This document shows, one piece after another, positions 1-64,000 of a stretch of 64,000 bases of DNA. This DNA is from Streptomycetaceae bacterium (GTDB lineage: Bacteria; Actinomycetota; Actinomycetes; Nanopelagicales; Nanopelagicaceae). The position numbers and the translations under genes are program-made. The stretch is taken from contig JAIXTW010000001.1 of the NCBI GenBank assembly GCA_027483765.1, positions 1 to 64,000 on the forward strand. Direction: 5' to 3'. How positions within the stretch are numbered: the stretch's first letter is position 1; every line of letters starts with the position of its first letter. The notes beneath the pieces are model-generated. The model did not search any database. It saw only the letters and a list, made by a program, of their open reading frames with translations, and was not told the origin of the DNA.

Positions 1-135
1 CTTGCCCCAAACATCGAGCTTGTCGACGCGGCCTCCGCTGTCTTTGATGATCTTGAGATATGTCTCAAGTGATGGTGTGACTGTACGTTCTTCGAGTTCT
101 GGATCGAGAATGACCATTAATTCATAGTGACGCAT
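1..135 (-). CDS. rpsF: 30S ribosomal protein S6, 5' part only
   Basis: The first 45 codons of ribosomal protein S6 are present and the rest lies beyond the left edge. The reading begins [16 protein letters not shown] and runs to VDKLDVWGK, the typical S6 beginning (MRxYExMxIxxP). S6 binds 16S rRNA together with S18 in the small subunit. An AGGAGGT Shine-Dalgarno sequence lies at 147-153, 11 nt before the ATG at 135. The position left of the GT87 and ponA genes matches the order ponA1-Rv0051-rpsF in Mycobacterium, where ssb, rpsR and rplI follow. Confidence 0.95.
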
Positions 136-240
136 GCGTTAACCCGACCTCCTTTGGACTAAGACGGCCACGGCATTTCCGTGACAGGAGGGTTAATACT
201 CCTGAAGAACACGCTCCGAAGGATTGTGCGATTCAGGACG
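136..240 (-). promoter_or_regulatory. rpsF leader with two adjacent hairpins
   Basis: Read on the minus strand, this leader can form two neighbouring hairpins: CAGGAG pairing with CTCCTG (185-204) and CACGG pairing with CCGTG (169-183), followed by the ribosome-binding site. rpsF leaders in many bacteria carry an autoregulatory structure bound by the S6:S18 complex. The CCG-containing second hairpin could be related, but I cannot align it to the known consensus by eye, so this is only a suggestion. Confidence 0.3.
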
Positions 241-1428
241 CTAAGGGTAACTCTCGCCTGTAGATAAGAGAAATTCGCCCGGAAATACGCGGGATTTTTG
301 ATGGCGGGCAGCCAGCCGGACCAGAAGGAGAATCGAGGCGGCGATGCGAATCAGAGTAATGACTGAGTACGCAACGACCGGCAATCCGAATTTGGCACCG
401 GTTACCGATGCCAAGTGTTGCCAGATTGCAAAGTGATAGAGAAGTTCACACCCTTGCCAGAACCAGAACACTGCTAGATCTTTCTTATCTATCAGTGCAA
501 TCACTGCAAGCGGTGTTAACCAAAGTACATATTGAGGTGAATACACCTTGCTAACAGCCATCACGATGATAAAGACAAATATTGCAGTGTGGGCAAGTGT
601 GGGTGGAACAGTGAGTTGTAACAAGTAAATCGTGAGCGCTGCAAGTCCAATAAGTAAACAGAGAACAGATAAATAATTTTGGTGCGTGAGATTGAGGCCT
701 AGATTTGAGAGTGCGTACCAAATCGATCCCCAATCTGATCCGCGATTGAGATTAAGTGAGTAAAAGCGCCACCACCCTTGTGGCGTTGTAAGAAATACTG
801 GGGCGTTAATTGCAATAAATGTTGCCGCCGTGATGAGCAGGTACTGCACAAACCTAACAATCTTTTCTTGTCGGAAGAAAATGAGTGCGATAGGTATAAG
901 CAGGAAAATTGGTAGAAACTTAGTTGAGATGGCAATTCCAAGAAGAATCGCACTTGGTAGGAATTGTTTTCGGTCGAAGCAATAAATTGCCAACAACATA
1001 AATGCGATTGCCCATAAATCCCAATTAATGTAGAGCGAAGCTACAGCTGCGGGCGCTAACGGAAGTAGATAGGCAAAATCTGGTTTTATCTTGAAGGTAA
1101 TGAATGAGATGAAGAGAAAGAGTAGTGCTAAAAGTAGAACGTTAAGATGAAAATAGTTATTGACTCCTTCTGGGATCACTGTGGCGGTAAGCCACATGAT
1201 TGCCCCTTGAACAACTGGGTACTCAACTGCGTTCTCACCGCCGGAGTAAGCCCATCGCCCGGTATCTAACTCTCGTTCGCCGTACAGCGCCGGAATATCT
1301 GAATAACAAGCATGAATATATTGCCCCGGCGATTGCCAATTTTCTGTGCTGCAATAATTGAATTTAGCGAAACTAAGTAGCGAGGAAAGGACTGCAAGGA
1401 GTAACACAACGCGAATTCCTACGCGCAT
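241..1428 (-). CDS. GT87-type membrane mannosyltransferase-like protein
   Basis: A 395-residue polytopic membrane protein with about ten hydrophobic segments, starting with an N-terminal segment (VVLLLAVLSSLLSFA). A conserved-looking acidic/aromatic loop follows (STENWQSPGQY...CYSDIPALYGERELDTGRW). Its position between the class A PBP gene and rpsF is that of M. tuberculosis Rv0051, a DUF2029/GT87 polyprenyl-phosphomannose-dependent transferase family. GT87 enzymes add mannose to lipoglycans or proteins outside the membrane. The exact acceptor cannot be told. It starts 6 nt after the ponA stop, so the two genes are probably co-transcribed. Confidence 0.7.
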   Translation of the reverse strand: MRVGIRVVLLLAVLSSLLSFAKFNYCSTENWQSPGQYIHACYSDIPALYGERELDTGRWAYSGGENAVEYPVVQGAIMWLTATVIPEGVNNYFHLNVLLLALLFLFISFITFKIKPDFAYLLPLAPAAVASLYINWDLWAIAFMLLAIYCFDRKQFLPSAILLGIAISTKFLPIFLLIPIALIFFRQEKIVRFVQYLLITAATFIAINAPVFLTTPQGWWRFYSLNLNRGSDWGSIWYALSNLGLNLTHQNYLSVLCLLIGLAALTIYLLQLTVPPTLAHTAIFVFIIVMAVSKVYSPQYVLWLTPLAVIALIDKKDLAVFWFWQGCELLYHFAIWQHLASVTGAKFGLPVVAYSVITLIRIAASILLLVRLAARHQKSRVFPGEFLLSTGESYP

Positions 1429-1434
1429 AGGGAA

Positions 1435-3342
1435 TTACTTCTTTCTTGTTTGAACGCCACCACTTGTCATCACGACAGGGTCGAGGCCACCAACATTTGC
1501 AGGTGCTGGGAAACTCATAACGGGCTCATCTTTAAGTGCGCCCTTCATAAAATATGTCCAGATTCTTGCCGGGAAGGTTCCACCAGTTACAGATGTCAGC
1601 CCACCGATTCCATTGAGTGATTCAGATGCGCTATCGCGAAAGAGTGCAACCGAAGCTGCTAGTTGTGGTGTGTATGCGCTAAACCATGCCGATGCATTTG
1701 ATTGCGAAGTTCCGGTTTTTCCAGCGGCTGGTCGACCTAATCCAAGAGCTGCAGATCCAGTACCGCCATTGACCACACTCTTAAGTGCATAAGTCAGGTC
1801 AGCCATTACCTCTTTGCTAAATACCTCTTGGGTCTGAGCCTTGCCTTGATAGAGCAGACCCTTATTTGGGCCAGTTACCGATGCCACTAGGTAAGGTTTT
1901 GAATAAACCCCTTGCGCGGCAAAAGTTGCATATGCGTTTGTCACATCAATGACTCGTGGGCTGGCGACACCTAACACAACAGAAGGTGTAGCAATCATCG
2001 CAACGTTCTCCGGAATTCCGGCACGACGTGCTGCATCAACAACCTTATCCATGCCAGCCTTCATTCCGAGTGGAACAAAGACGGTATTGATTGAGTGTTG
2101 GGTCGCAGTGAGAAGATCTACCTGGCCCCACCCTTCATTTCCATAATTTGAAACTTCATATGGTTTTCCTAAATCATCAAAAGTTTGAGGTGAATCACCG
2201 TTCCACATTGAAGTCAATGGAATGCCAGCCTCAAGACCGGCAATAATGGCAAAGGGCTTAAAGGTAGAGCCGGCTAGTGCGATTGATTGCGTGGCATCGT
2301 TAAGTTGGCGAACTACATAATCTTTTCCGCCGTACATCGCGATTATTTCACCGGTGCCCGGACGAATTGCTACCAGTGCGGTGTGGAGGTTCTCTGGCGC
2401 ACCGGCGGGCGTGAACTTATTGACTGCGTCTACCGCTGATTGTTGTGCGCGCTGTTCGAGCGTTGTTTTAATGACATACCCACCTACAAGAAGTTGGTCT
2501 TGGGTAAATCCAAGCTTGCTCAACTCTTTCTGAACCGCATCAATAATGTAACCCTTAGGTCCACTGAGTTGGCCTGATGTTGTGCGCGGTGCAACTCTTG
2601 GCATTTTTGCTGCCTTAGCTTCTGCTTCAGTAATCCATTTCTTATCAAGCATTCCTTGAATTACATAGGCAAAACGATTCTCGAGTCGAGTTGCATTCTC
2701 TTTCGATAATGAGGGGTCGTAATATCCAGGGGAGCGCAAAATACTTGCAATAACTGCTGATTGCGAGATTGAGAGCTGGTGCGCATTACGGTTGAAGTAC
2801 TGCTGTGCAGCAGTTTGAACACCATAGGAACCCCGACCGAAGTAGATGGTGTTGAGGTAATTCTCTAAAATCTGATCTTTCGAAAGTGCATTCTCCAGCT
2901 TGAGCGAAATTACTAACTCTCTAATTTTTCGCTGGATTGTTCGACTTGGTGTGAGAAAGGCAGTCTTTGCATACTGCTGCGTGATGGTGGAACCACCTTC
3001 TCCGGTGAGGTCGCCTGATCTCAGGTTATTAAGAAGAGCTCGCGCTATGCCGGTGGCGCTAAAAGCGCGGTTTGAGTAAAAGTTGCGATCTTCCGCCGCC
3101 ATGACTGCATAACGTAGACGCAATGGAATTTTTGCCAGTGGCAGAATCTGTCTGTTCTGAGTTCCTACCCGACCTATTTCAGAACCATTTGAATACTGGA
3201 TAACAGTCGATTGACTATTTACATAAGCGTTGGGATCTGGAATCGATACGGTAAACCAAGCAAATGCAAAGAGCGTTGCACCCGCGACAAAACCAAAGCC
3301 GGCAATGAATATCCCGGCGCGGATTAATTTGGTTTTAATCAT
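1435..3342 (-). CDS. ponA: class A penicillin-binding protein (bifunctional transglycosylase/transpeptidase)
   Basis: This enzyme polymerises lipid II and cross-links peptidoglycan on the outer face of the membrane. It has an N-terminal membrane anchor (about residues 8-32). A GT51 domain follows, with EDRNF at 84-88, GGSTITQQ at 116-123 and the ENYLNTIYFGRGSYGVQ segment near 160-176. The transpeptidase domain has the serine motif STFK (359-362), SIN (417-419) and KTGTS (542-546), so all three active-site motifs are intact. It is 635 residues long, close to mycobacterial PonA1 but without a long proline-rich tail. The operon runs from the DUF5318 gene through ponA to the GT87 gene. Confidence 0.93.
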   Translation of the reverse strand: MIKTKLIRAGIFIAGFGFVAGATLFAFAWFTVSIPDPNAYVNSQSTVIQYSNGSEIGRVGTQNRQILPLAKIPLRLRYAVMAAEDRNFYSNRAFSATGIARALLNNLRSGDLTGEGGSTITQQYAKTAFLTPSRTIQRKIRELVISLKLENALSKDQILENYLNTIYFGRGSYGVQTAAQQYFNRNAHQLSISQSAVIASILRSPGYYDPSLSKENATRLENRFAYVIQGMLDKKWITEAEAKAAKMPRVAPRTTSGQLSGPKGYIIDAVQKELSKLGFTQDQLLVGGYVIKTTLEQRAQQSAVDAVNKFTPAGAPENLHTALVAIRPGTGEIIAMYGGKDYVVRQLNDATQSIALAGSTFKPFAIIAGLEAGIPLTSMWNGDSPQTFDDLGKPYEVSNYGNEGWGQVDLLTATQHSINTVFVPLGMKAGMDKVVDAARRAGIPENVAMIATPSVVLGVASPRVIDVTNAYATFAAQGVYSKPYLVASVTGPNKGLLYQGKAQTQEVFSKEVMADLTYALKSVVNGGTGSAALGLGRPAAGKTGTSQSNASAWFSAYTPQLAASVALFRDSASESLNGIGGLTSVTGGTFPARIWTYFMKGALKDEPVMSFPAPANVGGLDPVVMTSGGVQTRKK

Positions 3343-3368
3343 TTGGCTAGATTACTCGGTAATTTTGC

Positions 3369-3785
3369 TTACTTCAGCGAAGCGAAGTCTTCATCCTCGA
3401 GTGTGCGCTGGCGACGTGGAGCTTTACGCTCGCGGCCATCTCCTAACAAGTATGTAGAGCACAAGTGATTCCAGGAACATTCGCGGCAGACTTCAACGAC
3501 ATAGACAGAGAACTCACCAAACTCTTTCTCCATCTCTGCAAGTTCGGTGGCGTTCTTAATACGTCCCGAGAATTGCCCGAGTTGATCACCAAATGTGTAT
3601 CGCAGTTCCACCAGCCCATCTTTCTTACATACCGGGCATTTGCGCTCAGTTTTTTCACCATGGTACTTAGCTGCGCGCATCAGGTATGGGTCTGCATCGC
3701 ATGCATCAACAACACCACGAAAGAGTGCGAGCAGGGTCGCGCGCTTATCGAGTGAATAGTCGATGAACCCTCGTCGAGTCTGCAT
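3369..3785 (-). CDS. DUF5318 zinc-ribbon-like protein
   Basis: A 138-residue protein with two CxxC knuckles (C50/C53 and C100/C103) that should bind one metal ion. It corresponds to Rv0049, which sits just upstream of ponA1 in Mycobacterium, and the genes are arranged in the same way here. The family is conserved in Actinobacteria next to a cell-wall synthase, but its function is not established. The tail after residue 115 is charged (DGRERKAPRRQRTLEDED). It is transcribed away from the MFS gene at 3829. Confidence 0.75.
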   Translation of the reverse strand: MQTRRGFIDYSLDKRATLLALFRGVVDACDADPYLMRAAKYHGEKTERKCPVCKKDGLVELRYTFGDQLGQFSGRIKNATELAEMEKEFGEFSVYVVEVCRECSWNHLCSTYLLGDGRERKAPRRQRTLEDEDFASLK

Positions 3786-3816
3786 AGTAAGAGAAGAATA
3801 ATCCCCTTTCCTTAAC

Positions 3817-3822
3817 TACGCT
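3817..3822 (+). promoter_or_regulatory. -10 hexamer of a probable leaderless MFS transcript
   Basis: TACGCT ends 6 nt before the ATG at 3829, and there is no Shine-Dalgarno sequence. The spacing places transcription start at or next to the start codon. Confidence 0.5.
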
Positions 3823-3828
3823 TCTCGC

Positions 3829-5106
3829 ATGACCTTTTGGCAATTGTTGCGGGATCCCAAACTCTTCCGCTTGCTTCGTGTCAGATGGTCTGGGCAGATT
3901 ACCGATGGAATTTTCCAAAGTGCGCTTGCTTCATTCATTCTCTTCTCTCCCGAGCGTCAGGCGAGCGCGGTAAATGCTGCGGTTGCTTTCGCAGTAGTTC
4001 TACTTCCTTACTCAATAGTTGGACCATTCGTTGGAACTCTGCTCGATCGATTCTCACGACAGCGTGCAATATTTTTCTCAAATATCGCCAGGTCATTCAC
4101 GCTACTCATAATCGCAACACTAATTTTTAATAACCGAACCGGGTTGGAAATTACCGTCTTCGTGCTCGTTGCATTTGGCGTTAATCGATTAATTCTCGCC
4201 GGACTATCCGCCGGAATTCCACTGATGACACCGCCCAAGGAACTCATCTCCGCCAACGCTCTTGCTGTCACTGGTGGTTCGGTCTGGGTTGTCATAGGCG
4301 GCGGAATTGGGCTAGGGATTCGCCAGCTACTTACTTTCTCTGAGTCAGCGGATTACGCCGATGCCGTTCTTATTCTTGTTGCAGCACTCGGATATTTAGT
4401 AGCAGCACTACTTACCTCTCTTATTGGTAAAGCTGAGATTGGTCCACGGCCACATGAAATCGTTAAAGGTAGTTTCAACCAAGGCATCATTGAAATGCGT
4501 GAAGGTTTTCAATTCTTGAAAAATCATGCAGATGCAGCTCGAGGAATTGCTGCTATCGCGATCCATCGCGGTGGGCTTACGGCGCTGACCTTGGCTGCGC
4601 TTTTACTTGAAAGAAATACCTTTAATGATCCCGCCGATAGTGAGGCCGGTCTAACTGGCTTAAGTGTGACTTTATCTATTGCGGCAACAGGTTTTGTTGT
4701 GGGTGCTATTGCCGCACCTTACGGAGTGCGCAAATTTGGGCGCCACCGGTGGATGCGTTTATCTATCTTTGCCGCAAGTTTCGGTTCGCTGCTGCTAGTA
4801 ATTGATCGCACCCCGATACTGCTTGCTGCTACCGCTTTTGTTGCAGCTATGTGTGGCCAGAGCGTGAAGGTAACAAATGATGCACTCGTGCAATCAAAGA
4901 TTGACGATTACTTCCGTGGTCGAGTCTTTGCTGTCTATGACGTTGTGGTGAATTCGGCAATTGTCACTGGAGCGCTCTTTGCAGCCTGGATACTTCCGAT
5001 TAGTGGTGACTCTTGGCTCTTACCTTTACTCGTTGCAATCTCTTGGGTTTTAGTTGCTACGGTATTGCTTCGCCCAGAAAAATTCTTTCTTAAGGATGTC
5101 GCCTAG
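3829..5106 (+). CDS. major facilitator superfamily transporter
   Basis: A 425-residue membrane protein with about 12 hydrophobic segments. The loop GTLLDRFSRQRAIFFSN, near residues 69-85, is the MFS motif A region after helix 2. It resembles the EntS-like (MFS_3) exporters also seen in the N-terminal half of the MFS-thymidylate kinase fusion at 39984. The substrate is unknown. Its 3' end overlaps the 3' end of the convergent pcnA gene by 17 nt. Confidence 0.8.
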   Translation: MTFWQLLRDPKLFRLLRVRWSGQITDGIFQSALASFILFSPERQASAVNAAVAFAVVLLPYSIVGPFVGTLLDRFSRQRAIFFSNIARSFTLLIIATLIFNNRTGLEITVFVLVAFGVNRLILAGLSAGIPLMTPPKELISANALAVTGGSVWVVIGGGIGLGIRQLLTFSESADYADAVLILVAALGYLVAALLTSLIGKAEIGPRPHEIVKGSFNQGIIEMREGFQFLKNHADAARGIAAIAIHRGGLTALTLAALLLERNTFNDPADSEAGLTGLSVTLSIAATGFVVGAIAAPYGVRKFGRHRWMRLSIFAASFGSLLLVIDRTPILLAATAFVAAMCGQSVKVTNDALVQSKIDDYFRGRVFAVYDVVVNSAIVTGALFAAWILPISGDSWLLPLLVAISWVLVATVLLRPEKFFLKDVA

Positions 5107-6538
5107 CTTTCCACCATTGTATTAACTCTTCTGTGGCACGTTCTTCGCCAAGTGGACCATGTTCCATCCGTAGCTCCATCAAGAAATCAAGGGCTTTACC
5201 CACATCAGCAGATGGTTTTAGGTTCAGTAACTGCATGACTTGCGCACCATCAAGGTCGGGGCGAATCTTCGATAGCTCTTCTTCTTCGGCAAGTTTGGCG
5301 ATGCGCGCTTCCAGACTGTCGTAAGTGCGAGCAAGGCGATCGGCCTTCTTTGCATTTCTAGTCGTGCAATCGGCGCGAGTTAAAACATGTAAGTGTGTGA
5401 GCAGTTCACCAGCATCGCGTACATAGCGGCGCACGGCAGAGTCGGTCCACTCGCCATCACCATAACCATGAAAACGTAGGTGTAAAAATGTCAGTGTTTC
5501 CACAGCTTCAGTGGTCTCATTATCAAAGCGGAGCGCCTTCATTCGTGCCTTTACGAGTCGCGCACCCACAACCTCGTGGTGATGAAATGAAACTCCGCCT
5601 CCCGCAATGAGGTTACGCGTCTTTGGTTTTCCAATGTCATGCAATAGCGCAGCTAACCGAATAACGAGGTTGGGGCCACCGAGTTTATGCTCTTGGGCTA
5701 TCGCTTGCTCGAGCACGGTAATGGAATGTTCATACACATCTTTATGGTGATGGTGTTCATCTATTTCAAGTCGTAACTTTGGAATTTCCGGCAAGACTGA
5801 ATCTGCCAAACCAGTATCGACCAAGATTGTGATTCCGATTCGCGGATTCTCTGACATCACCATCTTTATCAGTTCATCACGAACGCGTTCGGCGGAAATA
5901 ATTGAGATGCGTGAAGCCATTGATGTCATAGCTTCGGTGACTTCTGGATCAATCGCAAAATTAAGTTGGCTTGCAAAACGTGCAGCTCGCATCATCCGAA
6001 GTGGATCATCGGAAAAAGATTGTTTCGCACTTGCCGGTGTTCGCAATACTTTCTTTGCTAAATCTTCCAAGCCGCCAAACGGATCGATAAACTCTGGTTC
6101 TGTTCCGGTAAGTTCCAGCGCCATTGAGTTCACTGTGAAATCTCTCCGGGAGAGATCGCCTTCAATGGTGTCGCCAAATTCGACATCAGGTTTGCGCGAA
6201 CTCTCATCATATTTTTCTGATCGATATGTTGTAACTTCAACAGTGATGTCACCTAATTTTCCAGCAACAGTTCCAAAGAGAATTCCGGTATCCCAAACGT
6301 TATCTGCCCAAGCTTTTAAAATTTTCTTAGTCTCGTGTGGGTGCGCATCTGTTGTGAAATCTAAATCATTACCGAGCCGACCTAAAATTGCATCGCGTAC
6401 CGGACCTCCCACAAGTGCCAGGCGAAATCCACTGGTCGCAAACGCTTGAGCGAGTGAGGATGCTGCCGGCGCATTTGCAATGAGGGAGCGGATAGCCAAC
6501 TCTCCCGCCGCTCCTAAATTGCTCTTCTCTGCGCTCAC
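5090..6538 (-). CDS. pcnA: CCA tRNA nucleotidyltransferase / poly(A) polymerase family
   Basis: The enzyme adds or repairs the 3' CCA end of tRNAs. The nucleotidyltransferase motifs are GGPVRD (44-49) and DLDFTT (58-63, with the two metal-binding aspartates). RRDFTVNSMA (131-140) and the DPLRMMRAARF segment (about 178-188) follow. A C-terminal HD domain is present (HHHHKDVYEHS at 262-272, HD at 300-301), as in the actinobacterial PcnA family (Rv3907c). It is 482 residues long. The start is a GTG at 6538. Its divergent placement next to a mutT4-like NUDIX gene, 32 nt away, is the mycobacterial order. Confidence 0.92.
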   Translation of the reverse strand: MSAEKSNLGAAGELAIRSLIANAPAASSLAQAFATSGFRLALVGGPVRDAILGRLGNDLDFTTDAHPHETKKILKAWADNVWDTGILFGTVAGKLGDITVEVTTYRSEKYDESSRKPDVEFGDTIEGDLSRRDFTVNSMALELTGTEPEFIDPFGGLEDLAKKVLRTPASAKQSFSDDPLRMMRAARFASQLNFAIDPEVTEAMTSMASRISIISAERVRDELIKMVMSENPRIGITILVDTGLADSVLPEIPKLRLEIDEHHHHKDVYEHSITVLEQAIAQEHKLGGPNLVIRLAALLHDIGKPKTRNLIAGGGVSFHHHEVVGARLVKARMKALRFDNETTEAVETLTFLHLRFHGYGDGEWTDSAVRRYVRDAGELLTHLHVLTRADCTTRNAKKADRLARTYDSLEARIAKLAEEEELSKIRPDLDGAQVMQLLNLKPSADVGKALDFLMELRMEHGPLGEERATEELIQWWKARRHP

Positions 6539-6558
6539 AATAGATAAGGGTAGTCGCG

Positions 6559-6564
6559 TACTCT
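6559..6564 (+). promoter_or_regulatory. -10 hexamer of a probable leaderless NUDIX-gene transcript
   Basis: TACTCT ends 6 nt before the ATG at 6571, with no Shine-Dalgarno sequence in front of the gene. Confidence 0.5.
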
Positions 6565-6570
6565 TGTCCT

Positions 6571-7167
6571 ATGACCCCGGCACCTAGTGCGGGCAGCGAA
6601 GGTACGAAGAAAAAGCGTAGGCGCAAGCGCCCAGCTAATCGCTCCCCACATTCTCATGATTCAGCTACTCCCACCGCCCCTGCTTCAGAGCGGGTTAAAA
6701 AACCGCCAACCAAGGTTGCCTATTCACAACGAGTGGACGAGGTAAGTGCGGGTGGATTAGTAGTTGATTCCACCGGAAAACTTGGATTGCTGATTGGGCG
6801 CAAAGATCTTAAGGATGCAACCGGAAAAAGAATTCTCTGGTCACTGCCAAAAGGACATATTGAAGAAGGTGAGACCCCGGAAGAAGCCGCGCTTCGCGAG
6901 GTGCAAGAAGAGACGGGCATTGTCTCTGTTATTGAAAAATCTTTAGGTGTCATTGATTTCTGGTTTATGGCCGGTGGCAAGCGAATCCACAAAACTGTTC
7001 ATCATTATTTGTTCCGTGAAAATGGCGGGGTGTTAGCGGCGCAAGAGAGTGAAGTAGATGAAGTTGCTTGGTTTCCACTTGCGGAGATAATTGATCGCCT
7101 TGCATATCCCGATGAAAAGAAATTAATTGCTCGCACAAATGCAGCGCAAGAGATGTCGGCGCTATGA
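6571..7167 (+). CDS. NUDIX hydrolase, MutT4-like
   Basis: The Nudix box runs from G95 to about residue 117 (GHIEEGETPEEAALREVQEE) and fits GX5EX7REUXEEXGU. The first 50 residues are basic and probably disordered (KKKRRRKR near 13-20). It corresponds by position to Rv3908 (mutT4) next to pcnA. NUDIX enzymes hydrolyse nucleoside diphosphates linked to another group, and the substrate of this one is not shown by sequence. Its stop overlaps the ATG of the DUF6049 gene (ATGA), so it heads an operon with that gene and murJ. Confidence 0.85.
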   Translation: MTPAPSAGSEGTKKKRRRKRPANRSPHSHDSATPTAPASERVKKPPTKVAYSQRVDEVSAGGLVVDSTGKLGLLIGRKDLKDATGKRILWSLPKGHIEEGETPEEAALREVQEETGIVSVIEKSLGVIDFWFMAGGKRIHKTVHHYLFRENGGVLAAQESEVDEVAWFPLAEIIDRLAYPDEKKLIARTNAAQEMSAL

Positions 7168-8258
7168 AGAAGTTAGTTGTTGCCCTTCTTGCCCTCTTAG
7201 TTATGGGAGTTACACCGGCAGATGCTGCAACACCAGTGGTGAGAATTACCGACAAACCACATACAAATTTTGAAGGAGAGTTTCGAGATAACGAACTAGC
7301 CTCGCTCATCACTCCCGAAGGTAAGTTGGGCAAGGTTATATTTAACTACTCAAGTGCCAAAAAGACGTGGGTGATTGATCCTGCACTCATTGACGAAATT
7401 GCAGATATGGCAGATGGTTATTCTGTGCAAGGTAAAGAAGATGAGGTTGGTCAGGTTGCGGCACAGAACTGGCTATCGCAACTAAAGTTTGTAACGGTTA
7501 GCCATTCGGTAATCGCGTTGCCGTACGGAAATCCAGATCAATCACTTGCAAAGCGACTCGCTCCTAGTGAATTGCGGCTTTATTCACGATATGGAAAAGA
7601 TCGATTAGAACTTCAATTGGGTCGACCGGTTCTCTCCCAAAATGGTTGGAGTAAAGGCAAATCTCGCCTTAGTTATCCGTTGCAGGCTCAATATTCAAAG
7701 AATCGCAAGCTCCTCACTGGGCTCTCCACACTTTCGAGTGCAGATGAAATCACCGCACTTCGCGCAAGGCTTGGCACGGTGATGAACCCTTCGTTAAACA
7801 CCGATGATCGCACTTACTTTTCAGACTCTGCGGTACGTGCTGTTCAGTCGATGACATCTAAATTGCGTGTGACTCCTGGTAGATACCAACTGACTTCTTT
7901 GAGTGCAAAACTTCCTGTCACTCTTGTCAATAGTTTCGATACACCTACGGTTGTAAGCGTCTCACTAATTCCGCTGAACTCTCGCATGACGGTTCAGAAT
8001 GTCAATAACGTGACGCTGGCTGCAAACTCACGCCAGCAAATAAGTATTGAGGTAGATGTTGTAGCTCCGGGGTCAACAGTTGTGGTTGCCCAATTAATCA
8101 ATAGTGAAGGTCGATTAGTGGGTGAAGAGTCGAGACTTAATCTGACAGCGACCATCATTGATTCTCGTGTTGCTTGGTTTACAACTGGTGCCGCAGCTCT
8201 ACTCTTTCTGGGAGCAGTGACGCAGTCTGTTCGTCGAGTTCGAAGGGGTCGTAAATGA
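7164..8258 (+). CDS. DUF6049-like secreted, membrane-anchored protein
   Basis: A 364-residue protein with an N-terminal signal peptide (KKLVVALLALLVMGVTPADAA). A beta-rich extracellular middle (residues about 230-330, PVTLVNSFDTPTVVSVSL...) precedes a single C-terminal membrane helix and a basic tail (RRVRRGRK). It sits between the NUDIX gene and murJ, the position of Rv3909, which suggests a role with the lipid II flippase. It is much shorter than the actinobacterial relatives as I recall them, roughly half. Assignment rests mainly on position and architecture. It is coupled to murJ by an ATGA overlap. Confidence 0.6.
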   Translation: MKKLVVALLALLVMGVTPADAATPVVRITDKPHTNFEGEFRDNELASLITPEGKLGKVIFNYSSAKKTWVIDPALIDEIADMADGYSVQGKEDEVGQVAAQNWLSQLKFVTVSHSVIALPYGNPDQSLAKRLAPSELRLYSRYGKDRLELQLGRPVLSQNGWSKGKSRLSYPLQAQYSKNRKLLTGLSTLSSADEITALRARLGTVMNPSLNTDDRTYFSDSAVRAVQSMTSKLRVTPGRYQLTSLSAKLPVTLVNSFDTPTVVSVSLIPLNSRMTVQNVNNVTLAANSRQQISIEVDVVAPGSTVVVAQLINSEGRLVGEESRLNLTATIIDSRVAWFTTGAAALLFLGAVTQSVRRVRRGRK

Positions 8259-9889
8259 AAAATAACGAACTCTTCCGCGCATCTGGAATTATGGCGATTG
8301 GAACCATTCTTTCTCGCCTCACTGGTTTTGTCCGCGCCCTGCTTGCAGTCGCTGTACTTGGTACCGCGCTATTAGCTGACACATTCAATGTGGCAAATAC
8401 CATGCCAAATATTCTGTACAACTTGCTCGTCGGCGGGGCGCTCACCGCAATCTTTGTTCCGCAACTTGTACGCTCTTTTGACGATCACGATGGCGGCCAT
8501 GGTTTCGCATCACGATTAGTAACAACTATCTCACTGATTCTCTTAGCACTCGTTGCTGTAGGTGTTCTCTTTGCGCCAGCGCTAGTCCGTTTATATGCGC
8601 CAGAGTTTTCTACACCTGGTTTTGAAGCTGAGCGCGAAATAGCGATTGCCTTTACCCGTTATTGCTTGCCACAAATTTTCTTTCTTGGTCTCTTTACAAT
8701 GCTCGGCCAAGTTGCAAATGCTCGAGGTTCATTTGCCCCACTCATGTGGGCGCCAATAGCCAATAATCTCGTTGTTATTGCAGTTTTCACCGCAGTATTA
8801 ATCGCTGAGCGCTCACTTCTCATCGGTACGATTACAGATCTACAAGTTCAAATACTTGGCTGGGGAACAACATTAGGTGTGGTTGTGCAAGCCCTGATTC
8901 TGATCCCGGTTGTAAAACGTTCTGGAATTCATATCCGGCCCATGTTTGGCCTTGGTGGACTTGGAAAATCTTTCGGGCTCGCTGGATGGACCTTAATCTA
9001 TGTGCTTATTTCACAACTTGGTTACTTAGTTACCGTCAACGTTGCAACAAGTGCCGCCGTTCGTAGCGCACAAGCTGGGGTTACAACTGGTGTTGGTTTC
9101 ACGCCATTCACCAGCGCTTACTACATCATGTTGCTTCCCTATTCGATAGTCACAATCTCAATCGTGACAGCACTATTGCCGCATCTTTCGCGCCTTGCTA
9201 TCGATGGAAATGTGGAAGAAGTTCGCAAACAACTCATTCGCGCAATTCGAATGGTGGGAGTTGTGACGGTACCAAGCTCAGTTGCACTTCTTCTCTTTGG
9301 TCCACTGATGACCCAATCGCTCTATCTCGGAATCTCTGCCGAAGATGCTAGATATATTGGCTTTGTCCTCTCGGCTCTCAGTATCGGACTTGTAGCTTTC
9401 TCAATTAATCTTATTTTGATCCGTGGATTTAATGCTTTCGAAGATACAAAGACACAAGTCGTATCTATTTTGATTATCAACGTTATCTCGGTTGCGCTCT
9501 CCTATCTCTTCCTAGAGACCCTCGGCAGTTACTGGGTCACCGTTGGTCTTGGTGTGGCGTTCTCGGTCAGTTACATTGTGGGTTTATTTATTACTATCTC
9601 GCTCCTTAAAAAACATATCGGGCGGCTACAAGTCAGTGATTTCGCAGGCCAGCATGGTTTCTTGCTGATTGCCTCGCTCGTGGGCATGCTTCCGTTTTTC
9701 GCTATCGCGCTCTTCTTTGATTGGGCTTATGACGATGCATCGTTGGCTCTTCGCGCTATCCGATTAACCTTCTTACTTTCTGGAAGTGGTATCGCTTATC
9801 TGCTTACGGCCCGTGCTCTTAAAGTGAGTGAAATCGCAGGTCTTAAGGCATTCGTCACGTCTACCCTGCGTCGCCGGCGCGATAAATAA
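8255..9889 (+). CDS. murJ: lipid II flippase MurJ
   Basis: A 544-residue polytopic protein of the MviN/MurJ family (MOP superfamily). The start is characteristic (GTILSRLTGFVRALL, with the conserved arginine of helix 1), as are the segments FNVANTMPNILYNLLVGGALTA and LFTMLGQVANARGSFAP. It flips lipid-linked peptidoglycan precursor across the membrane. Mycobacterial MurJ (Rv3910) has a long C-terminal pseudokinase and extracellular extension, while this protein ends soon after the last helices. In Mycobacterium sigM follows, but here trxB follows after 26 nt. Confidence 0.9.
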   Translation: MKNNELFRASGIMAIGTILSRLTGFVRALLAVAVLGTALLADTFNVANTMPNILYNLLVGGALTAIFVPQLVRSFDDHDGGHGFASRLVTTISLILLALVAVGVLFAPALVRLYAPEFSTPGFEAEREIAIAFTRYCLPQIFFLGLFTMLGQVANARGSFAPLMWAPIANNLVVIAVFTAVLIAERSLLIGTITDLQVQILGWGTTLGVVVQALILIPVVKRSGIHIRPMFGLGGLGKSFGLAGWTLIYVLISQLGYLVTVNVATSAAVRSAQAGVTTGVGFTPFTSAYYIMLLPYSIVTISIVTALLPHLSRLAIDGNVEEVRKQLIRAIRMVGVVTVPSSVALLLFGPLMTQSLYLGISAEDARYIGFVLSALSIGLVAFSINLILIRGFNAFEDTKTQVVSILIINVISVALSYLFLETLGSYWVTVGLGVAFSVSYIVGLFITISLLKKHIGRLQVSDFAGQHGFLLIASLVGMLPFFAIALFFDWAYDDASLALRAIRLTFLLSGSGIAYLLTARALKVSEIAGLKAFVTSTLRRRRDK

Positions 9890-9903
9890 GGCTGACAGCA
9901 CGA

Positions 9904-9909
9904 TATTCT
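9904..9909 (+). promoter_or_regulatory. -10 hexamer of a probable leaderless trxB transcript
   Basis: TATTCT ends 6 nt before the trxB ATG at 9916, and no ribosome-binding site is visible. Confidence 0.5.
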
Positions 9910-9915
9910 CACCCC

Positions 9916-10845
9916 ATGAGCACAGATATTCGTGAAGTTGTCATTGTTGGATCTGGTCCGGCTGGTTACACCGCCGCTATTTATGCTTCTCGTGCTCAAT
10001 TAAATCCACTTATGTATGAAGGTTCTGTCACAGCAGGTGGCGCACTGATGAATACAACAGAGGTCGAGAATTTTCCAGGCTTTATCGACGGCATCATGGG
10101 CCCAGACCTCATGGATAACATGCGCAAGCAAGCGAAGCGTTTTGGCACAGAGTTAATCACTGATGATGTTGTTGAAATGGACCTCACCGGTGAAATCAAA
10201 GTAATTAAAGATGGTTCTGGCAACGTCGTTCATGCTCGTTCGGTAATTCTTGCCATGGGCTCTGCATATAGAGAAATTGGTTTGGAAAATGAGAAGCGTC
10301 TATCGGGCCGCGGAGTTTCTTGGTGCGCTACCTGTGATGGTTTCTTCTTTAGAGATCAAGAGATTGCAGTTGTTGGCGGTGGAGATTCTGCTGTTGAAGA
10401 AGCAACCTTCCTGACAAAGTTTGCTAGCAAGGTTGTGTTAATTCACCGCCGCGATGAACTTCGCGCTTCAAAGATTATGCAGGAGCGCGCATTTGCCAAT
10501 CCAAAGATTGAAATGCTCTGGGATACCGAGGTAATTGATGTGCTTGGAGAACAGAAAGTGGAAGCGTTAGAACTTCGCAACCTGAAGACTGGCGAAGTTA
10601 GCAAGCGTAATTTCACTGGGCTCTTTGTTGCAATCGGACATATTCCTCGCTCAGAGTTAATTACATCTTCAGTGACTCTCGATAAGGAAGGTTATGTGCA
10701 GGTAGAAGGGCGATCCACGCGCACCAACCTCTCTGGCGTATTTGCATGTGGTGATCTGGTAGACCACACCTATCGCCAAGCAATCACCGCGGCCGGTTCT
10801 GGATGCCAGGCCGCCCTGGACGCTGAAAAATTCTTATCCCACTAG
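9916..10845 (+). CDS. trxB: thioredoxin reductase
   Basis: A 309-residue NADPH-dependent flavoenzyme that reduces thioredoxin. It shows the FAD-binding GSGPAG (12-17), the redox-active CATC (137-140), the NADPH-binding GGGDSA (154-159) and the C-terminal FAD segment GVFACGDL. Length and motifs are normal for the low-molecular-weight family. trxA follows 40 nt downstream with its own Shine-Dalgarno sequence, so the pair probably forms one unit. Confidence 0.96.
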   Translation: MSTDIREVVIVGSGPAGYTAAIYASRAQLNPLMYEGSVTAGGALMNTTEVENFPGFIDGIMGPDLMDNMRKQAKRFGTELITDDVVEMDLTGEIKVIKDGSGNVVHARSVILAMGSAYREIGLENEKRLSGRGVSWCATCDGFFFRDQEIAVVGGGDSAVEEATFLTKFASKVVLIHRRDELRASKIMQERAFANPKIEMLWDTEVIDVLGEQKVEALELRNLKTGEVSKRNFTGLFVAIGHIPRSELITSSVTLDKEGYVQVEGRSTRTNLSGVFACGDLVDHTYRQAITAAGSGCQAALDAEKFLSH

Positions 10846-10885
10846 TAACCTCTCTGCTATAAATACAAAGAAAATAGGAGTAAAG

Positions 10886-11209
10886 ATGAGCGCACCAATT
10901 AAGGTCACGACCGCCGATTTCGATGAAGTTGTACTAAAGAGCAGCACACCAGTCCTGGTTGATTTCTGGGCTGAGTGGTGTGGGCCCTGCCGCGCAATCG
11001 CTCCGATTCTTGACGATATCGCTGCCGAGCATGGCGACAAGTTAAAGATCGTAAAACTCAATACCGATGAAGAGTCTGCCATCGCCATTAAGTACGGTGT
11101 TACTTCAATTCCAATGCTTAACGTCTATGTCAACGGTGAAGTTGTAAAAACTATTATCGGTGCGAAGCCAAAGCCGGCTCTTCTAAAAGAGCTTGAAGGT
11201 TTCATTTAA
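10886..11209 (+). CDS. trxA: thioredoxin
   Basis: A 107-residue thioredoxin with the active-site WCGPC at 31-35, the buried aspartate region VDFWAEW and the cis-proline in TSIPML. It is the cytoplasmic disulfide reductant reduced by the neighbouring TrxB. An AGGAG sequence precedes the ATG. Confidence 0.96.
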   Translation: MSAPIKVTTADFDEVVLKSSTPVLVDFWAEWCGPCRAIAPILDDIAAEHGDKLKIVKLNTDEESAIAIKYGVTSIPMLNVYVNGEVVKTIIGAKPKPALLKELEGFI

Positions 11210-11234
11210 TTAACTCACATCCGAGAAGAGCCTT

Positions 11235-12236
11235 GTGATGAAAGAGAAGACTCCTGATGAGATCCGCTCTTTCCAACAAGAGCGCGGTTTGCATGTCACC
11301 GGCGAACTCAACGAACAAACTCTTCGTGCGTTAGAAGAATCTCGATGGAAGTTAGGCGATCGCTCGCTTTACTTACAAAAATCTCCATTGATGTACGGAG
11401 ATGATGTCGCGGCCCTGCAATCACGACTTACAGAGATGGGTTTTCACTCTGGACGAGTCGACGGAATTTATGGGCCCATGACAGAGAGTGCAGTAAAAGA
11501 GTTTCAAAAATCTGTTGGTGTGGTGGTAGACGGTAAATGTGGACCCGCAACAATCATTGCGCTGCTGCGACTTACAAAGATTGTCTCTGGTGGTGCACCA
11601 GCAGCGCTTCGCGAAAGTGCGGTGCAGAAAAATCGAGGACCTGCGTTAGCCAATAAAGTTATTGTGATTGACCCGGGTTCGGAAGAATATGAACGCGATA
11701 TAGTTTTTGATATTGCGCGCAGAATCGAGGGGCGTTTATTAGCTCTTGGTGCCAGTGTTTTTCTCACTCGTGGTGCAAATAATAATCCAGAGGAATCTGA
11801 GCGAATTACATTTACCAATAACAATAAGGCTGATCTACTGATTTCTTTACATGTTGACCGCCATCAAAATCCAGAAGCCCATGGCGTTGCAACATTTTTC
11901 TATGGAAACGATCAGCATGGGGTGCACTCAATTGTCGGCGAAAGGTTTGCCTCTCTTATTCAACGCGAACTCTGTGCGCGCACAGATTTCCTCAATTGCC
12001 GCACACATGCGAAAACGTGGGAAGCTCTACGTCTGACCACGGCGCCGGCGGTGCGCGTGGATCTGGGGTACATCTCCAATAAAGCAGATGCCGACCGGCT
12101 AGCTCGCGCCGAATTTAGAGATACCGTCGCCGAAAGTTTCATTATTGCGATTCAACGCCTTTATTTAGCCGCTGAAGATGATGCAAAGACTGGAACTCTG
12201 CGAATATCTGACCTTCGTAGCGCCGGGCTTCGCTAA
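11235..12236 (+). CDS. cwlM: CwlM-like peptidoglycan-binding pseudo-amidase
   Basis: A 333-residue protein without a signal peptide. Peptidoglycan-binding-like repeats (about residues 8-35 and 52-112, DVAALQSRLTEMGF...VDGIYGPMTESAVKEFQ) precede an Amidase_3-type domain (140-320). The catalytic set looks degraded: the first zinc histidine of DPGH is serine (DPGS, 146-149) and the catalytic glutamate is aspartate (VDLGYISN, D276). E153 and H206 remain. Mycobacterial CwlM (Rv3915, same position after trxC) is a non-enzymatic cytoplasmic activator of MurA, so a regulatory role is likely. The start is a GTG at 11235, next to an in-frame ATG at 11238. Confidence 0.8.
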   Translation: MMKEKTPDEIRSFQQERGLHVTGELNEQTLRALEESRWKLGDRSLYLQKSPLMYGDDVAALQSRLTEMGFHSGRVDGIYGPMTESAVKEFQKSVGVVVDGKCGPATIIALLRLTKIVSGGAPAALRESAVQKNRGPALANKVIVIDPGSEEYERDIVFDIARRIEGRLLALGASVFLTRGANNNPEESERITFTNNNKADLLISLHVDRHQNPEAHGVATFFYGNDQHGVHSIVGERFASLIQRELCARTDFLNCRTHAKTWEALRLTTAPAVRVDLGYISNKADADRLARAEFRDTVAESFIIAIQRLYLAAEDDAKTGTLRISDLRSAGLR

Positions 12237-12293
12237 TTTCGCTAGGAGAAATTGATTCACTAGTAATACGCCAGATATGGGAGACTTCTCCTT

Positions 12294-13553
12294 ATGTCTG
12301 ACATCTCCGTTCGCTACCAAACAGGTGCGCCGCAGAATCTCGAGAAGAGATTCGCTTCACGCGCTGCGGGGATGTTGCCTTCCGAAATTAGATCACTTTT
12401 TGCTGTTGCATCTAGGCCTGAAATTGTTTCACTCGCTGGCGGAATGCCAAATCTTTCAGCGCTTCCAATGGAGATGATGGCTGGGGTAGTAAACAAACTT
12501 ATTCTCACCAACGGCGCAGAAGCGTTGCAGTATGGAAGTGGGCAGGGCCATCCAAAGCTGCGCGAGCAGATTTGTGATGTGATGGCACTTGAGGGAATCC
12601 GCGCAAATCCTGATGATGTTGTTATTACAACTGGTTCACAACAAGCCTTGGATCTCATCTCTCGTATCTTTATCGACCCGGGTGATGTTGTACTCGTTGA
12701 AGCACCTTCTTATGTAGGCGCCCTTGGAACTTTCCGGCAATATGAAGCATCGGTTGTCCATGTTGAAATGGATAATGATGGACTTGTTCCAGATTCGCTA
12801 CGTGCTGCGATTGCCAGCGTACGTGCAGCAGGGCGCTCCATTAAGTTTCTCTATCTTATTCCGAATTACCAGAATCCAACGGGTGTCTGCCTACCTGCTG
12901 ATCGCCGCACCGAAATCTTAAACATCTGTCGTGAAGCTGAAATTTTTGTAGTTGAAGATAATCCTTACGGGTTACTTGGTTTTGATAAGCCATCGCCTAA
13001 TGCGATGCGTGCCGAAGATTCTGAAAATGTGATTTATCTTGGATCTTTTTCTAAGACAATCGCATCTGGTCTTCGTGTGGGTTGGGCCCTTGTTCCACAA
13101 TCGCTGAAAGATAAATTGGTTATCGCCTCTGAGTCTTCAGTTCTATGTCCTTCAAATTTCACACAGTTAACTATTTCAAGTTACTTAGCTGACCAGCCTT
13201 GGCGTGATCAGATTGCTAGCTTCTGTGAACTTTATAAGGCACGCCGCGATGCGATGTTGGAATCACTGGATCAATATTTCCCATCTGAGGCGACTTGGAC
13301 AAAACCTGGTGGCGGTTTCTATGTGTGGGTTAACTTGCCTGCTGAAATAGATACTAAAGCTCTCATGCCAAAGGCGATCGTTGCCAAAGTTGCTTATGTG
13401 CCCGGCAGCGCTTTTTACGCAGATGGTCTTGGTTCATGGTCGATGCGACTTTCTTACTGCCACCCAACACCAGAACGTATTCGCGAAGGCGTTAAAGCCC
13501 TTGGTGGAGTTATTGCGCAAGAGATGGCGCGTCGAGGAACAGCGCTTACTTAG
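12294..13553 (+). CDS. PLP-dependent aminotransferase, class I fold
   Basis: A 419-residue fold-type I aminotransferase of the kind related to 2-aminoadipate/LysN and MocR aminotransferase domains. The PLP-binding lysine is K254 in SFSKTIASGLRVGW, with NYQNPTG near 191-197 contacting the cofactor and substrate. The real substrate cannot be predicted. An aminotransferase between the cwlM/trx genes and parB is also found in other Actinobacteria. It converges on parB with an 8-nt overlap of 3' ends. Confidence 0.85.
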   Translation: MSDISVRYQTGAPQNLEKRFASRAAGMLPSEIRSLFAVASRPEIVSLAGGMPNLSALPMEMMAGVVNKLILTNGAEALQYGSGQGHPKLREQICDVMALEGIRANPDDVVITTGSQQALDLISRIFIDPGDVVLVEAPSYVGALGTFRQYEASVVHVEMDNDGLVPDSLRAAIASVRAAGRSIKFLYLIPNYQNPTGVCLPADRRTEILNICREAEIFVVEDNPYGLLGFDKPSPNAMRAEDSENVIYLGSFSKTIASGLRVGWALVPQSLKDKLVIASESSVLCPSNFTQLTISSYLADQPWRDQIASFCELYKARRDAMLESLDQYFPSEATWTKPGGGFYVWVNLPAEIDTKALMPKAIVAKVAYVPGSAFYADGLGSWSMRLSYCHPTPERIREGVKALGGVIAQEMARRGTALT

Positions 13554-14415
13554 ATCCCTCGATCAGATCGACAATTCGTTGAAGATCTTCACTGCCAGCA
13601 AATTCGATCACGATCTTTCCTTTACCTTTGCCGCTCTCAACGCTCACGCGGGTATCAAGGTAATCACTTAAGAGTTCGGCTGCCGCTAAGCCCGCACCCG
13701 AAACTCCTTTTGCACCTGATTTCTTAGCGCTCTTCACTGCTGGTTTCATGGTGGCGATAATTTCTTCAACTGATCGAACGCTGAGCCCCTCGGCCACGAT
13801 TCGTGATGCCAACTTTTCAATCTCGGTTGAATCTGTGATTCCTAGCAGCGCTCTGGCGTGGCCGGCTGAGATCACACCGGATGCAACCTTGCGTTGTACT
13901 GAATCAGGCAAATTTAAAAGACGGATCGTGTTTGAAATAAGTGGGCGAGAGCGTCCGAGTTTGAGTGCTAGTTCATCGTGTGTGCAACCAAAATCAGAGA
14001 GCAGTTGTGCATATGCCGCACCTTCTTCAAGGGGGTTAAGTTGGCTACGATGGATATTTTCAATTAGCGCTTCGCGTAGTAATTCATTATCTGGAGTTTG
14101 CCGAATAATGACTGGAATTGATGTAAGTCCAGCAGCTTTAGCTGCCCGGAAACGCCGTTCACCCATCACGAGTTCATATTGGCCTTCGCCAACTTTGCGC
14201 ACTACTGGTGGTTGCAAGATTCCAATAGATTTAATTGATGCAACAAGTTCATTGAGTGCAGTTTCATCGAAGACTGTTCGTGGTTGACGAGGGTTAGGTG
14301 AAATTTGATTGATAGGCACTTCATTTTGTTGTGCAACTTCAGTACCAGCAACTGTCAGTGATGTTGGGATAAGTGAATCTAGATTTGTGCCAAGGCCACC
14401 GCGCTTTACTGCCAT
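13546..14415 (-). CDS. parB: chromosome partitioning protein ParB (CTP-dependent DNA clamp)
   Basis: ParB loads at parS and spreads along the origin region for segregation and condensin loading. It has the CTPase/arginine-patch motif GERRFRAAKAAG (from residue 85), the preceding PNPRQPR box (about 40-46), an HTH domain (HDELALKLGRSRPLISNTIRLLNLP) and a C-terminal dimer domain. At 289 residues the length is ordinary. The parA stop and the parB ATG share one base (TAATG), so the two are translationally coupled. Confidence 0.96.
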   Translation of the reverse strand: MAVKRGGLGTNLDSLIPTSLTVAGTEVAQQNEVPINQISPNPRQPRTVFDETALNELVASIKSIGILQPPVVRKVGEGQYELVMGERRFRAAKAAGLTSIPVIIRQTPDNELLREALIENIHRSQLNPLEEGAAYAQLLSDFGCTHDELALKLGRSRPLISNTIRLLNLPDSVQRKVASGVISAGHARALLGITDSTEIEKLASRIVAEGLSVRSVEEIIATMKPAVKSAKKSGAKGVSGAGLAAAELLSDYLDTRVSVESGKGKGKIVIEFAGSEDLQRIVDLIEGSK

Positions 14416-15323
14416 TATGCAATCCCACCTTTGTAATTAATGCTGACAACATTTGAATCAAAAACAACTTCATCTTTCGGTTTTCCACGTTCTGCAATTT
14501 CGCGCGCTACCTGCATGTATGCAATAGCACCTGGTGAAAGTGGGTCATATGTCATTACCGTTTGATTGTAAGAAGGTGCTTCGGATACGCGAACAGCGCG
14601 CGGAATTGGAATATCGATAAGTTCATTGGGGAAATGTGATCGCACATTTGCCGCAACATCGTTTGATAAACGTGTCCGACCATCGAACATGGTTAGAACA
14701 ATTGTGGAAAGATTCAGAGTTGGGTTTAACCGCTTCTTGACAACAGAATATGTTTCAAGAAGTTGTGAGAGTCCTTCTAGCGCGTAGTACTCAGTTTGAA
14801 TTGGAATCAACAACTCTTTCGAACCGGCAAACGCGTTGATTGTTAGTAACCCTAACGATGGCGGGCAATCAATAAATATGTAATCGTAATTTGCACTAAT
14901 TTCATCGATCGCCGCTTTAAGTTGTAATTCGCGCGCAACCATTGAAACTAAATTAATTTCCGCATTCGCTAAAGATGTATTTGATGGGACGCAATCAAGT
15001 ACCGGAAAACCGGCAACTTTTTGAATGACCTCAGAAATTTGCGCACTGCCCATCAAAACTTCATAGACGCCGGCCGATTGACGGTGCTCTACCCCCAGGG
15101 CGGTCGAGGCATTTCCTTGCGGGTCGAGATCGATAACAAGGACCCGCAAACCCCCCATAGAAAGGGCAGCTGCAATATTGACCGTTGTGGTGGTCTTACC
15201 AACCCCACCTTTTTGATTTGCCACGGTAAAGATCCGGGTTGAAGCCGGCTTAGCCATCGCCTCTTTTAGCCGGCGGACCCCAACTACCTTGGTGCTTGTT
15301 TCACGTGAATCATCGCCGGACAT
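14415..15323 (-). CDS. parA: chromosome partitioning ATPase ParA
   Basis: A 302-residue ParA/Soj ATPase with the deviant Walker A box KGGVGKTT (38-45), the motif DIDPQGN form (LVIDLDPQGNAS) and the Walker B region YIFIDCPPSLG. It forms the nucleoid-bound gradient that moves ParB-parS. The roughly 30 residues before the Walker domain are a non-conserved extension, and codons 5-10 (DSRETS) are encoded by a parS-like sequence. Confidence 0.96.
   Translation of the reverse strand: MSGDDSRETSTKVVGVRRLKEAMAKPASTRIFTVANQKGGVGKTTTTVNIAAALSMGGLRVLVIDLDPQGNASTALGVEHRQSAGVYEVLMGSAQISEVIQKVAGFPVLDCVPSNTSLANAEINLVSMVARELQLKAAIDEISANYDYIFIDCPPSLGLLTINAFAGSKELLIPIQTEYYALEGLSQLLETYSVVKKRLNPTLNLSTIVLTMFDGRTRLSNDVAANVRSHFPNELIDIPIPRAVRVSEAPSYNQTVMTYDPLSPGAIAYMQVAREIAERGKPKDEVVFDSNVVSINYKGGIA
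15297..15312. promoter_or_regulatory. parS-like site inside the parA 5' end
   Basis: TGTTTCACGTGAATCA matches the bacterial parS consensus TGTTTCACGTGAAACA at 15 of 16 positions. It lies in the non-conserved N-terminal extension of parA, where it can serve as a ParB-binding site without affecting the ATPase fold. Confidence 0.85.
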
Positions 15324-15328
15324 AGACG

Positions 15329-15334
15329 AATCTA
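15329..15334 (-). promoter_or_regulatory. -10 hexamer before parA
   Basis: On the minus strand TAGATT ends 5 nt before the parA ATG at 15323, and there is no Shine-Dalgarno sequence. It lies 17 bp from the parS-like site at 15297-15312, so ParB binding could affect this promoter. Confidence 0.45.
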
Positions 15335-15351
15335 ATCACTTAATGCGGCTG

Positions 15352-15942
15352 CTAGTTATTGGCAGCGCCCTTGCGAAGCTCGACGATACGTCCGAGCCCT
15401 ACCCCTTCAAGGGTAATTTCATGGAGCGTGGCGTTCTTAACCCCCACCATCTCAGTGGCAGCGGATTCGCCCTTCATAGCTAGGAGTGCTCCGCCTGTTT
15501 TAACCATATGCCAGCTCATCTTTTTAAGCTTCTCCAGTGGGGCAACAGCTCGAGCTGTTACATAATCGGCGCTCTTCTTCACATCTTGGGCGCGACCACG
15601 AATAACCTCAATACCCAGGCCTTCAGTGGCCTCCTTCAAGAATTCAACTCTGCGCTCAAGGGGCTCGATCAGGGTTACCTGTAGATCAGGGCGGGCTAGG
15701 GCTATCACTATGCCGGGCAGCCCTGCGCCAGATCCAATATCAAAGAGAGAGGCGCCTTGGGGTAGAAGCTGGGTTACCGGTAGGCAGTTGAAGATATGGC
15801 GTTCCCAGATGCGCTCGCCTTCACGCGGTCCGATCAGCCCCCGTTCAATCCCTGCCGTGAGCAGAAATTGAGCGTAGGCACGAATCTGCGCCTCACGCTC
15901 AGGAAAATAGCGGCTGATAAGTGAATCTACGGACTGTTCCAC
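15352..15942 (-). CDS. rsmG: 16S rRNA (guanine527-N7)-methyltransferase
   Basis: A 196-residue SAM-dependent enzyme that methylates G527 of 16S rRNA. The SAM-binding loop is FDIGSGAGLPGI (about 67-78) and the second conserved block is VTARAVAPLEKL. The start is a GTG at 15942, chosen because it gives the standard N-terminus. This GTG lies inside a parS-like sequence. The gene sits between jag and parA, as usual in Actinobacteria. Confidence 0.95.
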   Translation of the reverse strand: MEQSVDSLISRYFPEREAQIRAYAQFLLTAGIERGLIGPREGERIWERHIFNCLPVTQLLPQGASLFDIGSGAGLPGIVIALARPDLQVTLIEPLERRVEFLKEATEGLGIEVIRGRAQDVKKSADYVTARAVAPLEKLKKMSWHMVKTGGALLAMKGESAATEMVGVKNATLHEITLEGVGLGRIVELRKGAANN

Positions 15943-15950
15943 GTGAAACT
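15935..15950. promoter_or_regulatory. parS-like site covering the rsmG start codon
   Basis: TGTTCCACGTGAAACT matches the parS consensus at 14 of 16 positions. The central CACGTG palindrome contains the GTG start codon of rsmG, so ParB bound here would sit directly on the translation start region of the DNA. Together with 15297-15312 it makes two sites about 640 bp apart. Confidence 0.8.
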
Positions 15951-15962
15951 AGTTCGGCAGAT

Positions 15963-16505
15963 CTACGCTGGGTAAATTACGACAAAGCGGCGTGGATCTT
16001 CGCCATCAGATTCTGAGGTGAGGCCCAGGGTCTGAATTGTGTCGTGAATGATTTTGCGCTCAAAAGCGTTCATTGGGTCGAGTTTGATTGAGCTTCCTGT
16101 GGTCTTCGCCTGCTCGGCCATCTTCTCAGCTAGCGCGGTGAGCTCCTTGCGGCGGCCAGCGCGGAAGCCATCAATATCGAGCATGAGGCGGCTGCGGTCG
16201 CCGGTCGCTGTCTGAACAGCTAGGCGAGTGAGCTCCTGGATTGAGTCGAGGACTTCTCCTTCTGCTCCCACTAGGTGTTTAAGTTTGCCACCCACGATAG
16301 CTAGCGCAGCGCGGCCGTTCTCTACATCGATATCGATATCGCCATCGAGATCTGCAATATCAAGTAGGCCTTCGAGGTAATCTGCTGCGATATCGCCCTC
16401 TTCTTCAAGCTTGGCTGCGCTCTTGGGAGCTTTCGCCTCTTTTGAATCTACAGCCTCGTCGGTAACTTCTAGATTCTCTACTGTCGTCTCTGTTGTATCT
16501 GACAT
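15963..16505 (-). CDS. jag: KhpB/Jag RNA-binding protein
   Basis: A 180-residue protein with an acidic N-terminal region (residues 1-45), a KH domain (about 55-110, VGGKLKHLVGAEGEVLDSIQEL with the GxxG loop degenerate) and an R3H domain (MNAFERKIIHD, arginine and histidine spaced by three residues). It binds RNA and is always near yidC. It lacks the separate Jag_N domain of Firmicutes, as is usual for actinobacterial forms. Confidence 0.9.
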   Translation of the reverse strand: MSDTTETTVENLEVTDEAVDSKEAKAPKSAAKLEEEGDIAADYLEGLLDIADLDGDIDIDVENGRAALAIVGGKLKHLVGAEGEVLDSIQELTRLAVQTATGDRSRLMLDIDGFRAGRRKELTALAEKMAEQAKTTGSSIKLDPMNAFERKIIHDTIQTLGLTSESDGEDPRRFVVIYPA

Positions 16506-16557
16506 CTTCGCATCCTTTGTCCAGTTTAAGCGTTATTAATACTATTTGTCTGATTTA

Positions 16558-17490
16558 TTACTTCTTCTTCTTTTTCTTCTTTGGTTGTTGGCGTTGTCCC
16601 TGAACTTCTGGAGCTTGCTCCTGGTTCTGGTCAATTTCTGTGTTGTTGGTTTTCCCAGCTTCTTTATTCTTATGAAGGCGCTTCTTCTCTAACTCTTCAT
16701 AGGCAGGAGATCCTGGTGTTGGGTTTCGTTTAATGACGTAGTACTGCTGACCCCAGGTCCATAGGTTTGTTGTTGACCAGTAAATCAACACACCCACAGG
16801 GAAGTTCACGCCGGTTACTGCGAAAATTACCGGGAATGCGTACAACATAATTTTTTGTTGTTGCAACATCATATTGTTACTTGAGTCCATTTTTGGCATG
16901 CCTTTAACCATCAATTGACGCTGTGTAGTAAATGTCGTTGCTGACATAAAGATAATCAGAATTACGGTGACGATACGTACATTTAAATCAGTAGATCCTA
17001 GGAAGCTCTGTGAAATTTTTGCGCCGAAGAAAGTAGCTTGCGCTGCACTCTCTAGATATTCACCCTTAAGAAAACCTCGGCTGATTGGTGCTGATACACC
17101 CTCATCGGTCTTTGCTGCGATTCCGTTAAGTACGGTAAAGAGTGCAAAGAAAATTGGAGCCTGCGCAAGAATAGGAAAACATGAAGCGAGCGGGTTTGTT
17201 TTATGCTCTTTGTAGAGCTTCATCATCTCTTCTGATTGCTTTTGGCGATCGTCTTTATACTTCTTTTGAATCTCTTTCATATGTGGTTGCAGCGCTGTCA
17301 TTGCGCGCTGACTCTTAATCTGTTTTACAAATAGTGGGATCAAAATAATTCGAATAATAACCACAAGGCCCATAATGGCTAAGGTCCAAGTAACACCGGA
17401 ATCTTTACCGAAAATTGGCGCCACTAAGTTATGGATTACAACCATGACACCTGAAACGATGCTGTAGAGCGGGTTAAGAATCGAATCCAT
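16558..17490 (-). CDS. yidC: membrane protein insertase YidC
   Basis: A 310-residue YidC/Oxa1 insertase with five predicted membrane segments, the conserved arginine region VKQIKSQRAMTALQPHMKEIQKKYKDD and the segment NPLASCFPILAQAPIFFALF. It inserts small membrane proteins with or without SecYEG. The C-terminus is strongly basic, ending with seven lysines, for ribosome contact. The yidD stop and the yidC ATG share a base (TAATG). Confidence 0.95.
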   Translation of the reverse strand: MDSILNPLYSIVSGVMVVIHNLVAPIFGKDSGVTWTLAIMGLVVIIRIILIPLFVKQIKSQRAMTALQPHMKEIQKKYKDDRQKQSEEMMKLYKEHKTNPLASCFPILAQAPIFFALFTVLNGIAAKTDEGVSAPISRGFLKGEYLESAAQATFFGAKISQSFLGSTDLNVRIVTVILIIFMSATTFTTQRQLMVKGMPKMDSSNNMMLQQQKIMLYAFPVIFAVTGVNFPVGVLIYWSTTNLWTWGQQYYVIKRNPTPGSPAYEELEKKRLHKNKEAGKTNNTEIDQNQEQAPEVQGQRQQPKKKKKKK

Positions 17491-17750
17491 TAATTAACTC
17501 CTACTAGTGTTTTATGGGCCTTTACTGCATCTGCACAATCGAGCTCTTCATCTACATAATCCACGCCACCGAGTGACCATGGGTTGCAGCGGAGAACTCT
17601 GTAGCCGGCCATCGCAACCCCTTTGAGTTTGTAGCGCGAGATTGCGGTGATGGCATAGTTTGAACATGATGGGTAGTACTTGCATCGTGGTGCAAATGCG
17701 CTCGAAAATAATTGGTAAACGCGGATCGGTGCGGTAAGAATCAACTTCAT
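17490..17750 (-). CDS. yidD: membrane protein insertion efficiency factor YidD
   Basis: An 86-residue member of the YidD family, with the signature CKYYPSCSNYA (23-33) and RCNPWSLGGVDYV. It acts with YidC at the membrane. It overlaps rnpA upstream and yidC downstream by one base each, so rpmH, rnpA, yidD and yidC are translated as a tight unit. Confidence 0.95.
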   Translation of the reverse strand: MKLILTAPIRVYQLFSSAFAPRCKYYPSCSNYAITAISRYKLKGVAMAGYRVLRCNPWSLGGVDYVDEELDCADAVKAHKTLVGVN

Positions 17751-18106
17751 TAGCGCGCCTCAATTTTCTTTGCGCGTTCAACTAATTTATTTATAAGAGT
17801 TGAAATTTCAGGCTCAACGTTTTTATCTTCGTTCTGTTTCAACGCGCGGATAACAAAAAGTGAGCCATTTGGAAGAGTGTGATGGTGTGGTGCAATCGCG
17901 TGACGAACTTTGCGCGCTAACCGGTGGCGCTTTACAGAGCCGCCTACAGTTTTATTGATAATAAGCCCACATTTCGCTGTTGCGTTATTTGTGACAGGTG
18001 AGATGTAGAGATATCCAACAAAGTGTTCTGTAGTAACTCTGATCCCACTCTTAGTTGCGCGGGCGAAATCTGAGCTTGAAGTTAAACGTGCGTCAGCTGG
18101 GAGCAC
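17750..18106 (-). CDS. rnpA: ribonuclease P protein component
   Basis: The protein subunit of RNase P, which matures tRNA 5' ends. I choose the GTG at 18106, giving 118 residues that begin LPADARLTSSSDF, the standard family start. A longer open frame upstream runs antisense-like through rpmH and is not credible. The RNR-type motif appears as KRHRLARKVRHA (59-70). Confidence 0.93.
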   Translation of the reverse strand: MLPADARLTSSSDFARATKSGIRVTTEHFVGYLYISPVTNNATAKCGLIINKTVGGSVKRHRLARKVRHAIAPHHHTLPNGSLFVIRALKQNEDKNVEPEISTLINKLVERAKKIEAR

Positions 18107-18132
18107 GAGAAGATCCGTTGCGCTCTTAAACC

Positions 18133-18270
18133 TTAGGCAGAGAGCTTTGAGCGGCCCTTGGCGCGACGAGCAGAAAGGATTGCGCGTCCTGCGCGGGTAG
18201 CCATGCGGGCGCGGAAGCCATGCTTCTTGGCGCGGCGACGCGTATTTGGCTGGAAGGTGCGCTTTGTCAT
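18133..18270 (-). CDS. rpmH: 50S ribosomal protein L34
   Basis: A 45-residue protein reading [19 protein letters not shown] and ending GRSKLSA, the complete L34 sequence. It begins at the ATG at 18270 and stops with TAA at 18133-18135. TTGGAG lies upstream as a ribosome-binding site. It is the first gene of the leftward rpmH-rnpA-yidD-yidC run and is divergent from dnaA. Confidence 0.97.
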
Positions 18271-18349
18271 GAGAACTCCAAAATGTTGTGGGCGTTATCG
18301 GCCCTGGCTGGTCATAAATACGGGGGAAGCAAGGCCGTAAGGTTACGGG

Positions 18350-18534
18350 TGTGGATAGCCGCCGGTCAAACCCGTGATTTGGCCCTAAAACGGCAAAAAA
18401 TTGTGGATAACCATTTGCTATTTCCCGCAATCGGGTCTACTTTGCGGGTTCTCCACAGGTTTCCGTCGATTTCGGTCTATTTAGAGGCTCAACCCCTACT
18501 TTAGACCACAGCCTGTGGATAACACTGTGGATAG
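18350..18534. promoter_or_regulatory. DnaA-box cluster in the rpmH-dnaA gap
   Basis: The 279-bp gap 18271-18549 contains perfect TTATCCACA boxes on the minus strand at 18402-18410 and 18514-18522. One-mismatch boxes lie at 18350-18358 and 18526-18534 (CTATCCACA, minus) and at 18449-18457 (TTCTCCACA, plus). The cluster directly upstream of dnaA fits autoregulation by DnaA and may be part of a bipartite origin. Confidence 0.8.
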
Positions 18535-18549
18535 ACCTGGGGGTACAAG

Positions 18550-19953
18550 ATGGCAGCTGTAGATCTTGAGCTCTCCCAGTTATGGGAGCGTGTGGTCGAG
18601 CATGTTTCGGTGGGTGAACCCCAACACCGCGCATTCTTAGCGATGACCAAACCCTTAGGTCTTCTACAGAAGGAGGGTGGAGCCACCAGTTTGTTGGTGG
18701 CCGCCCCCAATGCCTTCGCTAAAGATGTCCTTGAATCCCGACTTCGCTCTGTCATCAATGAAGTTCTCACAACCGAGCTAGGTGAGAAGGCAAATATCGC
18801 AGTGATGGTCGATGAGACTATCGAGTTAGCAGATCTACCCGCGCCCACTGTTGCAGTTGAGGTAATTCAATCTCGCCCCGGTACCGGCCGCGATGATTCT
18901 GATATCCGGAAATCAGATGAGCCATCACAATTAAATGCCCGTTATATCTTTGAAACTTTTGTTATCGGTGCATCAAACCGTTTTGCGCATGCCGCAGCAG
19001 TTGCAGTAGCTGAAGCGCCAGCAAAGGCCTACAACCCGCTCTTTATCTATGGTGAATCTGGTCTAGGTAAGACCCACTTGCTCCACGCGATTGGGGCTTA
19101 CGCAAAAGAGCTATATGGCAATGTCCGCGTGCGTTATGTTTCATCAGAAGAGTTCACCAACGATTTTATTAACTCTATCCGCGATGATAAAGCTACTGCC
19201 TTCCAGCGCAGATATCGCGACCTTGATATTTTGCTTGTTGATGACATCCAGTTTTTAGAGAATAAAGAACGTACTCAGGAAGAGTTCTTCCATACCTTTA
19301 ACACCTTATATAACGCTAATAAACAGATTGTTATCTCATCCGACCGCCCACCAAAGCAATTAACAACCTTGGAAGATCGTCTACGTTCTCGCTTTGAGTG
19401 GGGTTTGATTACAGATATTCAGCCACCGGAACTTGAAACCCGTATTGCGATTCTACGTAAGAAGGCTGCCCAGGATAAGTTAAATGCGCCTGATGATGTG
19501 CTTGAATTTATCGCAAGTAAAATTTCTACCAATATTCGCGAACTTGAAGGTGCGTTAATTCGCGTTACCGCTTTTGCATCTCTTAACCGCCAACCGGTTG
19601 ATATGGGCCTCGCTGAAATCGTTCTTAAGGATTTAATCCCAACAAATATCACTACTGAAATTACAGCACCTACAATCATGGCTCAGACTGCGGCTTACTT
19701 CAGCCTTACCCTCGATGATCTCTGTGGCACATCGCGTTCACGGGCACTTGTTAATGCCCGGCAGATTGCTATGTATTTATGCCGTGAGTTAACCGAGCTT
19801 TCACTTCCTAAAATCGGACAAACTTTCGGCGGCCGTGATCACACAACAGTGATGCACGCCGATCGTAAGATCCGTGAGTTGATGGCTGAGCGCCGCTCGA
19901 TCTACAACCAGGTAAATGAGTTAACGACCAGGATTAAGCAGCAGGCTAAGTAG
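18550..19953 (+). CDS. dnaA: chromosomal replication initiator DnaA
   Basis: A 467-residue AAA+ initiator. Domain I covers about residues 1-85, a short linker 86-130, and the AAA+ domain has Walker A GESGLGKT (168-175) and Walker B LLVDDIQF. The C-terminal DNA-binding domain contains [11 protein letters not shown]. The linker domain II is short compared with Streptomyces DnaA. It binds the boxes on both sides of the gene. Confidence 0.97.
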
Positions 19954-20334
19954 TTCTGGGTGACGGGGTAATTGTCCGTTTTCACCCTCTTTACCCCCAA
20001 GGTGGGGATAAGGTGTGGATAACTGTGGATATTTACAGTAAATGTGTGGGTAAACCGGGTGCTGGTTAAGGAAAGGGTGTGAAGCAGATATGAGCTCAGT
20101 GCTTTCTCCACTATTTACCCACAACTACACCGGGGTTTCCCACACCTTAAGCGCGTTAAATCTAGGCTCTGACCTGGGGTTTTACCTTTTATCCACAGTG
20201 TTGGCCTGCGGTTACTACTACTACCTTTATCTATATAAATCCCGTTCCCAAGCGGACCATCCCCAAATTACAGTTAGTTCACTACTTTCTACCTACCTAA
20301 CAAATACCTATCCGATGAGTGCGAGGGCTACGGC
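19954..20334. other. oriC: replication origin oriC (dnaA-dnaN gap)
   Basis: This 381-bp non-coding gap holds perfect DnaA boxes at 20014-20022 (minus) and 20189-20197 (plus). One-mismatch boxes lie at 20003-20011, 20024-20032 and 20045-20053 (minus) and at 20115-20123 (plus), and a weaker one at 20136-20144. Minus-oriented boxes lie on the left and plus-oriented ones on the right. An unwinding element follows at the right (see 20189-20240). The composition and position between dnaA and dnaN make this the chromosomal origin. Confidence 0.92.
20189..20240 (+). other. origin unwinding module: DnaA box, GC spacer, DnaA-trios, AT-rich stretch
   Basis: A perfect TTATCCACA (20189-20197) is followed by a 14-nt GC-rich spacer. 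Four trinucleotides come next, TTA-CTA-CTA-CTA (20212-20223), which is 3'-AAT-GAT-GAT-GAT-5' on the other strand. An AT-rich run, TTTATCTATATAAAT (20226-20240), ends the module. This is the order described for the DnaA-trio unwinding system of Bacillus subtilis, where DnaA bound at the box extends as a filament on the trio strand. Confidence 0.75.
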
Positions 20335-21465
20335 GTGAAATTTACAGTTGATCAGAATTCTTTAACAGATGGCGTGAACTGGGTATCTCGTTCACTCTCA
20401 ACCCGCCCAATTAAAACCGAACTTCTCGGAATAAAGATCGATGCAACTGGAAGTGATGTCATCCTTTCTGGCTCTGATTTAGAAACTTCAAGTAAATCTC
20501 ACTTCAACGCTGATATCTCCGAAAAAGGCGCAGTGTTAGTTCCAGGAAAACTCTTAGCTGAAATTTGTCGATCACTTCCTAATAAACCAATCACTATCGC
20601 ACTTGATGGCACTCGAGTTCTTGTTACTTCAGGCGCTGCGAAGTTCACACTCCCCACACTTTCACTTTCAGAATATCCAAACCTCCCAGAACTACCTGAA
20701 ACAACAGGAACTATTGCAAGTGATACTTTCGCAACCGCGGTAGCACAAGTTGCAATCGCTGCCGGCCGCGATGACTCACTACCAACACTTACTGGTGTAC
20801 ATGTTGAAATTAATGAAGACACGATTACTTTGGCGGCCACAGACCGCTACCGTTTAGCTGTCCGCGAATTTAACTGGAACCCATCAACTCCTGGCGTTTC
20901 CACAACAGCGTTAATGCGTGCTCGCACCTTAGCTGACGCCGCTAAATCACTCGCCGGTACAAAAAACGTTTCACTCTCTTTTGCACCCAGCACATCACAT
21001 GATCGACTTGCTGGTTTTTCTGGCGAGGGTAAAACAATGACATCTAGAATGCTAGATGGAACTTTCCCCCCATACCGCCACCTACTACCTACAGAGATGA
21101 CAACAACTGCAGTTGTAGAAGTAGCACCTTTCCTTGATTCTGTTCGCCGTGTTGCGCTCGTAACAGATAAAACGGTTCCACTACGTCTTGAATTTAAAGA
21201 TGGTGGAGTTTCACTCGAAGCTGGTGCTGGCGAAGAAGCACAAGCTACAGAAACAATAGATGTTCTATTAAACGGCGAACCAATCTCGATTGCCTTTAAC
21301 CCAGTCTTTTTAGCAGACGGACTACAAGCTGTCGGCACACCTTTTGTACAAATCTCCTTCACTGGTTCTAATAAACCAGCGATACTCACTGGGCGCACTG
21401 AGCCAAACGGCGCCTCTATCGATAGTTATCGCTACCTCTTAATGCCAATGCGCTACGCCTCTTAA
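20335..21465 (+). CDS. dnaN: DNA polymerase III beta sliding clamp
   Basis: A 376-residue clamp with the three repeated clamp folds. It begins MKFTVDQNSLTDGVNWVSRSL and ends with the conserved C-terminal IDSYRYLLMPMR. The start is a GTG at 20335 with GAGGG seven nucleotides upstream. It encircles DNA and tethers polymerase III. It is the first gene after oriC, with recF 14 nt downstream. Confidence 0.96.
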   Translation: MKFTVDQNSLTDGVNWVSRSLSTRPIKTELLGIKIDATGSDVILSGSDLETSSKSHFNADISEKGAVLVPGKLLAEICRSLPNKPITIALDGTRVLVTSGAAKFTLPTLSLSEYPNLPELPETTGTIASDTFATAVAQVAIAAGRDDSLPTLTGVHVEINEDTITLAATDRYRLAVREFNWNPSTPGVSTTALMRARTLADAAKSLAGTKNVSLSFAPSTSHDRLAGFSGEGKTMTSRMLDGTFPPYRHLLPTEMTTTAVVEVAPFLDSVRRVALVTDKTVPLRLEFKDGGVSLEAGAGEEAQATETIDVLLNGEPISIAFNPVFLADGLQAVGTPFVQISFTGSNKPAILTGRTEPNGASIDSYRYLLMPMRYAS

Positions 21466-21479
21466 AGTAAAAAACAACT

Positions 21480-22565
21480 ATGCGCGTCACCAAGCTAGCG
21501 CTGACAAATTTCCGTTCTTATAAAAACCTTGAACTGGAATTTCCAGCAGGCCCAAACACATTTATAGGCAATAATGGCAGCGGTAAAACAAATATCGCCG
21601 AAAGCTTGATCTACCTCGCCTACCTGTCATCCCACCGCGTCTCAAATAATCAACCACTAATTTCATTGGGTGCCGAACAAGCAATCATCCGGGCTGAGAT
21701 TGAAAGCCAAGGACGCACCCTGCAAGTTGATCTAGAAATTAATGCAACCAAAACTAATCGCGCCCGAATTAACGGCAACCCTGTTAAATCACAACGCGAA
21801 ATATTGGGAGCGCTACAGATTATCTATTTCTCCCCCGAAGATTTAGATCTTGTACGAGGTGAACCAACACACCGCCGCGACTTCCTAGACAAGCTTTTAA
21901 TTACCCAATCACCACGGTTAGCCGGAGTAATCTCTGATTACGAACGTGTTGTGAAGCAACGAAATACGTTACTAAAGACCAGAGCGCCTGAAAACGCGCT
22001 AGTTCCGTGGACTGAACAACTAATCACTTATGGGGCGCAACTATCAGCCGAACAAATTAAATTAGTTGATGATCTAAACCCTTATGTGACAGCGAATTAC
22101 GCCAACCTCAATGAAGTTAAACCCGCCTCAATTTCATACAAATCATCAACAGATCATCTTTCAGCCGATATTGCACACAATGTCGAAATTCTTACCGCAC
22201 GACAAATCGAAGTCGCTCGACAAGAACAAGATCGTGGCGTTTCACTAATAGGCCCACACCGTGATGATTTACATTTACAACTAGGTGATTTTCCAGCGAA
22301 GGGCTACGCCAGCCATGGAGAATCCTGGTCGATGGCGATCTCACTTCGAATTGGTGCGTATAACTTATTGAAATCAGAAGGCGCCGAACCAGTGTTGATT
22401 CTCGATGACATCTTCGCCGAGCTTGATACCGCCCGCCGCCAACAACTTACCTCGGTCACAAAAATGGCGGATCAAACTTTTATCACCGCAGCTGTTGAAT
22501 CAGACCTGCCAGCCGAACTACTATCTGAGAAGTTCTATGTGAGCCCGGGGGTTGTTACTAAATGA
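21480..22565 (+). CDS. recF: DNA replication and repair protein RecF
   Basis: A 361-residue SMC-like ATPase with Walker A GNNGSGKT (30-37), the signature region around HGESWSMAISLRIG and Walker B VLILDDIFAELD. It loads RecA at gaps together with RecO and RecR. Its stop overlaps the start of the DUF721 gene by 4 nt. Confidence 0.95.
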   Translation: MRVTKLALTNFRSYKNLELEFPAGPNTFIGNNGSGKTNIAESLIYLAYLSSHRVSNNQPLISLGAEQAIIRAEIESQGRTLQVDLEINATKTNRARINGNPVKSQREILGALQIIYFSPEDLDLVRGEPTHRRDFLDKLLITQSPRLAGVISDYERVVKQRNTLLKTRAPENALVPWTEQLITYGAQLSAEQIKLVDDLNPYVTANYANLNEVKPASISYKSSTDHLSADIAHNVEILTARQIEVARQEQDRGVSLIGPHRDDLHLQLGDFPAKGYASHGESWSMAISLRIGAYNLLKSEGAEPVLILDDIFAELDTARRQQLTSVTKMADQTFITAAVESDLPAELLSEKFYVSPGVVTK

Positions 22566-23029
22566 GTGAGAAGAACCCCGGCAAGCGAGATTTCGCCATT
22601 GACTTGTTCCGCAGCTATAAAACTGGCTTTATAAAGAAGAAGAAAATAATTGAACCGCGTACAAATACTCCAAGAGATCCAACTCTGATCTCCAATGTGT
22701 TAAACGAACTCATCGACCAGCGCGACTGGAACTCAGGATTGGCTGAAGGAACACTATTTGCTACCTGGCCTCAAGTGGTCGGTCCCGATATCGCCCAGCA
22801 CACCACACCCCTTTCACTGCTCGATGGCCGGCTACTTGTGCAGTGCTCATCAACCGCCTGGGCCACCCAACTCAACCTGGTTGGCCCATCTCTTCTTGAG
22901 ACCATCCGATCCAGCGCCCCCGGCGCTTTGGTCGAATCCCTCGATTTCATCGGCCCCACCGCCCCCAGTTGGAAACGGGGCCTGCGCACGGTCAGCAATG
23001 GCCGCGGCCCCCGGGACACCTACGGCTAA
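22562..23029 (+). CDS. DUF721 (DciA-like) protein
   Basis: A 155-residue protein with the DUF721 core in its second half (about 45-130, LNELIDQRDWNSGLAEGTLFATWPQVVGPDIAQHTTPLSLLDGRLLVQCSSTAWATQL). The family includes DciA, the helicase loader of most bacteria without DnaC/DnaI, and the Mycobacterium homologue is Rv0004. Position between recF and (normally) gyrB agrees. Role in DnaB loading is inferred from the family. Confidence 0.85.
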   Translation: MSEKNPGKRDFAIDLFRSYKTGFIKKKKIIEPRTNTPRDPTLISNVLNELIDQRDWNSGLAEGTLFATWPQVVGPDIAQHTTPLSLLDGRLLVQCSSTAWATQLNLVGPSLLETIRSSAPGALVESLDFIGPTAPSWKRGLRTVSNGRGPRDTYG

Positions 23030-23041
23030 CCAGTAACCCCA

Positions 23042-23108
23042 GCCCTCAAAACTGACGAAAGCAAAGGTTGTGAGCGTAGCGAGTAGCTTTGCGTGTCAGT
23101 TTGAGGGC
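23042..23108. repeat. 67-bp imperfect inverted repeat between the DUF721 gene and dnaK
   Basis: GCCCTCAAAACTGAC (23042-23056) pairs with GTCAGTTTGAGGGC (23095-23108), leaving one A unpaired. An inner GCAAAG (23061-23066) pairs with CTTTGC (23087-23092), leaving a loop of about 20 nt. There is no U-tract after the right arm, so a classical intrinsic terminator is not clear. It may end transcription in both directions or be a mobile or structural repeat copy. It lies exactly where gyrB is expected. Confidence 0.7.
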
Positions 23109-23150
23109 AGGGGAATAAACGTCAAAGGACTGTAGTTACACCGTATGAAA

Positions 23151-23185
23151 CCTGAGTCGCCTCGACTCAACTCTTTGAATAGAAT
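23151..23185 (+). promoter_or_regulatory. HAIR operator (HspR site) and promoter of the dnaK operon
   Basis: CCTGAGT (23151-23157), seven spacer bases, then ACTCAAC (23165-23171) fits the HspR-binding HAIR element CTTGAGT-N7-ACTCAAG with one mismatch per half. A -10-like TAGAAT lies at 23180-23185, so HspR bound here would cover the -35 region. HspR is the last gene of the operon it should repress. Confidence 0.85.
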
Positions 23186-23257
23186 CGGCTCAGGTTACAG
23201 ACCTCGACCCACCCTGGCTCGAGCGGAAATAACGAAGAGTAAAGAAGGAGCAACTCC

Positions 23258-25087
23258 ATGGCTAGAGCAGTCGGAATCGACCTCGGAACTACAAATAGCT
23301 GCGTATCAGTACTTGAAGGCGGAGAGCCAACAGTTATCGCTAACGCAGAAGGCGCCCGCACAACACCATCGATCGTGGCATTCGCAAAGAATGGCGAAGT
23401 CCTTGTTGGTGAAGTTGCAAAGCGTCAATCAGTGACAAACGTCGAACGCACAATTCGTTCCGTTAAACGTCACATGGGTACCAACTGGACGATTGATATC
23501 GACGGTAAGAAGTACACATCACAAGAAATTTCAGCGCGCGTATTACAGAAGTTAAAGCGCGATGCAGAAGCGTATCTCGGCGAAACAGTGACAGATGCTG
23601 TCATTACAGTTCCTGCCTACTTCAACGATGCACAGCGCCAAGCAACAAAAGAAGCTGGTGAAATTGCTGGCCTCAATGTTCTTCGTATTATCAACGAGCC
23701 AACTGCAGCAGCACTTGCATACGGTCTTGATAAGGCAGATAAAGAACAAACAATTTTAGTATTCGACCTTGGTGGTGGAACATTCGACGTTTCACTTCTT
23801 GAAATCGGCGATGGTGTTGTTGAAGTAAAAGCAACTAATGGCGATAACAACCTTGGTGGAGATGACTGGGATCAAGCACTTGTTGATCACCTTGTTAAAA
23901 CATTTGGTTCTGCAAACGGCATCGATCTCACAAAAGATAAGATGGCGATGCAGCGTATCCGTGAAGCTGCAGAAAAGGCGAAGATTGAACTTTCATCTTC
24001 ACAATCAGCAACAATTAACTTGCCATACATCACCGTTGATTCTGAGAAGAACCCACTGTTCCTCGATGAAACAATTACTCGTGCACAGTTCCAGTCATTG
24101 ACTGCAGATCTACTTGAGCGATGCAAGAAGCCATTCCAAGCCGTCCTTAAAGATGCCGGGATTCCGATTGCAAATATTCAATCAGTAGTACTTGTTGGCG
24201 GATCTACTCGTATGCCAGCTGTGGTTGATTTGGTACGCGAACTCACCGGTGGAAAAGAGCCTAATAAGGGCGTAAACCCTGATGAAGTAGTTGCAGTTGG
24301 CGCATCTCTACAAGCTGGTGTTCTTAAGGGTGAAGTAAAAGATGTGCTTCTCCTTGACGTCACACCACTTTCACTCGGTATCGAAACCAAGGGTGGCGTA
24401 ATGACAAAGCTCATCGAGCGCAACACAACAATTCCAACAAAACGCAGCGAAATCTTTACAACTGCTGATGACAATCAGCCGGCTGTGCAGATTCAGGCCT
24501 ACCAAGGCGAGCGTGAAATGGCTGCTTACAACAAAAAGTTAGGCATGTTCGAGCTCACTGGAATCGCACCTGCACCTCGTGGAGTCCCACAGGTCGAAGT
24601 GACATTCGATATCGATGCAAACGGAATCGTCCATGTATCTGCAAAGGATCTTGCAACAGGCAAAGAGCAGGGAATGACCATCACAGGTGGTTCTGCTCTT
24701 TCCAAAGAAGAGATTGATCGCATGATGCAAGATGCTGAAGCACACGCAAATGAAGATAAGCAGCGTCGTGAAGAGGCAGAGATTCGCAACACTGGAGATT
24801 CACTTGTCTACCAGACTGAAAAGTTCTTGACTGATAATGCAGATAAGTTCACAGAAGGTGAAGCTGCAACCAAGAAGGCTGAACTTGATGAAGCACTTGC
24901 ACTTCTTAAGACAGATCTTGGTGGTGCAAACTTCGAATCAATAAAGTCAAATACTGAAAAAGTTTCGACTATCTCACAAGCACTCGGCGCTCTAATGTAT
25001 GCAAATGCAGGAGCACAAGCTGCAGGTGAATCAACAGGATCTGAAGATCATGTTGAAGATGCAGAGGTTGTTGAGGAAGGCAATTAA
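23258..25087 (+). CDS. dnaK: chaperone DnaK (Hsp70)
   Basis: A 609-residue Hsp70 with the N-terminal ATPase signature [11 protein letters not shown] (residues 6-16), the phosphate-binding motif [13 protein letters not shown] and the connector [17 protein letters not shown] before the substrate-binding domain. The C-terminal lid ends in an acidic tail. It is the first gene of the dnaK-grpE-dnaJ-hspR operon, with AAGGAG upstream of the ATG. Confidence 0.97.
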
Positions 25088-25575
25088 TGTCTGACAACAC
25101 TTCTGAAGTAATTACAGAAGAAGTTGAAGAAGCTGTCGAGGAAGCTGCACCGGTTCAGGAGACTGACCCGGTTGCAGCGCTCACAGCTGATTTACAGCGA
25201 CTTCAAGCAGAGTATGCAAACTACCGAAAGCGCGTAGAGCGTGACCGCACCGTTGCACACGAATTAGCAATTGGTTCTGTACTCACTGAACTTCTTGCGA
25301 TTCTCGACGATGTTGATCGCGCTGCAGAACACAACGAACTCACTGGTGGTTTTAAGGCTGTGGCAGATCAATTAGCTGCTATCACCAATCGCTTCGGACT
25401 TGAAAAGTACGGAACCGAAGGCGATGTTTTTGACCCACAAATTCACGAGGCGCTGTTACACGATACTTCCAGCGAAGTAAGTGTTCCCACTGCGTCAAAA
25501 ATTCTGCAACCAGGTTATAAGTTTAAAGAACGCATTCTGCGCCCTGCCCGTGTTGCAGTAACTGACCCGGAGTAA
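25087..25575 (+). CDS. grpE: nucleotide exchange factor GrpE
   Basis: A 162-residue protein that releases ADP from DnaK. The acidic N-terminus is followed by a coiled-coil (ADLQRLQAEYANYRKRVERDR) and the beta-wing region (DVFDPQIHEALLHDTS...VPTASKILQPGYKFKERILRPARV). Its ATG overlaps the dnaK stop (TAATG). Confidence 0.95.
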   Translation: MSDNTSEVITEEVEEAVEEAAPVQETDPVAALTADLQRLQAEYANYRKRVERDRTVAHELAIGSVLTELLAILDDVDRAAEHNELTGGFKAVADQLAAITNRFGLEKYGTEGDVFDPQIHEALLHDTSSEVSVPTASKILQPGYKFKERILRPARVAVTDPE

Positions 25576-25582
25576 TTTGCAG

Positions 25583-26509
25583 ATGGCCGCTAAGGATTTA
25601 TACGAAAAGGATTTCTACAAGATCCTCGGGGTAGACAAGAAAGCCTCCGCCGATGAAATTAAGAAGAAATACCGCTCTTTAGCGCGCGATCTACACCCTG
25701 ATAAAAATCAAGGAAATGTTGCGCTAGAAGAGAAGTTCAAGGCTGTCTCTGAGGCCTACGACATCTTGTCGGATTCAAAAAAACGCGCTGAATACGACGA
25801 AGCACGCTCCATGTTTGAACGCGGTGGCTTCAGAGCTCCCACAGGCGGCGGGCAAAATTACCAAGGTGGAGATTTCGGTGACATCTTCGGTGGTGGTAAC
25901 CCACAAGATATCTTTGCAAACTTATTTGGTGGCGGCGGCAGGCGCGGACCTCGCAAAGGTTCTGACTTACAAACCGAATCAACCATCACATTTAAAGAAT
26001 CAGTTTTCGGAACCACACTTGATTTAAAACTTAATACCGATGGCAATGGCCCACAGAATATTTCTGCACGAGTTCCAGCAGGAGTAAATGATGGCGCGAA
26101 GATTCGCGTGAAAGGTAAGGGTGCACCAGGAGAAGCAGGACCCGGTGATCTCTTTATTCAACTACAAGTAAAGCCACACGCTATTTTTTCACGTAAAGGC
26201 GAAAACTTAATTCTTACACTCCCAGTAACCTTTGCCGAAGCTGCATTGGGCGCTGACATTAAAGTCCCCACACTTACAGGTGATGATGTCACTGTGCGAC
26301 TTGCTGCTGGAACACCTACAGGCCGCGTACTGCGCGTAAAAGGTCGCGGAATTAAAAAAGGCGCAATCACTGGTGATTTACTTGTCACTATTGAAGTTCA
26401 AGTTCCGCGCAAAGCTGAAGGTAAGGCCGAAGAGGCAATCAAAGCATTCGCCGCAGCTACCGCAAACGAAGATGTTCGCGCAGAATTTAATGCAAAGGCA
26501 AAGCTATGA
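25583..26509 (+). CDS. dnaJ: DnaJ-type co-chaperone without zinc finger
   Basis: The J domain (about 8-72) has the intact HPD in RDLHPDKNQG. A Gly/Phe-rich linker (about 84-125) and the two C-terminal substrate-binding beta-domains follow. There is no cysteine in the protein, so the CxxCxGxG zinc domain of type I DnaJ is missing, making this a type II (CbpA/DnaJ2-like) protein of 308 residues. I choose the ATG at 25583, 7 nt after grpE. An in-frame TTG at 25577 is an alternative. The stop overlaps hspR. Confidence 0.92.
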   Translation: MAAKDLYEKDFYKILGVDKKASADEIKKKYRSLARDLHPDKNQGNVALEEKFKAVSEAYDILSDSKKRAEYDEARSMFERGGFRAPTGGGQNYQGGDFGDIFGGGNPQDIFANLFGGGGRRGPRKGSDLQTESTITFKESVFGTTLDLKLNTDGNGPQNISARVPAGVNDGAKIRVKGKGAPGEAGPGDLFIQLQVKPHAIFSRKGENLILTLPVTFAEAALGADIKVPTLTGDDVTVRLAAGTPTGRVLRVKGRGIKKGAITGDLLVTIEVQVPRKAEGKAEEAIKAFAAATANEDVRAEFNAKAKL

Positions 26510-26901
26510 CAAAAGATTTGCCACAAGAAGATCATCCAGATGACGATGCGGGACTCTATGTAATTTCGGTTGCCGCCGAGCTTTCCGGGCTTCACCCACA
26601 AACACTGCGCCAATATGATCGCTTAGGTTTGGTTTCCCCAGATCGCACTGTAGGTCGCAATCGCCGCTACTCACTTCGCGATATTGCCTCCCTTCGCATG
26701 GTGCAACGTCTTGTCGGTGAAGGCATCAACCACGCAGGCATTAAAAGAATTATCGAACTCGAAAGCGCTATGGCAAATATGGCGATGGAGGTTGCAAAGC
26801 TACGTATTGAAGTAGATGCGCTCATTGAAGAAAACCCACCCAAAGGCCTATCAACACGTAAAAAGAGCGATGTCATCATTTACAAAGAAGAGAACGAGTA
26901 G
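26506..26901 (+). CDS. hspR: heat-shock repressor HspR (MerR family)
   Basis: A 131-residue MerR-type regulator with HTH and wing (SVAAELSGLHPQTLRQYDRLGLVSPDRTVGRNRRYS) and a short coiled-coil after residue 80. HspR with DnaK as co-repressor shuts off the dnaK operon through HAIR sites, and one such site lies at 23151-23171. The start overlaps the dnaJ stop by 4 nt. Confidence 0.93.
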   Translation: MTKDLPQEDHPDDDAGLYVISVAAELSGLHPQTLRQYDRLGLVSPDRTVGRNRRYSLRDIASLRMVQRLVGEGINHAGIKRIIELESAMANMAMEVAKLRIEVDALIEENPPKGLSTRKKSDVIIYKEENE

Positions 26902-26904
26902 AGA

Positions 26905-26910
26905 TAAGGT
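26905..26910 (+). promoter_or_regulatory. -10 hexamer of a probable leaderless pyrE transcript
   Basis: TAAGGT ends 6 nt before the pyrE ATG at 26917 and begins directly after the hspR stop region. No Shine-Dalgarno sequence precedes pyrE. Confidence 0.5.
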
Positions 26911-26916
26911 CGCCCC

Positions 26917-27450
26917 ATGAGCGCACGCGATCAGTTAAAGAACGAGATTGTAAATAAGGCTGTTGTACACGGAAAAGTTATCTTGTCTTCCGGAAAAGAA
27001 GCGGACTACTACGTAGACCTGCGCCGAGTCACTCTCGATCACACTGCAGCTCCACTTGTTGGCGAAGTGATGTTAGAGCTCACTAAAGATTTAGATTACG
27101 AAGCAGTTGGCGGATTAACGCTGGGCGCAGACCCTGTAGCAACAGCGATGATGCACGTTGCAGCGCGAAACGGTAAAGCAATTGATTCTTTTGTAGTTCG
27201 CAAAGCTGAAAAAGCACACGGTTTACAGCGTCGCATCGAAGGTCCTGATGTAAAGGGCAAAAAAGTATTGGCAGTTGAAGATACATCGACAACCGGCGGT
27301 TCAGTACTTACCGCAGTGGAAGCACTTGTTGAAGCGGGCGCAATTGTTGTAGGCGTAGCCGTCATTGTTGAACGCGGCGCGAAACAGAAAATTCTTGATG
27401 CGGGTTACAAATATTACGCGGCCTACTCACTAGAAGATCTAGGTCTGTAG
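26917..27450 (+). CDS. pyrE: orotate phosphoribosyltransferase
   Basis: A 177-residue enzyme converting orotate and PRPP to OMP in pyrimidine synthesis. The PRPP loop reads VLAVEDTSTTGGSVLTAV. The flexible-loop sequence VVRKAEKAHGLQRRIEGPDVKGKKV is typical of actinobacterial PyrE. It converges on dedA with no gap. Confidence 0.93.
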   Translation: MSARDQLKNEIVNKAVVHGKVILSSGKEADYYVDLRRVTLDHTAAPLVGEVMLELTKDLDYEAVGGLTLGADPVATAMMHVAARNGKAIDSFVVRKAEKAHGLQRRIEGPDVKGKKVLAVEDTSTTGGSVLTAVEALVEAGAIVVGVAVIVERGAKQKILDAGYKYYAAYSLEDLGL

Positions 27451-28101
27451 CTACTTCATATAGCGCTTAGATTGCCACTCTCTAAAAATTTCAATAACCA
27501 TTGGAACGAGTGAGATTAGAACAATAACACCAACCACACCGTAGAGGTAATAATTCGCAGCATTTCCCAAAACATCACCGAGAAGATAACCAACTCCGAT
27601 AGCAACTTCGGTCCAGATAATTCCACCGATAGCGTTCCAAGTGGAGAATGTTCTGCGATCTAACTGCACCACACCACAAACCGGATTGATAAGCGTTCTA
27701 CCAAATGGAATAAAGCGACCGAAAATTAGCGCCTTCTTCGGCCCATACTTTCGCAACCATTTCTCAACCGTCTGCACCATCTTCTGATTAAAGAAACGAC
27801 TATCTGGACGTTCGAAGAATTTTCGGCCGTAGGTCTTTCCAAACCAATAACCAACTTCTCCGCCAGTAATTGCCGCAATCGGCGCAAGCAAAAACAACAA
27901 CGGCGCGGATAATTTTGCATCGCCCAAAATGTCGGCACCAGCACCCGATGCAGCAATTCCAGCAAGAAAGACAACTTCACCGCCCGGGAATACGAGGCCA
28001 ATGAGCAGGCCGGTCTCCATAAAGATGATCCCAAGAACGCCAATCAACCCCAAAGTAGAGATAACTGAATTGGCATCAAGAAGGTTAGTGAAGAACTCCA
28101 T
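27451..28101 (-). CDS. DedA family membrane protein
   Basis: A 216-residue DedA/SNARE-associated protein with about five hydrophobic segments and the family motifs FPGGEVVFLAG, GEVGYWFGKTYGR and the GRFIPFGRTLINPVCG region containing the conserved arginine. Members move undecaprenyl phosphate or other phospholipids across the membrane. I choose the ATG at 28101 (MEFFTNLL). A longer frame reaches into the divergent GH32 gene and is not credible. Confidence 0.88.
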   Translation of the reverse strand: MEFFTNLLDANSVISTLGLIGVLGIIFMETGLLIGLVFPGGEVVFLAGIAASGAGADILGDAKLSAPLLFLLAPIAAITGGEVGYWFGKTYGRKFFERPDSRFFNQKMVQTVEKWLRKYGPKKALIFGRFIPFGRTLINPVCGVVQLDRRTFSTWNAIGGIIWTEVAIGVGYLLGDVLGNAANYYLYGVVGVIVLISLVPMVIEIFREWQSKRYMK

Positions 28102-28108
28102 GAGTCCG

Positions 28109-28118
28109 AGGGTAAGGT
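28109..28118. promoter_or_regulatory. overlapping divergent -10 elements between dedA and the GH32 gene
   Basis: TACCCT on the minus strand (28109-28114) ends 7 nt before the dedA ATG. TAAGGT on the plus strand (28113-28118) ends 7 nt before the GH32 GTG at 28126. The two hexamers share two base pairs, and the start codons are only 24 bp apart. RNA polymerase could occupy only one direction at a time. Confidence 0.55.
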
Positions 28119-28125
28119 AACGGCC

Positions 28126-29439
28126 GTGATTAAGCACCCGTCTGGCGCGCTTGGCGACGAAAAATATCGTCCCCAGTTTCATTTCACCCCGAAAGAAAAC
28201 TGGATGAATGATCCAAACGGACTTATTTACTACAAAGGCGAATACCACCTTTTCTTTCAACATAACCCGACCGAAAATATCTGGGGAAATATGTCGTGGG
28301 GCCACGCGGTAAGCACTGACTTACAACGCTGGGAAGAGCTACCTGTTGCGATCCCTTGCACCGATGAAGTCGGAATCTTTTCCGGCAGCGCGGTTATTGA
28401 TTACACAAACTCCACAGGATTTGGAACCGTCGAAAACCCAGCAATGGTGGCTATTTATACCGAGCATAAGAATGATAAAAGTAAGCAATCACAATGCTTG
28501 GCATTTAGTCTCGATAACGGAAGAACGTTTACACAATACGAGGGCAACCCTGTACTAGATTTACAAATGTCTGAATTTCGCGACCCAAAGGTGCAGTGGA
28601 TTGATAACCAGTGGCTAATGACTGTGGCGCTACCAGATTTACACCAGATAGCTTTCTACTCATCGCCTGATTTAAAAAGTTGGAAACATTTAAGTAATTT
28701 TGGCCCTGCTGCCGAGATTGGTGGTTGCTGGGAATGCCCAGACTTATTTAAGTTAAATGATAAATGGGTGCTTCTTGTCTCACTCAACCCCGGTGGATAT
28801 CAGGTGGGATCTGGCACCCAATACTTCATCGGCCAGTGGAACGGAAAAGAATTTATCGCCGATGATATCCAGACGCGATGGCTTGATTACGGGCGCGATA
28901 ACTATGCAGGTGTAACTTTTAACAACACACCTGATGGAAGAAAAATATTCTTAGGTTGGATGAGCAATTGGGAATACGCCCACACTTTTCCAACCCAACC
29001 ATGGCGAGGCGCCATGACGCTGCCTCGCGAACTCACACTTGAGGCCGACAGATTGGTTCAAAAAGTTGTGGGCGCGAGTGAAATCCCGAAGATAACTTTC
29101 TCAACTAGCGGAGGGTCAATTCGAATAAGTGAGAATGAAGATAGATTTATTGAGATTGGATTGCGCGAACAGAAAATCTTTATTGATTGCACACGCGCAT
29201 GGTCTCAAGCGGCGCTACCGATACCAAAAGAGTTCTTGCTGCAGGAGATAGCAATTGATACAAATGCAGTTAAATGTGAAATCTTTATTGATCGTGGTTC
29301 AATCGAACTTTTTGCTGACGGCGGAAAATATGCATTCACTAATTTAACTTTTATCGACCCCGCTCTGACCTCAGTTACCTCCACCGGAGAAATCCACAAT
29401 CTTGTCACGGCTAATTTGGGACAAACCCACCAAAACTAG
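28126..29439 (+). CDS. glycoside hydrolase family 32 beta-fructosidase
   Basis: A 437-residue enzyme releasing fructose from sucrose or beta-fructans. The nucleophile motif WMNDPNG (about 25-31), the FRDPK stabiliser motif and the acid/base motif WECPDLF are all present. There is no signal peptide, so it acts in the cytoplasm on imported sugar, in line with the ABC permeases downstream. The start is a GTG at 28126. Whether it prefers sucrose, sucrose phosphate or fructo-oligosaccharides cannot be read from sequence. Confidence 0.9.
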   Translation: MIKHPSGALGDEKYRPQFHFTPKENWMNDPNGLIYYKGEYHLFFQHNPTENIWGNMSWGHAVSTDLQRWEELPVAIPCTDEVGIFSGSAVIDYTNSTGFGTVENPAMVAIYTEHKNDKSKQSQCLAFSLDNGRTFTQYEGNPVLDLQMSEFRDPKVQWIDNQWLMTVALPDLHQIAFYSSPDLKSWKHLSNFGPAAEIGGCWECPDLFKLNDKWVLLVSLNPGGYQVGSGTQYFIGQWNGKEFIADDIQTRWLDYGRDNYAGVTFNNTPDGRKIFLGWMSNWEYAHTFPTQPWRGAMTLPRELTLEADRLVQKVVGASEIPKITFSTSGGSIRISENEDRFIEIGLREQKIFIDCTRAWSQAALPIPKEFLLQEIAIDTNAVKCEIFIDRGSIELFADGGKYAFTNLTFIDPALTSVTSTGEIHNLVTANLGQTHQN

Positions 29440-29447
29440 GCTGAAAC

Positions 29448-29466
29448 TGCAAAAAACCGCAAAAAA
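29448..29466. promoter_or_regulatory. A-tract direct-repeat operator candidate before the sugar ABC genes
   Basis: TGCAAAAAACCGCAAAAAA contains two GCAAAAA units exactly 10 bp apart. Seventeen of 18 positions are shared with 33739-33756 upstream of the lacI-family gene. The repeat lies in the 142-bp gap before the binding-protein gene. A second, weaker LacI-like element (TGAGAGCG) follows near 29472. Confidence 0.6.
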
Positions 29467-29581
29467 GCGTTGTGAGAGCGTTATTGCGCCGCACTTCCTT
29501 TGCGCCGAGCGCGCCTTTACCTTAGAGCCACATCTGGACTTCCTTGGGAGCCCAGTAAACCCACGAAAGGAAGTACTTCAA

Positions 29582-30916
29582 ATGAAGAAGTCAATGAAAC
29601 TCGGAGCACTCGCTCTGGCTTCAGCACTCGCTTTATCTGTCGTAGCAGTTGCACCATCAGCAACAGCTGCAACATGTAAGAAGAAGACTGAAGTAGTAAT
29701 GTTTGGAACGATCAAGAAAGAAATCCGCGAGCAGTTCCTCGCTGCAGCATCTAGCTACAACCGTAGCCAGAACTGCTACAACCTTAAGTCAATTCTCGGC
29801 GACGATAGCCTTACATTCCTTCAGAACATAACTCCAAAGTATGCGACTAAGAATGCTCCAACAATCATGTACGACCTTCAGTACATCCCTGACATGGCTG
29901 ACAAGGTCATGGATTGGAAGGGCACAAAGCTAATGAGCCTTGCATCACCAGGACTTCTTGCAGCAGCAAACATTGGCGGTAAGCAGGTTGGTCTCCCATC
30001 AACAGCTGAAGCATTCGGACTTGTTTACAACAAGGCAGTTATCAAGGAAGCAGGCATTGATGTTACAAAGATCAAGACATGGAAAGATCTAGAAGCAGCA
30101 TTTAAGAAGGTAGAGGCAGCTGGCAAGAAGCCACTTCACTTCTCCGCTATCTGGTGGTCACTTGGTGCACACTTCACAAACATGTATCACACAACTGCAG
30201 GTAAGACTCACGAAGCACGCCTTAAGGTTCTAGATGATCTAGTAGATGGAAAGAAGGATCTCTCAAAGGATCCTGCATTCAAGAACTGGTTAGCAACATA
30301 TGACCTGCTTAAGAAGTACAACCAAGGTGCAGTTAACCTCACAGATACAGAGTTCGATGCATCAATTGCAAACCTTGCAAGCGGTGATTACGGATTTATG
30401 TTCCAGGGTAACTGGACTGAACCAAGCCTGAACACAATTGCAAAGAGCACCAAGTTCGGTCTCATGAACCTACCAATGAGCAACGATCCAAAGGGATACG
30501 GAAACGATTCAATCCCTGTTGGTGTTCCTGGTTACTTCATGATCGATAAGCAGCAGTCAACAAAGGAAGAGCGCGCTGGTGCAATTGACTTCCTAACCTG
30601 GCTCTACACATCACCTCAGGGACAGCGCTTCGTTGCAGACCCTGTAACTGAAGGTGGAATGGGCTTCATCCCTGTCTATAAGGGCTTCAAGACAAAGCCA
30701 GCAACAAGCATGGCTGGCGATATCGCCAACTTTGTTAACGCTGGAAAGACTCTTGAGTGGATCAACACCTACTACCCAGGTGGTCTACAGGAAGAAGTTG
30801 GAAAGGTATCTATGCAGCAGTACTTCACCGACAAGATCAGCAAAGCTGAACTTGCAACGGCGATTCAGAATGCATGGAAAGGCAAGCCAAAGACTTGGCG
30901 TGGAGAAGCTGCTTAA
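29582..30916 (+). CDS. sugar ABC transporter substrate-binding protein
   Basis: A 444-residue family 1 extracellular sugar-binding protein. It has an N-terminal signal peptide (MKKSMKLGALALASALALSVV...SATA) without a lipobox cysteine at the cleavage site. It captures a sugar outside the membrane for the two permeases that follow. I choose the ATG at 29582 because of the AAAGGAAG ribosome-binding site and the signal peptide. The 60 codons open upstream have no support. The ligand is probably a fructose-containing sugar, judged only from the GH32 neighbour. Confidence 0.92.
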   Translation: MKKSMKLGALALASALALSVVAVAPSATAATCKKKTEVVMFGTIKKEIREQFLAAASSYNRSQNCYNLKSILGDDSLTFLQNITPKYATKNAPTIMYDLQYIPDMADKVMDWKGTKLMSLASPGLLAAANIGGKQVGLPSTAEAFGLVYNKAVIKEAGIDVTKIKTWKDLEAAFKKVEAAGKKPLHFSAIWWSLGAHFTNMYHTTAGKTHEARLKVLDDLVDGKKDLSKDPAFKNWLATYDLLKKYNQGAVNLTDTEFDASIANLASGDYGFMFQGNWTEPSLNTIAKSTKFGLMNLPMSNDPKGYGNDSIPVGVPGYFMIDKQQSTKEERAGAIDFLTWLYTSPQGQRFVADPVTEGGMGFIPVYKGFKTKPATSMAGDIANFVNAGKTLEWINTYYPGGLQEEVGKVSMQQYFTDKISKAELATAIQNAWKGKPKTWRGEAA

Positions 30917-30957
30917 TAGCGCTTCCACCACTTTTAAGTCTCAATACAAGTAAATAG

Positions 30958-30995
30958 AATCATCCTGAGGCGGGGTCACTCGCCTCAGGATGATT
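30958..30995 (+). terminator. strong intra-operon hairpin after the binding-protein gene
   Basis: A perfect 14-15 bp stem (ATCATCCTGAGGCG, loop of 8, CGCCTCAGGATGAT) followed by TTTT lies between the binding-protein and permease genes. It probably ends most transcripts or protects the 3' end, so that the binding protein is made in excess of the permeases. The remaining 30917-31022 gap holds only the permease ribosome-binding site. Confidence 0.85.
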
Positions 30996-31022
30996 TTGCT
31001 TAAAGCAGAAAAGGAGGTTCAA

Positions 31023-31892
31023 GTGATATCGGCAAGGAAAACAAAGAAGTTCTTGAAGTTTGCTGGCATACCACTTGTAATCTTCACCATTGTTCTTGTA
31101 GTTCCCTTTGTAAATGGTTTCTATTACACCTTTACAGATTGGGATGGCTTTGAGGTCACCAAACTAGTTGGATTTAAAAACTATGCAGATTCTTTTGCAG
31201 ATCCAAAATTCTGGGTAACGCTCCGATTTACAGCACTCTTTGTGGTGGTCTCATTAGTTTTGGTAAACGTAGTTGCGTTTGGGCTCGCACTCATAGTTAC
31301 ATCGAAGTTGCGCAGCAGAAACATCCTTCGCACATTCTTCTTTGTACCAAACCTCATCGGCGGCGTAGTCCTCGGTGTTATTTGGCAATTTATCTTCAAT
31401 AGCGCCATTGTTTCACTTGCAAATAAATACGATGTCGAGCTTTTTAAAGAGTCATGGCTGCAAGACACCAACAAGGCATTTTGGGCGCTGATCATTGTTA
31501 CGGTATGGCAGTCATCGGGTTACATGATGATTGTGTATATCACCGGCCTTGTCTCTATCGAAAACGATGTTCTTGAAGCATCTCAAATTGATGGTGCATC
31601 CCCGCTCAGAACACTATTTTTAATCAAGATTCCATTAATGGCACAAGCTTTTACGATTGCGCTCTTTTTAACGCTACGAAGTGGCTTTATGGCTTATGAC
31701 GTAAATGTTGCGCTCACCGACGGCGGCCCCTTCCGCACCACCGAGCTGATCTCACTTCACATCTTCCAGGATGCTTTCCTTGAAGGTGACTTTGGCACCG
31801 GCCAATCAAAGGCGGTCGTCATGTTCTTAGTTGTAGCACTAGCGGCCTTGGTTCAAGTAACAATCTCTAAGCGATATGAGGTACAGCGATGA
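31023..31892 (+). CDS. sugar ABC transporter permease, MalF type
   Basis: A 289-residue integral membrane protein with six segments and the EAA loop (about residues 180-210, VLEASQIDGASPLRTLFLIKIPLM) that docks the ATPase. I choose the GTG at 31023, which has a perfect AGGAGG upstream. An ATG at 30990 lies inside the hairpin and lacks a ribosome-binding site. The stop overlaps the next permease (ATGA). Confidence 0.92.
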   Translation: MISARKTKKFLKFAGIPLVIFTIVLVVPFVNGFYYTFTDWDGFEVTKLVGFKNYADSFADPKFWVTLRFTALFVVVSLVLVNVVAFGLALIVTSKLRSRNILRTFFFVPNLIGGVVLGVIWQFIFNSAIVSLANKYDVELFKESWLQDTNKAFWALIIVTVWQSSGYMMIVYITGLVSIENDVLEASQIDGASPLRTLFLIKIPLMAQAFTIALFLTLRSGFMAYDVNVALTDGGPFRTTELISLHIFQDAFLEGDFGTGQSKAVVMFLVVALAALVQVTISKRYEVQR

Positions 31893-32713
31893 AGACTCGT
31901 GCACACTGGGGCAAGCGAGCCACCTTTATCGTAGGAGCAGTTTTAGCCATTATCTACGTCTTCCCATTCTTCTTAGTCTTTGTTAACTCAGTTAAATTAA
32001 AGTACGACATCTTAGCTAATCCATTGTCGATTCCATTAAGCATTACCTGGGATAACTACCAGCAAGCATTTACCAAGATGAATTACTTCCGGGCGCTCAC
32101 CAACTCGCTCGTCATCACAATATTTAGCGTTTCACTTCTGATTATCTTCTCATCGATGCTTGCTTATTACTTATCTCGCACCAAATCAAAACCATCAAAG
32201 TACATCTTCTTGATTCTGGTCGCTTCGATGATTGTGCCTTTCCAGGCACTAATGATTCCATTTTTGGCGCGATTTGCCCCATTGGTTTCATATAACAACC
32301 GCGGAGCGCTGATTTTCTTCTACATCGGATTTGGAACAGCGCTATCAACATTTTTATATCATGGCTTTATCTCAACAATCCCAACCGAAATTGATGAAGC
32401 TGCATCCATAGATGGAGCATCAGATTTGGTCGCTTTTTGGAAGATCATCTTCCCAATGATGCGTCCAATTACAGCTACGGTTGCGATCATTAATGCGCTC
32501 TGGATTTGGAATGACTTCCTCTTACCGCGACTAGTACTCGATGAAGCCTCGCAAACTCTCCCGCTCTCCACCTATCTCTTCTATGGCACATATGCAGTTG
32601 AGTATGGGCAAGCGATGGCAGGACTTGCACTCGCAGTTATGCCTATTGTCATCTTCTACTTAATCCTGCAAAAGCAGTTCATTTCAGGTATTTCGCAAGG
32701 CGCAGTTAAGTAG
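31889..32713 (+). CDS. sugar ABC transporter permease, MalG type
   Basis: A 274-residue partner permease with six segments and the EAA loop EIDEAASIDGASDLVAFWKIIFPMMRP. It forms the membrane channel with the preceding protein. No ATP-binding subunit is encoded nearby, so a shared MsiK-like ATPase elsewhere in the genome is likely. The gene abuts the convergent lacI-family gene with no gap. Confidence 0.92.
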   Translation: MKTRAHWGKRATFIVGAVLAIIYVFPFFLVFVNSVKLKYDILANPLSIPLSITWDNYQQAFTKMNYFRALTNSLVITIFSVSLLIIFSSMLAYYLSRTKSKPSKYIFLILVASMIVPFQALMIPFLARFAPLVSYNNRGALIFFYIGFGTALSTFLYHGFISTIPTEIDEAASIDGASDLVAFWKIIFPMMRPITATVAIINALWIWNDFLLPRLVLDEASQTLPLSTYLFYGTYAVEYGQAMAGLALAVMPIVIFYLILQKQFISGISQGAVK

Positions 32714-33724
32714 TTATTTCTTCTTTAAATTTTTCACTGATTCACGGATTACCAAAGATGTAGGCACTGAAATCTTTCCCAGCGCGCTCTCTGGTTTCTC
32801 GATTGCAGCCAAGATTTGTGAAGCGGCCAACTGGCCTAAGAACCTCGGTGTTTGTGCCACAGTTGTTAGCCCTAAGGTTGCCGAGAATTCGTGATCGTCA
32901 AAACCAACAATCGAGATATCTTCTGGAACCCGCAAGCCCTTCTTGCGAATAGATTTAATTGCACCGAAAGCCATCTCATCTGATTCACAGAAAATGGCGG
33001 TTGGTAGATCTTTCCGCCTTAGGAACTCATCCATCGCAAGTTCAGATGTGTGGTTATCAAAGTCGGCAGTGAGTTCGTATACGGGATTAAATTCAATCCC
33101 ATTTCGCTTGAGCGTATTGAGAAAACCCTTCTTTCGCTGGAGGGCTACCTCAAAGTTAAATGCGAGTTCTCGCTGACCCATCATTAACCCAATTTTCCGA
33201 TGGCCCATATCAACTAAATACTGTGTGGCAGTTTCTGCCCCCTTGATATCGTCAATGGCGACACATGAGCATCTATCGTCGACTCCGCCAAGGAGTGAAA
33301 CCGGAATTCCTAACCCTAGAATCTGTTGAAATTCTTTATCTGTTGGGCGCAGCGACATCACAATGAGGCCATCGACTTTGCCAATTAACTTCTTCTGCTG
33401 AAAGACGCGTTGTCGTGCATCAATCTGGGCAAAGTTATAGAGCAGCAGATCCATGCCAGCTTCACGTAGCGCCTGCTCAACGCCTGCGACAGATTGTGAA
33501 AAATACCAACGCGATAAAAACGGAGCGATTACACCGATCGTATTTGTGCGAGAGCTCTCACCTTTAGGCAATAAGTCCGGACGAATTGGATAATCCAACT
33601 CTTGCGCTGCCGCGACAATCTTCTTTCGGGTCCGCTCATTAACGTGGTGCAACCCTCGCAGCGCGCGCGAGACGGTGGCAGCCGATACTCCGGCCCTCTC
33701 TGCAATTTCCACAATGCCCGACAT
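32714..33724 (-). CDS. LacI family transcriptional regulator
   Basis: A 336-residue regulator. The N-terminal helix-turn-helix and hinge helix (IVEIAERAGVSAATVSRALRG and the following hinge) precede a periplasmic-binding-like effector domain (about 60-330). I choose the ATG at 33724, which gives the standard LacI start. The 29 codons upstream in frame have no family support. It converges on the sugar ABC genes and shares an 18-bp motif with their upstream region, so it probably represses them and itself, released by the imported sugar or a product. Confidence 0.9.
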   Translation of the reverse strand: MSGIVEIAERAGVSAATVSRALRGLHHVNERTRKKIVAAAQELDYPIRPDLLPKGESSRTNTIGVIAPFLSRWYFSQSVAGVEQALREAGMDLLLYNFAQIDARQRVFQQKKLIGKVDGLIVMSLRPTDKEFQQILGLGIPVSLLGGVDDRCSCVAIDDIKGAETATQYLVDMGHRKIGLMMGQRELAFNFEVALQRKKGFLNTLKRNGIEFNPVYELTADFDNHTSELAMDEFLRRKDLPTAIFCESDEMAFGAIKSIRKKGLRVPEDISIVGFDDHEFSATLGLTTVAQTPRFLGQLAASQILAAIEKPESALGKISVPTSLVIRESVKNLKKK

Positions 33725-33738
33725 AAGAGATAAGGCTA

Positions 33739-33756
33739 TGCAAAAAACTGCAAAAA
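33739..33756. promoter_or_regulatory. A-tract direct-repeat operator candidate before the lacI-family gene
   Basis: TGCAAAAAACTGCAAAAA repeats GCAAAAA with a 10-bp period, and matches 29448-29465 at 17 of 18 positions. It lies 15 bp upstream of the regulator's ATG, overlapping the expected promoter. Confidence 0.6.
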
Positions 33757-33824
33757 TCAATAGCCGATATCTAGGCGGCATTTTCTCCGCAATAGATATG
33801 TATATGTACACTCGGGCAATCTGC

Positions 33825-33848
33825 GCGCCCTGCCCTCGAATAGGGCGC
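33825..33848 (+). other. hairpin in the hppA leader
   Basis: GCGCCCT (33825-33831) and AGGGCGC (33842-33848) form a 7-bp stem with a 10-nt loop, 26 nt before the hppA ATG and just upstream of its GGAGGAG ribosome-binding site. A TACACT hexamer at 33807-33812 could be the -10. It may stabilise the message. No known riboswitch fold is recognised. Confidence 0.4.
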
Positions 33849-33874
33849 CCTGAATCTCCAACGGAGGAGAACCA

Positions 33875-36160
33875 ATGAGAGCTTCTGCTGCTCTAAGTAA
33901 CGTGCAAGTAACTGGCGCGAATCTAAATATCACGTACATCGTTTTAGGTGTGGCTCTGGCTGCGCTCGCGATTGCCTATGCCTTACGCCAGCAAGTACTT
34001 GCGGCTAACGATGGCACCGACAAGATGCGCGAGATCGCAGAAGCGGTTCAAGAAGGCGCAGCGGCATACCTTGCGCGCCAATTCCGCACACTTTCATATT
34101 TTGTAGGAATTGTTTTCTTCCTACTTCTCGCACTTCCCGCCGATACAACATCACTTCGTATCGGCCGTTCTGTCTTCTTCCTCCTTGGCGCTGGATTCTC
34201 AGCCCTCGTTGGATATAACGGTATGTGGCTCGCAGTCCGTGCAAATGTGCGCGTTGCTGAAGCTGCTCGTCAGAAAGATGGCACCAAGGCTGTGCAGATT
34301 GCATTCCGCACCGGTGGCGTTGTCGGTATGACAACAGTTGGTCTCGGACTTGTTGGAGCGGCGCTCGTTGTTATTTTGTTCCGCGAGAACGCACCAGTTG
34401 TTCTTGAAGGATTTGGTTTCGGCGCTGCAATGCTCGCGATGTTTATGCGCGTAGGCGGCGGAATCTTTACTAAGGCAGCAGACGTGGGAGCAGACCTCGT
34501 CGGCAAAGTTGAAAAAGGTATTCCAGAAGATGACCCACGTAACCCAGCAACAATTGCAGATAACGTTGGCGATAACGTCGGTGACTGCGCCGGTATGGCG
34601 GCAGACCTCTTCGAGTCATACGCAGTCACACTTGTTGCAGCGCTGATCTTAGGTAAGGCAGCTTTCGGTAACGAAGGTCTGATCTACCCACTGATTGTTC
34701 CTGCAATCGGTATCGTCACCGCAGTTATCGGAATCTTCGCAACTCGTCTGCGTTCAACAGATAAGTCAGCAATGACAGCGATTAACCGCTCATTCTTTAT
34801 GTCAGCAATCATCTCTGCTGGTCTCACAGGTCTTGCAACATTTACCTACCTTCCAGGTAAGTTCAACTTGCTTACCAACTACTCACCATCTGTTCTTGAA
34901 GATGCGGGCAATATCAACCCACGTGTTCTTGCATTTGGTGCAGTAATCATCGGAATCGTTTTGGCCGCAGCCATTCAAATCCTTACCGGCTTCTTTACCG
35001 AAACAGGTAAGCGTCCAGTAAACGACGTTGCAGCTTCATCACAGACAGGTGCGGCAACAGTGATTTTGGCTGGTATTTCAGTCGGTTTTGAATCAGCTGT
35101 TTATTCTGCAATTTTGATTGCATCAGCAGTCTTCGGCGCATTCTTACTCGGCGGCGGATCTGTTGTTCTCTCACTCTTCGCAATCGCACTAGCCGGTACC
35201 GGACTTCTTACAACAGTAGGTGTCATCGTTGCGATGGATACCTTCGGCCCAATTTCAGATAACGCACAAGGCATCGCTGAAATGTCAGGCGATGTTAAGG
35301 GCGAAGGCGCACAAATTCTTACCTCACTTGATGCAGTAGGAAACACAACCAAGGCAATCACTAAGGGAATCGCAATTGCTACTGCAGTCTTGGCCGCAAC
35401 GGCGCTCTTCGGTGCATTTACTGATGCCATCAAGGAAGCTGTCATTAAGGCAGTAGGCGAAGGCGCCGATGTCGCACTTGAGTACCAAGGTATTCTCGAT
35501 ATCGCTTCTCCTCGCAACTTGGTCGGTCTGATTATCGGAGCCGCAGTTGTATTCCTCTTCTCCGGACTTGCAGTCAACGCGGTATCACGTGCGGCAGGCG
35601 CAGTCGTTGTTGAAGTTCGCAATCAATTCAAACTGCACCCAGGAATCATGAAGGGTACTGAAAAGCCTGAATACGGTCGCGTTGTTGATATCTGTACTCG
35701 CGATTCACTACGCGAATTGGTAACACCAGGTCTGCTTGCAGTCATGGCGCCAATCGCAGTTGGATTCGGTCTCGGCGTTGGCGCACTCGGTGCATACCTC
35801 GCCGGTGCAATCGGAACTGGAACACTGATGGCAGTCTTCCTATCTAACTCAGGTGGTGCGTGGGATAACGCAAAGAAGATGGTCGAAGATGGTCACTTTG
35901 GTGGAAAGGGCACAGATGCACACGCTGCAACTGTTGTCGGAGACACTGTCGGAGATCCATTTAAGGACACTGCAGGCCCAGCAATTAACCCACTGATTAA
36001 GGTGATGAACCTTGTTGGTTTGCTCATTACTCCTGCGATTGTCAGCTTCGCACTTCCTGCACAATCATCAGCGTCGCTACTGATTGCACTCGTTGCAACA
36101 GCAGTGATCATCGGAGCACTTATTCGTAATCGTCGTCAATCGACAACTATCGAATACTAA
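33875..36160 (+). CDS. hppA: proton-pumping membrane pyrophosphatase
   Basis: A 761-residue protein with about 16 membrane segments that couples pyrophosphate hydrolysis to proton export. The substrate site is present (GGGIFTKAADVGADLVGKVE, then DDPRNPATIADNVGDNVGD). The segment GNTTKA carries lysine at the position that marks the potassium-independent, H+-pumping class (alanine in the potassium-dependent class). It starts at the ATG at 33875 after GGAGGAG. It saves energy by using pyrophosphate from biosynthesis. Confidence 0.95.
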   Translation: MRASAALSNVQVTGANLNITYIVLGVALAALAIAYALRQQVLAANDGTDKMREIAEAVQEGAAAYLARQFRTLSYFVGIVFFLLLALPADTTSLRIGRSVFFLLGAGFSALVGYNGMWLAVRANVRVAEAARQKDGTKAVQIAFRTGGVVGMTTVGLGLVGAALVVILFRENAPVVLEGFGFGAAMLAMFMRVGGGIFTKAADVGADLVGKVEKGIPEDDPRNPATIADNVGDNVGDCAGMAADLFESYAVTLVAALILGKAAFGNEGLIYPLIVPAIGIVTAVIGIFATRLRSTDKSAMTAINRSFFMSAIISAGLTGLATFTYLPGKFNLLTNYSPSVLEDAGNINPRVLAFGAVIIGIVLAAAIQILTGFFTETGKRPVNDVAASSQTGAATVILAGISVGFESAVYSAILIASAVFGAFLLGGGSVVLSLFAIALAGTGLLTTVGVIVAMDTFGPISDNAQGIAEMSGDVKGEGAQILTSLDAVGNTTKAITKGIAIATAVLAATALFGAFTDAIKEAVIKAVGEGADVALEYQGILDIASPRNLVGLIIGAAVVFLFSGLAVNAVSRAAGAVVVEVRNQFKLHPGIMKGTEKPEYGRVVDICTRDSLRELVTPGLLAVMAPIAVGFGLGVGALGAYLAGAIGTGTLMAVFLSNSGGAWDNAKKMVEDGHFGGKGTDAHAATVVGDTVGDPFKDTAGPAINPLIKVMNLVGLLITPAIVSFALPAQSSASLLIALVATAVIIGALIRNRRQSTTIEY

Positions 36161-36184
36161 AAAGAAGAGAGCCCACTTCCCCGT

Positions 36185-38953
36185 ATGGCTAAGGTCTTTA
36201 AGAAGCTGGTGATCGTTGAATCACCAGCGAAGGCGCGCAAGATTGGCGGCTACCTCGGCGATGGCTACATCGTCGAGGCTAGCGTCGGTCACATTCGCGA
36301 CCTTCCTCAGCGCGCTGCTGATATTCCAAAAGAGGTCAAGAAGCTAGCCTGGTCTAAAGAGGGCGTCGATATCGAAAACGATTTCGCCCCGCTCTATGTC
36401 ATCAACCCCGATAAGAAGGCGAAAGTTGCCGAGCTTAAGGAGTTGATGAAAGAGGCAGATGAAATCCTTCTTGCAACGGATGAGGACCGCGAAGGTGAAG
36501 CAATTGCTTGGCACTTAGTAGAAGTCTTGCAACCAAAGATTCCTATTAAGCGCATGGTCTTTAATGAAATTACCGAAGAGGCAATTAAGGCCGCCGTTGA
36601 TAACACCCGCGATCTTGATTACAACCTGATTGATGCCCAAGAAACTCGTCGCGTATTAGATCGACTCTACGGCTACCGACTTTCGCCAGTGCTCTGGAAG
36701 AAAGTAATGCCACGTATTTCAGCCGGACGCGTGCAATCAGTTGCCACCAAGTTGATTGTCGAAAAAGAGCGCGAACGTATGGCCTTTATTTCTTCATCGT
36801 GGTGGGACTTAAATGCAAAAACAGATCTTGGTTTTACCGCGCGCTTGCTTTCGGTTGATGGCAAGAAAGTAGCGGCAACGAGTGACTTCGGTTCCGATGG
36901 CGCAGTAAAAGAGAAATCACTCAAAGATATTTTGCTCCTCGATGAGAAGCAGGCAACTGCGCTCACTGAGAGCCTCAAAGGCACACCGCTGACTGTGAAG
37001 TCGATGGAAGAGAGCCCGCGTACCGAACGCCCTAAGCCACCATTTACAACATCGACCATGCAACAAGATGCCGGTTCACGTCTTGGTTGGGGCGCGCAAA
37101 TCACGATGCGTATTGCACAGCGCCTCTATGAAAACGGCTACATCACTTACATGCGTACCGACTCTATTAATTTATCTGAGCAAGCAATTAAAGCCGCCCG
37201 CGCTGCGGCATCTTCTTTATATGGCAAAGACCATGTCTATGAAAGCCCGCGCGTGTATCAAGGCAAAACCAAAAATGCCCAAGAAGCGCACGAAGCAATT
37301 CGCCCAGCCGGAGATGTCTTTAAGACACCGGGTGAACTTGCGCCAGAACTTTCTCGCGATGAATTCGCACTCTATGACCTCATCTGGAAGCGCACTGTGG
37401 CATCGCAAATGGCTGATGCTAAAAAGATGCAGATGCGCGTTGATTTTGATGCCACAACTGCAGACAAGAAAGCAACTATCTTCCGCGCAAATGGCTCTGT
37501 TATTACCTTTGCTGGCTTCTTAGCGGCCTATGACGATATTGCCACCGATGAGAATAAAGATGAAGAACCCGAAGATCGCCGTCTACCTGCAATGACTGTA
37601 GGGCAATCAGTTAAGGTCGATGAATACAGTTGCGAAGGCCACGAGACAAAACCACCTGCGCGCTATACCGAGCCAACACTTGTAAAGAAGTTAGAAGAAC
37701 TTGGCATTGGCCGTCCATCAACATTTGCATCCATTATTCAGACTATTCAAGATCGCGGCTATGTCTCAAAGCGCGGTCGCGCACTTGTTCCTACCTTCTT
37801 AGCTTTCTCTGTTACTGGGCTATTAGAAACTCACTTCACCAAGTTAGTTGACTACGACTTCACCGCATCGATGGAAGAAGATCTCGACAAGATTGCCTCC
37901 GGTGAAGCTGGCCGCGTTGATTGGCTCCGCGATTTCTACTACGGCGTTAACGGCGAGCCGGGGCTTAATGAATTAGCACTTGATCTCGGTGTCATCGATG
38001 CCCGCGCTACAAACACCATGAACTTATCTGACACCATTGAAATTCGTGTTGGTCGCTATGGCCCATACCTTCAAGAGAACTTACCTAACGAAGATCGCAA
38101 GCTGGCCAACATTCCAGAAGGTTTAGCACCCGATGAACTCACTCTTGCCAAAGCAATCGAGCTACTTGCAGCACCATCAGGAGAACGTGAACTCGGCGTT
38201 GATCCCAAGACAAACTTCGAAGTCGTTGCCAAATCTGGCCGCTTCGGTCCTTACATCACCGAAATATTTCCAGAAGAACCGATAGAACTTAACGACAAAG
38301 GTGAACCAAAGAAGAAGCGCAAGAAGAAAGATGCACCGAAGCCAAAGACAGCATCCCTTCTTTCCACAATGAACCTCGACACCATCACACTCGATGATGC
38401 GCTACAACTACTTTCTCTTCCTCGCGTGCTGGGCACCAATAGCGCCGGTGAAGAGATCACCGTGCAGAACGGTCGCTACGGTCCGTATCTAAAAGCTGGC
38501 GCCGATTCGCGCACGCTGACATCTGAAGATCAACTCTTCTCCATTAACTTAGAAGAAGCACTCGAAATTTACTCCAAACCGAAAGAGCGCCGTCGTGGTG
38601 TGGCAAAACCACCACTAAAAGAACTCGGCGTGGATCCCGGCAGCGAGAAACAAGTAATCATTAAAGATGGTCGCTTTGGTATGTATGTCACCGATGGCGA
38701 GACCAATGCAACGCTTCGCCGCGGAGACACACTTGAAGCGATGACACTTGAGCGCGGCCTCGAACTATTAGCTGGCCGCCGTGCGTGGGAAGCTGAAAAT
38801 GGCCCATCACCAAAGAAGTCACGTAAGAAAGCAGCAAAGGCAAAACCAGGTGCTGCCGCGCCAACTCTGACAAAGAACACAGTAAAGAAAGCTGCCACAA
38901 AGAAGAAGGCAGCCAAGAAGGCAACGGGCAAGGTAAAGAAGAGCGCGCAGTAG
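36185..38953 (+). CDS. topA: DNA topoisomerase I
   Basis: A 922-residue type IA topoisomerase that relaxes negative supercoils. The TOPRIM domain opens the protein (KLVIVESPAKARKIGGYLG, then ATDEDREGEAIAW) and the catalytic tyrosine is in GYITYMRTDS. The C-terminal half has the actinobacterial repeats (GRFGPYI, GRYGPYL, GRFGMYV) in place of zinc fingers and ends in a lysine/alanine-rich tail. Its TAG stop codon is also the first half of the galE -10 hexamer. Confidence 0.96.
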   Translation: MAKVFKKLVIVESPAKARKIGGYLGDGYIVEASVGHIRDLPQRAADIPKEVKKLAWSKEGVDIENDFAPLYVINPDKKAKVAELKELMKEADEILLATDEDREGEAIAWHLVEVLQPKIPIKRMVFNEITEEAIKAAVDNTRDLDYNLIDAQETRRVLDRLYGYRLSPVLWKKVMPRISAGRVQSVATKLIVEKERERMAFISSSWWDLNAKTDLGFTARLLSVDGKKVAATSDFGSDGAVKEKSLKDILLLDEKQATALTESLKGTPLTVKSMEESPRTERPKPPFTTSTMQQDAGSRLGWGAQITMRIAQRLYENGYITYMRTDSINLSEQAIKAARAAASSLYGKDHVYESPRVYQGKTKNAQEAHEAIRPAGDVFKTPGELAPELSRDEFALYDLIWKRTVASQMADAKKMQMRVDFDATTADKKATIFRANGSVITFAGFLAAYDDIATDENKDEEPEDRRLPAMTVGQSVKVDEYSCEGHETKPPARYTEPTLVKKLEELGIGRPSTFASIIQTIQDRGYVSKRGRALVPTFLAFSVTGLLETHFTKLVDYDFTASMEEDLDKIASGEAGRVDWLRDFYYGVNGEPGLNELALDLGVIDARATNTMNLSDTIEIRVGRYGPYLQENLPNEDRKLANIPEGLAPDELTLAKAIELLAAPSGERELGVDPKTNFEVVAKSGRFGPYITEIFPEEPIELNDKGEPKKKRKKKDAPKPKTASLLSTMNLDTITLDDALQLLSLPRVLGTNSAGEEITVQNGRYGPYLKAGADSRTLTSEDQLFSINLEEALEIYSKPKERRRGVAKPPLKELGVDPGSEKQVIIKDGRFGMYVTDGETNATLRRGDTLEAMTLERGLELLAGRRAWEAENGPSPKKSRKKAAKAKPGAAAPTLTKNTVKKAATKKKAAKKATGKVKKSAQ

Positions 38954-38956
38954 ACT
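38951..38956 (+). promoter_or_regulatory. -10 hexamer of a probable leaderless galE transcript
   Basis: TAGACT ends 7 nt before the galE ATG at 38964. Its first three bases are the topA stop codon. No Shine-Dalgarno sequence is present. Confidence 0.5.
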
Positions 38957-38963
38957 GCGCTAC

Positions 38964-39932
38964 ATGAGCAACGAAACGTGGCTAATTACAGGTGGCGCCG
39001 GATATATCGGCACACACATTGCAGATGAATTCATCCGCGCCGGCAAATCTGTAATTCTCTACGACTCGCTCTATCAGGGCCTTGAACCCCGCATCACTTA
39101 CCTGCGCGCACATCACAAGACCGAGATTCCATTTATCAAAGCTGATATCCGCGATTACAACGAGATCGAAGGCGCAATCCGTAAATATAAAGTCGATGGC
39201 ATTGTGCACACCGCAGCTCTTAAGGCAGTCGGCGAATCAATGGAAAAAAGCGATGAGTATTTCCAAGTAAATCTAGAAGCAACCAATGAGCTGATTGAGA
39301 TTGCAAAGCGGAACAGCGTAAAGAAATTTATCTTCTCATCAACGGCGGCTGTCTATGGCAGCCCAGACACCATGGATCCCTGCACCGAAGATGGCCCCAA
39401 GGCGCCCATCTCTCCTTATGGTGACTCTAAGTTCCAAGCCGAAGCAAAAGTAACCGCCTTCATCAACACTCCGGGTAACTTCGGAACATCACTGCGTTTC
39501 TTTAACGTTGTCGGCACTGCAGCACCCCAACTTCTCGATAACTCTGTCGAAAACCTGGTTCCCATTGTTTTAGGCAAACTTAATAAAGGGCAAGCACCAG
39601 AGATCTTCGGCACCGATTACCCAACAGCCGATGGCACCTGCGTACGCGACTATGTCGATGTCCGCGATATCGCCCGCGCACACCTTGCTGCAGCCGATGC
39701 AACATCCGCCCTGCCACCTGCAATGAATATCGGCACTGGCCGCGGTGCATCAGTGCGTGAGATTATTGATCTAGTTCTACAAGCAACCAATAAGAGCGAT
39801 ACCGAAGTAATTCAAAGCCCGCGCCGTGCCGGAGATCCCGCTTTCCTCTGCGCCGACGTTTCATTGGCCAAGAGCGCTATGGGCTTCACATCTAAGTACT
39901 CACTCGAAGAGAGCATCCGCAGCCTCTTCTAA
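38964..39932 (+). CDS. galE: UDP-glucose 4-epimerase
   Basis: A 322-residue extended SDR enzyme interconverting UDP-glucose and UDP-galactose. The NAD loop is GGAGYIGTH (about 8-16), STAAVYG supplies the catalytic serine/threonine and the YxxxK motif appears as SPYGDSKFQAE. The C-terminal RDYVDVRDIARAHLAA is typical of GalE. It could feed the polysaccharide island downstream. Confidence 0.9.
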   Translation: MSNETWLITGGAGYIGTHIADEFIRAGKSVILYDSLYQGLEPRITYLRAHHKTEIPFIKADIRDYNEIEGAIRKYKVDGIVHTAALKAVGESMEKSDEYFQVNLEATNELIEIAKRNSVKKFIFSSTAAVYGSPDTMDPCTEDGPKAPISPYGDSKFQAEAKVTAFINTPGNFGTSLRFFNVVGTAAPQLLDNSVENLVPIVLGKLNKGQAPEIFGTDYPTADGTCVRDYVDVRDIARAHLAAADATSALPPAMNIGTGRGASVREIIDLVLQATNKSDTEVIQSPRRAGDPAFLCADVSLAKSAMGFTSKYSLEESIRSLF

Positions 39933-39971
39933 GCGCCCAATAGCCCCAAAGTCATTATCTGGCGCGCCCGA

Positions 39972-39977
39972 TAGACT
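39972..39977 (+). promoter_or_regulatory. -10 hexamer of a probable leaderless MFS-tmk transcript
   Basis: TAGACT ends 6 nt before the ATG at 39984, the same hexamer as before galE. No Shine-Dalgarno sequence is seen. Confidence 0.5.
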
Positions 39978-39983
39978 TCCCCC

Positions 39984-42077
39984 ATGCCCGCTAGCTTGCC
40001 CACACCTGCAGCTCCTAAGCAGGATGCAACCCGCAGCGTCTTGGCAATCCCAGCGTTTCGCAAACTCTGGAACTCAATGGTCTTCTCATCATTGGGCGAT
40101 TGGCTCGGCCTATTGGCAACCACAGCGCTCGCCGCACAACTTTCCGGCGGTTCATATGCCACCGCAAACTTCGCCATCGCTGGTGTCTTCATCGCGCGTT
40201 TACTGCCGGCAGTATTTCTCGGCCCCATCGCAGGTGTCATCGCCGATCGCTTTGATCGCCGACGCCTGATGGTCACAGTCGACATCATGCGCGGCGCCCT
40301 CTACATCTCTATCCCTATCGTGCACACATATTTCTGGCTCTATGCGGCAATGATTTTGGTCGAATGCCTGACTCTCTTCTGGTCACCGGCCAAAGAAGCA
40401 TCGGTTCCCAACTTGGTTCCGCGCGATAAGTTAGAGAATGCCAATCAAGTCTCCTTACTGGCCGCATATGGCACCGCACCCGTTGCTGCAATTTTATTCT
40501 CGGCACTCACACTTATCTCCGGTGCCATTGCTGCCGTAAGCCCACTGCTTCCAAGTAGCTCGGTCGATATCGCGCTCTATGTCAACGCACTTTCATTCTT
40601 CTTCGCTGCTTACACAATCCGTGGCCTGAAAGAGATTCCAAAAGGTTCGGCCTCTAAAAAGGATGTTGAACAAAATGTTGCCCAATCATTGGCCGAAGGT
40701 TGGAAAACAGTTTCGCAATCAAAGATTATTCGCGGCCTGATCATTGGAATGGTCGGCGCCTTCTCAGCAGCTGGCGCTGTTATTGGCCTTGCTCGCACAT
40801 TCGTAGGCGATCTCGGTGGCGGAGACGCCGCATACGGTGTTCTCTTCGGCGCCGTCTTTACCGGTCTTGCAATCGGAATCGCATTCGGTCCAAGAATATT
40901 TGCACAGTTCTCACGTCGTCGCTTATTCGGCGCATCTCTTTCCACCGCCGGCATCTTTCTTGTTCTCCTTGCTGCAATTTCAAACTTCACACTCTCTGTC
41001 TTTATCGTGATCATTCTCGGCGCCTTTAGCGGAATCACCTGGGTCACCGGCTTCACCATGCTCGGCATGGAAGTCCACGACGATGTCCGCGGTCGCACCT
41101 TCGCCTTCGTGCAATCACTTATTCGCATTACCCTGGTTGCAGTTCTTGCAATCGCCCCCATCATCGCCGCCACCATTGGTGAACACGAATACACATTCCA
41201 GAACACCACTCTTAACTACAACGGCGCCCAGATCACGATGTTGCTCGCCGGTGTAATCGCAGCCCTGATTGGCTTCATCGCCTATCGCCAGATGAAAGAT
41301 CGCCCCACTGTTTCGCTCTGGTCTGACATCGTCTCAGCGCTGCAAGGAGAACTTGGTTCTATCACCGGCACCGAAACCAAAGGCGTCTTCATCGCCTTCG
41401 AAGGCGGCGAAGGCACCGGCAAATCAACCCAATCGCAGTTATTAGAAAAGTGGTTGATACAAGAAGGTGAAACTGTTGTGCTTACCCGCGAACCCGGTGG
41501 CACCACACTCGGAAAAGATTTACGCAAGATTCTGCTCGGACATGAAACCGGAGCAATTAGCCCGCGCGCGGAAGCGTTGTTATATGCAGCAGACCGTGCC
41601 CACCACGTCTACTCAATTATTCGCCCAGCACTTGATCGCGGAGATGTGGTCATTACCGATCGCTACTTCGATTCATCTGCCGCCTACCAAGGCGCCGGTC
41701 GCGTTCTCATTCCTGGAGAAGTAGCGCGCATCAGTCGTTGGGCCACAGAAAGCTTGTATCCCACACTCACCATCTTGATTGATGTCCCTGCCGAAATCGG
41801 ACTCGGTCGCCTGCAATCACTGGATCGTTTAGAAGCAGAACCAAAAGAATTCCACGAACGTGTGCGCCAAGAGTTCTTACAAATTGCCATGATGGATCCA
41901 GAGCGTTACTTCGTTGTCGATGGCACACAATCTGTGGACGCAATCCACGCACAAATCATCGAACGCGTTGCTGAACTTCCAGCACTCAAGCGCAACGCCG
42001 CTGGCCCACATCAAAATCGATTACTGCGCCCCATTCGTTTTGCTACCAACGCCGTCACACATCGGATAAAGAAGTAA
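39984..42077 (+). CDS. tmk: MFS transporter-thymidylate kinase fusion
   Basis: A 697-residue two-part protein. Residues 1 to about 440 are a 12-helix MFS domain. Residues from about 469 (genome position 41388) are a complete thymidylate kinase with P-loop GEGTGKST (475-482), the DRX motif in DRYFDSSAAYQG and the lid region. The kinase makes dTDP from dTMP. Related fusions are known in Actinobacteria such as Streptomyces, next to topA and holB as here. The transported substrate is unknown. There is no separate start visible for the kinase. Confidence 0.92.
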   Translation: MPASLPTPAAPKQDATRSVLAIPAFRKLWNSMVFSSLGDWLGLLATTALAAQLSGGSYATANFAIAGVFIARLLPAVFLGPIAGVIADRFDRRRLMVTVDIMRGALYISIPIVHTYFWLYAAMILVECLTLFWSPAKEASVPNLVPRDKLENANQVSLLAAYGTAPVAAILFSALTLISGAIAAVSPLLPSSSVDIALYVNALSFFFAAYTIRGLKEIPKGSASKKDVEQNVAQSLAEGWKTVSQSKIIRGLIIGMVGAFSAAGAVIGLARTFVGDLGGGDAAYGVLFGAVFTGLAIGIAFGPRIFAQFSRRRLFGASLSTAGIFLVLLAAISNFTLSVFIVIILGAFSGITWVTGFTMLGMEVHDDVRGRTFAFVQSLIRITLVAVLAIAPIIAATIGEHEYTFQNTTLNYNGAQITMLLAGVIAALIGFIAYRQMKDRPTVSLWSDIVSALQGELGSITGTETKGVFIAFEGGEGTGKSTQSQLLEKWLIQEGETVVLTREPGGTTLGKDLRKILLGHETGAISPRAEALLYAADRAHHVYSIIRPALDRGDVVITDRYFDSSAAYQGAGRVLIPGEVARISRWATESLYPTLTILIDVPAEIGLGRLQSLDRLEAEPKEFHERVRQEFLQIAMMDPERYFVVDGTQSVDAIHAQIIERVAELPALKRNAAGPHQNRLLRPIRFATNAVTHRIKK

Positions 42078-43235
42078 GTGAGCTCCGTCTTTGATGACCT
42101 CGTAGGTCAAGAACACATCACCACAATCTTGCAGGCAGCCGTTGCAGCAAGCCGTACTGGCGAAGAATCACAAGAGATGACACATGCTTGGCTATTTACC
42201 GGGCCCCCAGGCTCTGGTCGCTCCAGTGCCGCGGTTGCATTTGCCCAAGCACTCATCTGCTCCAACAATGGTTGTGGCACCTGCAGCGATTGCAACGCCG
42301 CCAAAACCCATGGCCACCCCGATGTTGAAATCATTCGCACCGAAGGACTGTCGATCAAGGTCGAAGAAGTACGAGAACTTCTGACTCGCGTTGCTTGGGC
42401 GCCCTCCATGGGTGGCTGGCGCGTAGTTGTCATGGAAGATGCTGACCGCCTCACCGAATCAGCAGCCAACGCGCTTCTTAAAGCAATCGAGGAGCCCGGC
42501 ACCCGTACCGTTTGGCTGCTTTGTGCCCCCACTCTGCACGATCTCTTGCCCACCATCCGCTCGCGCTGTCGCCATCTGCAACTGCGCACACCATCACTAC
42601 AAGCAGTCACCAACGTGCTCGTGGCTAGAGACCAGATCGCACCAGCAATGGCCGACTTCGCAGCGCGTGTTTCCCAAGGACATATCGGTCGCGCAAAGTA
42701 TTTAGCAACTAACGAAAACGTACGCAGCAACCGCGCTCGCATCATGGCGCTGCCACTACAACTGAATTCACTTGCTGCAGCCTTTGTTGCAGCACAAACT
42801 CTTGTAGACCTTGCAACAACGGAAGCAAACACGTCGAGTGAAGAACGCGACGAAAGAGAGATTGAAAAACTACAAGAAGCCTACGGAAAAGGTGCAACCG
42901 GTCGCGGCATGGCAACCGGCGGCGCAAAGGCCGTTAAAGAACTTGAAAAAGAACAGAAGTCACGTTCAACTCGAATGGTTCGCGACTCTATCGATGGCGC
43001 GCTCCTTGATATCGCCACCTTCTATCGCGATGTCATGATAGTGCAATCAGGAAATACCGAATCCATGATCAATACCGACATCCGCGAAGTCATTGAAAGT
43101 TACGCCGCTAGGCACCCAGCGCACTCAACCATTACAAAAATCACCGCCATCATGGAAGCACGCACCAACCTTGCACATAATGCGGCCCCACTTCTTACCT
43201 GCGAAGCTCTCATGTGCCGTCTGGCAAAGCCATAG
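42078..43235 (+). CDS. holB: DNA polymerase III delta' subunit
   Basis: A 385-residue clamp-loader AAA+ protein with GPPGSGRSSAAVAFA (a P-loop with arginine in place of the usual lysine, as common in delta'), a zinc cluster (CSNNGCGTCSDCNAAKTHGHPD) and the SRC motif in TIRSRCRHLQL. The start is a GTG directly after the tmk stop. It works with DnaX and HolA to load DnaN. Confidence 0.93.
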   Translation: MSSVFDDLVGQEHITTILQAAVAASRTGEESQEMTHAWLFTGPPGSGRSSAAVAFAQALICSNNGCGTCSDCNAAKTHGHPDVEIIRTEGLSIKVEEVRELLTRVAWAPSMGGWRVVVMEDADRLTESAANALLKAIEEPGTRTVWLLCAPTLHDLLPTIRSRCRHLQLRTPSLQAVTNVLVARDQIAPAMADFAARVSQGHIGRAKYLATNENVRSNRARIMALPLQLNSLAAAFVAAQTLVDLATTEANTSSEERDEREIEKLQEAYGKGATGRGMATGGAKAVKELEKEQKSRSTRMVRDSIDGALLDIATFYRDVMIVQSGNTESMINTDIREVIESYAARHPAHSTITKITAIMEARTNLAHNAAPLLTCEALMCRLAKP

Positions 43236-44753
43236 ATGCAGACCTTCTCCACCAACCCCCGCAAACTCTTATCAACCCGCGCAAGTAAAACAACCGCAGC
43301 GCTCACAGTTGTTGCACTCGCACTCATTTCAACAGTCACATATATTCAATCAAGACTCGAAACACCCACAACACTTAGCGCGTACTACACACAAGAGTTG
43401 CAATGGCAGAGCTGTTATGAAAACTACCAATGTGCAGATCTACTTGTGCCTATCGATTACACAAACTTGAAGACCGGGACATTTAACATCTCAGTTCTGA
43501 AATACCCAACAACAAATGAGAAGAAGCTGGGCAGCCTCATCGTTAACCCTGGTGGCCCCGGGGGGTCAGGCGTTGACTACGCCTTCGCGGCTGAATACCT
43601 CTTTAGCCCACCCATTCTTAACGCCTATGACATCGTGGGGTTCGATCCCCGCGGAGTCTCGCGCAGCGAGCCCATTATCTGCCTTAGCGATAAAGAGCTC
43701 GATGCCAACTACGCATCCGATGCCAAGCCAGATAACGAAAAAGAATTTGCTCAGACCCTGATTGACTCTAAGAAATTCATTCAGCAATGCGAAGAGAAGA
43801 ACAAACACCTCACATCATTTAGTACGGCAAACGCCGCCCGCGATATGGATATCTTGCGTCAAGCAGTGGGCGATAAACAATTGAATTACATGGGTAAGTC
43901 CTACGGCACATTCTTAGGCACTCTCTATGCGCAATTCTTCCCCAACAAAGTTGGCCGTATGGTTCTCGATGGCGCAGTCGATCCCACTATCTCCGACTTC
44001 CAACAATCACTCACACAAGCAATTGGATTCGATAAAGCCTTTGCTGCTTTTGCCGCCGATTGCAATAAAAGAAGTGATTGTCCGCTACCGAAAGACAAAG
44101 ATGCAGCTATTGAATTTATGAAGCAACTTTTTAAGCAGGCGGAGAAAAAACCAATCGCAGCAAAGAGCGACGAGCGTGTCTTAAGTGAATCCTTGATGGT
44201 CTTGGGTACTGCTTCCGCTTTATACGACAGCGCAACCGGATGGCCAGATCTGCGCAAAGCAATTGCTGAGGCGATGAAAGGCCAAAGCGATACCTTCTTC
44301 AAGCTCGCCGACGAATACACTGGACGCTTAGAAGACGGCAGCTATCGGAGCAATGAATTCGATTCCGCCGCCATTATTGATTGTTTAGATTTCACAGATG
44401 TACGCACCATCCGAGAAATGAAAATAGATGCGCGACTATTTGACGAGAACGCCCCACTCTTTGGTCCCTACCTCGCCTACAGCGGACTTGGCTGTAAGTA
44501 TTTTGAAACACCTAAAGCAACAACGATTGTGCCCACAAAAACTGCCAACCCAATCGTCGTTATCGGAACCACTGGCGACCCAGCTACGCCGTATCAATGG
44601 GCGCTGGGGCTAAACAAAATCCTGACTAATTCAGTTCTACTATCACTCACTGGCAACGGCCACACCGGGCAAGGCCAAGGAAATACCTGCATAGATAGCC
44701 AGGTCGACGATTATTATTTACTGGGCTATTACCCACTAGTATTTCGCTGCTAA
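43236..44753 (+). CDS. secreted or membrane-anchored alpha/beta hydrolase, tripeptidyl-aminopeptidase-like
   Basis: A 505-residue protein with an N-terminal hydrophobic signal or anchor (about residues 17-32). The oxyanion region is VNPGGPGGSGVDYA, the nucleophile elbow GKSYGTFLG, the acid GTTGDPATP and the histidine LTGNGHTGQG. It is like SlpD/SlpE and TAP hydrolases of Streptomyces that cleave peptides outside the cell. It starts directly after the holB stop, probably the same operon. It is the last gene before the AT-richer island. Confidence 0.85.
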   Translation: MQTFSTNPRKLLSTRASKTTAALTVVALALISTVTYIQSRLETPTTLSAYYTQELQWQSCYENYQCADLLVPIDYTNLKTGTFNISVLKYPTTNEKKLGSLIVNPGGPGGSGVDYAFAAEYLFSPPILNAYDIVGFDPRGVSRSEPIICLSDKELDANYASDAKPDNEKEFAQTLIDSKKFIQQCEEKNKHLTSFSTANAARDMDILRQAVGDKQLNYMGKSYGTFLGTLYAQFFPNKVGRMVLDGAVDPTISDFQQSLTQAIGFDKAFAAFAADCNKRSDCPLPKDKDAAIEFMKQLFKQAEKKPIAAKSDERVLSESLMVLGTASALYDSATGWPDLRKAIAEAMKGQSDTFFKLADEYTGRLEDGSYRSNEFDSAAIIDCLDFTDVRTIREMKIDARLFDENAPLFGPYLAYSGLGCKYFETPKATTIVPTKTANPIVVIGTTGDPATPYQWALGLNKILTNSVLLSLTGNGHTGQGQGNTCIDSQVDDYYLLGYYPLVFRC

Positions 44754-44815
44754 CTGTTGATTATTGAACATATTTTTTTAGGTTTGAACCAAGTCTCGAA
44801 AGTAGGGAGAGTAGA

Positions 44816-45520
44816 ATGAACCTCAGAGCATGGCAGGATTTCATTCCTGAATTTCAATTCTCGCCGGACGCAATCCACGTGGACCTAGGCGCAGGACAAA
44901 ACCCAAGAAATCCGCTTCGAGTACCCAATTTAATCGCAACTGATATTCAGTTACTCCAGCACTCTAAACATAAAACAATTTTCGCGGATTTAACTCGTCC
45001 ACTTCCATTTGATTCTAACTCAATTCAAAGTTTCTCTGCATTTGATGTGCTGGAGCATATTCCCCGTTGGGAACGGACAATAGAGGGGCAGGTGATTTTT
45101 CCGTTTGTAAATCTCATGTCTGAGGTATTCCGATGTTTGAGACCAGGTGGACACTTCATTGCTTTAACACCAGCCGTACCGTCACATATTGCGTTCCAGG
45201 ATCCAACACACGTGAATTTTGTGACTAAAGAAACACTTGATTTATACTTTGCAGGAGATGACCCTTGGGCGATGAGCCTAGGTTATGGTTTTATTGGAAG
45301 TTTTAACGTTCTGGAGAATGATTGGAAGGAAGGAGATGCGATTTTAGAATCAACTACTGAAATTGATGCAAGAGAAGCAATCTCGGCCCCGAAGGAAAGG
45401 GTGCGAAGATTCGTTCGCTCGCACAAATGGTTGCTCGTTTTAACCCGGCTCTTCCGTGGGCTCGACCTCAAAGACAATCCTTCCCACCTTTTATGGGTTG
45501 CACAGAAGCCACTGATTTAG
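44816..45520 (+). CDS. class I SAM-dependent methyltransferase
   Basis: A 234-residue Methyltransf_11-like protein with the SAM loop VDLGAGQNP (about 22-30), the acidic end of strand 2 (IATDIQ) and the motif DVLEHIPRW. AGGGAGAG upstream supports the ATG. It is the first gene of the AT-richer region and presumably modifies a surface sugar or lipid carrier. Substrate is unknown. Confidence 0.75.
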   Translation: MNLRAWQDFIPEFQFSPDAIHVDLGAGQNPRNPLRVPNLIATDIQLLQHSKHKTIFADLTRPLPFDSNSIQSFSAFDVLEHIPRWERTIEGQVIFPFVNLMSEVFRCLRPGGHFIALTPAVPSHIAFQDPTHVNFVTKETLDLYFAGDDPWAMSLGYGFIGSFNVLENDWKEGDAILESTTEIDAREAISAPKERVRRFVRSHKWLLVLTRLFRGLDLKDNPSHLLWVAQKPLI

Positions 45521-45606
45521 GCGCTCCCGCGAAGCCCCTAGGGCAAGTTCGAAAACCCCCATCTGGTTGGTAATAAGCACCCCCTGCCATGGTGCAGAAT
45601 TCCCCC

Positions 45607-46251
45607 ATGCGCTTAGATCATGTTTCTTATGTGACTTCCCACGACCAACTAGCTGACACCGTGCAAAGACTGGGTTCACGCCTAGGCAGCACATTTGTAG
45701 ATGGAGGTATCCACCCTCGCTTTGGCACACGTAACTTCACTGCCTCACTTAAGAACGGTCAATACATAGAAGTTGTATGTCCACTTGATCACCCAGCTAC
45801 AGAACAGACACCTTGGGGTAAGGCAGTATCAAAGAAGGCTAACGAAGGCGGCGGTTGGTTCACTTGGGTATTTAGTACAAAAGACATCGCGCCTATTGCT
45901 ACAAAGTTTGGGCGTGAGGCAACAGAGGGTCACCGCACACGACCAAACGGCACAGACCTTAAGTGGAAACAAATCGGTGTCAAAGAGATTACTGATACTA
46001 GAGAGTTCCCATTCTTTATTCAGTGGTTATCTGCTGATCACCCATCACAAGACGGAACACCACTTGCTGAGATTGAGAAGATTGTTATTGCAGATATCGA
46101 TCAACTTGCTGACTCTTGGTTCAAGGCGGAAATCCTTGCATCTCTCGGTGATGTCACAATTGAGTGGGTAGACCCATCAACAAATGATGATCAGTCAGGG
46201 ATTGTTGCCGTGCACTTGGTTACTCCGGGTGGGATAGTGGTCTTAGATTAG
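45607..46251 (+). CDS. glyoxalase-like (VOC) domain protein
   Basis: A 214-residue protein beginning MRLDHVSYVT, typical of the Glyoxalase_3-like (PF13468) group, with a likely metal-binding histidine at the start and IEVVCPLDHP. I prefer the ATG at 45607 over 45589 because family members begin with this strand and a -10-like CAGAAT ends 6 nt before it. Base composition resembles the housekeeping genes more than its neighbours. The reaction is unknown. The 45521-45606 gap is GC-rich in patches but shows no RNA gene I can support. Confidence 0.7.
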   Translation: MRLDHVSYVTSHDQLADTVQRLGSRLGSTFVDGGIHPRFGTRNFTASLKNGQYIEVVCPLDHPATEQTPWGKAVSKKANEGGGWFTWVFSTKDIAPIATKFGREATEGHRTRPNGTDLKWKQIGVKEITDTREFPFFIQWLSADHPSQDGTPLAEIEKIVIADIDQLADSWFKAEILASLGDVTIEWVDPSTNDDQSGIVAVHLVTPGGIVVLD

Positions 46252-46323
46252 AAAATCGTGGCAGAGTTTTGAATTCACATCCCATCGATCTTTGAAAAGC
46301 TGAGCAATCGAACAGGCTTCACG

Positions 46324-46329
46324 TACAAT
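46324..46329 (+). promoter_or_regulatory. -10 hexamer of a probable leaderless FkbM-gene transcript
   Basis: TACAAT ends 6 nt before the ATG at 46336, and no Shine-Dalgarno sequence is present. Confidence 0.5.
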
Positions 46330-46335
46330 TAATTC

Positions 46336-47061
46336 ATGCTGATTCCAATTAGACATTTGAGCCGATATTGGAATATCAAACCCACGGGTGTATTGCACGT
46401 CGGAGCACACAAAGGGGAAGAGTCTGGCGAGTACGGGAGACATAATTGGGGAAGGGTTGTTTGGGTAGAAGCCCAACCCGATCTAGTCTCACATCTTCGA
46501 TCGGTGCTAAAACCTCCAGAGAATACAGTTTTAGAAGCGGCGGTATGGAACAAGAGTGGTTTTGAACTTGACTTTCACATTGCGTCTAACGGTGAGTCAT
46601 CTAGTTTGTTGGAGCTTGGAAGCCATGCAATAAGTTATCCTCAAATAACTTTCCAATCGACAATAAAAGTTCAAACCAAGCGACTTGATGAAATAATTCC
46701 TAAAGAACAGTTTGCTAATTTCTTGAATGTGGATGTGCAGGGAGTCGAATTAAAAGCACTGGAAGGGCTCGGCCCGCGAATAAGTGAATTCAAATGGGTT
46801 TACACTGAGGTGAACAAAAAAGAAGTTTACAAAGACTGTACTAAAATTGTCGAAATTGATGAATACCTGAGCAAATTTGGCTTCTCTCGCATTTCAACAC
46901 GATGGGTATTTGGAAAAGGCTGGGGTGACGCGCTTTATGCCCAGAGAGAAATCCCGAGACCGCGTAGCTGGAAACTTCTGATAATTTTAAGTAATTTAAA
47001 TTGGATTTCTAAGCAACTCACCTGGCAAATCAAGGCATCAGTTCGCTACATTTTGAAGTAG
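46336..47061 (+). CDS. FkbM family methyltransferase
   Basis: A 241-residue SAM-dependent methyltransferase. The SAM loop is VLHVGAHKGEESGEYG (about 19-34), then VWVEAQPD, and the FkbM signature LNVDVQGVELKALEGLG is near 133-149. FkbM enzymes make O-methyl groups on sugars or polyketides, and here a glycan substrate is likely from context. The C-terminal 25 residues are basic and hydrophobic and may contact the membrane. Confidence 0.8.
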   Translation: MLIPIRHLSRYWNIKPTGVLHVGAHKGEESGEYGRHNWGRVVWVEAQPDLVSHLRSVLKPPENTVLEAAVWNKSGFELDFHIASNGESSSLLELGSHAISYPQITFQSTIKVQTKRLDEIIPKEQFANFLNVDVQGVELKALEGLGPRISEFKWVYTEVNKKEVYKDCTKIVEIDEYLSKFGFSRISTRWVFGKGWGDALYAQREIPRPRSWKLLIILSNLNWISKQLTWQIKASVRYILK

Positions 47062-47091
47062 ATTCAAGGCCACTTAAAAGTTCTGGCATGA

Positions 47092-48009
47092 TTACTGATG
47101 CAGATTGCTTGGCTTAGTTCCAACTACCCAAATATTTCCGAGGGGAAGAACTACAGGAATTTTAGCGAGAAGCTTTTTGACCCTAGAATTAAGAATTATT
47201 TTCTTTAAATTAATGGGTAACGGAAGTAAATGAATAATGTATGCCAGGGAATATGAGTTCCAATAAGAACCGGTATTCACATCTGTATAACCTGCTTTTT
47301 CCAACAATTTCCTTGCTGTATTCTGAGAGAAGAGATAGGTGTGTTCAATATCAAAAATTGGCGACGCACCGCGAAGTAATCTTGCCGACAACGAGTTTAC
47401 GTTGTGAATCGCTACAACCATAATCCCACCAGGTTTAAGTGATTTCATACAAGACTGAAGAGTCGATACGGGGTCCGAGAGGTGATCAAGGGTGTGAAAC
47501 ATAGTCCCTACATCAAAATGGTCTTGGGGAAGCACTCCGTCACTCATCATCGCTTGCACTAAGTGTGGCCGAACATCCACTCGAGAATTACTTATTGCTT
47601 CGGCGCTCGGTTCAACCCCTGCTATCTGTTTGAACCCAAAATCTTTAGCTGCTCCGAGAAAAAAGCCATTTCCTCCGCCAATTTCAAATATCGCCGCATG
47701 CTTAGGGTTTAGTGACATTTGCCTACGAACAATCCGCAAATATGTGGACGTCAAGCCGACTAACTCGTCAGAGTAATCGAAGGTAGATTTTTCATATGCG
47801 CTCCCAAGGTCCACATCCTTGACTGGGTCTGACCGGAGAAGTTTGCAGGTTTTACATCGAACCCACCTGTAGTGAATACGGTCGGGCAATCTTCGTGCCG
47901 AGAAGAGTTCGTCAACTTTTAAATCGTCTGTAGTGCTTGCGTCTAGTAGTGTCGTAGAGTTGCCCTTAACATTACAAATGGCACAACTTGTTTCAATATT
48001 CGTTGACAT
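47092..48009 (-). CDS. SAM methyltransferase with N-terminal zinc-binding motifs
   Basis: A 305-residue protein. Two CxxC pairs at the N-terminus (CAIC near 9-12 and CKTC near 52-55) should bind zinc. A Methyltransf_23-like domain follows, with EIGGGNGFFLG and the motif FHTLDHLSDP. Such CxxC-methyltransferases are common in deoxysugar clusters (C-methyltransferase type). It overlaps the upstream GT2 gene by 17 nt and belongs to the rfbF-rfbG-GT2 operon, so a modified CDP-sugar product is a fair guess. Confidence 0.75.
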   Translation of the reverse strand: MSTNIETSCAICNVKGNSTTLLDASTTDDLKVDELFSARRLPDRIHYRWVRCKTCKLLRSDPVKDVDLGSAYEKSTFDYSDELVGLTSTYLRIVRRQMSLNPKHAAIFEIGGGNGFFLGAAKDFGFKQIAGVEPSAEAISNSRVDVRPHLVQAMMSDGVLPQDHFDVGTMFHTLDHLSDPVSTLQSCMKSLKPGGIMVVAIHNVNSLSARLLRGASPIFDIEHTYLFSQNTARKLLEKAGYTDVNTGSYWNSYSLAYIIHLLPLPINLKKIILNSRVKKLLAKIPVVLPLGNIWVVGTKPSNLHQ

Positions 48010-48943
48010 CAAAATTTATCTTCTCAACTTCAAACATGGCAGGCGATCTTCTGACCTGACCATGGATACTCAATACGTATTCACCTATTACGCCCAAGAA
48101 GAACAGCTGAATTCCACCCATAAGGAAGAGACCCACGATTACAGTCGTAATGCCCACTGGTGTTCCAAGATCAAAAAGCAATGCAGCGACGAAATTAAAA
48201 ACCGCATAAGCGATTCCCGCACCTGACATTAGAAACCCACCCAATAATGCCATCCGAGCGGGAACCCTGGAGGTAGACACAAACCCGTTGATGGCTTGAT
48301 CAATCAAAGATATCAAGCTGTTCTTAGATTTTCCTCGCACCCTCTTCTGCCAAGTGTAGGAAATAGAGTGGCTTTTAACACCTGTTTGAGCGATAAGACC
48401 TCGGATATATGGGTATTGATCGTCAAGCTCTAGAATTGAATCAATCACCCGTTTGTCGGCTAATAAGAACTCCCCTGAATTCAATGGAATATCAGTACTG
48501 GCAAATCTACGAATAATTCGATAATAAATTGATCGAGCGCTACGCATAAAAATTGATTCTTGGCGATTGATTCTTGCCCCGTAGGTAATAAGGCTTCCTT
48601 TTTCCCAGGACTCTACGAATAGAGGAATGACATCTACGGGATCTTGAAGGTCGGCTGGCAACAATGGCACTATTGCATCACCGGTTGCACTCTTCATTGC
48701 GTTCCACATATTACGAAAGGGACCAACATTGCGACTGTTTACTATCACTTTAATATTTTGGTCAGTTTTCGCAAGCTCGCGCAAAATATTGACTGTTGCA
48801 TCCAAGGAGGCATTATCGGCAAAAATATGTTCGTATTTATATCCTGGGAGCTTTGATTTCATTACCTTACTCAAAGCCGAGGCGCAGAGAGCAACATTTA
48901 GCTCTTCGTTATAACAAGGTGTGATAACACTAATCTTCTTCAT
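47993..48943 (-). CDS. GT2 glycosyltransferase with C-terminal membrane helices (GtrB/DPM1-like)
   Basis: A 316-residue enzyme with the GT-A start SVITPCYNEELNV, the DxD-like LPADLQDP and two C-terminal membrane segments (about 231-252 and 266-290). This is the architecture of polyprenyl-phosphate sugar synthases. It should transfer a sugar from a nucleotide to a lipid carrier. The ATG at 48943 has an AGGAG ribosome-binding site and overlaps the rfbG stop (ATGA). An upstream GTG at 48949 lies inside that site. Confidence 0.82.
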   Translation of the reverse strand: MKKISVITPCYNEELNVALCASALSKVMKSKLPGYKYEHIFADNASLDATVNILRELAKTDQNIKVIVNSRNVGPFRNMWNAMKSATGDAIVPLLPADLQDPVDVIPLFVESWEKGSLITYGARINRQESIFMRSARSIYYRIIRRFASTDIPLNSGEFLLADKRVIDSILELDDQYPYIRGLIAQTGVKSHSISYTWQKRVRGKSKNSLISLIDQAINGFVSTSRVPARMALLGGFLMSGAGIAYAVFNFVAALLFDLGTPVGITTVIVGLFLMGGIQLFFLGVIGEYVLSIHGQVRRSPAMFEVEKINFDVNEY

Positions 48944-50001
48944 GTCCACTCCTTATAAAATTCAATAATCTGTTTTTGCATTACTTCAATAGGAGGTTGC
49001 GAAAGTGCTTGGATTTCCCAATCCACGGTAAGTGAAACAGCCTCCCGGGCTTCAAAGATATTTCTCCAACCTAAGTCCTTTCTGGCAAGTTCTGAGGATA
49101 GCCAAAGAAAGGGAGTTTCCTTCATATGAAATTGTTCATCAACAAAATTGTAACCAGGATTACCAGGCCATTTTAATGATGCGAACTGAACTATCTCCTC
49201 AACTGTTCGCTTGGAATCCTCACCAGGTCCAAAGTTGTATGAATACTCAACTTTCTCCTCATTTAACATTTTTAGGCCAAGCATTAAATAACCATTTAAC
49301 GGATCTAGAACATGCTGCCACGGGCGAACATAAGACGGGTTTCTAACCACCAGTTGTTTATTTGCCGAAAAACTTCGAACGATATCCGGTAGCAATCGGT
49401 CTGAAGCGAAGTCACCCCCGCCGATTACATTGCCAGCGCGCACAGTTGATAATCGCAAGTCACTTTTTAGGAATAATGCAACATTTCTCCAGGATGAGAC
49501 TAAATGCTCCACAGCTGCCTTACTAGCGCTGTAAGGATCAGAACCACCTAATTTAGCGTTTTCTATGTAGGCGATACCTGAACCGGAGTTTTCATAAACT
49601 TTGTCTGTTGTCACAACAATAACCCATGGGGAAGACTTATAAACTGTGACTGAATTCAACAGATGGGCTGTACCCATAACGTTTGTGCTAAATGTTTCCA
49701 TCGGGAATTCATAGGAAAATCTCACTATAGGCTGTGCGGCTAGGTGAAAAATCCCGTCGAACTGATTTTGCTCGAAGTAATTTTGAATCTCTGAAGCATT
49801 TCTTAAATCTAAAAAAACTTCACCGGCCATCTCGGAATTTCCGATTCTGGAGTATAAGGATTTTTCATCAGGTGGCAATGAGAGCCCATAAACATTTGCA
49901 CCCGCGAGATTGAGAATTGAGGTAAGCCAGGAACCTTTAAACCCTGTATGACCGGTAACCAAGATTTTTTTCCCCGAGTAACTCGCAAGGTTTTCTATCA
50001 C
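48940..50001 (-). CDS. rfbG: CDP-glucose 4,6-dehydratase
   Basis: A 353-residue extended SDR converting CDP-glucose to CDP-4-keto-6-deoxyglucose. The cofactor loop is TGHTGFKGSW (16-25), the active-site TTDKVYE starts at 131, and YSASK (157-161) holds the catalytic tyrosine and lysine. The HTGFKGSW and LxAQPIVRxSY sequences are diagnostic for this family. It starts 4 nt after rfbF. It is the branch point for CDP-deoxysugars. Confidence 0.93.
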   Translation of the reverse strand: MIENLASYSGKKILVTGHTGFKGSWLTSILNLAGANVYGLSLPPDEKSLYSRIGNSEMAGEVFLDLRNASEIQNYFEQNQFDGIFHLAAQPIVRFSYEFPMETFSTNVMGTAHLLNSVTVYKSSPWVIVVTTDKVYENSGSGIAYIENAKLGGSDPYSASKAAVEHLVSSWRNVALFLKSDLRLSTVRAGNVIGGGDFASDRLLPDIVRSFSANKQLVVRNPSYVRPWQHVLDPLNGYLMLGLKMLNEEKVEYSYNFGPGEDSKRTVEEIVQFASLKWPGNPGYNFVDEQFHMKETPFLWLSSELARKDLGWRNIFEAREAVSLTVDWEIQALSQPPIEVMQKQIIEFYKEWT

Positions 50002-50005
50002 TACA

Positions 50006-50779
50006 TCATTTCCAATTCTTCCAGGGAGCCGCGCCGGAATCCCAGAGCTCGTTTAAGTCTTGGGTCTCTCGGTATGTGTCCATGGGTTGCCAAAAACCAT
50101 GGTGCTCATAGGCCTTTAGTTGCCCATCTGTCGCTAACTTTTCTAATGGGCCTTTCTCCAAAATACACTCAGAGTCTAGATATTCGAAAACTTGAGGTTC
50201 AAAAATGAAATACCCTCCACTGACCCATTTATCCGACTTCGGTTTCTCGGAAAAAGCAGTCACATTACCGTTTGAATTAATTTGCAATGAGCCAAAGCGA
50301 TTTGTTGGTCTCACAGCGGTTACTGTTGAAATTTTCCCATGAGCTTTATGAAAATTTGTGAGTTCTTCTACATTGACATCAGAAAGTCCATCTCCATATG
50401 TGCATAAAAATGTTTCCCCTTCAACATATTTTCTAATTCTTTCTATGCGTCCACCAGTCATGGTTAATGCGCCGGTATTTGCAAGCGTCACAGTCCAATC
50501 TTCTTCAATCGCAGGATTATTAATGGTAACAAGATTCTTTTCCCTCAGACTGACAGTGATGTCATGCGTTCTTTCTGCGTAGTTCATAAAATAATCTTTA
50601 ATAACCTCACCTTTATATCCAAGGCAGATTACGAATTCGTTGATTCCTTGCGAAGATAAGTTTTTCATTATGTGCCACAAAATTGGTTGATCGCCGATCT
50701 GCACCATCGGCTTAGGCTTGAATTCAGTCTCTTCGCGTAGGCGCGTTCCCAGCCCACCTGCCAGAATGACCGCTTTCAT
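50006..50779 (-). CDS. rfbF: glucose-1-phosphate cytidylyltransferase
   Basis: Makes CDP-glucose from CTP and glucose 1-phosphate. The nucleotidyltransferase start MKAVILAGGLGTRLREET and EFKPKPMVQIGDQPILWHIM are the family signature. I choose the ATG at 50779, the usual family start, with GGGGG upstream. An ATG four codons earlier (50791) is possible. It heads the leftward operon rfbF-rfbG-GT2-methyltransferase, and is divergent from the transketolase pair across about 120 bp. Confidence 0.93.
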   Translation of the reverse strand: MKAVILAGGLGTRLREETEFKPKPMVQIGDQPILWHIMKNLSSQGINEFVICLGYKGEVIKDYFMNYAERTHDITVSLREKNLVTINNPAIEEDWTVTLANTGALTMTGGRIERIRKYVEGETFLCTYGDGLSDVNVEELTNFHKAHGKISTVTAVRPTNRFGSLQINSNGNVTAFSEKPKSDKWVSGGYFIFEPQVFEYLDSECILEKGPLEKLATDGQLKAYEHHGFWQPMDTYRETQDLNELWDSGAAPWKNWK

Positions 50780-50900
50780 TTCTACCCCCATTTAACTAAT
50801 CCGAATAGTAGACTCCTATCGGCGGATTCCGGAACATTTAGAGTGAAATGCATCTGCTAAGAGCAATTATAAAGCATTCATTGAGAACGGAGATACGACA

Positions 50901-51722
50901 GTGCGCCACGATTTCGCATTTGCCAATCCAGAAGATCTTGCAAGGAGTGCACGAAAAGAAATATTAAAAATGACTCATAATGCAAAGGCATCACATGTGG
51001 GATCTGCTCTATCTGTCGTAGATATTCTGAGTACGATTTATTTTAACCTGACTCCACCCGTGCCTGATTCTTTCAGTTTAAATGAACGGGACATCGTAAT
51101 CCTTTCAAAAGGACATGCAGCAGCAGCGCTTTATTCAGTACTTGCACTTCAGAATTACTTTCCAATTTCTTGGTTGGAAGATTACTGCAAAAATGGTGCA
51201 CAACTTGGGGGCCATGTCACCGCAAAAGGAGTGCCTGGGGTTGAGCTCTCGACTGGAAGCCTGGGTCACGGATTGCCTTATGGTCTAGGAATAGCTCTCG
51301 CTCGAAAGCGGAATTCTCTCAGCGGAAAAGTTTTTGTTGTAATTTCAGACGGCGAATGTGATGAAGGAACAACTTGGGAATCTGCTTTAATTGCTAACCA
51401 GCACAAATTGGACAACTTAATCGTTATTATTGACCGCAATAGAATTCAATCGTTGGGTAGCACGGAAGACACAGTCAAACTCGAGCCGCTTGCGGACAAG
51501 TGGGAGGCTTTTGGTTGGGAAGTCGATTCCATCGACGGACATAACTGCTCACAATTGCAGAAAGCTTTTAGCTCACAGAAATCCCCCAAGTGCATAATCG
51601 CGAATACAACAAAGGGGAAAGGTGTTGACTTTATGGAAGATACAGTCATTTGGCATTACAAATCCCCGTCGGATCTCCAACTATCAGAAGCGCTTAGCCA
51701 GATAGAAAAATCCAAAAAATGA
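50901..51722 (+). CDS. split transketolase, N-terminal (ThDP-binding) subunit
   Basis: A 273-residue protein equal to the first third of a transketolase. It has SKGHAAAALYSVL (69-81), GSLGHGLPYGLGIALA (119-134), and a ThDP/metal segment SDGECDEGTTWESALIA with DRN at 178-180. It needs the next gene's product for a complete active site. The start is a GTG at 50901 with GGAG upstream. Position in a polysaccharide cluster suggests a special role, not central metabolism. Confidence 0.88.
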   Translation: MRHDFAFANPEDLARSARKEILKMTHNAKASHVGSALSVVDILSTIYFNLTPPVPDSFSLNERDIVILSKGHAAAALYSVLALQNYFPISWLEDYCKNGAQLGGHVTAKGVPGVELSTGSLGHGLPYGLGIALARKRNSLSGKVFVVISDGECDEGTTWESALIANQHKLDNLIVIIDRNRIQSLGSTEDTVKLEPLADKWEAFGWEVDSIDGHNCSQLQKAFSSQKSPKCIIANTTKGKGVDFMEDTVIWHYKSPSDLQLSEALSQIEKSKK

Positions 51723-52642
51723 GAGACGCCTTTATCCAATCTCTGGCGAGACAAGCGGAACTAAACCCAAACCTTGTTTTAATTACTGGAGATTTAGGTT
51801 ATGGAGTCCTGGATAAGTTCAGTCAAGAATTCCCAAACCAATTTATTAATGCTGGCATAAATGAACAAACAATGATGGGAATGGCTGCCGGCTATGCCTC
51901 AACTGGAAAAAAAGTTTTTGTATACAGTATAGGAAATTTTTCAACCTTAAGATGCTTGGAGCAGATTAGAAACGACGTTTGTCTCATGAATAATCCAGTG
52001 GTTGTTGTTTCTGTCGGTGCTGGGTACTCGTACGGAAGCCAGGGTTACTCACATCATGCTTTGGAAGATATTGCAGTTATGCGTGCCTTACCAAACATGG
52101 AGGTACTTGTTCCCGCAGATCCAATTGAAACAGGTCACATTACCCGCTATCTCAGCACCAGCTCGAAACCTGCCTACTTGCGACTAGGTAAAAGCAACGA
52201 AGCGATTTATCACGAATCAAATTTCGACTTCAAACCGGGAAAAATTAACGAATTGCAATCCGGCAACGACGGAACAATCCTGTTTTCAGGAAGCGTCGGG
52301 GGTATTGCTCTCGAAGCATCGCGCCAGTTAAGCCACACAGGAATAACTGTCGCGGTTGCCTCGGTCCCATTTATTACTTCACTTGATCGAGATTATTTGG
52401 AGCTTGCATCATCGAAGGGACCAATTGTTGTTGTCGAGGAACATTCAAAACGTGGAGGCCTATCCTCAGCAATCTTAGAATTTGCAAGCGATGAGAATTT
52501 AACAATTAAGATTGGAATGATTGCAAGTGAGCAAAATGATCTTTCATTGATTGGCGATCAGGACTATTTACGAGAGGTGAATGGAATTTCGGCAGAAACA
52601 GTCATCAAGAGATTTAAGGCCTTTGCGGCAGTCCAAGATTAA
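51719..52642 (+). CDS. split transketolase, C-terminal subunit
   Basis: A 307-residue protein with the pyrimidine-binding domain (ITGDLGYG, then FINAGINEQTMMGMAAGYA, where the glutamate activates ThDP) and the C-terminal domain. It overlaps the N-terminal subunit gene by 4 nt (ATGA), which couples their synthesis. Its 3' end overlaps the convergent SDR gene by 29 nt. Together the two subunits could transfer a two-carbon ketol unit, possibly onto the CDP-4-keto sugar made by RfbG. Confidence 0.88.
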   Translation: MRDAFIQSLARQAELNPNLVLITGDLGYGVLDKFSQEFPNQFINAGINEQTMMGMAAGYASTGKKVFVYSIGNFSTLRCLEQIRNDVCLMNNPVVVVSVGAGYSYGSQGYSHHALEDIAVMRALPNMEVLVPADPIETGHITRYLSTSSKPAYLRLGKSNEAIYHESNFDFKPGKINELQSGNDGTILFSGSVGGIALEASRQLSHTGITVAVASVPFITSLDRDYLELASSKGPIVVVEEHSKRGGLSSAILEFASDENLTIKIGMIASEQNDLSLIGDQDYLREVNGISAETVIKRFKAFAAVQD

Positions 52643-53570
52643 TTAATTGACCTCCAATTAAAGGGAGCGGTGGCACGTAACTACGTGTGAACCACGAAAT
52701 TGTCTGCGTTACCCCATCTTCAAATCTCACCTGAGGTTCCCATCCGACACTTTCCAGTTTCGTGCAACTAGGGCTCAGTCTCATGACTTGATCTTGCCGG
52801 TAAGGAACGGCCCCAAAATTGAGTAAGTTTAAGGAATTCATCCGAGAGCCAATAAATGAAACAGCATCTCGGATAGTGACCAATTCTTTATTTCCAACGT
52901 TCACGACCCCACTTATCTGTGAAGAACTTAAGGTTTCCTTAACCGCGGTTGCCACATCGAATGCGTGAAGGTAACTCCATTCTTGCTCAGCCGGGGTGAG
53001 GTCAATTGCTTTTCCCATATCAAGAGAGTCAATAACACTTGGAATTAACCACTTTGGTGAATCCATAGGACCGTACGTAGAAAAGACCCGCAACCAAACA
53101 AATCTAGATTTACTACCAATGAGAATCTTTTCGAGCGCAAGCCTGGCTTGGATCTTTGCGACCCCGTAGGCAGTCGTTGGATTATCGTCCGCGTTCTCAG
53201 TTATTTCATCAAAATGCGGGCCCACCTCGGCCTGACTTCCAACTGCCATCACAATTCCCGTTTCGACCGAATTCGCAGCCTTCACCAACTGAGCCCATCT
53301 ATCTAAGTTCTCTTTTTGAAGTGATGAGTTCCGCTCGCTATTTCCTACGCCAGCCCAGTCAAAAAGCAATAGTGCGTCAGGCTCGCTACGCTGAACAAAT
53401 TGTGCCCATTCACTTGCAGGCATTGGACGCAATTCCAAATTTTCAATCCCAGAAAGTCTATACGTGTTTGAATGTGGTTGAAAAAGCCCAATAACCTTGT
53501 GGTTTTGTGCGAGCAATCGGCAAACCCAGGAACCTAGAAAACCAGTCGCTCCACTAACTACGATTTTCAT
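52614..53570 (-). CDS. NAD-dependent epimerase/dehydratase family protein, possible CDP-sugar ketoreductase
   Basis: A 318-residue extended SDR with the cofactor loop SGATGFLGSW (6-15) and the catalytic YGVAK. It resembles short epimerase/reductases such as those reducing CDP-4-keto-deoxyhexoses (abequose or paratose synthase type). With rfbF, rfbG and the transketolase pair nearby, it could finish the CDP-sugar. The substrate is inferred from context only. Confidence 0.7.
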   Translation of the reverse strand: MKIVVSGATGFLGSWVCRLLAQNHKVIGLFQPHSNTYRLSGIENLELRPMPASEWAQFVQRSEPDALLLFDWAGVGNSERNSSLQKENLDRWAQLVKAANSVETGIVMAVGSQAEVGPHFDEITENADDNPTTAYGVAKIQARLALEKILIGSKSRFVWLRVFSTYGPMDSPKWLIPSVIDSLDMGKAIDLTPAEQEWSYLHAFDVATAVKETLSSSQISGVVNVGNKELVTIRDAVSFIGSRMNSLNLLNFGAVPYRQDQVMRLSPSCTKLESVGWEPQVRFEDGVTQTISWFTRSYVPPLPLIGGQLINLGLPQRP

Positions 53571-53586
53571 TGCAATCTATCTAGCA

Positions 53587-54147
53587 TTAGTTTTTATTCT
53601 CTTCCCAGCCAGTCAAACTAAACATTTTTGATAATTGATTCGCTATTTGAAAATAGAACTCACCTCTTCTAGTAAGGACTATTTGGTTGTCTTCTTTTTT
53701 CATTAAACCACGCTCAGTGTGCTCTTCGATTCTTTGCAGAATTGCATCTGGAACTAATCGCTCTGAAGACTTCACCAACTCCAAGTCTAAAGAACCCTGG
53801 ACAAAATTTATTGAATTATTGTGTGCCCAGGAGAGAATGTATAGCGACCTAGACCTGTCAATATTCAAAAGGGTACCCTGTGCAATAAGTATAAATAAAA
53901 GTAGACCTGTAATCAGTGATCGGAAGACTAGTGCAATTTTGAACCTAGATAATATTGGAACAAAACCTAATATAAGTATTCCTGTCAATATGGCAGCTAA
54001 GAGCATTTGCTCAAATAGCAAATCCGCGAGAATGTTTAACTGAATAACTATAAACAAGGACAGAAATCCAACAACGTTAATTATCGCAAGCAACCCAAAT
54101 ATCCGCAAAACACTTCTTATAAGAGTCACCCAGTCTCGCTTTTCCAT
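53587..54147 (-). CDS. unrecognised small membrane protein with a C-terminal cytoplasmic domain
   Basis: A 186-residue protein not recognised. Three hydrophobic segments fill the first half (about residues 12-35, 43-63 and 71-92). A helical, charged region follows, containing DRSRSLYILSW and a winged-helix-like end (DAILQRIEEHTERGLMKKEDNQIVLTRRGEFYFQ reads like a short marR/HTH-type wing in pieces). I choose the ATG at 54147 because TAAAGT ends 7 nt before it. It is divergent from the larger membrane protein gene at 54233 and may work with it. Confidence 0.6.
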   Translation of the reverse strand: MEKRDWVTLIRSVLRIFGLLAIINVVGFLSLFIVIQLNILADLLFEQMLLAAILTGILILGFVPILSRFKIALVFRSLITGLLLFILIAQGTLLNIDRSRSLYILSWAHNNSINFVQGSLDLELVKSSERLVPDAILQRIEEHTERGLMKKEDNQIVLTRRGEFYFQIANQLSKMFSLTGWEENKN

Positions 54148-54154
54148 ATCTGGC

Positions 54155-54160
54155 ACTTTA
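54155..54160 (-). promoter_or_regulatory. -10 hexamer before the small membrane protein gene
   Basis: TAAAGT on the minus strand ends 7 nt before the ATG at 54147. No Shine-Dalgarno sequence is seen. Confidence 0.4.
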
Positions 54161-54221
54161 CCAGCCGAAGTAGTTTGGAAATGCTTCGACGTACCTACTC
54201 AAGATTCATCGACTGTCGCGA

Positions 54222-54227
54222 TAGACT
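54222..54227 (+). promoter_or_regulatory. -10 hexamer before the large membrane protein gene
   Basis: TAGACT ends 5 nt before the ATG at 54233, the same hexamer as before galE and the MFS-tmk gene. No Shine-Dalgarno sequence is seen. Confidence 0.5.
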
Positions 54228-54232
54228 TAATC

Positions 54233-55633
54233 ATGCGCAAGACGGTATCGACGGCCCGCCCCAACGGATTAAAAATCAATAAGTTCCGCGTAATTGAGAT
54301 CTCCATAATTCTCTTCTGGTACTTGTCCTTGTTTCCGGGGAGACTTGGGTTCGATGGCTCCGCGGCGATTCGTATGATTCAACAAGGTCAGAGCACTGAC
54401 TGGTGGACGGCTTCATTCTTTTGGTTTCTTCGCATCTTCACAATCGGTGGAGAGAGTATCTATCTGGCTTCATTGGTCACTTATCTACTTCTGGCCTTTT
54501 CGGTGAAGTATTTGATTTTTGCTTTGCCGACTACAGAGAAAATCCGACGCCGTGCCTACTTAATTATCTTGGCAACCCCAATAGTTTCAGTGTTTGGTTT
54601 GACGGTTAGTCATGATTCATTTCAAGTGGCAGGAATTCTGATTTTAGTTGGATTTCAAATCAGAGAAATGAACTCTAAGGATGAGAACAAAGCAAAGGCA
54701 ATCCCAATTCTTTCGATAGCGTACCTCAGTTTAATGACCACCCATTTTGGTTTAGCGATTATCGCTTTAGATGTTTTGTTGCATTTCTCCCGGCGGTTAT
54801 TTCGTCGAGGATCATTATTGGCAGGAATTGTTATTCTCATATATGTAGCCAGTTCTTTTGGGGTTACAAAGCATGACCCGTCTGCCAATACTTCATGGAT
54901 GGTCGCAGACTTGAAATGCGTAGCGCAACATCCGGAAGCGAGGCTGAGTGCAGCGGATTGGAATTTCTTAGAATCAATCGCTCCAAAAACCGAATGGCAG
55001 ACGCCATTAAGTTGCACTACTGTCGATGAACCCGTCGGAACTCTGGCGAGTAGAAATCGCGAGGCACTACTTTTTAATACCGAATTTGCGCTCAATTACT
55101 TGAGTGTGGCTGCAAAAAATCCGGCAGTTGTGGCGATGGCCCATATTCAGCGGTCCAGAGGGGCCCTGCCCCCACCTTTTTTCCAAGGACCCGATAATCA
55201 AGTTGAGCTCGATCCATCTATTCCAATTGGATTTGGGACGAACATCGCCTTGCAGAACAGTATAGAGATGCTTCACCCATCGATTGATGAGCCATCCGTC
55301 AAAATCGAACTCGCTCCATTGAAACCCCTAGAGGTCATTGGGCAGGGATTAATTTTCATTGTGAATCAGGCCTCCTGGTTCTGGGGCTGGGGTGGGCTGT
55401 GGCTGTGGCCTACTTTCTACTTTTTTATCACTCGTTTTCGGAAGACAAGATTAATCACAAGGGTTAAACCACTATTCCCAGTAATTCTGTTACACGGACT
55501 TCTCGTCGCAATTGGCCCAGCACCGCTCCCCAGATACGTGATGGCCGCGGTGGTTGCCGGGGTTACATGTTCCATAGTTATGATTCTTGAATGGCTGCAC
55601 AAAACCAAAGACATCTTGGAACCTCACATTTAA
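54233..55633 (+). CDS. large membrane protein, GT-C-like, possibly glycosyltransferase or polymerase
   Basis: A 466-residue protein with about nine hydrophobic segments and a large extracytoplasmic insert (about residues 205-350). The first loop, FPGRLGFDGSAAIRMIQQGQSTDWW, is like the acidic first loop of GT-C glycosyltransferases and DUF6020-type proteins. This suggests a lipid-linked-sugar transferase on the outer face. No family is recognised with certainty. It is divergent from the unknown membrane protein at 53587. Confidence 0.6.
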   Translation: MRKTVSTARPNGLKINKFRVIEISIILFWYLSLFPGRLGFDGSAAIRMIQQGQSTDWWTASFFWFLRIFTIGGESIYLASLVTYLLLAFSVKYLIFALPTTEKIRRRAYLIILATPIVSVFGLTVSHDSFQVAGILILVGFQIREMNSKDENKAKAIPILSIAYLSLMTTHFGLAIIALDVLLHFSRRLFRRGSLLAGIVILIYVASSFGVTKHDPSANTSWMVADLKCVAQHPEARLSAADWNFLESIAPKTEWQTPLSCTTVDEPVGTLASRNREALLFNTEFALNYLSVAAKNPAVVAMAHIQRSRGALPPPFFQGPDNQVELDPSIPIGFGTNIALQNSIEMLHPSIDEPSVKIELAPLKPLEVIGQGLIFIVNQASWFWGWGGLWLWPTFYFFITRFRKTRLITRVKPLFPVILLHGLLVAIGPAPLPRYVMAAVVAGVTCSIVMILEWLHKTKDILEPHI

Positions 55634-55693
55634 ATTAAGTTTTTCTACAGGTACTAATCACTGGGAATCGTCAAAACTACTAGATTAAATCCG

Positions 55694-56620
55694 TCATTTT
55701 CGTAGTTTGTTTTTGAATAAGAACATCACGGATTCAAATTTCAAAAACTGACCAATTATAATCTGAGTCAACCTATGCATAGGACTAGTCGTAACCATTA
55801 GAATTCTTTTGGCTGTAGTATTTTTAATTAGTATATCGAACAGCTTCAAATAAGGTTTACTACCCCCCACAGTTAAATAATTGAAGGATAATAACTTTTC
55901 CAAATCTTGGAAAAATCGCAATACTTTATTGTGATTTGAGTATCGAAAATCCTTGTTCATTAAATTCTCGCCGCGATTAAGCGTCAGGGAATTTTCTGGA
56001 TTATCTGTAGTTCGGAACTTGAAGGCCACCATTGATTCAAAGTATTCAACCGAAATTAAATTGCCGAAGTTACCCTCAGACTTTCCATAACCGTTGAACC
56101 TTAAATGAAGGAGATCAATTAAGCGCTTAGAGATGTTTACAAATGATAATCTTCCGGGGTTGCCGAATTCTCTTTCGTAACTCGAGTGCGTGTCCTCAAT
56201 TACAATCATTCCATCATTATTAACACAATTAGACATTTCATACAGAGTTACGAGTTGTTGGAGGTTAGTGTGGCCTCCATCATCAAGGAGAATATCAAAA
56301 CTATCAACGTGCTTAACAAACTCTCGCCAAAATTCTGGGCGGCTTTGGTCTCCAATAAAAATTTCAAAACCATACTCCTCCCATCTTTTAGCATTAGGGT
56401 TCAAATCAATTCCGATAATCCGTGCATTCTCACCAAAAAAGTCTCTCCACATAAAAAGCGAACCACCTTGAAGAACCCCGACTTCAATGAAAGTAATACT
56501 TTTATGGCGGAACTTCGAAAACAATTGGTCGTAAATTGGGAAATAGTTGGAGTACTTCATAGCAAGGTATGGAGACTTCCCAAATGATATGTAGGAGGGA
56601 GAATTCTCCAAATTATTCAT
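55694..56620 (-). CDS. class I SAM methyltransferase, surface-glycan type
   Basis: A 308-residue protein with the SAM loop FIEVGVLQGGSLFMW, then IIGIDLNP and DILLDDGGHT, as in the Methyltransf_24/CmcI-like group found in polysaccharide and macrolide clusters. I choose the ATG at 56620, which overlaps the stop of the upstream SDR gene by 8 nt. A longer frame has no support. The C-terminal 130 residues match nothing I recognise and may bind the acceptor. Confidence 0.7.
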   Translation of the reverse strand: MNNLENSPSYISFGKSPYLAMKYSNYFPIYDQLFSKFRHKSITFIEVGVLQGGSLFMWRDFFGENARIIGIDLNPNAKRWEEYGFEIFIGDQSRPEFWREFVKHVDSFDILLDDGGHTNLQQLVTLYEMSNCVNNDGMIVIEDTHSSYEREFGNPGRLSFVNISKRLIDLLHLRFNGYGKSEGNFGNLISVEYFESMVAFKFRTTDNPENSLTLNRGENLMNKDFRYSNHNKVLRFFQDLEKLLSFNYLTVGGSKPYLKLFDILIKNTTAKRILMVTTSPMHRLTQIIIGQFLKFESVMFLFKNKLRK

Positions 56621-57629
56621 TGAATAAATCTGTCGTCCAAGACACCGGCGTTTTGTCGGTGACAAATTCAATTGGAAGATGATAGTTAAATCTACGAGGT
56701 TTTGAGATCTTGATCCATTCAATAAGTTCTGTTAATCCGTCATTCAAAGAAGTAGTTGTCTGGTAAGAAAGCAATTTCCGTGCAAGATCTGCGGAACAGT
56801 TTGCGTTTAGAACTTCTTGGGGTCTTCCTGGAAGATAAATGGGATTTAACTCAAATCCGATGATGTTTGCGATTCTAGATGCGAGCTCATTAATTGTAAT
56901 GAATTCTTCATCAGGTCCTATATTGATGGTTAATCCATTGACTAAATCTGATTCACAAGCCGTCAGAATTGGGTTAGTGACATCTTTCATGAAAGAAAAG
57001 CATCGCTTCTGATTTCCATCGCCATAAATCACAGGTTGTTTACCTTGAAGCATCCGGTTTATCATAATGGATGCTACGTTACGAAACGGGTCATCGTACT
57101 TTTGCCTGGAACCTATGATGTTGTGGGGAACTACGATTGTGTATTTCATGCCATGTGTCTCTGACATGTTTTTCAATAACATCTCTGATGCTACTTTTGC
57201 AATACCATATGGATCTTGAGGTAGTGGTTGCATGGTTTCAACAAAAGGTAGGCTGATCTGAGTTCCATATCGGGCCATTGAACTCAACATCACAAACTTA
57301 TCAACCTTGTGCTTTATCGAGGCACTGATTACATTCGCGCTAATTTGGAATGTGTTTCTGGAGATAAGCGAAGGAGAAAACACCGATAATCCTTCATACG
57401 CAGTACAGGCAGCGTGGACAACTAAATCAACACCCTCGAATTTGCTTTCGATTTTCGATAAATCATCTAGATCTGCCTCCAAGAAATCCACACCTGCAGG
57501 GACATTGCTTGGGTAACCGCCAAGGAAGTTATCTATTCCTTTGACTTTGTAACCTTTTGCTAGAAACTCATCGGCCAAATGACTGCCCATGAACCCAGCT
57601 ACTCCGGTAATCAGCACAACAGACAACAC
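56613..57629 (-). CDS. NAD-dependent sugar-nucleotide epimerase/dehydratase
   Basis: A 338-residue extended SDR related to UDP-glucose/UDP-glucuronate 4-epimerases. The loop is TGVAGFMGSH (8-17), SSMARYG gives the serine, and DPYGIAK the tyrosine and lysine. The start is a GTG at 57629. Product nucleotide sugar is not known. It forms a two-gene unit with the methyltransferase at 55694. Confidence 0.78.
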   Translation of the reverse strand: MLSVVLITGVAGFMGSHLADEFLAKGYKVKGIDNFLGGYPSNVPAGVDFLEADLDDLSKIESKFEGVDLVVHAACTAYEGLSVFSPSLISRNTFQISANVISASIKHKVDKFVMLSSMARYGTQISLPFVETMQPLPQDPYGIAKVASEMLLKNMSETHGMKYTIVVPHNIIGSRQKYDDPFRNVASIMINRMLQGKQPVIYGDGNQKRCFSFMKDVTNPILTACESDLVNGLTINIGPDEEFITINELASRIANIIGFELNPIYLPGRPQEVLNANCSADLARKLLSYQTTTSLNDGLTELIEWIKISKPRRFNYHLPIEFVTDKTPVSWTTDLFNE

Positions 57630-57721
57630 GTTCCCATTTCTACTCGAAGACTGGGAGAGTATATATACCCTAGAAAGGAATCGACCTAAAATCAGTGACC
57701 AAAGGTATCATTTCATGCCTA

Positions 57722-58462
57722 ATGAAACCTGTAGCCATTGTCACCCCGATACACAAAAGCCAACTCGATGGGTTGGAACTACGCCGACTCCAAATCTCTA
57801 TCCGGCTTAATTCAGACCTCCCTCACTATTTCGTTATACCTAGCACTTTGGAGAGAAGTACCCTTTCGAAAGAGTTTCCGCATTCAATATTTGTAGAACT
57901 CGATCCCTCAAATTTCGAAAGCATTCAGAGCTACAATCGACTTCTTCTCAACATCGGTTTTTATAAATTATTTGATGGATTCGAATTTATACAAATACTT
58001 CAAGTGGATTCTTTTCTGCAAAGGGCGATAACGCCGATTTTATCCCTAGATTATGATTACATTGGCGCTCCGTGGAGAAAACCATTTCGCGTTAGTCTAG
58101 ATAAAAAGAGTTTGCACCCAAATAACAACCGACACTTCTTCAAATCTCGCATTAAAGTGCAAGTGGGCAATGGGGGGCTTTCTTTGAGAAAAGTCCAAAG
58201 CATGATCACGCTCATTAATTACGCTCAAAAACAAACGTACTCTGCTTCTATTCTTTCAGGGATTCATAACGAAGATCTGATAATTAGTTATCTAGCAATT
58301 AAAAAAAACCTCAGAATTCCAGACATTGAAATGGCATCGAGCATCTTTACGGAAGATTATTGGAATTTTAGTCATGAGATAGAATCGATTTATGGATTTC
58401 ATGCATTGGAAAAATACAATACTCAACTAGAGACTGAATTAATTCAAAGATTTTCAGAGTGA
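57722..58462 (+). CDS. DUF5672 putative glycosyltransferase
   Basis: A 246-residue protein beginning KPVAIVTPIHKSQLDGLE, like the DUF5672 family start (VAIVVPIYKP). Further family features are LQVDSFL (possible DxD), the YIGAPW motif and VGNGGLSLRKVQ. These proteins sit in polysaccharide clusters and are thought to be GT-A glycosyltransferases. I choose the ATG at 57722. A GTG at 57695 would add nine residues. Confidence 0.75.
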   Translation: MKPVAIVTPIHKSQLDGLELRRLQISIRLNSDLPHYFVIPSTLERSTLSKEFPHSIFVELDPSNFESIQSYNRLLLNIGFYKLFDGFEFIQILQVDSFLQRAITPILSLDYDYIGAPWRKPFRVSLDKKSLHPNNNRHFFKSRIKVQVGNGGLSLRKVQSMITLINYAQKQTYSASILSGIHNEDLIISYLAIKKNLRIPDIEMASSIFTEDYWNFSHEIESIYGFHALEKYNTQLETELIQRFSE

Positions 58463-58506
58463 ACTGAAGTGCTTCAAATCACGACTAAACGAGAGGATAT
58501 CAAAGC

Positions 58507-60378
58507 ATGTGTGGATTTCTCGTAGTCCTAGAAGTCGATGAAGAAGTAAATTCAGAAGAGAAATTTGAAGGAATCTTAGAAACTTTAACGAAGCGTGGAC
58601 CGGACGGGAGTGGATTCTTACGAGAAGGTAAATTGTGGATGGGTCACACTCGGCTTGCAATAATTGATCTTTCAGAAGAAGCCAAACAACCATTCACCGC
58701 GAACAACAAAAATCAAATAATAACTTTCAATGGAGAAATCTATAATCATAATGAAATCCGAAATCAACTGATTGAACTAGGTTATGAATTTCGAACCAAG
58801 AGTGATACAGAAACAATCCTAGCTCTTTATGATTCCTTTGGTGTTGAAGGTTTCTCAATTCTAAAGGGGATGTTCGCATTTGTAATTCTCGACAAAAAAA
58901 ATGAAAAAATCGTCATTGCAAGAGACAGATTTGGCGAAAAACCAATATATATAACCAGAACACTTGGGAAGATGATAATTAGTTCCCAGTTATTGACCAA
59001 CTTTCAAGTGAGTGGAAACAATGAAATTAACCTGAATGCGATACACGATTATCTTTACTATCAATACTCAGGGCCAAACCAAACCGTTCTTCAAGACACC
59101 TACAAGTTCAGCCGAAATAGGGTTGAAATCTATGACCTCAAAGGTCGCATCTTAGAATCTAAGAAAATCTATAGCTCAAAAGTAACTAACCAGATTTCAT
59201 CTCAGGGCTCACTAATGAATAAATTAGAGCAGGCAATAAATAGAAATTTAGTCGCAGACGTACCGGTGTGTATTGCTCAGTCGGGCGGTATTGATTCAGT
59301 TGCTGTTGCGATGATTGCTTCAAGAAATTCCCTTGGTCCAATCCATTCATTTACCATTGGATATGAGGGATCGTATGATTTTGATGAACGTCCCTGGGCG
59401 GCCAAACTGTCAAAGTATTTGGGGAATATTCAACATGATATTGAAATAACGGAAGCAGACTTCATTTCGGACTTTGATGAATACGTGTTGTCATTGCAAG
59501 ACCCGATTGCGGATCCTGCCGGTTATTCACAATTTAGATTGGCTAAAACGGTTCACGACCACGGATTCAAAGTTTGCCTGACTGGGCTGGGAGCCGATGA
59601 ACTTTTTTGGGGTTATCCATGGCTGTCTAACTCGTTAAGATTGAATGGACTGACCCTTCCACGAGAGAGTGATACTTTGCTTTCTTACTTGAACGTGAAA
59701 TATATCGAGAGTTTTGCGTATAAAGTTTACAAAAATCACTTGGATATCTTTAGAGAATTACCTAAACGAATGAATCCTGATGAATTGAAATTCACTGTTG
59801 GGAATAAGGAATTCAATTCCGCCTTTAGTCTTATGAGTAAGTATTTTAATCGGGCTCATCAAAGGGACTACAACCCGTTCTTGATGACAAAAGCCAAAAA
59901 AAATGAAAATAATTTGATACCAGAACAGGTGAAAGAAACTTTATTTGACACTTGGTTGGCCTGCAATTCATTAAGTTTGATAGACCAAGTCTCTATGTAT
60001 CATTCAGTAGAGTTTAGAAACCCCTTCCTTGATTCAGATCTTGCAGATTTTGCCACACAAAGTGACCACGCACAGTTAAAATTTAATCTACTCAAGGCAA
60101 GCCTTAAAGATGAAGTTAGCGAGATACTCCCATTAGAATTCTTGAATAGACCGAAGTCCGGATTCAACTTCCCTTCAAATGTCTGGTTTCGTTCCTTACT
60201 GCGCGAGAAATCAGACGATTTGTTAAACGGGACATTAATGCAAATGGAGTTAGTCAAATCAAAAAACGTAAAGAAAGCACTTTCAAAGGTTGAAACACTA
60301 TCATGGCAGAATATTAATTTTCTTTACAAATTGCTTCTACTCGATAAATTCTTACACAGATTTGATTTGAATGAGTAG
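58507..60378 (+). CDS. asnB: asparagine synthetase-type glutamine amidotransferase
   Basis: A 623-residue protein with the N-terminal glutaminase domain (catalytic C2 in MCGF, then the conserved NGEIYN near 75-80) and the synthetase domain with the pyrophosphate loop SGGIDS (259-264). In polysaccharide clusters AsnB homologues often amidate uronic acids (WbpS type), so asparagine synthesis is not the only option. It overlaps the next gene by 8 nt. Confidence 0.9.
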   Translation: MCGFLVVLEVDEEVNSEEKFEGILETLTKRGPDGSGFLREGKLWMGHTRLAIIDLSEEAKQPFTANNKNQIITFNGEIYNHNEIRNQLIELGYEFRTKSDTETILALYDSFGVEGFSILKGMFAFVILDKKNEKIVIARDRFGEKPIYITRTLGKMIISSQLLTNFQVSGNNEINLNAIHDYLYYQYSGPNQTVLQDTYKFSRNRVEIYDLKGRILESKKIYSSKVTNQISSQGSLMNKLEQAINRNLVADVPVCIAQSGGIDSVAVAMIASRNSLGPIHSFTIGYEGSYDFDERPWAAKLSKYLGNIQHDIEITEADFISDFDEYVLSLQDPIADPAGYSQFRLAKTVHDHGFKVCLTGLGADELFWGYPWLSNSLRLNGLTLPRESDTLLSYLNVKYIESFAYKVYKNHLDIFRELPKRMNPDELKFTVGNKEFNSAFSLMSKYFNRAHQRDYNPFLMTKAKKNENNLIPEQVKETLFDTWLACNSLSLIDQVSMYHSVEFRNPFLDSDLADFATQSDHAQLKFNLLKASLKDEVSEILPLEFLNRPKSGFNFPSNVWFRSLLREKSDDLLNGTLMQMELVKSKNVKKALSKVETLSWQNINFLYKLLLLDKFLHRFDLNE

Positions 60379-61543
60379 ACATTCTTCGCCTAATTGTCAG
60401 AACGTATATGAGTTCTATTTGGATTATCGCCACCCGGTACTTCACGTACCGATATTTGAAGTCTTCAGATTTTATGGAGTTAGAAAAAGTTTAAAAACCC
60501 TAATAAAGAAAATACTGCGAATTACAAGAAAGGAGTTAGCTTCAATTGTCTGGAGGTATAACGCCTCACTTTCGGGTCAAATGTGTGACACTGGAATGAC
60601 TTGGTTTGATTCCTTAGCCTTAGAAGGCAAAGTTAATTTTGAGATTCACTGTGTACACAAGATGGCAAATAGAATTTACCGATCCAGGGAACAAGATAAA
60701 GCAAGGGAGCCTGTTACTAGCATCTTGAAAATGGATAAAATCCCTGTTGTAATTTTCGCCTATAATCGTCCGAATCTTTTGAATAATCTATTGACAACTT
60801 TAGTAAATGCAGAATTGCAAGAGAGTTTTCACTTCATTCTTTTCCTCGATGGTCCTCGAAAAGCAGAAGACATTCCGTTGATCAACGAATCGAGAACAAT
60901 TTTTGAGATGTCTGAATTGCAGAATAGGACAGTAATTGCCAAAGAAACTAACCTTGGCTTGCATAATTCCGTGATCTACGGAATGAATTCTGTCTTTCAA
61001 TCTTACGATTTTGCAATCGTTCTTGAAGATGATCTTCAGGCAAGTCCCACGGCATTAGTGTGGTTTCTGGAAGAAGCCCTACGGTTGAAGGGTGATCGGC
61101 GCTATGGGGCCGTGTGTGGTTATTTTCCAGATATTCTGGAAGAGCAATCATCAGACAATTTTGATGGGACACGGTTTCATTCATGGGGATGGGCCACATG
61201 GCAACACGTTTGGAATCAAATGGACTTTACGCAACAGAATTTATTACAGCAGGTAATGTGGGCCGATTTCCGAAGGAGTCTCTTTAAGATTAGCCCAGAC
61301 CTTCTTCCTATGGTCGTCGGTCAACTAAGTGGAAGGATTAGTTCATGGGCAATCAAATTCATAGTAAATGGCATTCAACTAAATCATATTTATCGGTTCC
61401 CCCAATCGTCGTTATTTATTAACAATGGGTTCGGCCAAACTGCGACTCATACACATTCAAGCAGGTCACAGGTGAACACAAGAAGAGTAGATTCTCAAAA
61501 TCTTTTTGAATTAGAAAGATTAGTCCGAGCCTATTATGCCTAA
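60371..61543 (+). CDS. GNT-I-like glycosyltransferase
   Basis: A 390-residue protein with an N-terminal extension (about 1-120, unrecognised, partly basic). A GT-A domain follows, starting PVVIFAYNRPNLLNNLL, with the metal motif EDDL at 219-222 and the acceptor-side SWGWATW. This resembles GT13/GNT-I-like bacterial sugar transferases. Donor and acceptor are unknown. It overlaps asnB and the GT11 gene by 8 nt each. Confidence 0.75.
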   Translation: MSRHSSPNCQNVYEFYLDYRHPVLHVPIFEVFRFYGVRKSLKTLIKKILRITRKELASIVWRYNASLSGQMCDTGMTWFDSLALEGKVNFEIHCVHKMANRIYRSREQDKAREPVTSILKMDKIPVVIFAYNRPNLLNNLLTTLVNAELQESFHFILFLDGPRKAEDIPLINESRTIFEMSELQNRTVIAKETNLGLHNSVIYGMNSVFQSYDFAIVLEDDLQASPTALVWFLEEALRLKGDRRYGAVCGYFPDILEEQSSDNFDGTRFHSWGWATWQHVWNQMDFTQQNLLQQVMWADFRRSLFKISPDLLPMVVGQLSGRISSWAIKFIVNGIQLNHIYRFPQSSLFINNGFGQTATHTHSSRSQVNTRRVDSQNLFELERLVRAYYA

Positions 61544-62522
61544 AGTTCAAACCCAGAAAAAGGGTTGGGAAAAATCATCGGTTGAGGTCTTGCTTCATGG
61601 CGGGTTTGGAAATCAGCTCTTTCAACTAATGTATGTTTTAGATAAGTACCCCGAGAGAAAAATAATCTTAAACGCTCAAATACTAAGACCAAGGCTGAAT
61701 CAACGTGGGGTTCCCGAACTAACCGAACTTAATTTGCCTTTGCAAGTGAACATCAAATTTGGGAAGCGAAATTTATTCAAGAAAATTTTTAACCTTGGTG
61801 CGCTCATCAGAAGATTAGCCCTGCTGCAATTAAATACAATTGAGTCCCGAAGAAAAGGATTCGAGGGGGCTGTTCGTGGGGTGGCACTTCAATTACTTTT
61901 ATCACTCGATTTAGGGAAATCGGTAACTTTGAATTTAGAAGGCGACAAAGTTGTTGAATCTAGAAACGTAGTGGTTGCAGGATATTTCCAAAACTACGTA
62001 AATTATTCAGAGCTTGGTGTAGAAAAGATAAAGTCTATTCTTCGAGGATCGGAAATTCATGAAAAGTTTCAAGATGAAGAGTCAGTCAGAAAAGGAGAAA
62101 ATATATTAGGGGTGCATGTACGAAAGGGAGATTATGCAGGAAGTCCTAATTTCGGGATACTCCATTTTGAATACTATAAGAATGCTTTGAAAATATTAGA
62201 GGATAAGACCAAATTTCAGAAAGTTTGGATATTTGCAGAGGAAGCGAGTCATGCCGACGAAATTATGCAACTTTTCGAGCAGAGTTATTCCGTGCAGGTG
62301 ATGACTAGAAATCAAACCGGATCTGAATTAACCACTCTCCTCAAGATGAGCAAATGCAATTCTTTTATTATGGCAAATTCGACTTTCAGCTGGTGGGGAG
62401 CTTCATTGATTATTGACCAAACCAACGTGGTAGCTCCCTCGCCCTGGTTTCATCTGAATGCGCATTTCGAACCGGCGTTAGCCTCTACTTGGCATAAATC
62501 TGCCGCCAAATTTAGAAGTTGA
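61536..62522 (+). CDS. GT11 family alpha-1,2-fucosyltransferase-like enzyme
   Basis: A 328-residue GT-B enzyme with the family motifs GGFGNQLFQ (22-30), HVRKGDY (194-200, GDP-fucose binding) and ANSTFSWWGA (280-289). It should transfer fucose or a similar 6-deoxyhexose in alpha-1,2 linkage. No GDP-fucose biosynthesis genes are in the window. It is the last gene of the rightward asnB operon. Confidence 0.85.
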   Translation: MPKVQTQKKGWEKSSVEVLLHGGFGNQLFQLMYVLDKYPERKIILNAQILRPRLNQRGVPELTELNLPLQVNIKFGKRNLFKKIFNLGALIRRLALLQLNTIESRRKGFEGAVRGVALQLLLSLDLGKSVTLNLEGDKVVESRNVVVAGYFQNYVNYSELGVEKIKSILRGSEIHEKFQDEESVRKGENILGVHVRKGDYAGSPNFGILHFEYYKNALKILEDKTKFQKVWIFAEEASHADEIMQLFEQSYSVQVMTRNQTGSELTTLLKMSKCNSFIMANSTFSWWGASLIIDQTNVVAPSPWFHLNAHFEPALASTWHKSAAKFRS

Positions 62523-62525
62523 GTC

Positions 62526-62543
62526 GCCCTGGTTTCTCAGGGC
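62526..62543 (+). terminator. short hairpin after the GT11 gene
   Basis: GCCCTG (62526-62531) and CAGGGC (62538-62543) form a 6-bp stem with a 6-nt loop. The T-rich run TATTTTTG comes 10 nt later, so the fit to an intrinsic terminator is partial. It sits in the 29-bp gap between two convergent genes. Confidence 0.5.
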
Positions 62544-62551
62544 CCAGTTAA

Positions 62552-64000
62552 CTATTTTTGACCCAACCACCAAGTTTCTGTAAACCAGCGACTATTTTTA
62601 GAATCAGTTGAATTTGTGAAAGAAAGATGTACCAAGGTAGGTAAGAATCTTATCCATAGCAGGAAACGAATGAGCAACGCTCGCTCCTCAAAACCGAAGA
62701 GTAGTGGGTAAGAATGCCCTCGAGGGGTGAGCCATCCAGGAATCAAGTGTGTTGCTAAGTAAAGTCGCTTTGTACCAAACCCACCCGACGCCAAAGTTCT
62801 TAAATTTCGAAGTTCAAAATTATTGCCCAAATAATTTGCTGTGAAACCCGCACTGAAAAAATCGGGCGACCCATGGACCTTATTTGATGCCGGACAGCCA
62901 ACCCAAATGATTCGATTCTCCGAAGTCAGTGAAACGATATTATCAAAGAAATTTTGATGATTCCAAACATGCTCAATCACTTGAGAAACTAAAACAACAT
63001 CACTCTTTGGTATCACATTGGAATTCTTAAGATTTAGGTCTAGGTAATAGTTACAGGCCTCTATACCGACAGTTATGAATTCAGCGTTCGGATATTCGGA
63101 TGCGAGCCAAATTGCCTCAGGGTCTGATGCTGATCCACCCACAATTGCAATTCTCTTTACGATTAGTCCAGAAGAAAACTCTTTAAAAACTCTGGCAAAT
63201 TGGTTGGCAATAAATGCGCGCCCAAAGTTATTAACACTTATATTAGGTTTATTTTTATACTCCCTTCGGAAGGATTGACTTCCTCTCCCCCATGAGCTGA
63301 CTTCAAGTGCATTGAAGTATTTATCTTTTAAGGCGCCCAGCTCGCGCTTGAGTAAATTTTTTAATCTAGACAAGTCTTGATTGGCCCACCCGTGCTTGAT
63401 GCTCATCGAAAGATTTTCAATTCTCGCTTTACGATGATTGTTACTAGCAAATAATGAGTTTTCCACGAACACGGGAGTGCAACTATCGAGAATCTCCAAA
63501 TCGCGCTCACTGCATTTGAGTATAAAGTCTGTATCTGAGATGACCTTGTATTTGCGTGAAAAACCACCGAATTCAGAGAATAATTTCCTCCGAACAAAAA
63601 AAGTCTGATGGGAAATAAATCTGTTTTTTTCACCTCGTAAAAAACCAAAGTACTCGTGAATGTCTTGCCTGTGTTCAGGTAGCCATTCGACTTCTCCTTG
63701 TGAAATAACCTGAGAGGAGTCTGAACTGTTGAGGCTGGATAATAGGGCCCCAACCTCGGCTCTATTCGTAATGCGTTCCCCGCTGTTCCAAAAAGCGAGA
63801 AAGTCTCCACATGCAGTTGCAGCCCCCATGTTCATCGCTGGGTAAATTCCTTGATTCTCGTCATAAGTGACAAAAAAGTTGGAATATCCCAGGCAGAGAT
63901 CATTCCAAACTGCAGTGGATTCATAATCATTTCTAGGTAGTACCGTTATGTGCTCTAATGCCAAGTCTGCAACTTGAGTTAGACTTTCAAGCGTGGACTT
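62552..64000 (-). CDS. glycosyltransferase-methyltransferase fusion, 5' end beyond the window
   Basis: The frame stays open through the right edge, so the true start lies outside; 482 codons are visible. The N-terminal part is a GT2 domain lacking its first strand here (NQGIYPAMNMGAATACGDFLAFWNSGE is the family's central region). The C-terminal part from about residue 270 is a SAM-methyltransferase-like fold (IAIVGGSASDPEAIWLASEYP, then SQVIEHVWNHQNFFDN). Methylation may cap or tune a glycan the first half extends. It is in the island and opposite to the GT11 gene. Confidence 0.7.
   Translation of the reverse strand, partial: KSTLESLTQVADLALEHITVLPRNDYESTAVWNDLCLGYSNFFVTYDENQGIYPAMNMGAATACGDFLAFWNSGERITNRAEVGALLSSLNSSDSSQVISQGEVEWLPEHRQDIHEYFGFLRGEKNRFISHQTFFVRRKLFSEFGGFSRKYKVISDTDFILKCSERDLEILDSCTPVFVENSLFASNNHRKARIENLSMSIKHGWANQDLSRLKNLLKRELGALKDKYFNALEVSSWGRGSQSFRREYKNKPNISVNNFGRAFIANQFARVFKEFSSGLIVKRIAIVGGSASDPEAIWLASEYPNAEFITVGIEACNYYLDLNLKNSNVIPKSDVVLVSQVIEHVWNHQNFFDNIVSLTSENRIIWVGCPASNKVHGSPDFFSAGFTANYLGNNFELRNLRTLASGGFGTKRLYLATHLIPGWLTPRGHSYPLLFGFEERALLIRFLLWIRFLPTLVHLSFTNSTDSKNSRWFTETWWLGQK

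Follow-up and report, generated by a model that had tools for sequence, protein, structure and literature searches.

Locus and setting

Two divergent genes in a glycan island, coding for unassigned membrane proteins of 186 and 466 residues, raise the question of whether their products act together. A reading of the sequence alone had suggested that they could be a lipid-linked-sugar transferase or polymerase and its accessory factor. The window (the whole stretch of 64,000 nucleotides analysed here) is part of a 73,323-base contig from a 1.29-Mb genome that is 96% complete, and its GC content is 0.44-0.54 up to approximately 45 kb and 0.38-0.45 beyond. In appearance the lineage resembles Planktophila, a genus of fresh waters. 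The features relevant to the question are as follows.

45589..46251, plus strand: glyoxalase-like gene (Pfam Glyoxalase_3), beside which the variable glycan island starts
47993..48949, minus strand: GT2, PgfS/ArnC-like over its full length, candidate polyprenyl-phosphate-sugar synthase of the island
52614..53570, minus strand: SDR-type NAD-dependent epimerase/dehydratase (Pfam Epimerase, E 1.9e-24)
53587..54147, minus strand, ATG at 54147: 186-aa orphan membrane protein (P0001)
54148..54232: intergenic gap of 85 bp shared by the 186-aa and 466-aa genes
54155..54160, minus strand: TAAAGT, leaderless-type -10 match, 7 nt before the ATG of the 186-aa gene
54222..54227, plus strand: TAGACT, leaderless-type -10 match, 5 nt before the ATG of the 466-aa gene
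54233..55633, plus strand, ATG at 54233: 466-aa GT-C-fold glycosyltransferase-like protein (P0002)

The glyoxalase-like gene is followed by genes for the synthesis of CDP-glucose and CDP-4-keto-6-deoxyglucose, by glycosyltransferases and by methyltransferases. It is present in 60 of the 135 genomes of the genus (E <= 1e-20), and in the stretches beside it from 20 of these 60 genomes the window's glycan-type genes turn up again in varying assortments, which identifies the region of the divergent pair as a variable, replaceable surface-glycan island.

A split transketolase pair at 50006-52642, with N and C halves that overlap by 4 nt, adjoins the CDP-glucose genes; such pairs also occur in three of the 20 island stretches (L100, L109 and L112), with rfbF near two of them, and could possibly provide a step in branched-chain CDP-sugar synthesis. 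The island runs on past the window (L063:7944-13142, contig positions) with an ABC transporter, a phage-type integrase and a 772-aa protein. NCBIfam matches of the transporter include HepA, MsbA and PglK, all of them below cut-off; the secreted-looking 772-aa protein has no Pfam match, and it might be the surface protein that the island glycan decorates.

The two genes and their shared gap

The divergent arrangement with a common 85-bp gap proved exact in coordinates, lengths and strands, and both reading frames look like real genes by codon preference. The score per codon is 0.115 for the 186-aa gene and 0.072 for the 466-aa gene, whereas 16 other genes of the island, taken as reference, score 0.072-0.152 and their wrong frames do not exceed -0.108. 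Leaderless-type promoters had also been proposed. A -10 match of this type (TANNNT ending 5-8 nt before an ATG) does precede both starts, but 90 of the 1946 ATGs on the two strands of the window carry one (4.6%), so the two matches are suggestive only. A sigma-70 consensus scan placed no site in the gap, and the region as a whole has 10 such sites compared with a shuffle mean of 10.8.

The 466-aa protein: a very probable GT-C-fold glycosyltransferase

Searches of Pfam, NCBIfam and PHROGs gave the 466-aa protein no family match of its own. With a profile, matches were obtained in 11 of 135 genomes of the genus (E <= 0.001) and in 9 of 296 of the class sample, its own genome being included in both counts, and full-length or split relatives were identified in seven other genomes: G015, G026, G141 and G063 within the genus and G715, G739 and G770 in a sister genus. 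Left out of this set were five weak genus rows (E from 2e-4 up to 9e-4, over roughly 150 positions), G131, a fragment located where its contig ends, and three rows of the class sample, namely the weak G624 and G643 and the distant G628 (E 8.7e-13). Weak profile rows that were read in L041, L043 and L050 belong to a different membrane family, which carries the motif WLGADGENYL. Its members are membrane proteins of approximately 460 aa, in L041 encoded downstream of a purM-like gene as judged by eye, and possibly represent another GT-C branch.

Analysis of gene neighbourhoods revealed that an upstream GT2 gene, of a type that produces polyprenyl-phosphate-sugar donors, shares 1-4 nt with the GT-C gene in six of the seven relatives (G015, G026, G141, G715, G739 and G770). 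The two partner GT2s that were scanned against NCBIfam, those of G015 and G715, have AglJ and ArnC among their matches, below the cut-offs. By eye, purF- and purM-like genes come after the GT2 and GT-C pair in G026, G141, G715 and G739. The closest relative, with 34% identity as against 22-23% for the others, is that of G063, where the GT-C gene directly follows the glyoxalase gene and stands alone, with no GT2 beside it. In G015, the pair lies approximately 28 kb from the glyoxalase gene and near a large surface-protein-like gene, the start of which resembles (by eye) that of a protein encoded near the end of the contig that holds the window; the G015 pair may therefore be part of this island as well, at its far end.

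The relatives also match known families weakly. Pfam PMT_2 is matched by four of the seven (best E 0.017), DUF2142 by four (best E 5.3e-4) and DUF6020 by two (best E 1), all of these being sub-threshold; no such match falls under E 5e-4 or reaches a curated cut-off, and none of the three families is hit by the window protein at E <= 10. A search of the PDB with a sequence profile returned nothing.

A structural model was built by AF2 from seven sequences and is of modest confidence (pLDDT 62.5, pTM 0.65). Comparison of this model with solved structures gave 36 top rows, all of which we take to be GT-C-fold chains, with Z from 14.6 to 7.9. They are headed by Pmt1 (Z 14.6, 280 residues, 4.3 A), ArnT (13.8) and AglB (13.5), and include OST subunits, Emb, AftA, GPI mannosyltransferase I, ALG3, AftD, DPY19, AftB and the U chain of GPI transamidase; the first row outside the fold is SecDF at Z 4.9. 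Foldseek, which had been named as a check on the GT-C assignment, likewise ranks Pmt4 and ArnT first, but with E values of just 0.04-0.05.

Could the protein be some other multi-spanning membrane protein, for example a transporter? The modest confidence of the model and the want of a family of its own would leave room for this, whereas the clear drop in Z from the GT-C rows (7.9) to the remainder (4.9) and the GT2 partner gene in six of seven relatives argue against it, and we consider it very improbable. Thus, on the fold comparison, the GT2 partner genes and the weak family matches of the relatives taken together, the GT-C-like character first read from the sequence holds up: with high probability the protein belongs to the GT-C-fold glycosyltransferases, as a divergent representative of a type already known. 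Two aspartates, Asp41 and Asp128, are shared by all seven aligned sequences. Asp41 follows the first membrane segment, in a first loop that lacks a strict DxD and whose side of the membrane is predicted. Most likely, the enzyme is an extracytoplasmic transferase dependent on a polyprenyl-phosphate sugar, the donor type and the sidedness being inferred. Nothing was found that points to the polymerase role that had been offered as an alternative.

The family represents a divergent GT-C branch in small-genome actinobacteria that has no name in Pfam or NCBIfam, and the GT2 partner gene of the relatives offers a ready test of its donor and role.

The 186-aa protein is an orphan with a predicted winged-helix-like tail

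Three hydropathy peaks (mean KD 2.5-2.7 over 19 residues) followed by a C-terminal stretch of about 75-90 residues agree with the three membrane segments and tail first read from the sequence. That it has no named family likewise holds for Pfam (best E 0.11), NCBIfam (0.061) and PHROGs (0.34), and GtrA (PF04138) is absent from its Pfam matches at E <= 1.

Searches of 60 relatives, of the genus (135 genomes) and the order (296), and of samples of the class (394) and the phylum (396), sets that overlap, gave no convincing homologue, and neither did those of plasmids, phages and viral contigs, where matches to a Vibrio plasmid (E 2) and an Arthrobacter phage (E 4) were taken as noise. Four further weak matches were read and rejected, their surroundings being named by eye: that in G136 (39% identity along 53 aa, interrupted by a TGA) falls within an MMPL-transporter-like stretch, that in G887 in a ZIP-transporter-like frame, that in L030 in an NrdR-like protein, and that in L026 in an antisense frame. 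Of the 396 genomes in the phylum sample, 21 give a match at E <= 0.1, its own included; two of the 20 foreign genomes were read, and the loci of the other 18, together with those of the genus, were re-scored by phmmer against open frames, the best foreign locus reaching 15.5 bits. In the two best of these 18 (E 7.3e-4 and 8.5e-4), three stops interrupt the match. Nor did the 20 stretches beside the glyoxalase gene (taken from 20 of the 60 genomes that carry it; three stretches are <= 3 kb long) contain a diverged small three-segment protein, the best phmmer E being 0.023. None of the papers listed in literature searches describes a protein with three helices and a winged helix encoded next to a GT-C gene.

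In a weak, single-sequence AF2 model (pLDDT 69.4, pTM 0.37), the C-terminal part appears winged-helix-like, and its structural matches are MarR/HxlR-type proteins and others. The best Z of 6.9 (94 residues, 3.3 A) is in the middling range for the tool, in which values below 8 may reflect merely a common arrangement; the best Foldseek E is 0.008. Absence of a family from the structural match list was not counted as evidence.

One explanation of this fold is a membrane-anchored regulator with a cytoplasmic, DNA-binding winged helix. It would account for the MarR/HxlR-type matches, for sub-threshold helix-turn-helix hits (IlvY, E 0.061, NCBIfam; HVO_A0261_N, E 0.18, Pfam) and for the divergent position of the gene, which is typical of regulators. 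The distribution of charge speaks against it: K+R counts of 4 at the N-terminus, 0 in loop 1, 3 in loop 2 and 2 beyond segment 3 argue for an N-in, C-out topology that would place the C-terminal domain outside the cell, and we regard a regulator as unlikely. A membrane-anchored domain of winged-helix-like build, which may lie outside the cell, would be the one odd feature of the protein, as far as a weak model of an orphan allows, and the importance of the protein would rise considerably if an outer winged helix were borne out. As it stands, it illustrates how a variable surface-glycan island can carry a membrane orphan that resists assignment.

The two proteins are not supported as a pair

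By the refuting condition that came with the sequence-only reading, the two families do not co-occur. A search that took in all 135 genus and 296 order genomes, with G715, G739 and G770 taken as covered by the order search because they are of the same family and that search is not marked as a sample, found a homologue of the 186-aa protein in none of the seven genomes with a GT-C relative, although a gene without homologues cannot strictly be assessed in this way. No protein of the 186-aa type lies near the GT-C gene of G063. A functional pair is thus not supported by the comparison of genomes; given that the 186-aa protein lacks any homologue, this does not prove that the two proteins never interact. 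Of the sequence-only reading, the GT-C enzyme is supported and its pairing with an accessory factor is not.

The 186-aa and SDR genes are on the same strand and 16 bp apart, with the SDR gene downstream, so that the latter is a more natural partner of the 186-aa gene than the GT-C gene is; the two are likely co-transcribed and expressed together.

An accessory factor would use an outer winged helix to help the GT-C enzyme bind its acceptor, and it is the adjacent, divergent position with a shared gap that suggests such a role, together with the charge bias, which predicts the domain to be at the outer face, the side of GT-C catalysis. Passages of a review also speculate that GT-C enzymes of smaller size may rely on another protein for acceptor binding (PMC8035078). 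Set against this are the missing homologue in all seven genomes with a GT-C relative and the fact that divergent genes are not co-transcribed, the SDR gene being the nearer same-strand neighbour. A helper role is conceivable, and we found no direct support for it; we judge an accessory factor of this kind to be very unlikely. Still further from likely is the bolder proposal that the protein founds a family in which a winged helix is displayed outside as an acceptor- or substrate-binding subunit for extracytoplasmic glycosylation, to which we give very little weight.

The preferred reading is that these are two separate island genes, one for a lipid-donor GT-C enzyme and one for an orphan that is linked to the SDR gene and is not a conserved GT-C partner; this we consider probable.

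Donor supply and proposed mechanism

The window GT-C gene has neither a GT2 nor a flippase gene beside it, and no GtrA flippase in the genome passes the cut-off. The island GT2 at 47993-48949 matches PgfS (E 2.7e-46) and ArnC (PRK10714, E 9.3e-32) in NCBIfam, both below the curated cut-offs. A further GT2 gene of the genome overlaps lnt (L115), which is the arrangement of actinobacterial Ppm1.

A mechanism is proposed where a GT2 synthase at the cytoplasmic face would load one sugar onto polyprenyl phosphate, the loaded carrier would be flipped across the membrane, and outside the cell the 466-aa enzyme would transfer the sugar to a glycan or glycoprotein of the surface. The putative catalytic residues are Asp41, which follows the first membrane segment, and Asp128. 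Either the PgfS/ArnC-like GT2 of the island or the chromosomal GT2 next to lnt could be the source of the donor. Multi-component transmembrane glycosylation systems in which polyprenyl-phosphate-sugar donors feed GT-C enzymes are described in parts of a review (PMC8035078).

With a synthase-type GT2 in the island, the 186-aa protein might instead help that cytoplasmic enzyme in the manner of GacJ, which passages of the same review present as a three-helix membrane protein thought to assist the GT-A enzyme GacI in making a lipid-linked sugar (PMC8035078). The three membrane segments would fit such a role, while the protein has no Pfam match to any such family and its gene does not adjoin the GT2 gene. 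A winged-helix tail is also not known for GacJ, and a GacJ-like helper seems very improbable.

Comparison with known systems

In its fold, in the GT2 synthase partner gene of its relatives and in the one invariant acidic residue of the first loop of its family, the 466-aa protein resembles the GT-C polyprenyl-phosphate-sugar transferases PMT, ArnT and GtlB, the last from three-component systems. It differs from them in passing no family cut-off, in having no strict DxD in the first loop and in the lack of an adjoining GT2 or flippase gene in the window. The nearest Pfam families, PMT_2, DUF2142 and DUF6020, are matched weakly by the relatives, while the window protein is left unmatched at E <= 10.

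The C-terminal part of the 186-aa protein shares its helix-strand arrangement, as predicted by the single-sequence model, with MarR/HxlR-type winged-helix proteins. In contrast to these, its domain comes after three membrane segments and is predicted to lie outside, identity is 6-20% in the rows shown, and no sequence family is matched. With GacJ and GtrA, as described in passages of the review, it has in common the size class, three to four membrane helices and a location near glycosylation genes (PMC8035078); unlike them, it combines these with a predicted winged-helix-like tail, and it has no GtrA match at E <= 1.
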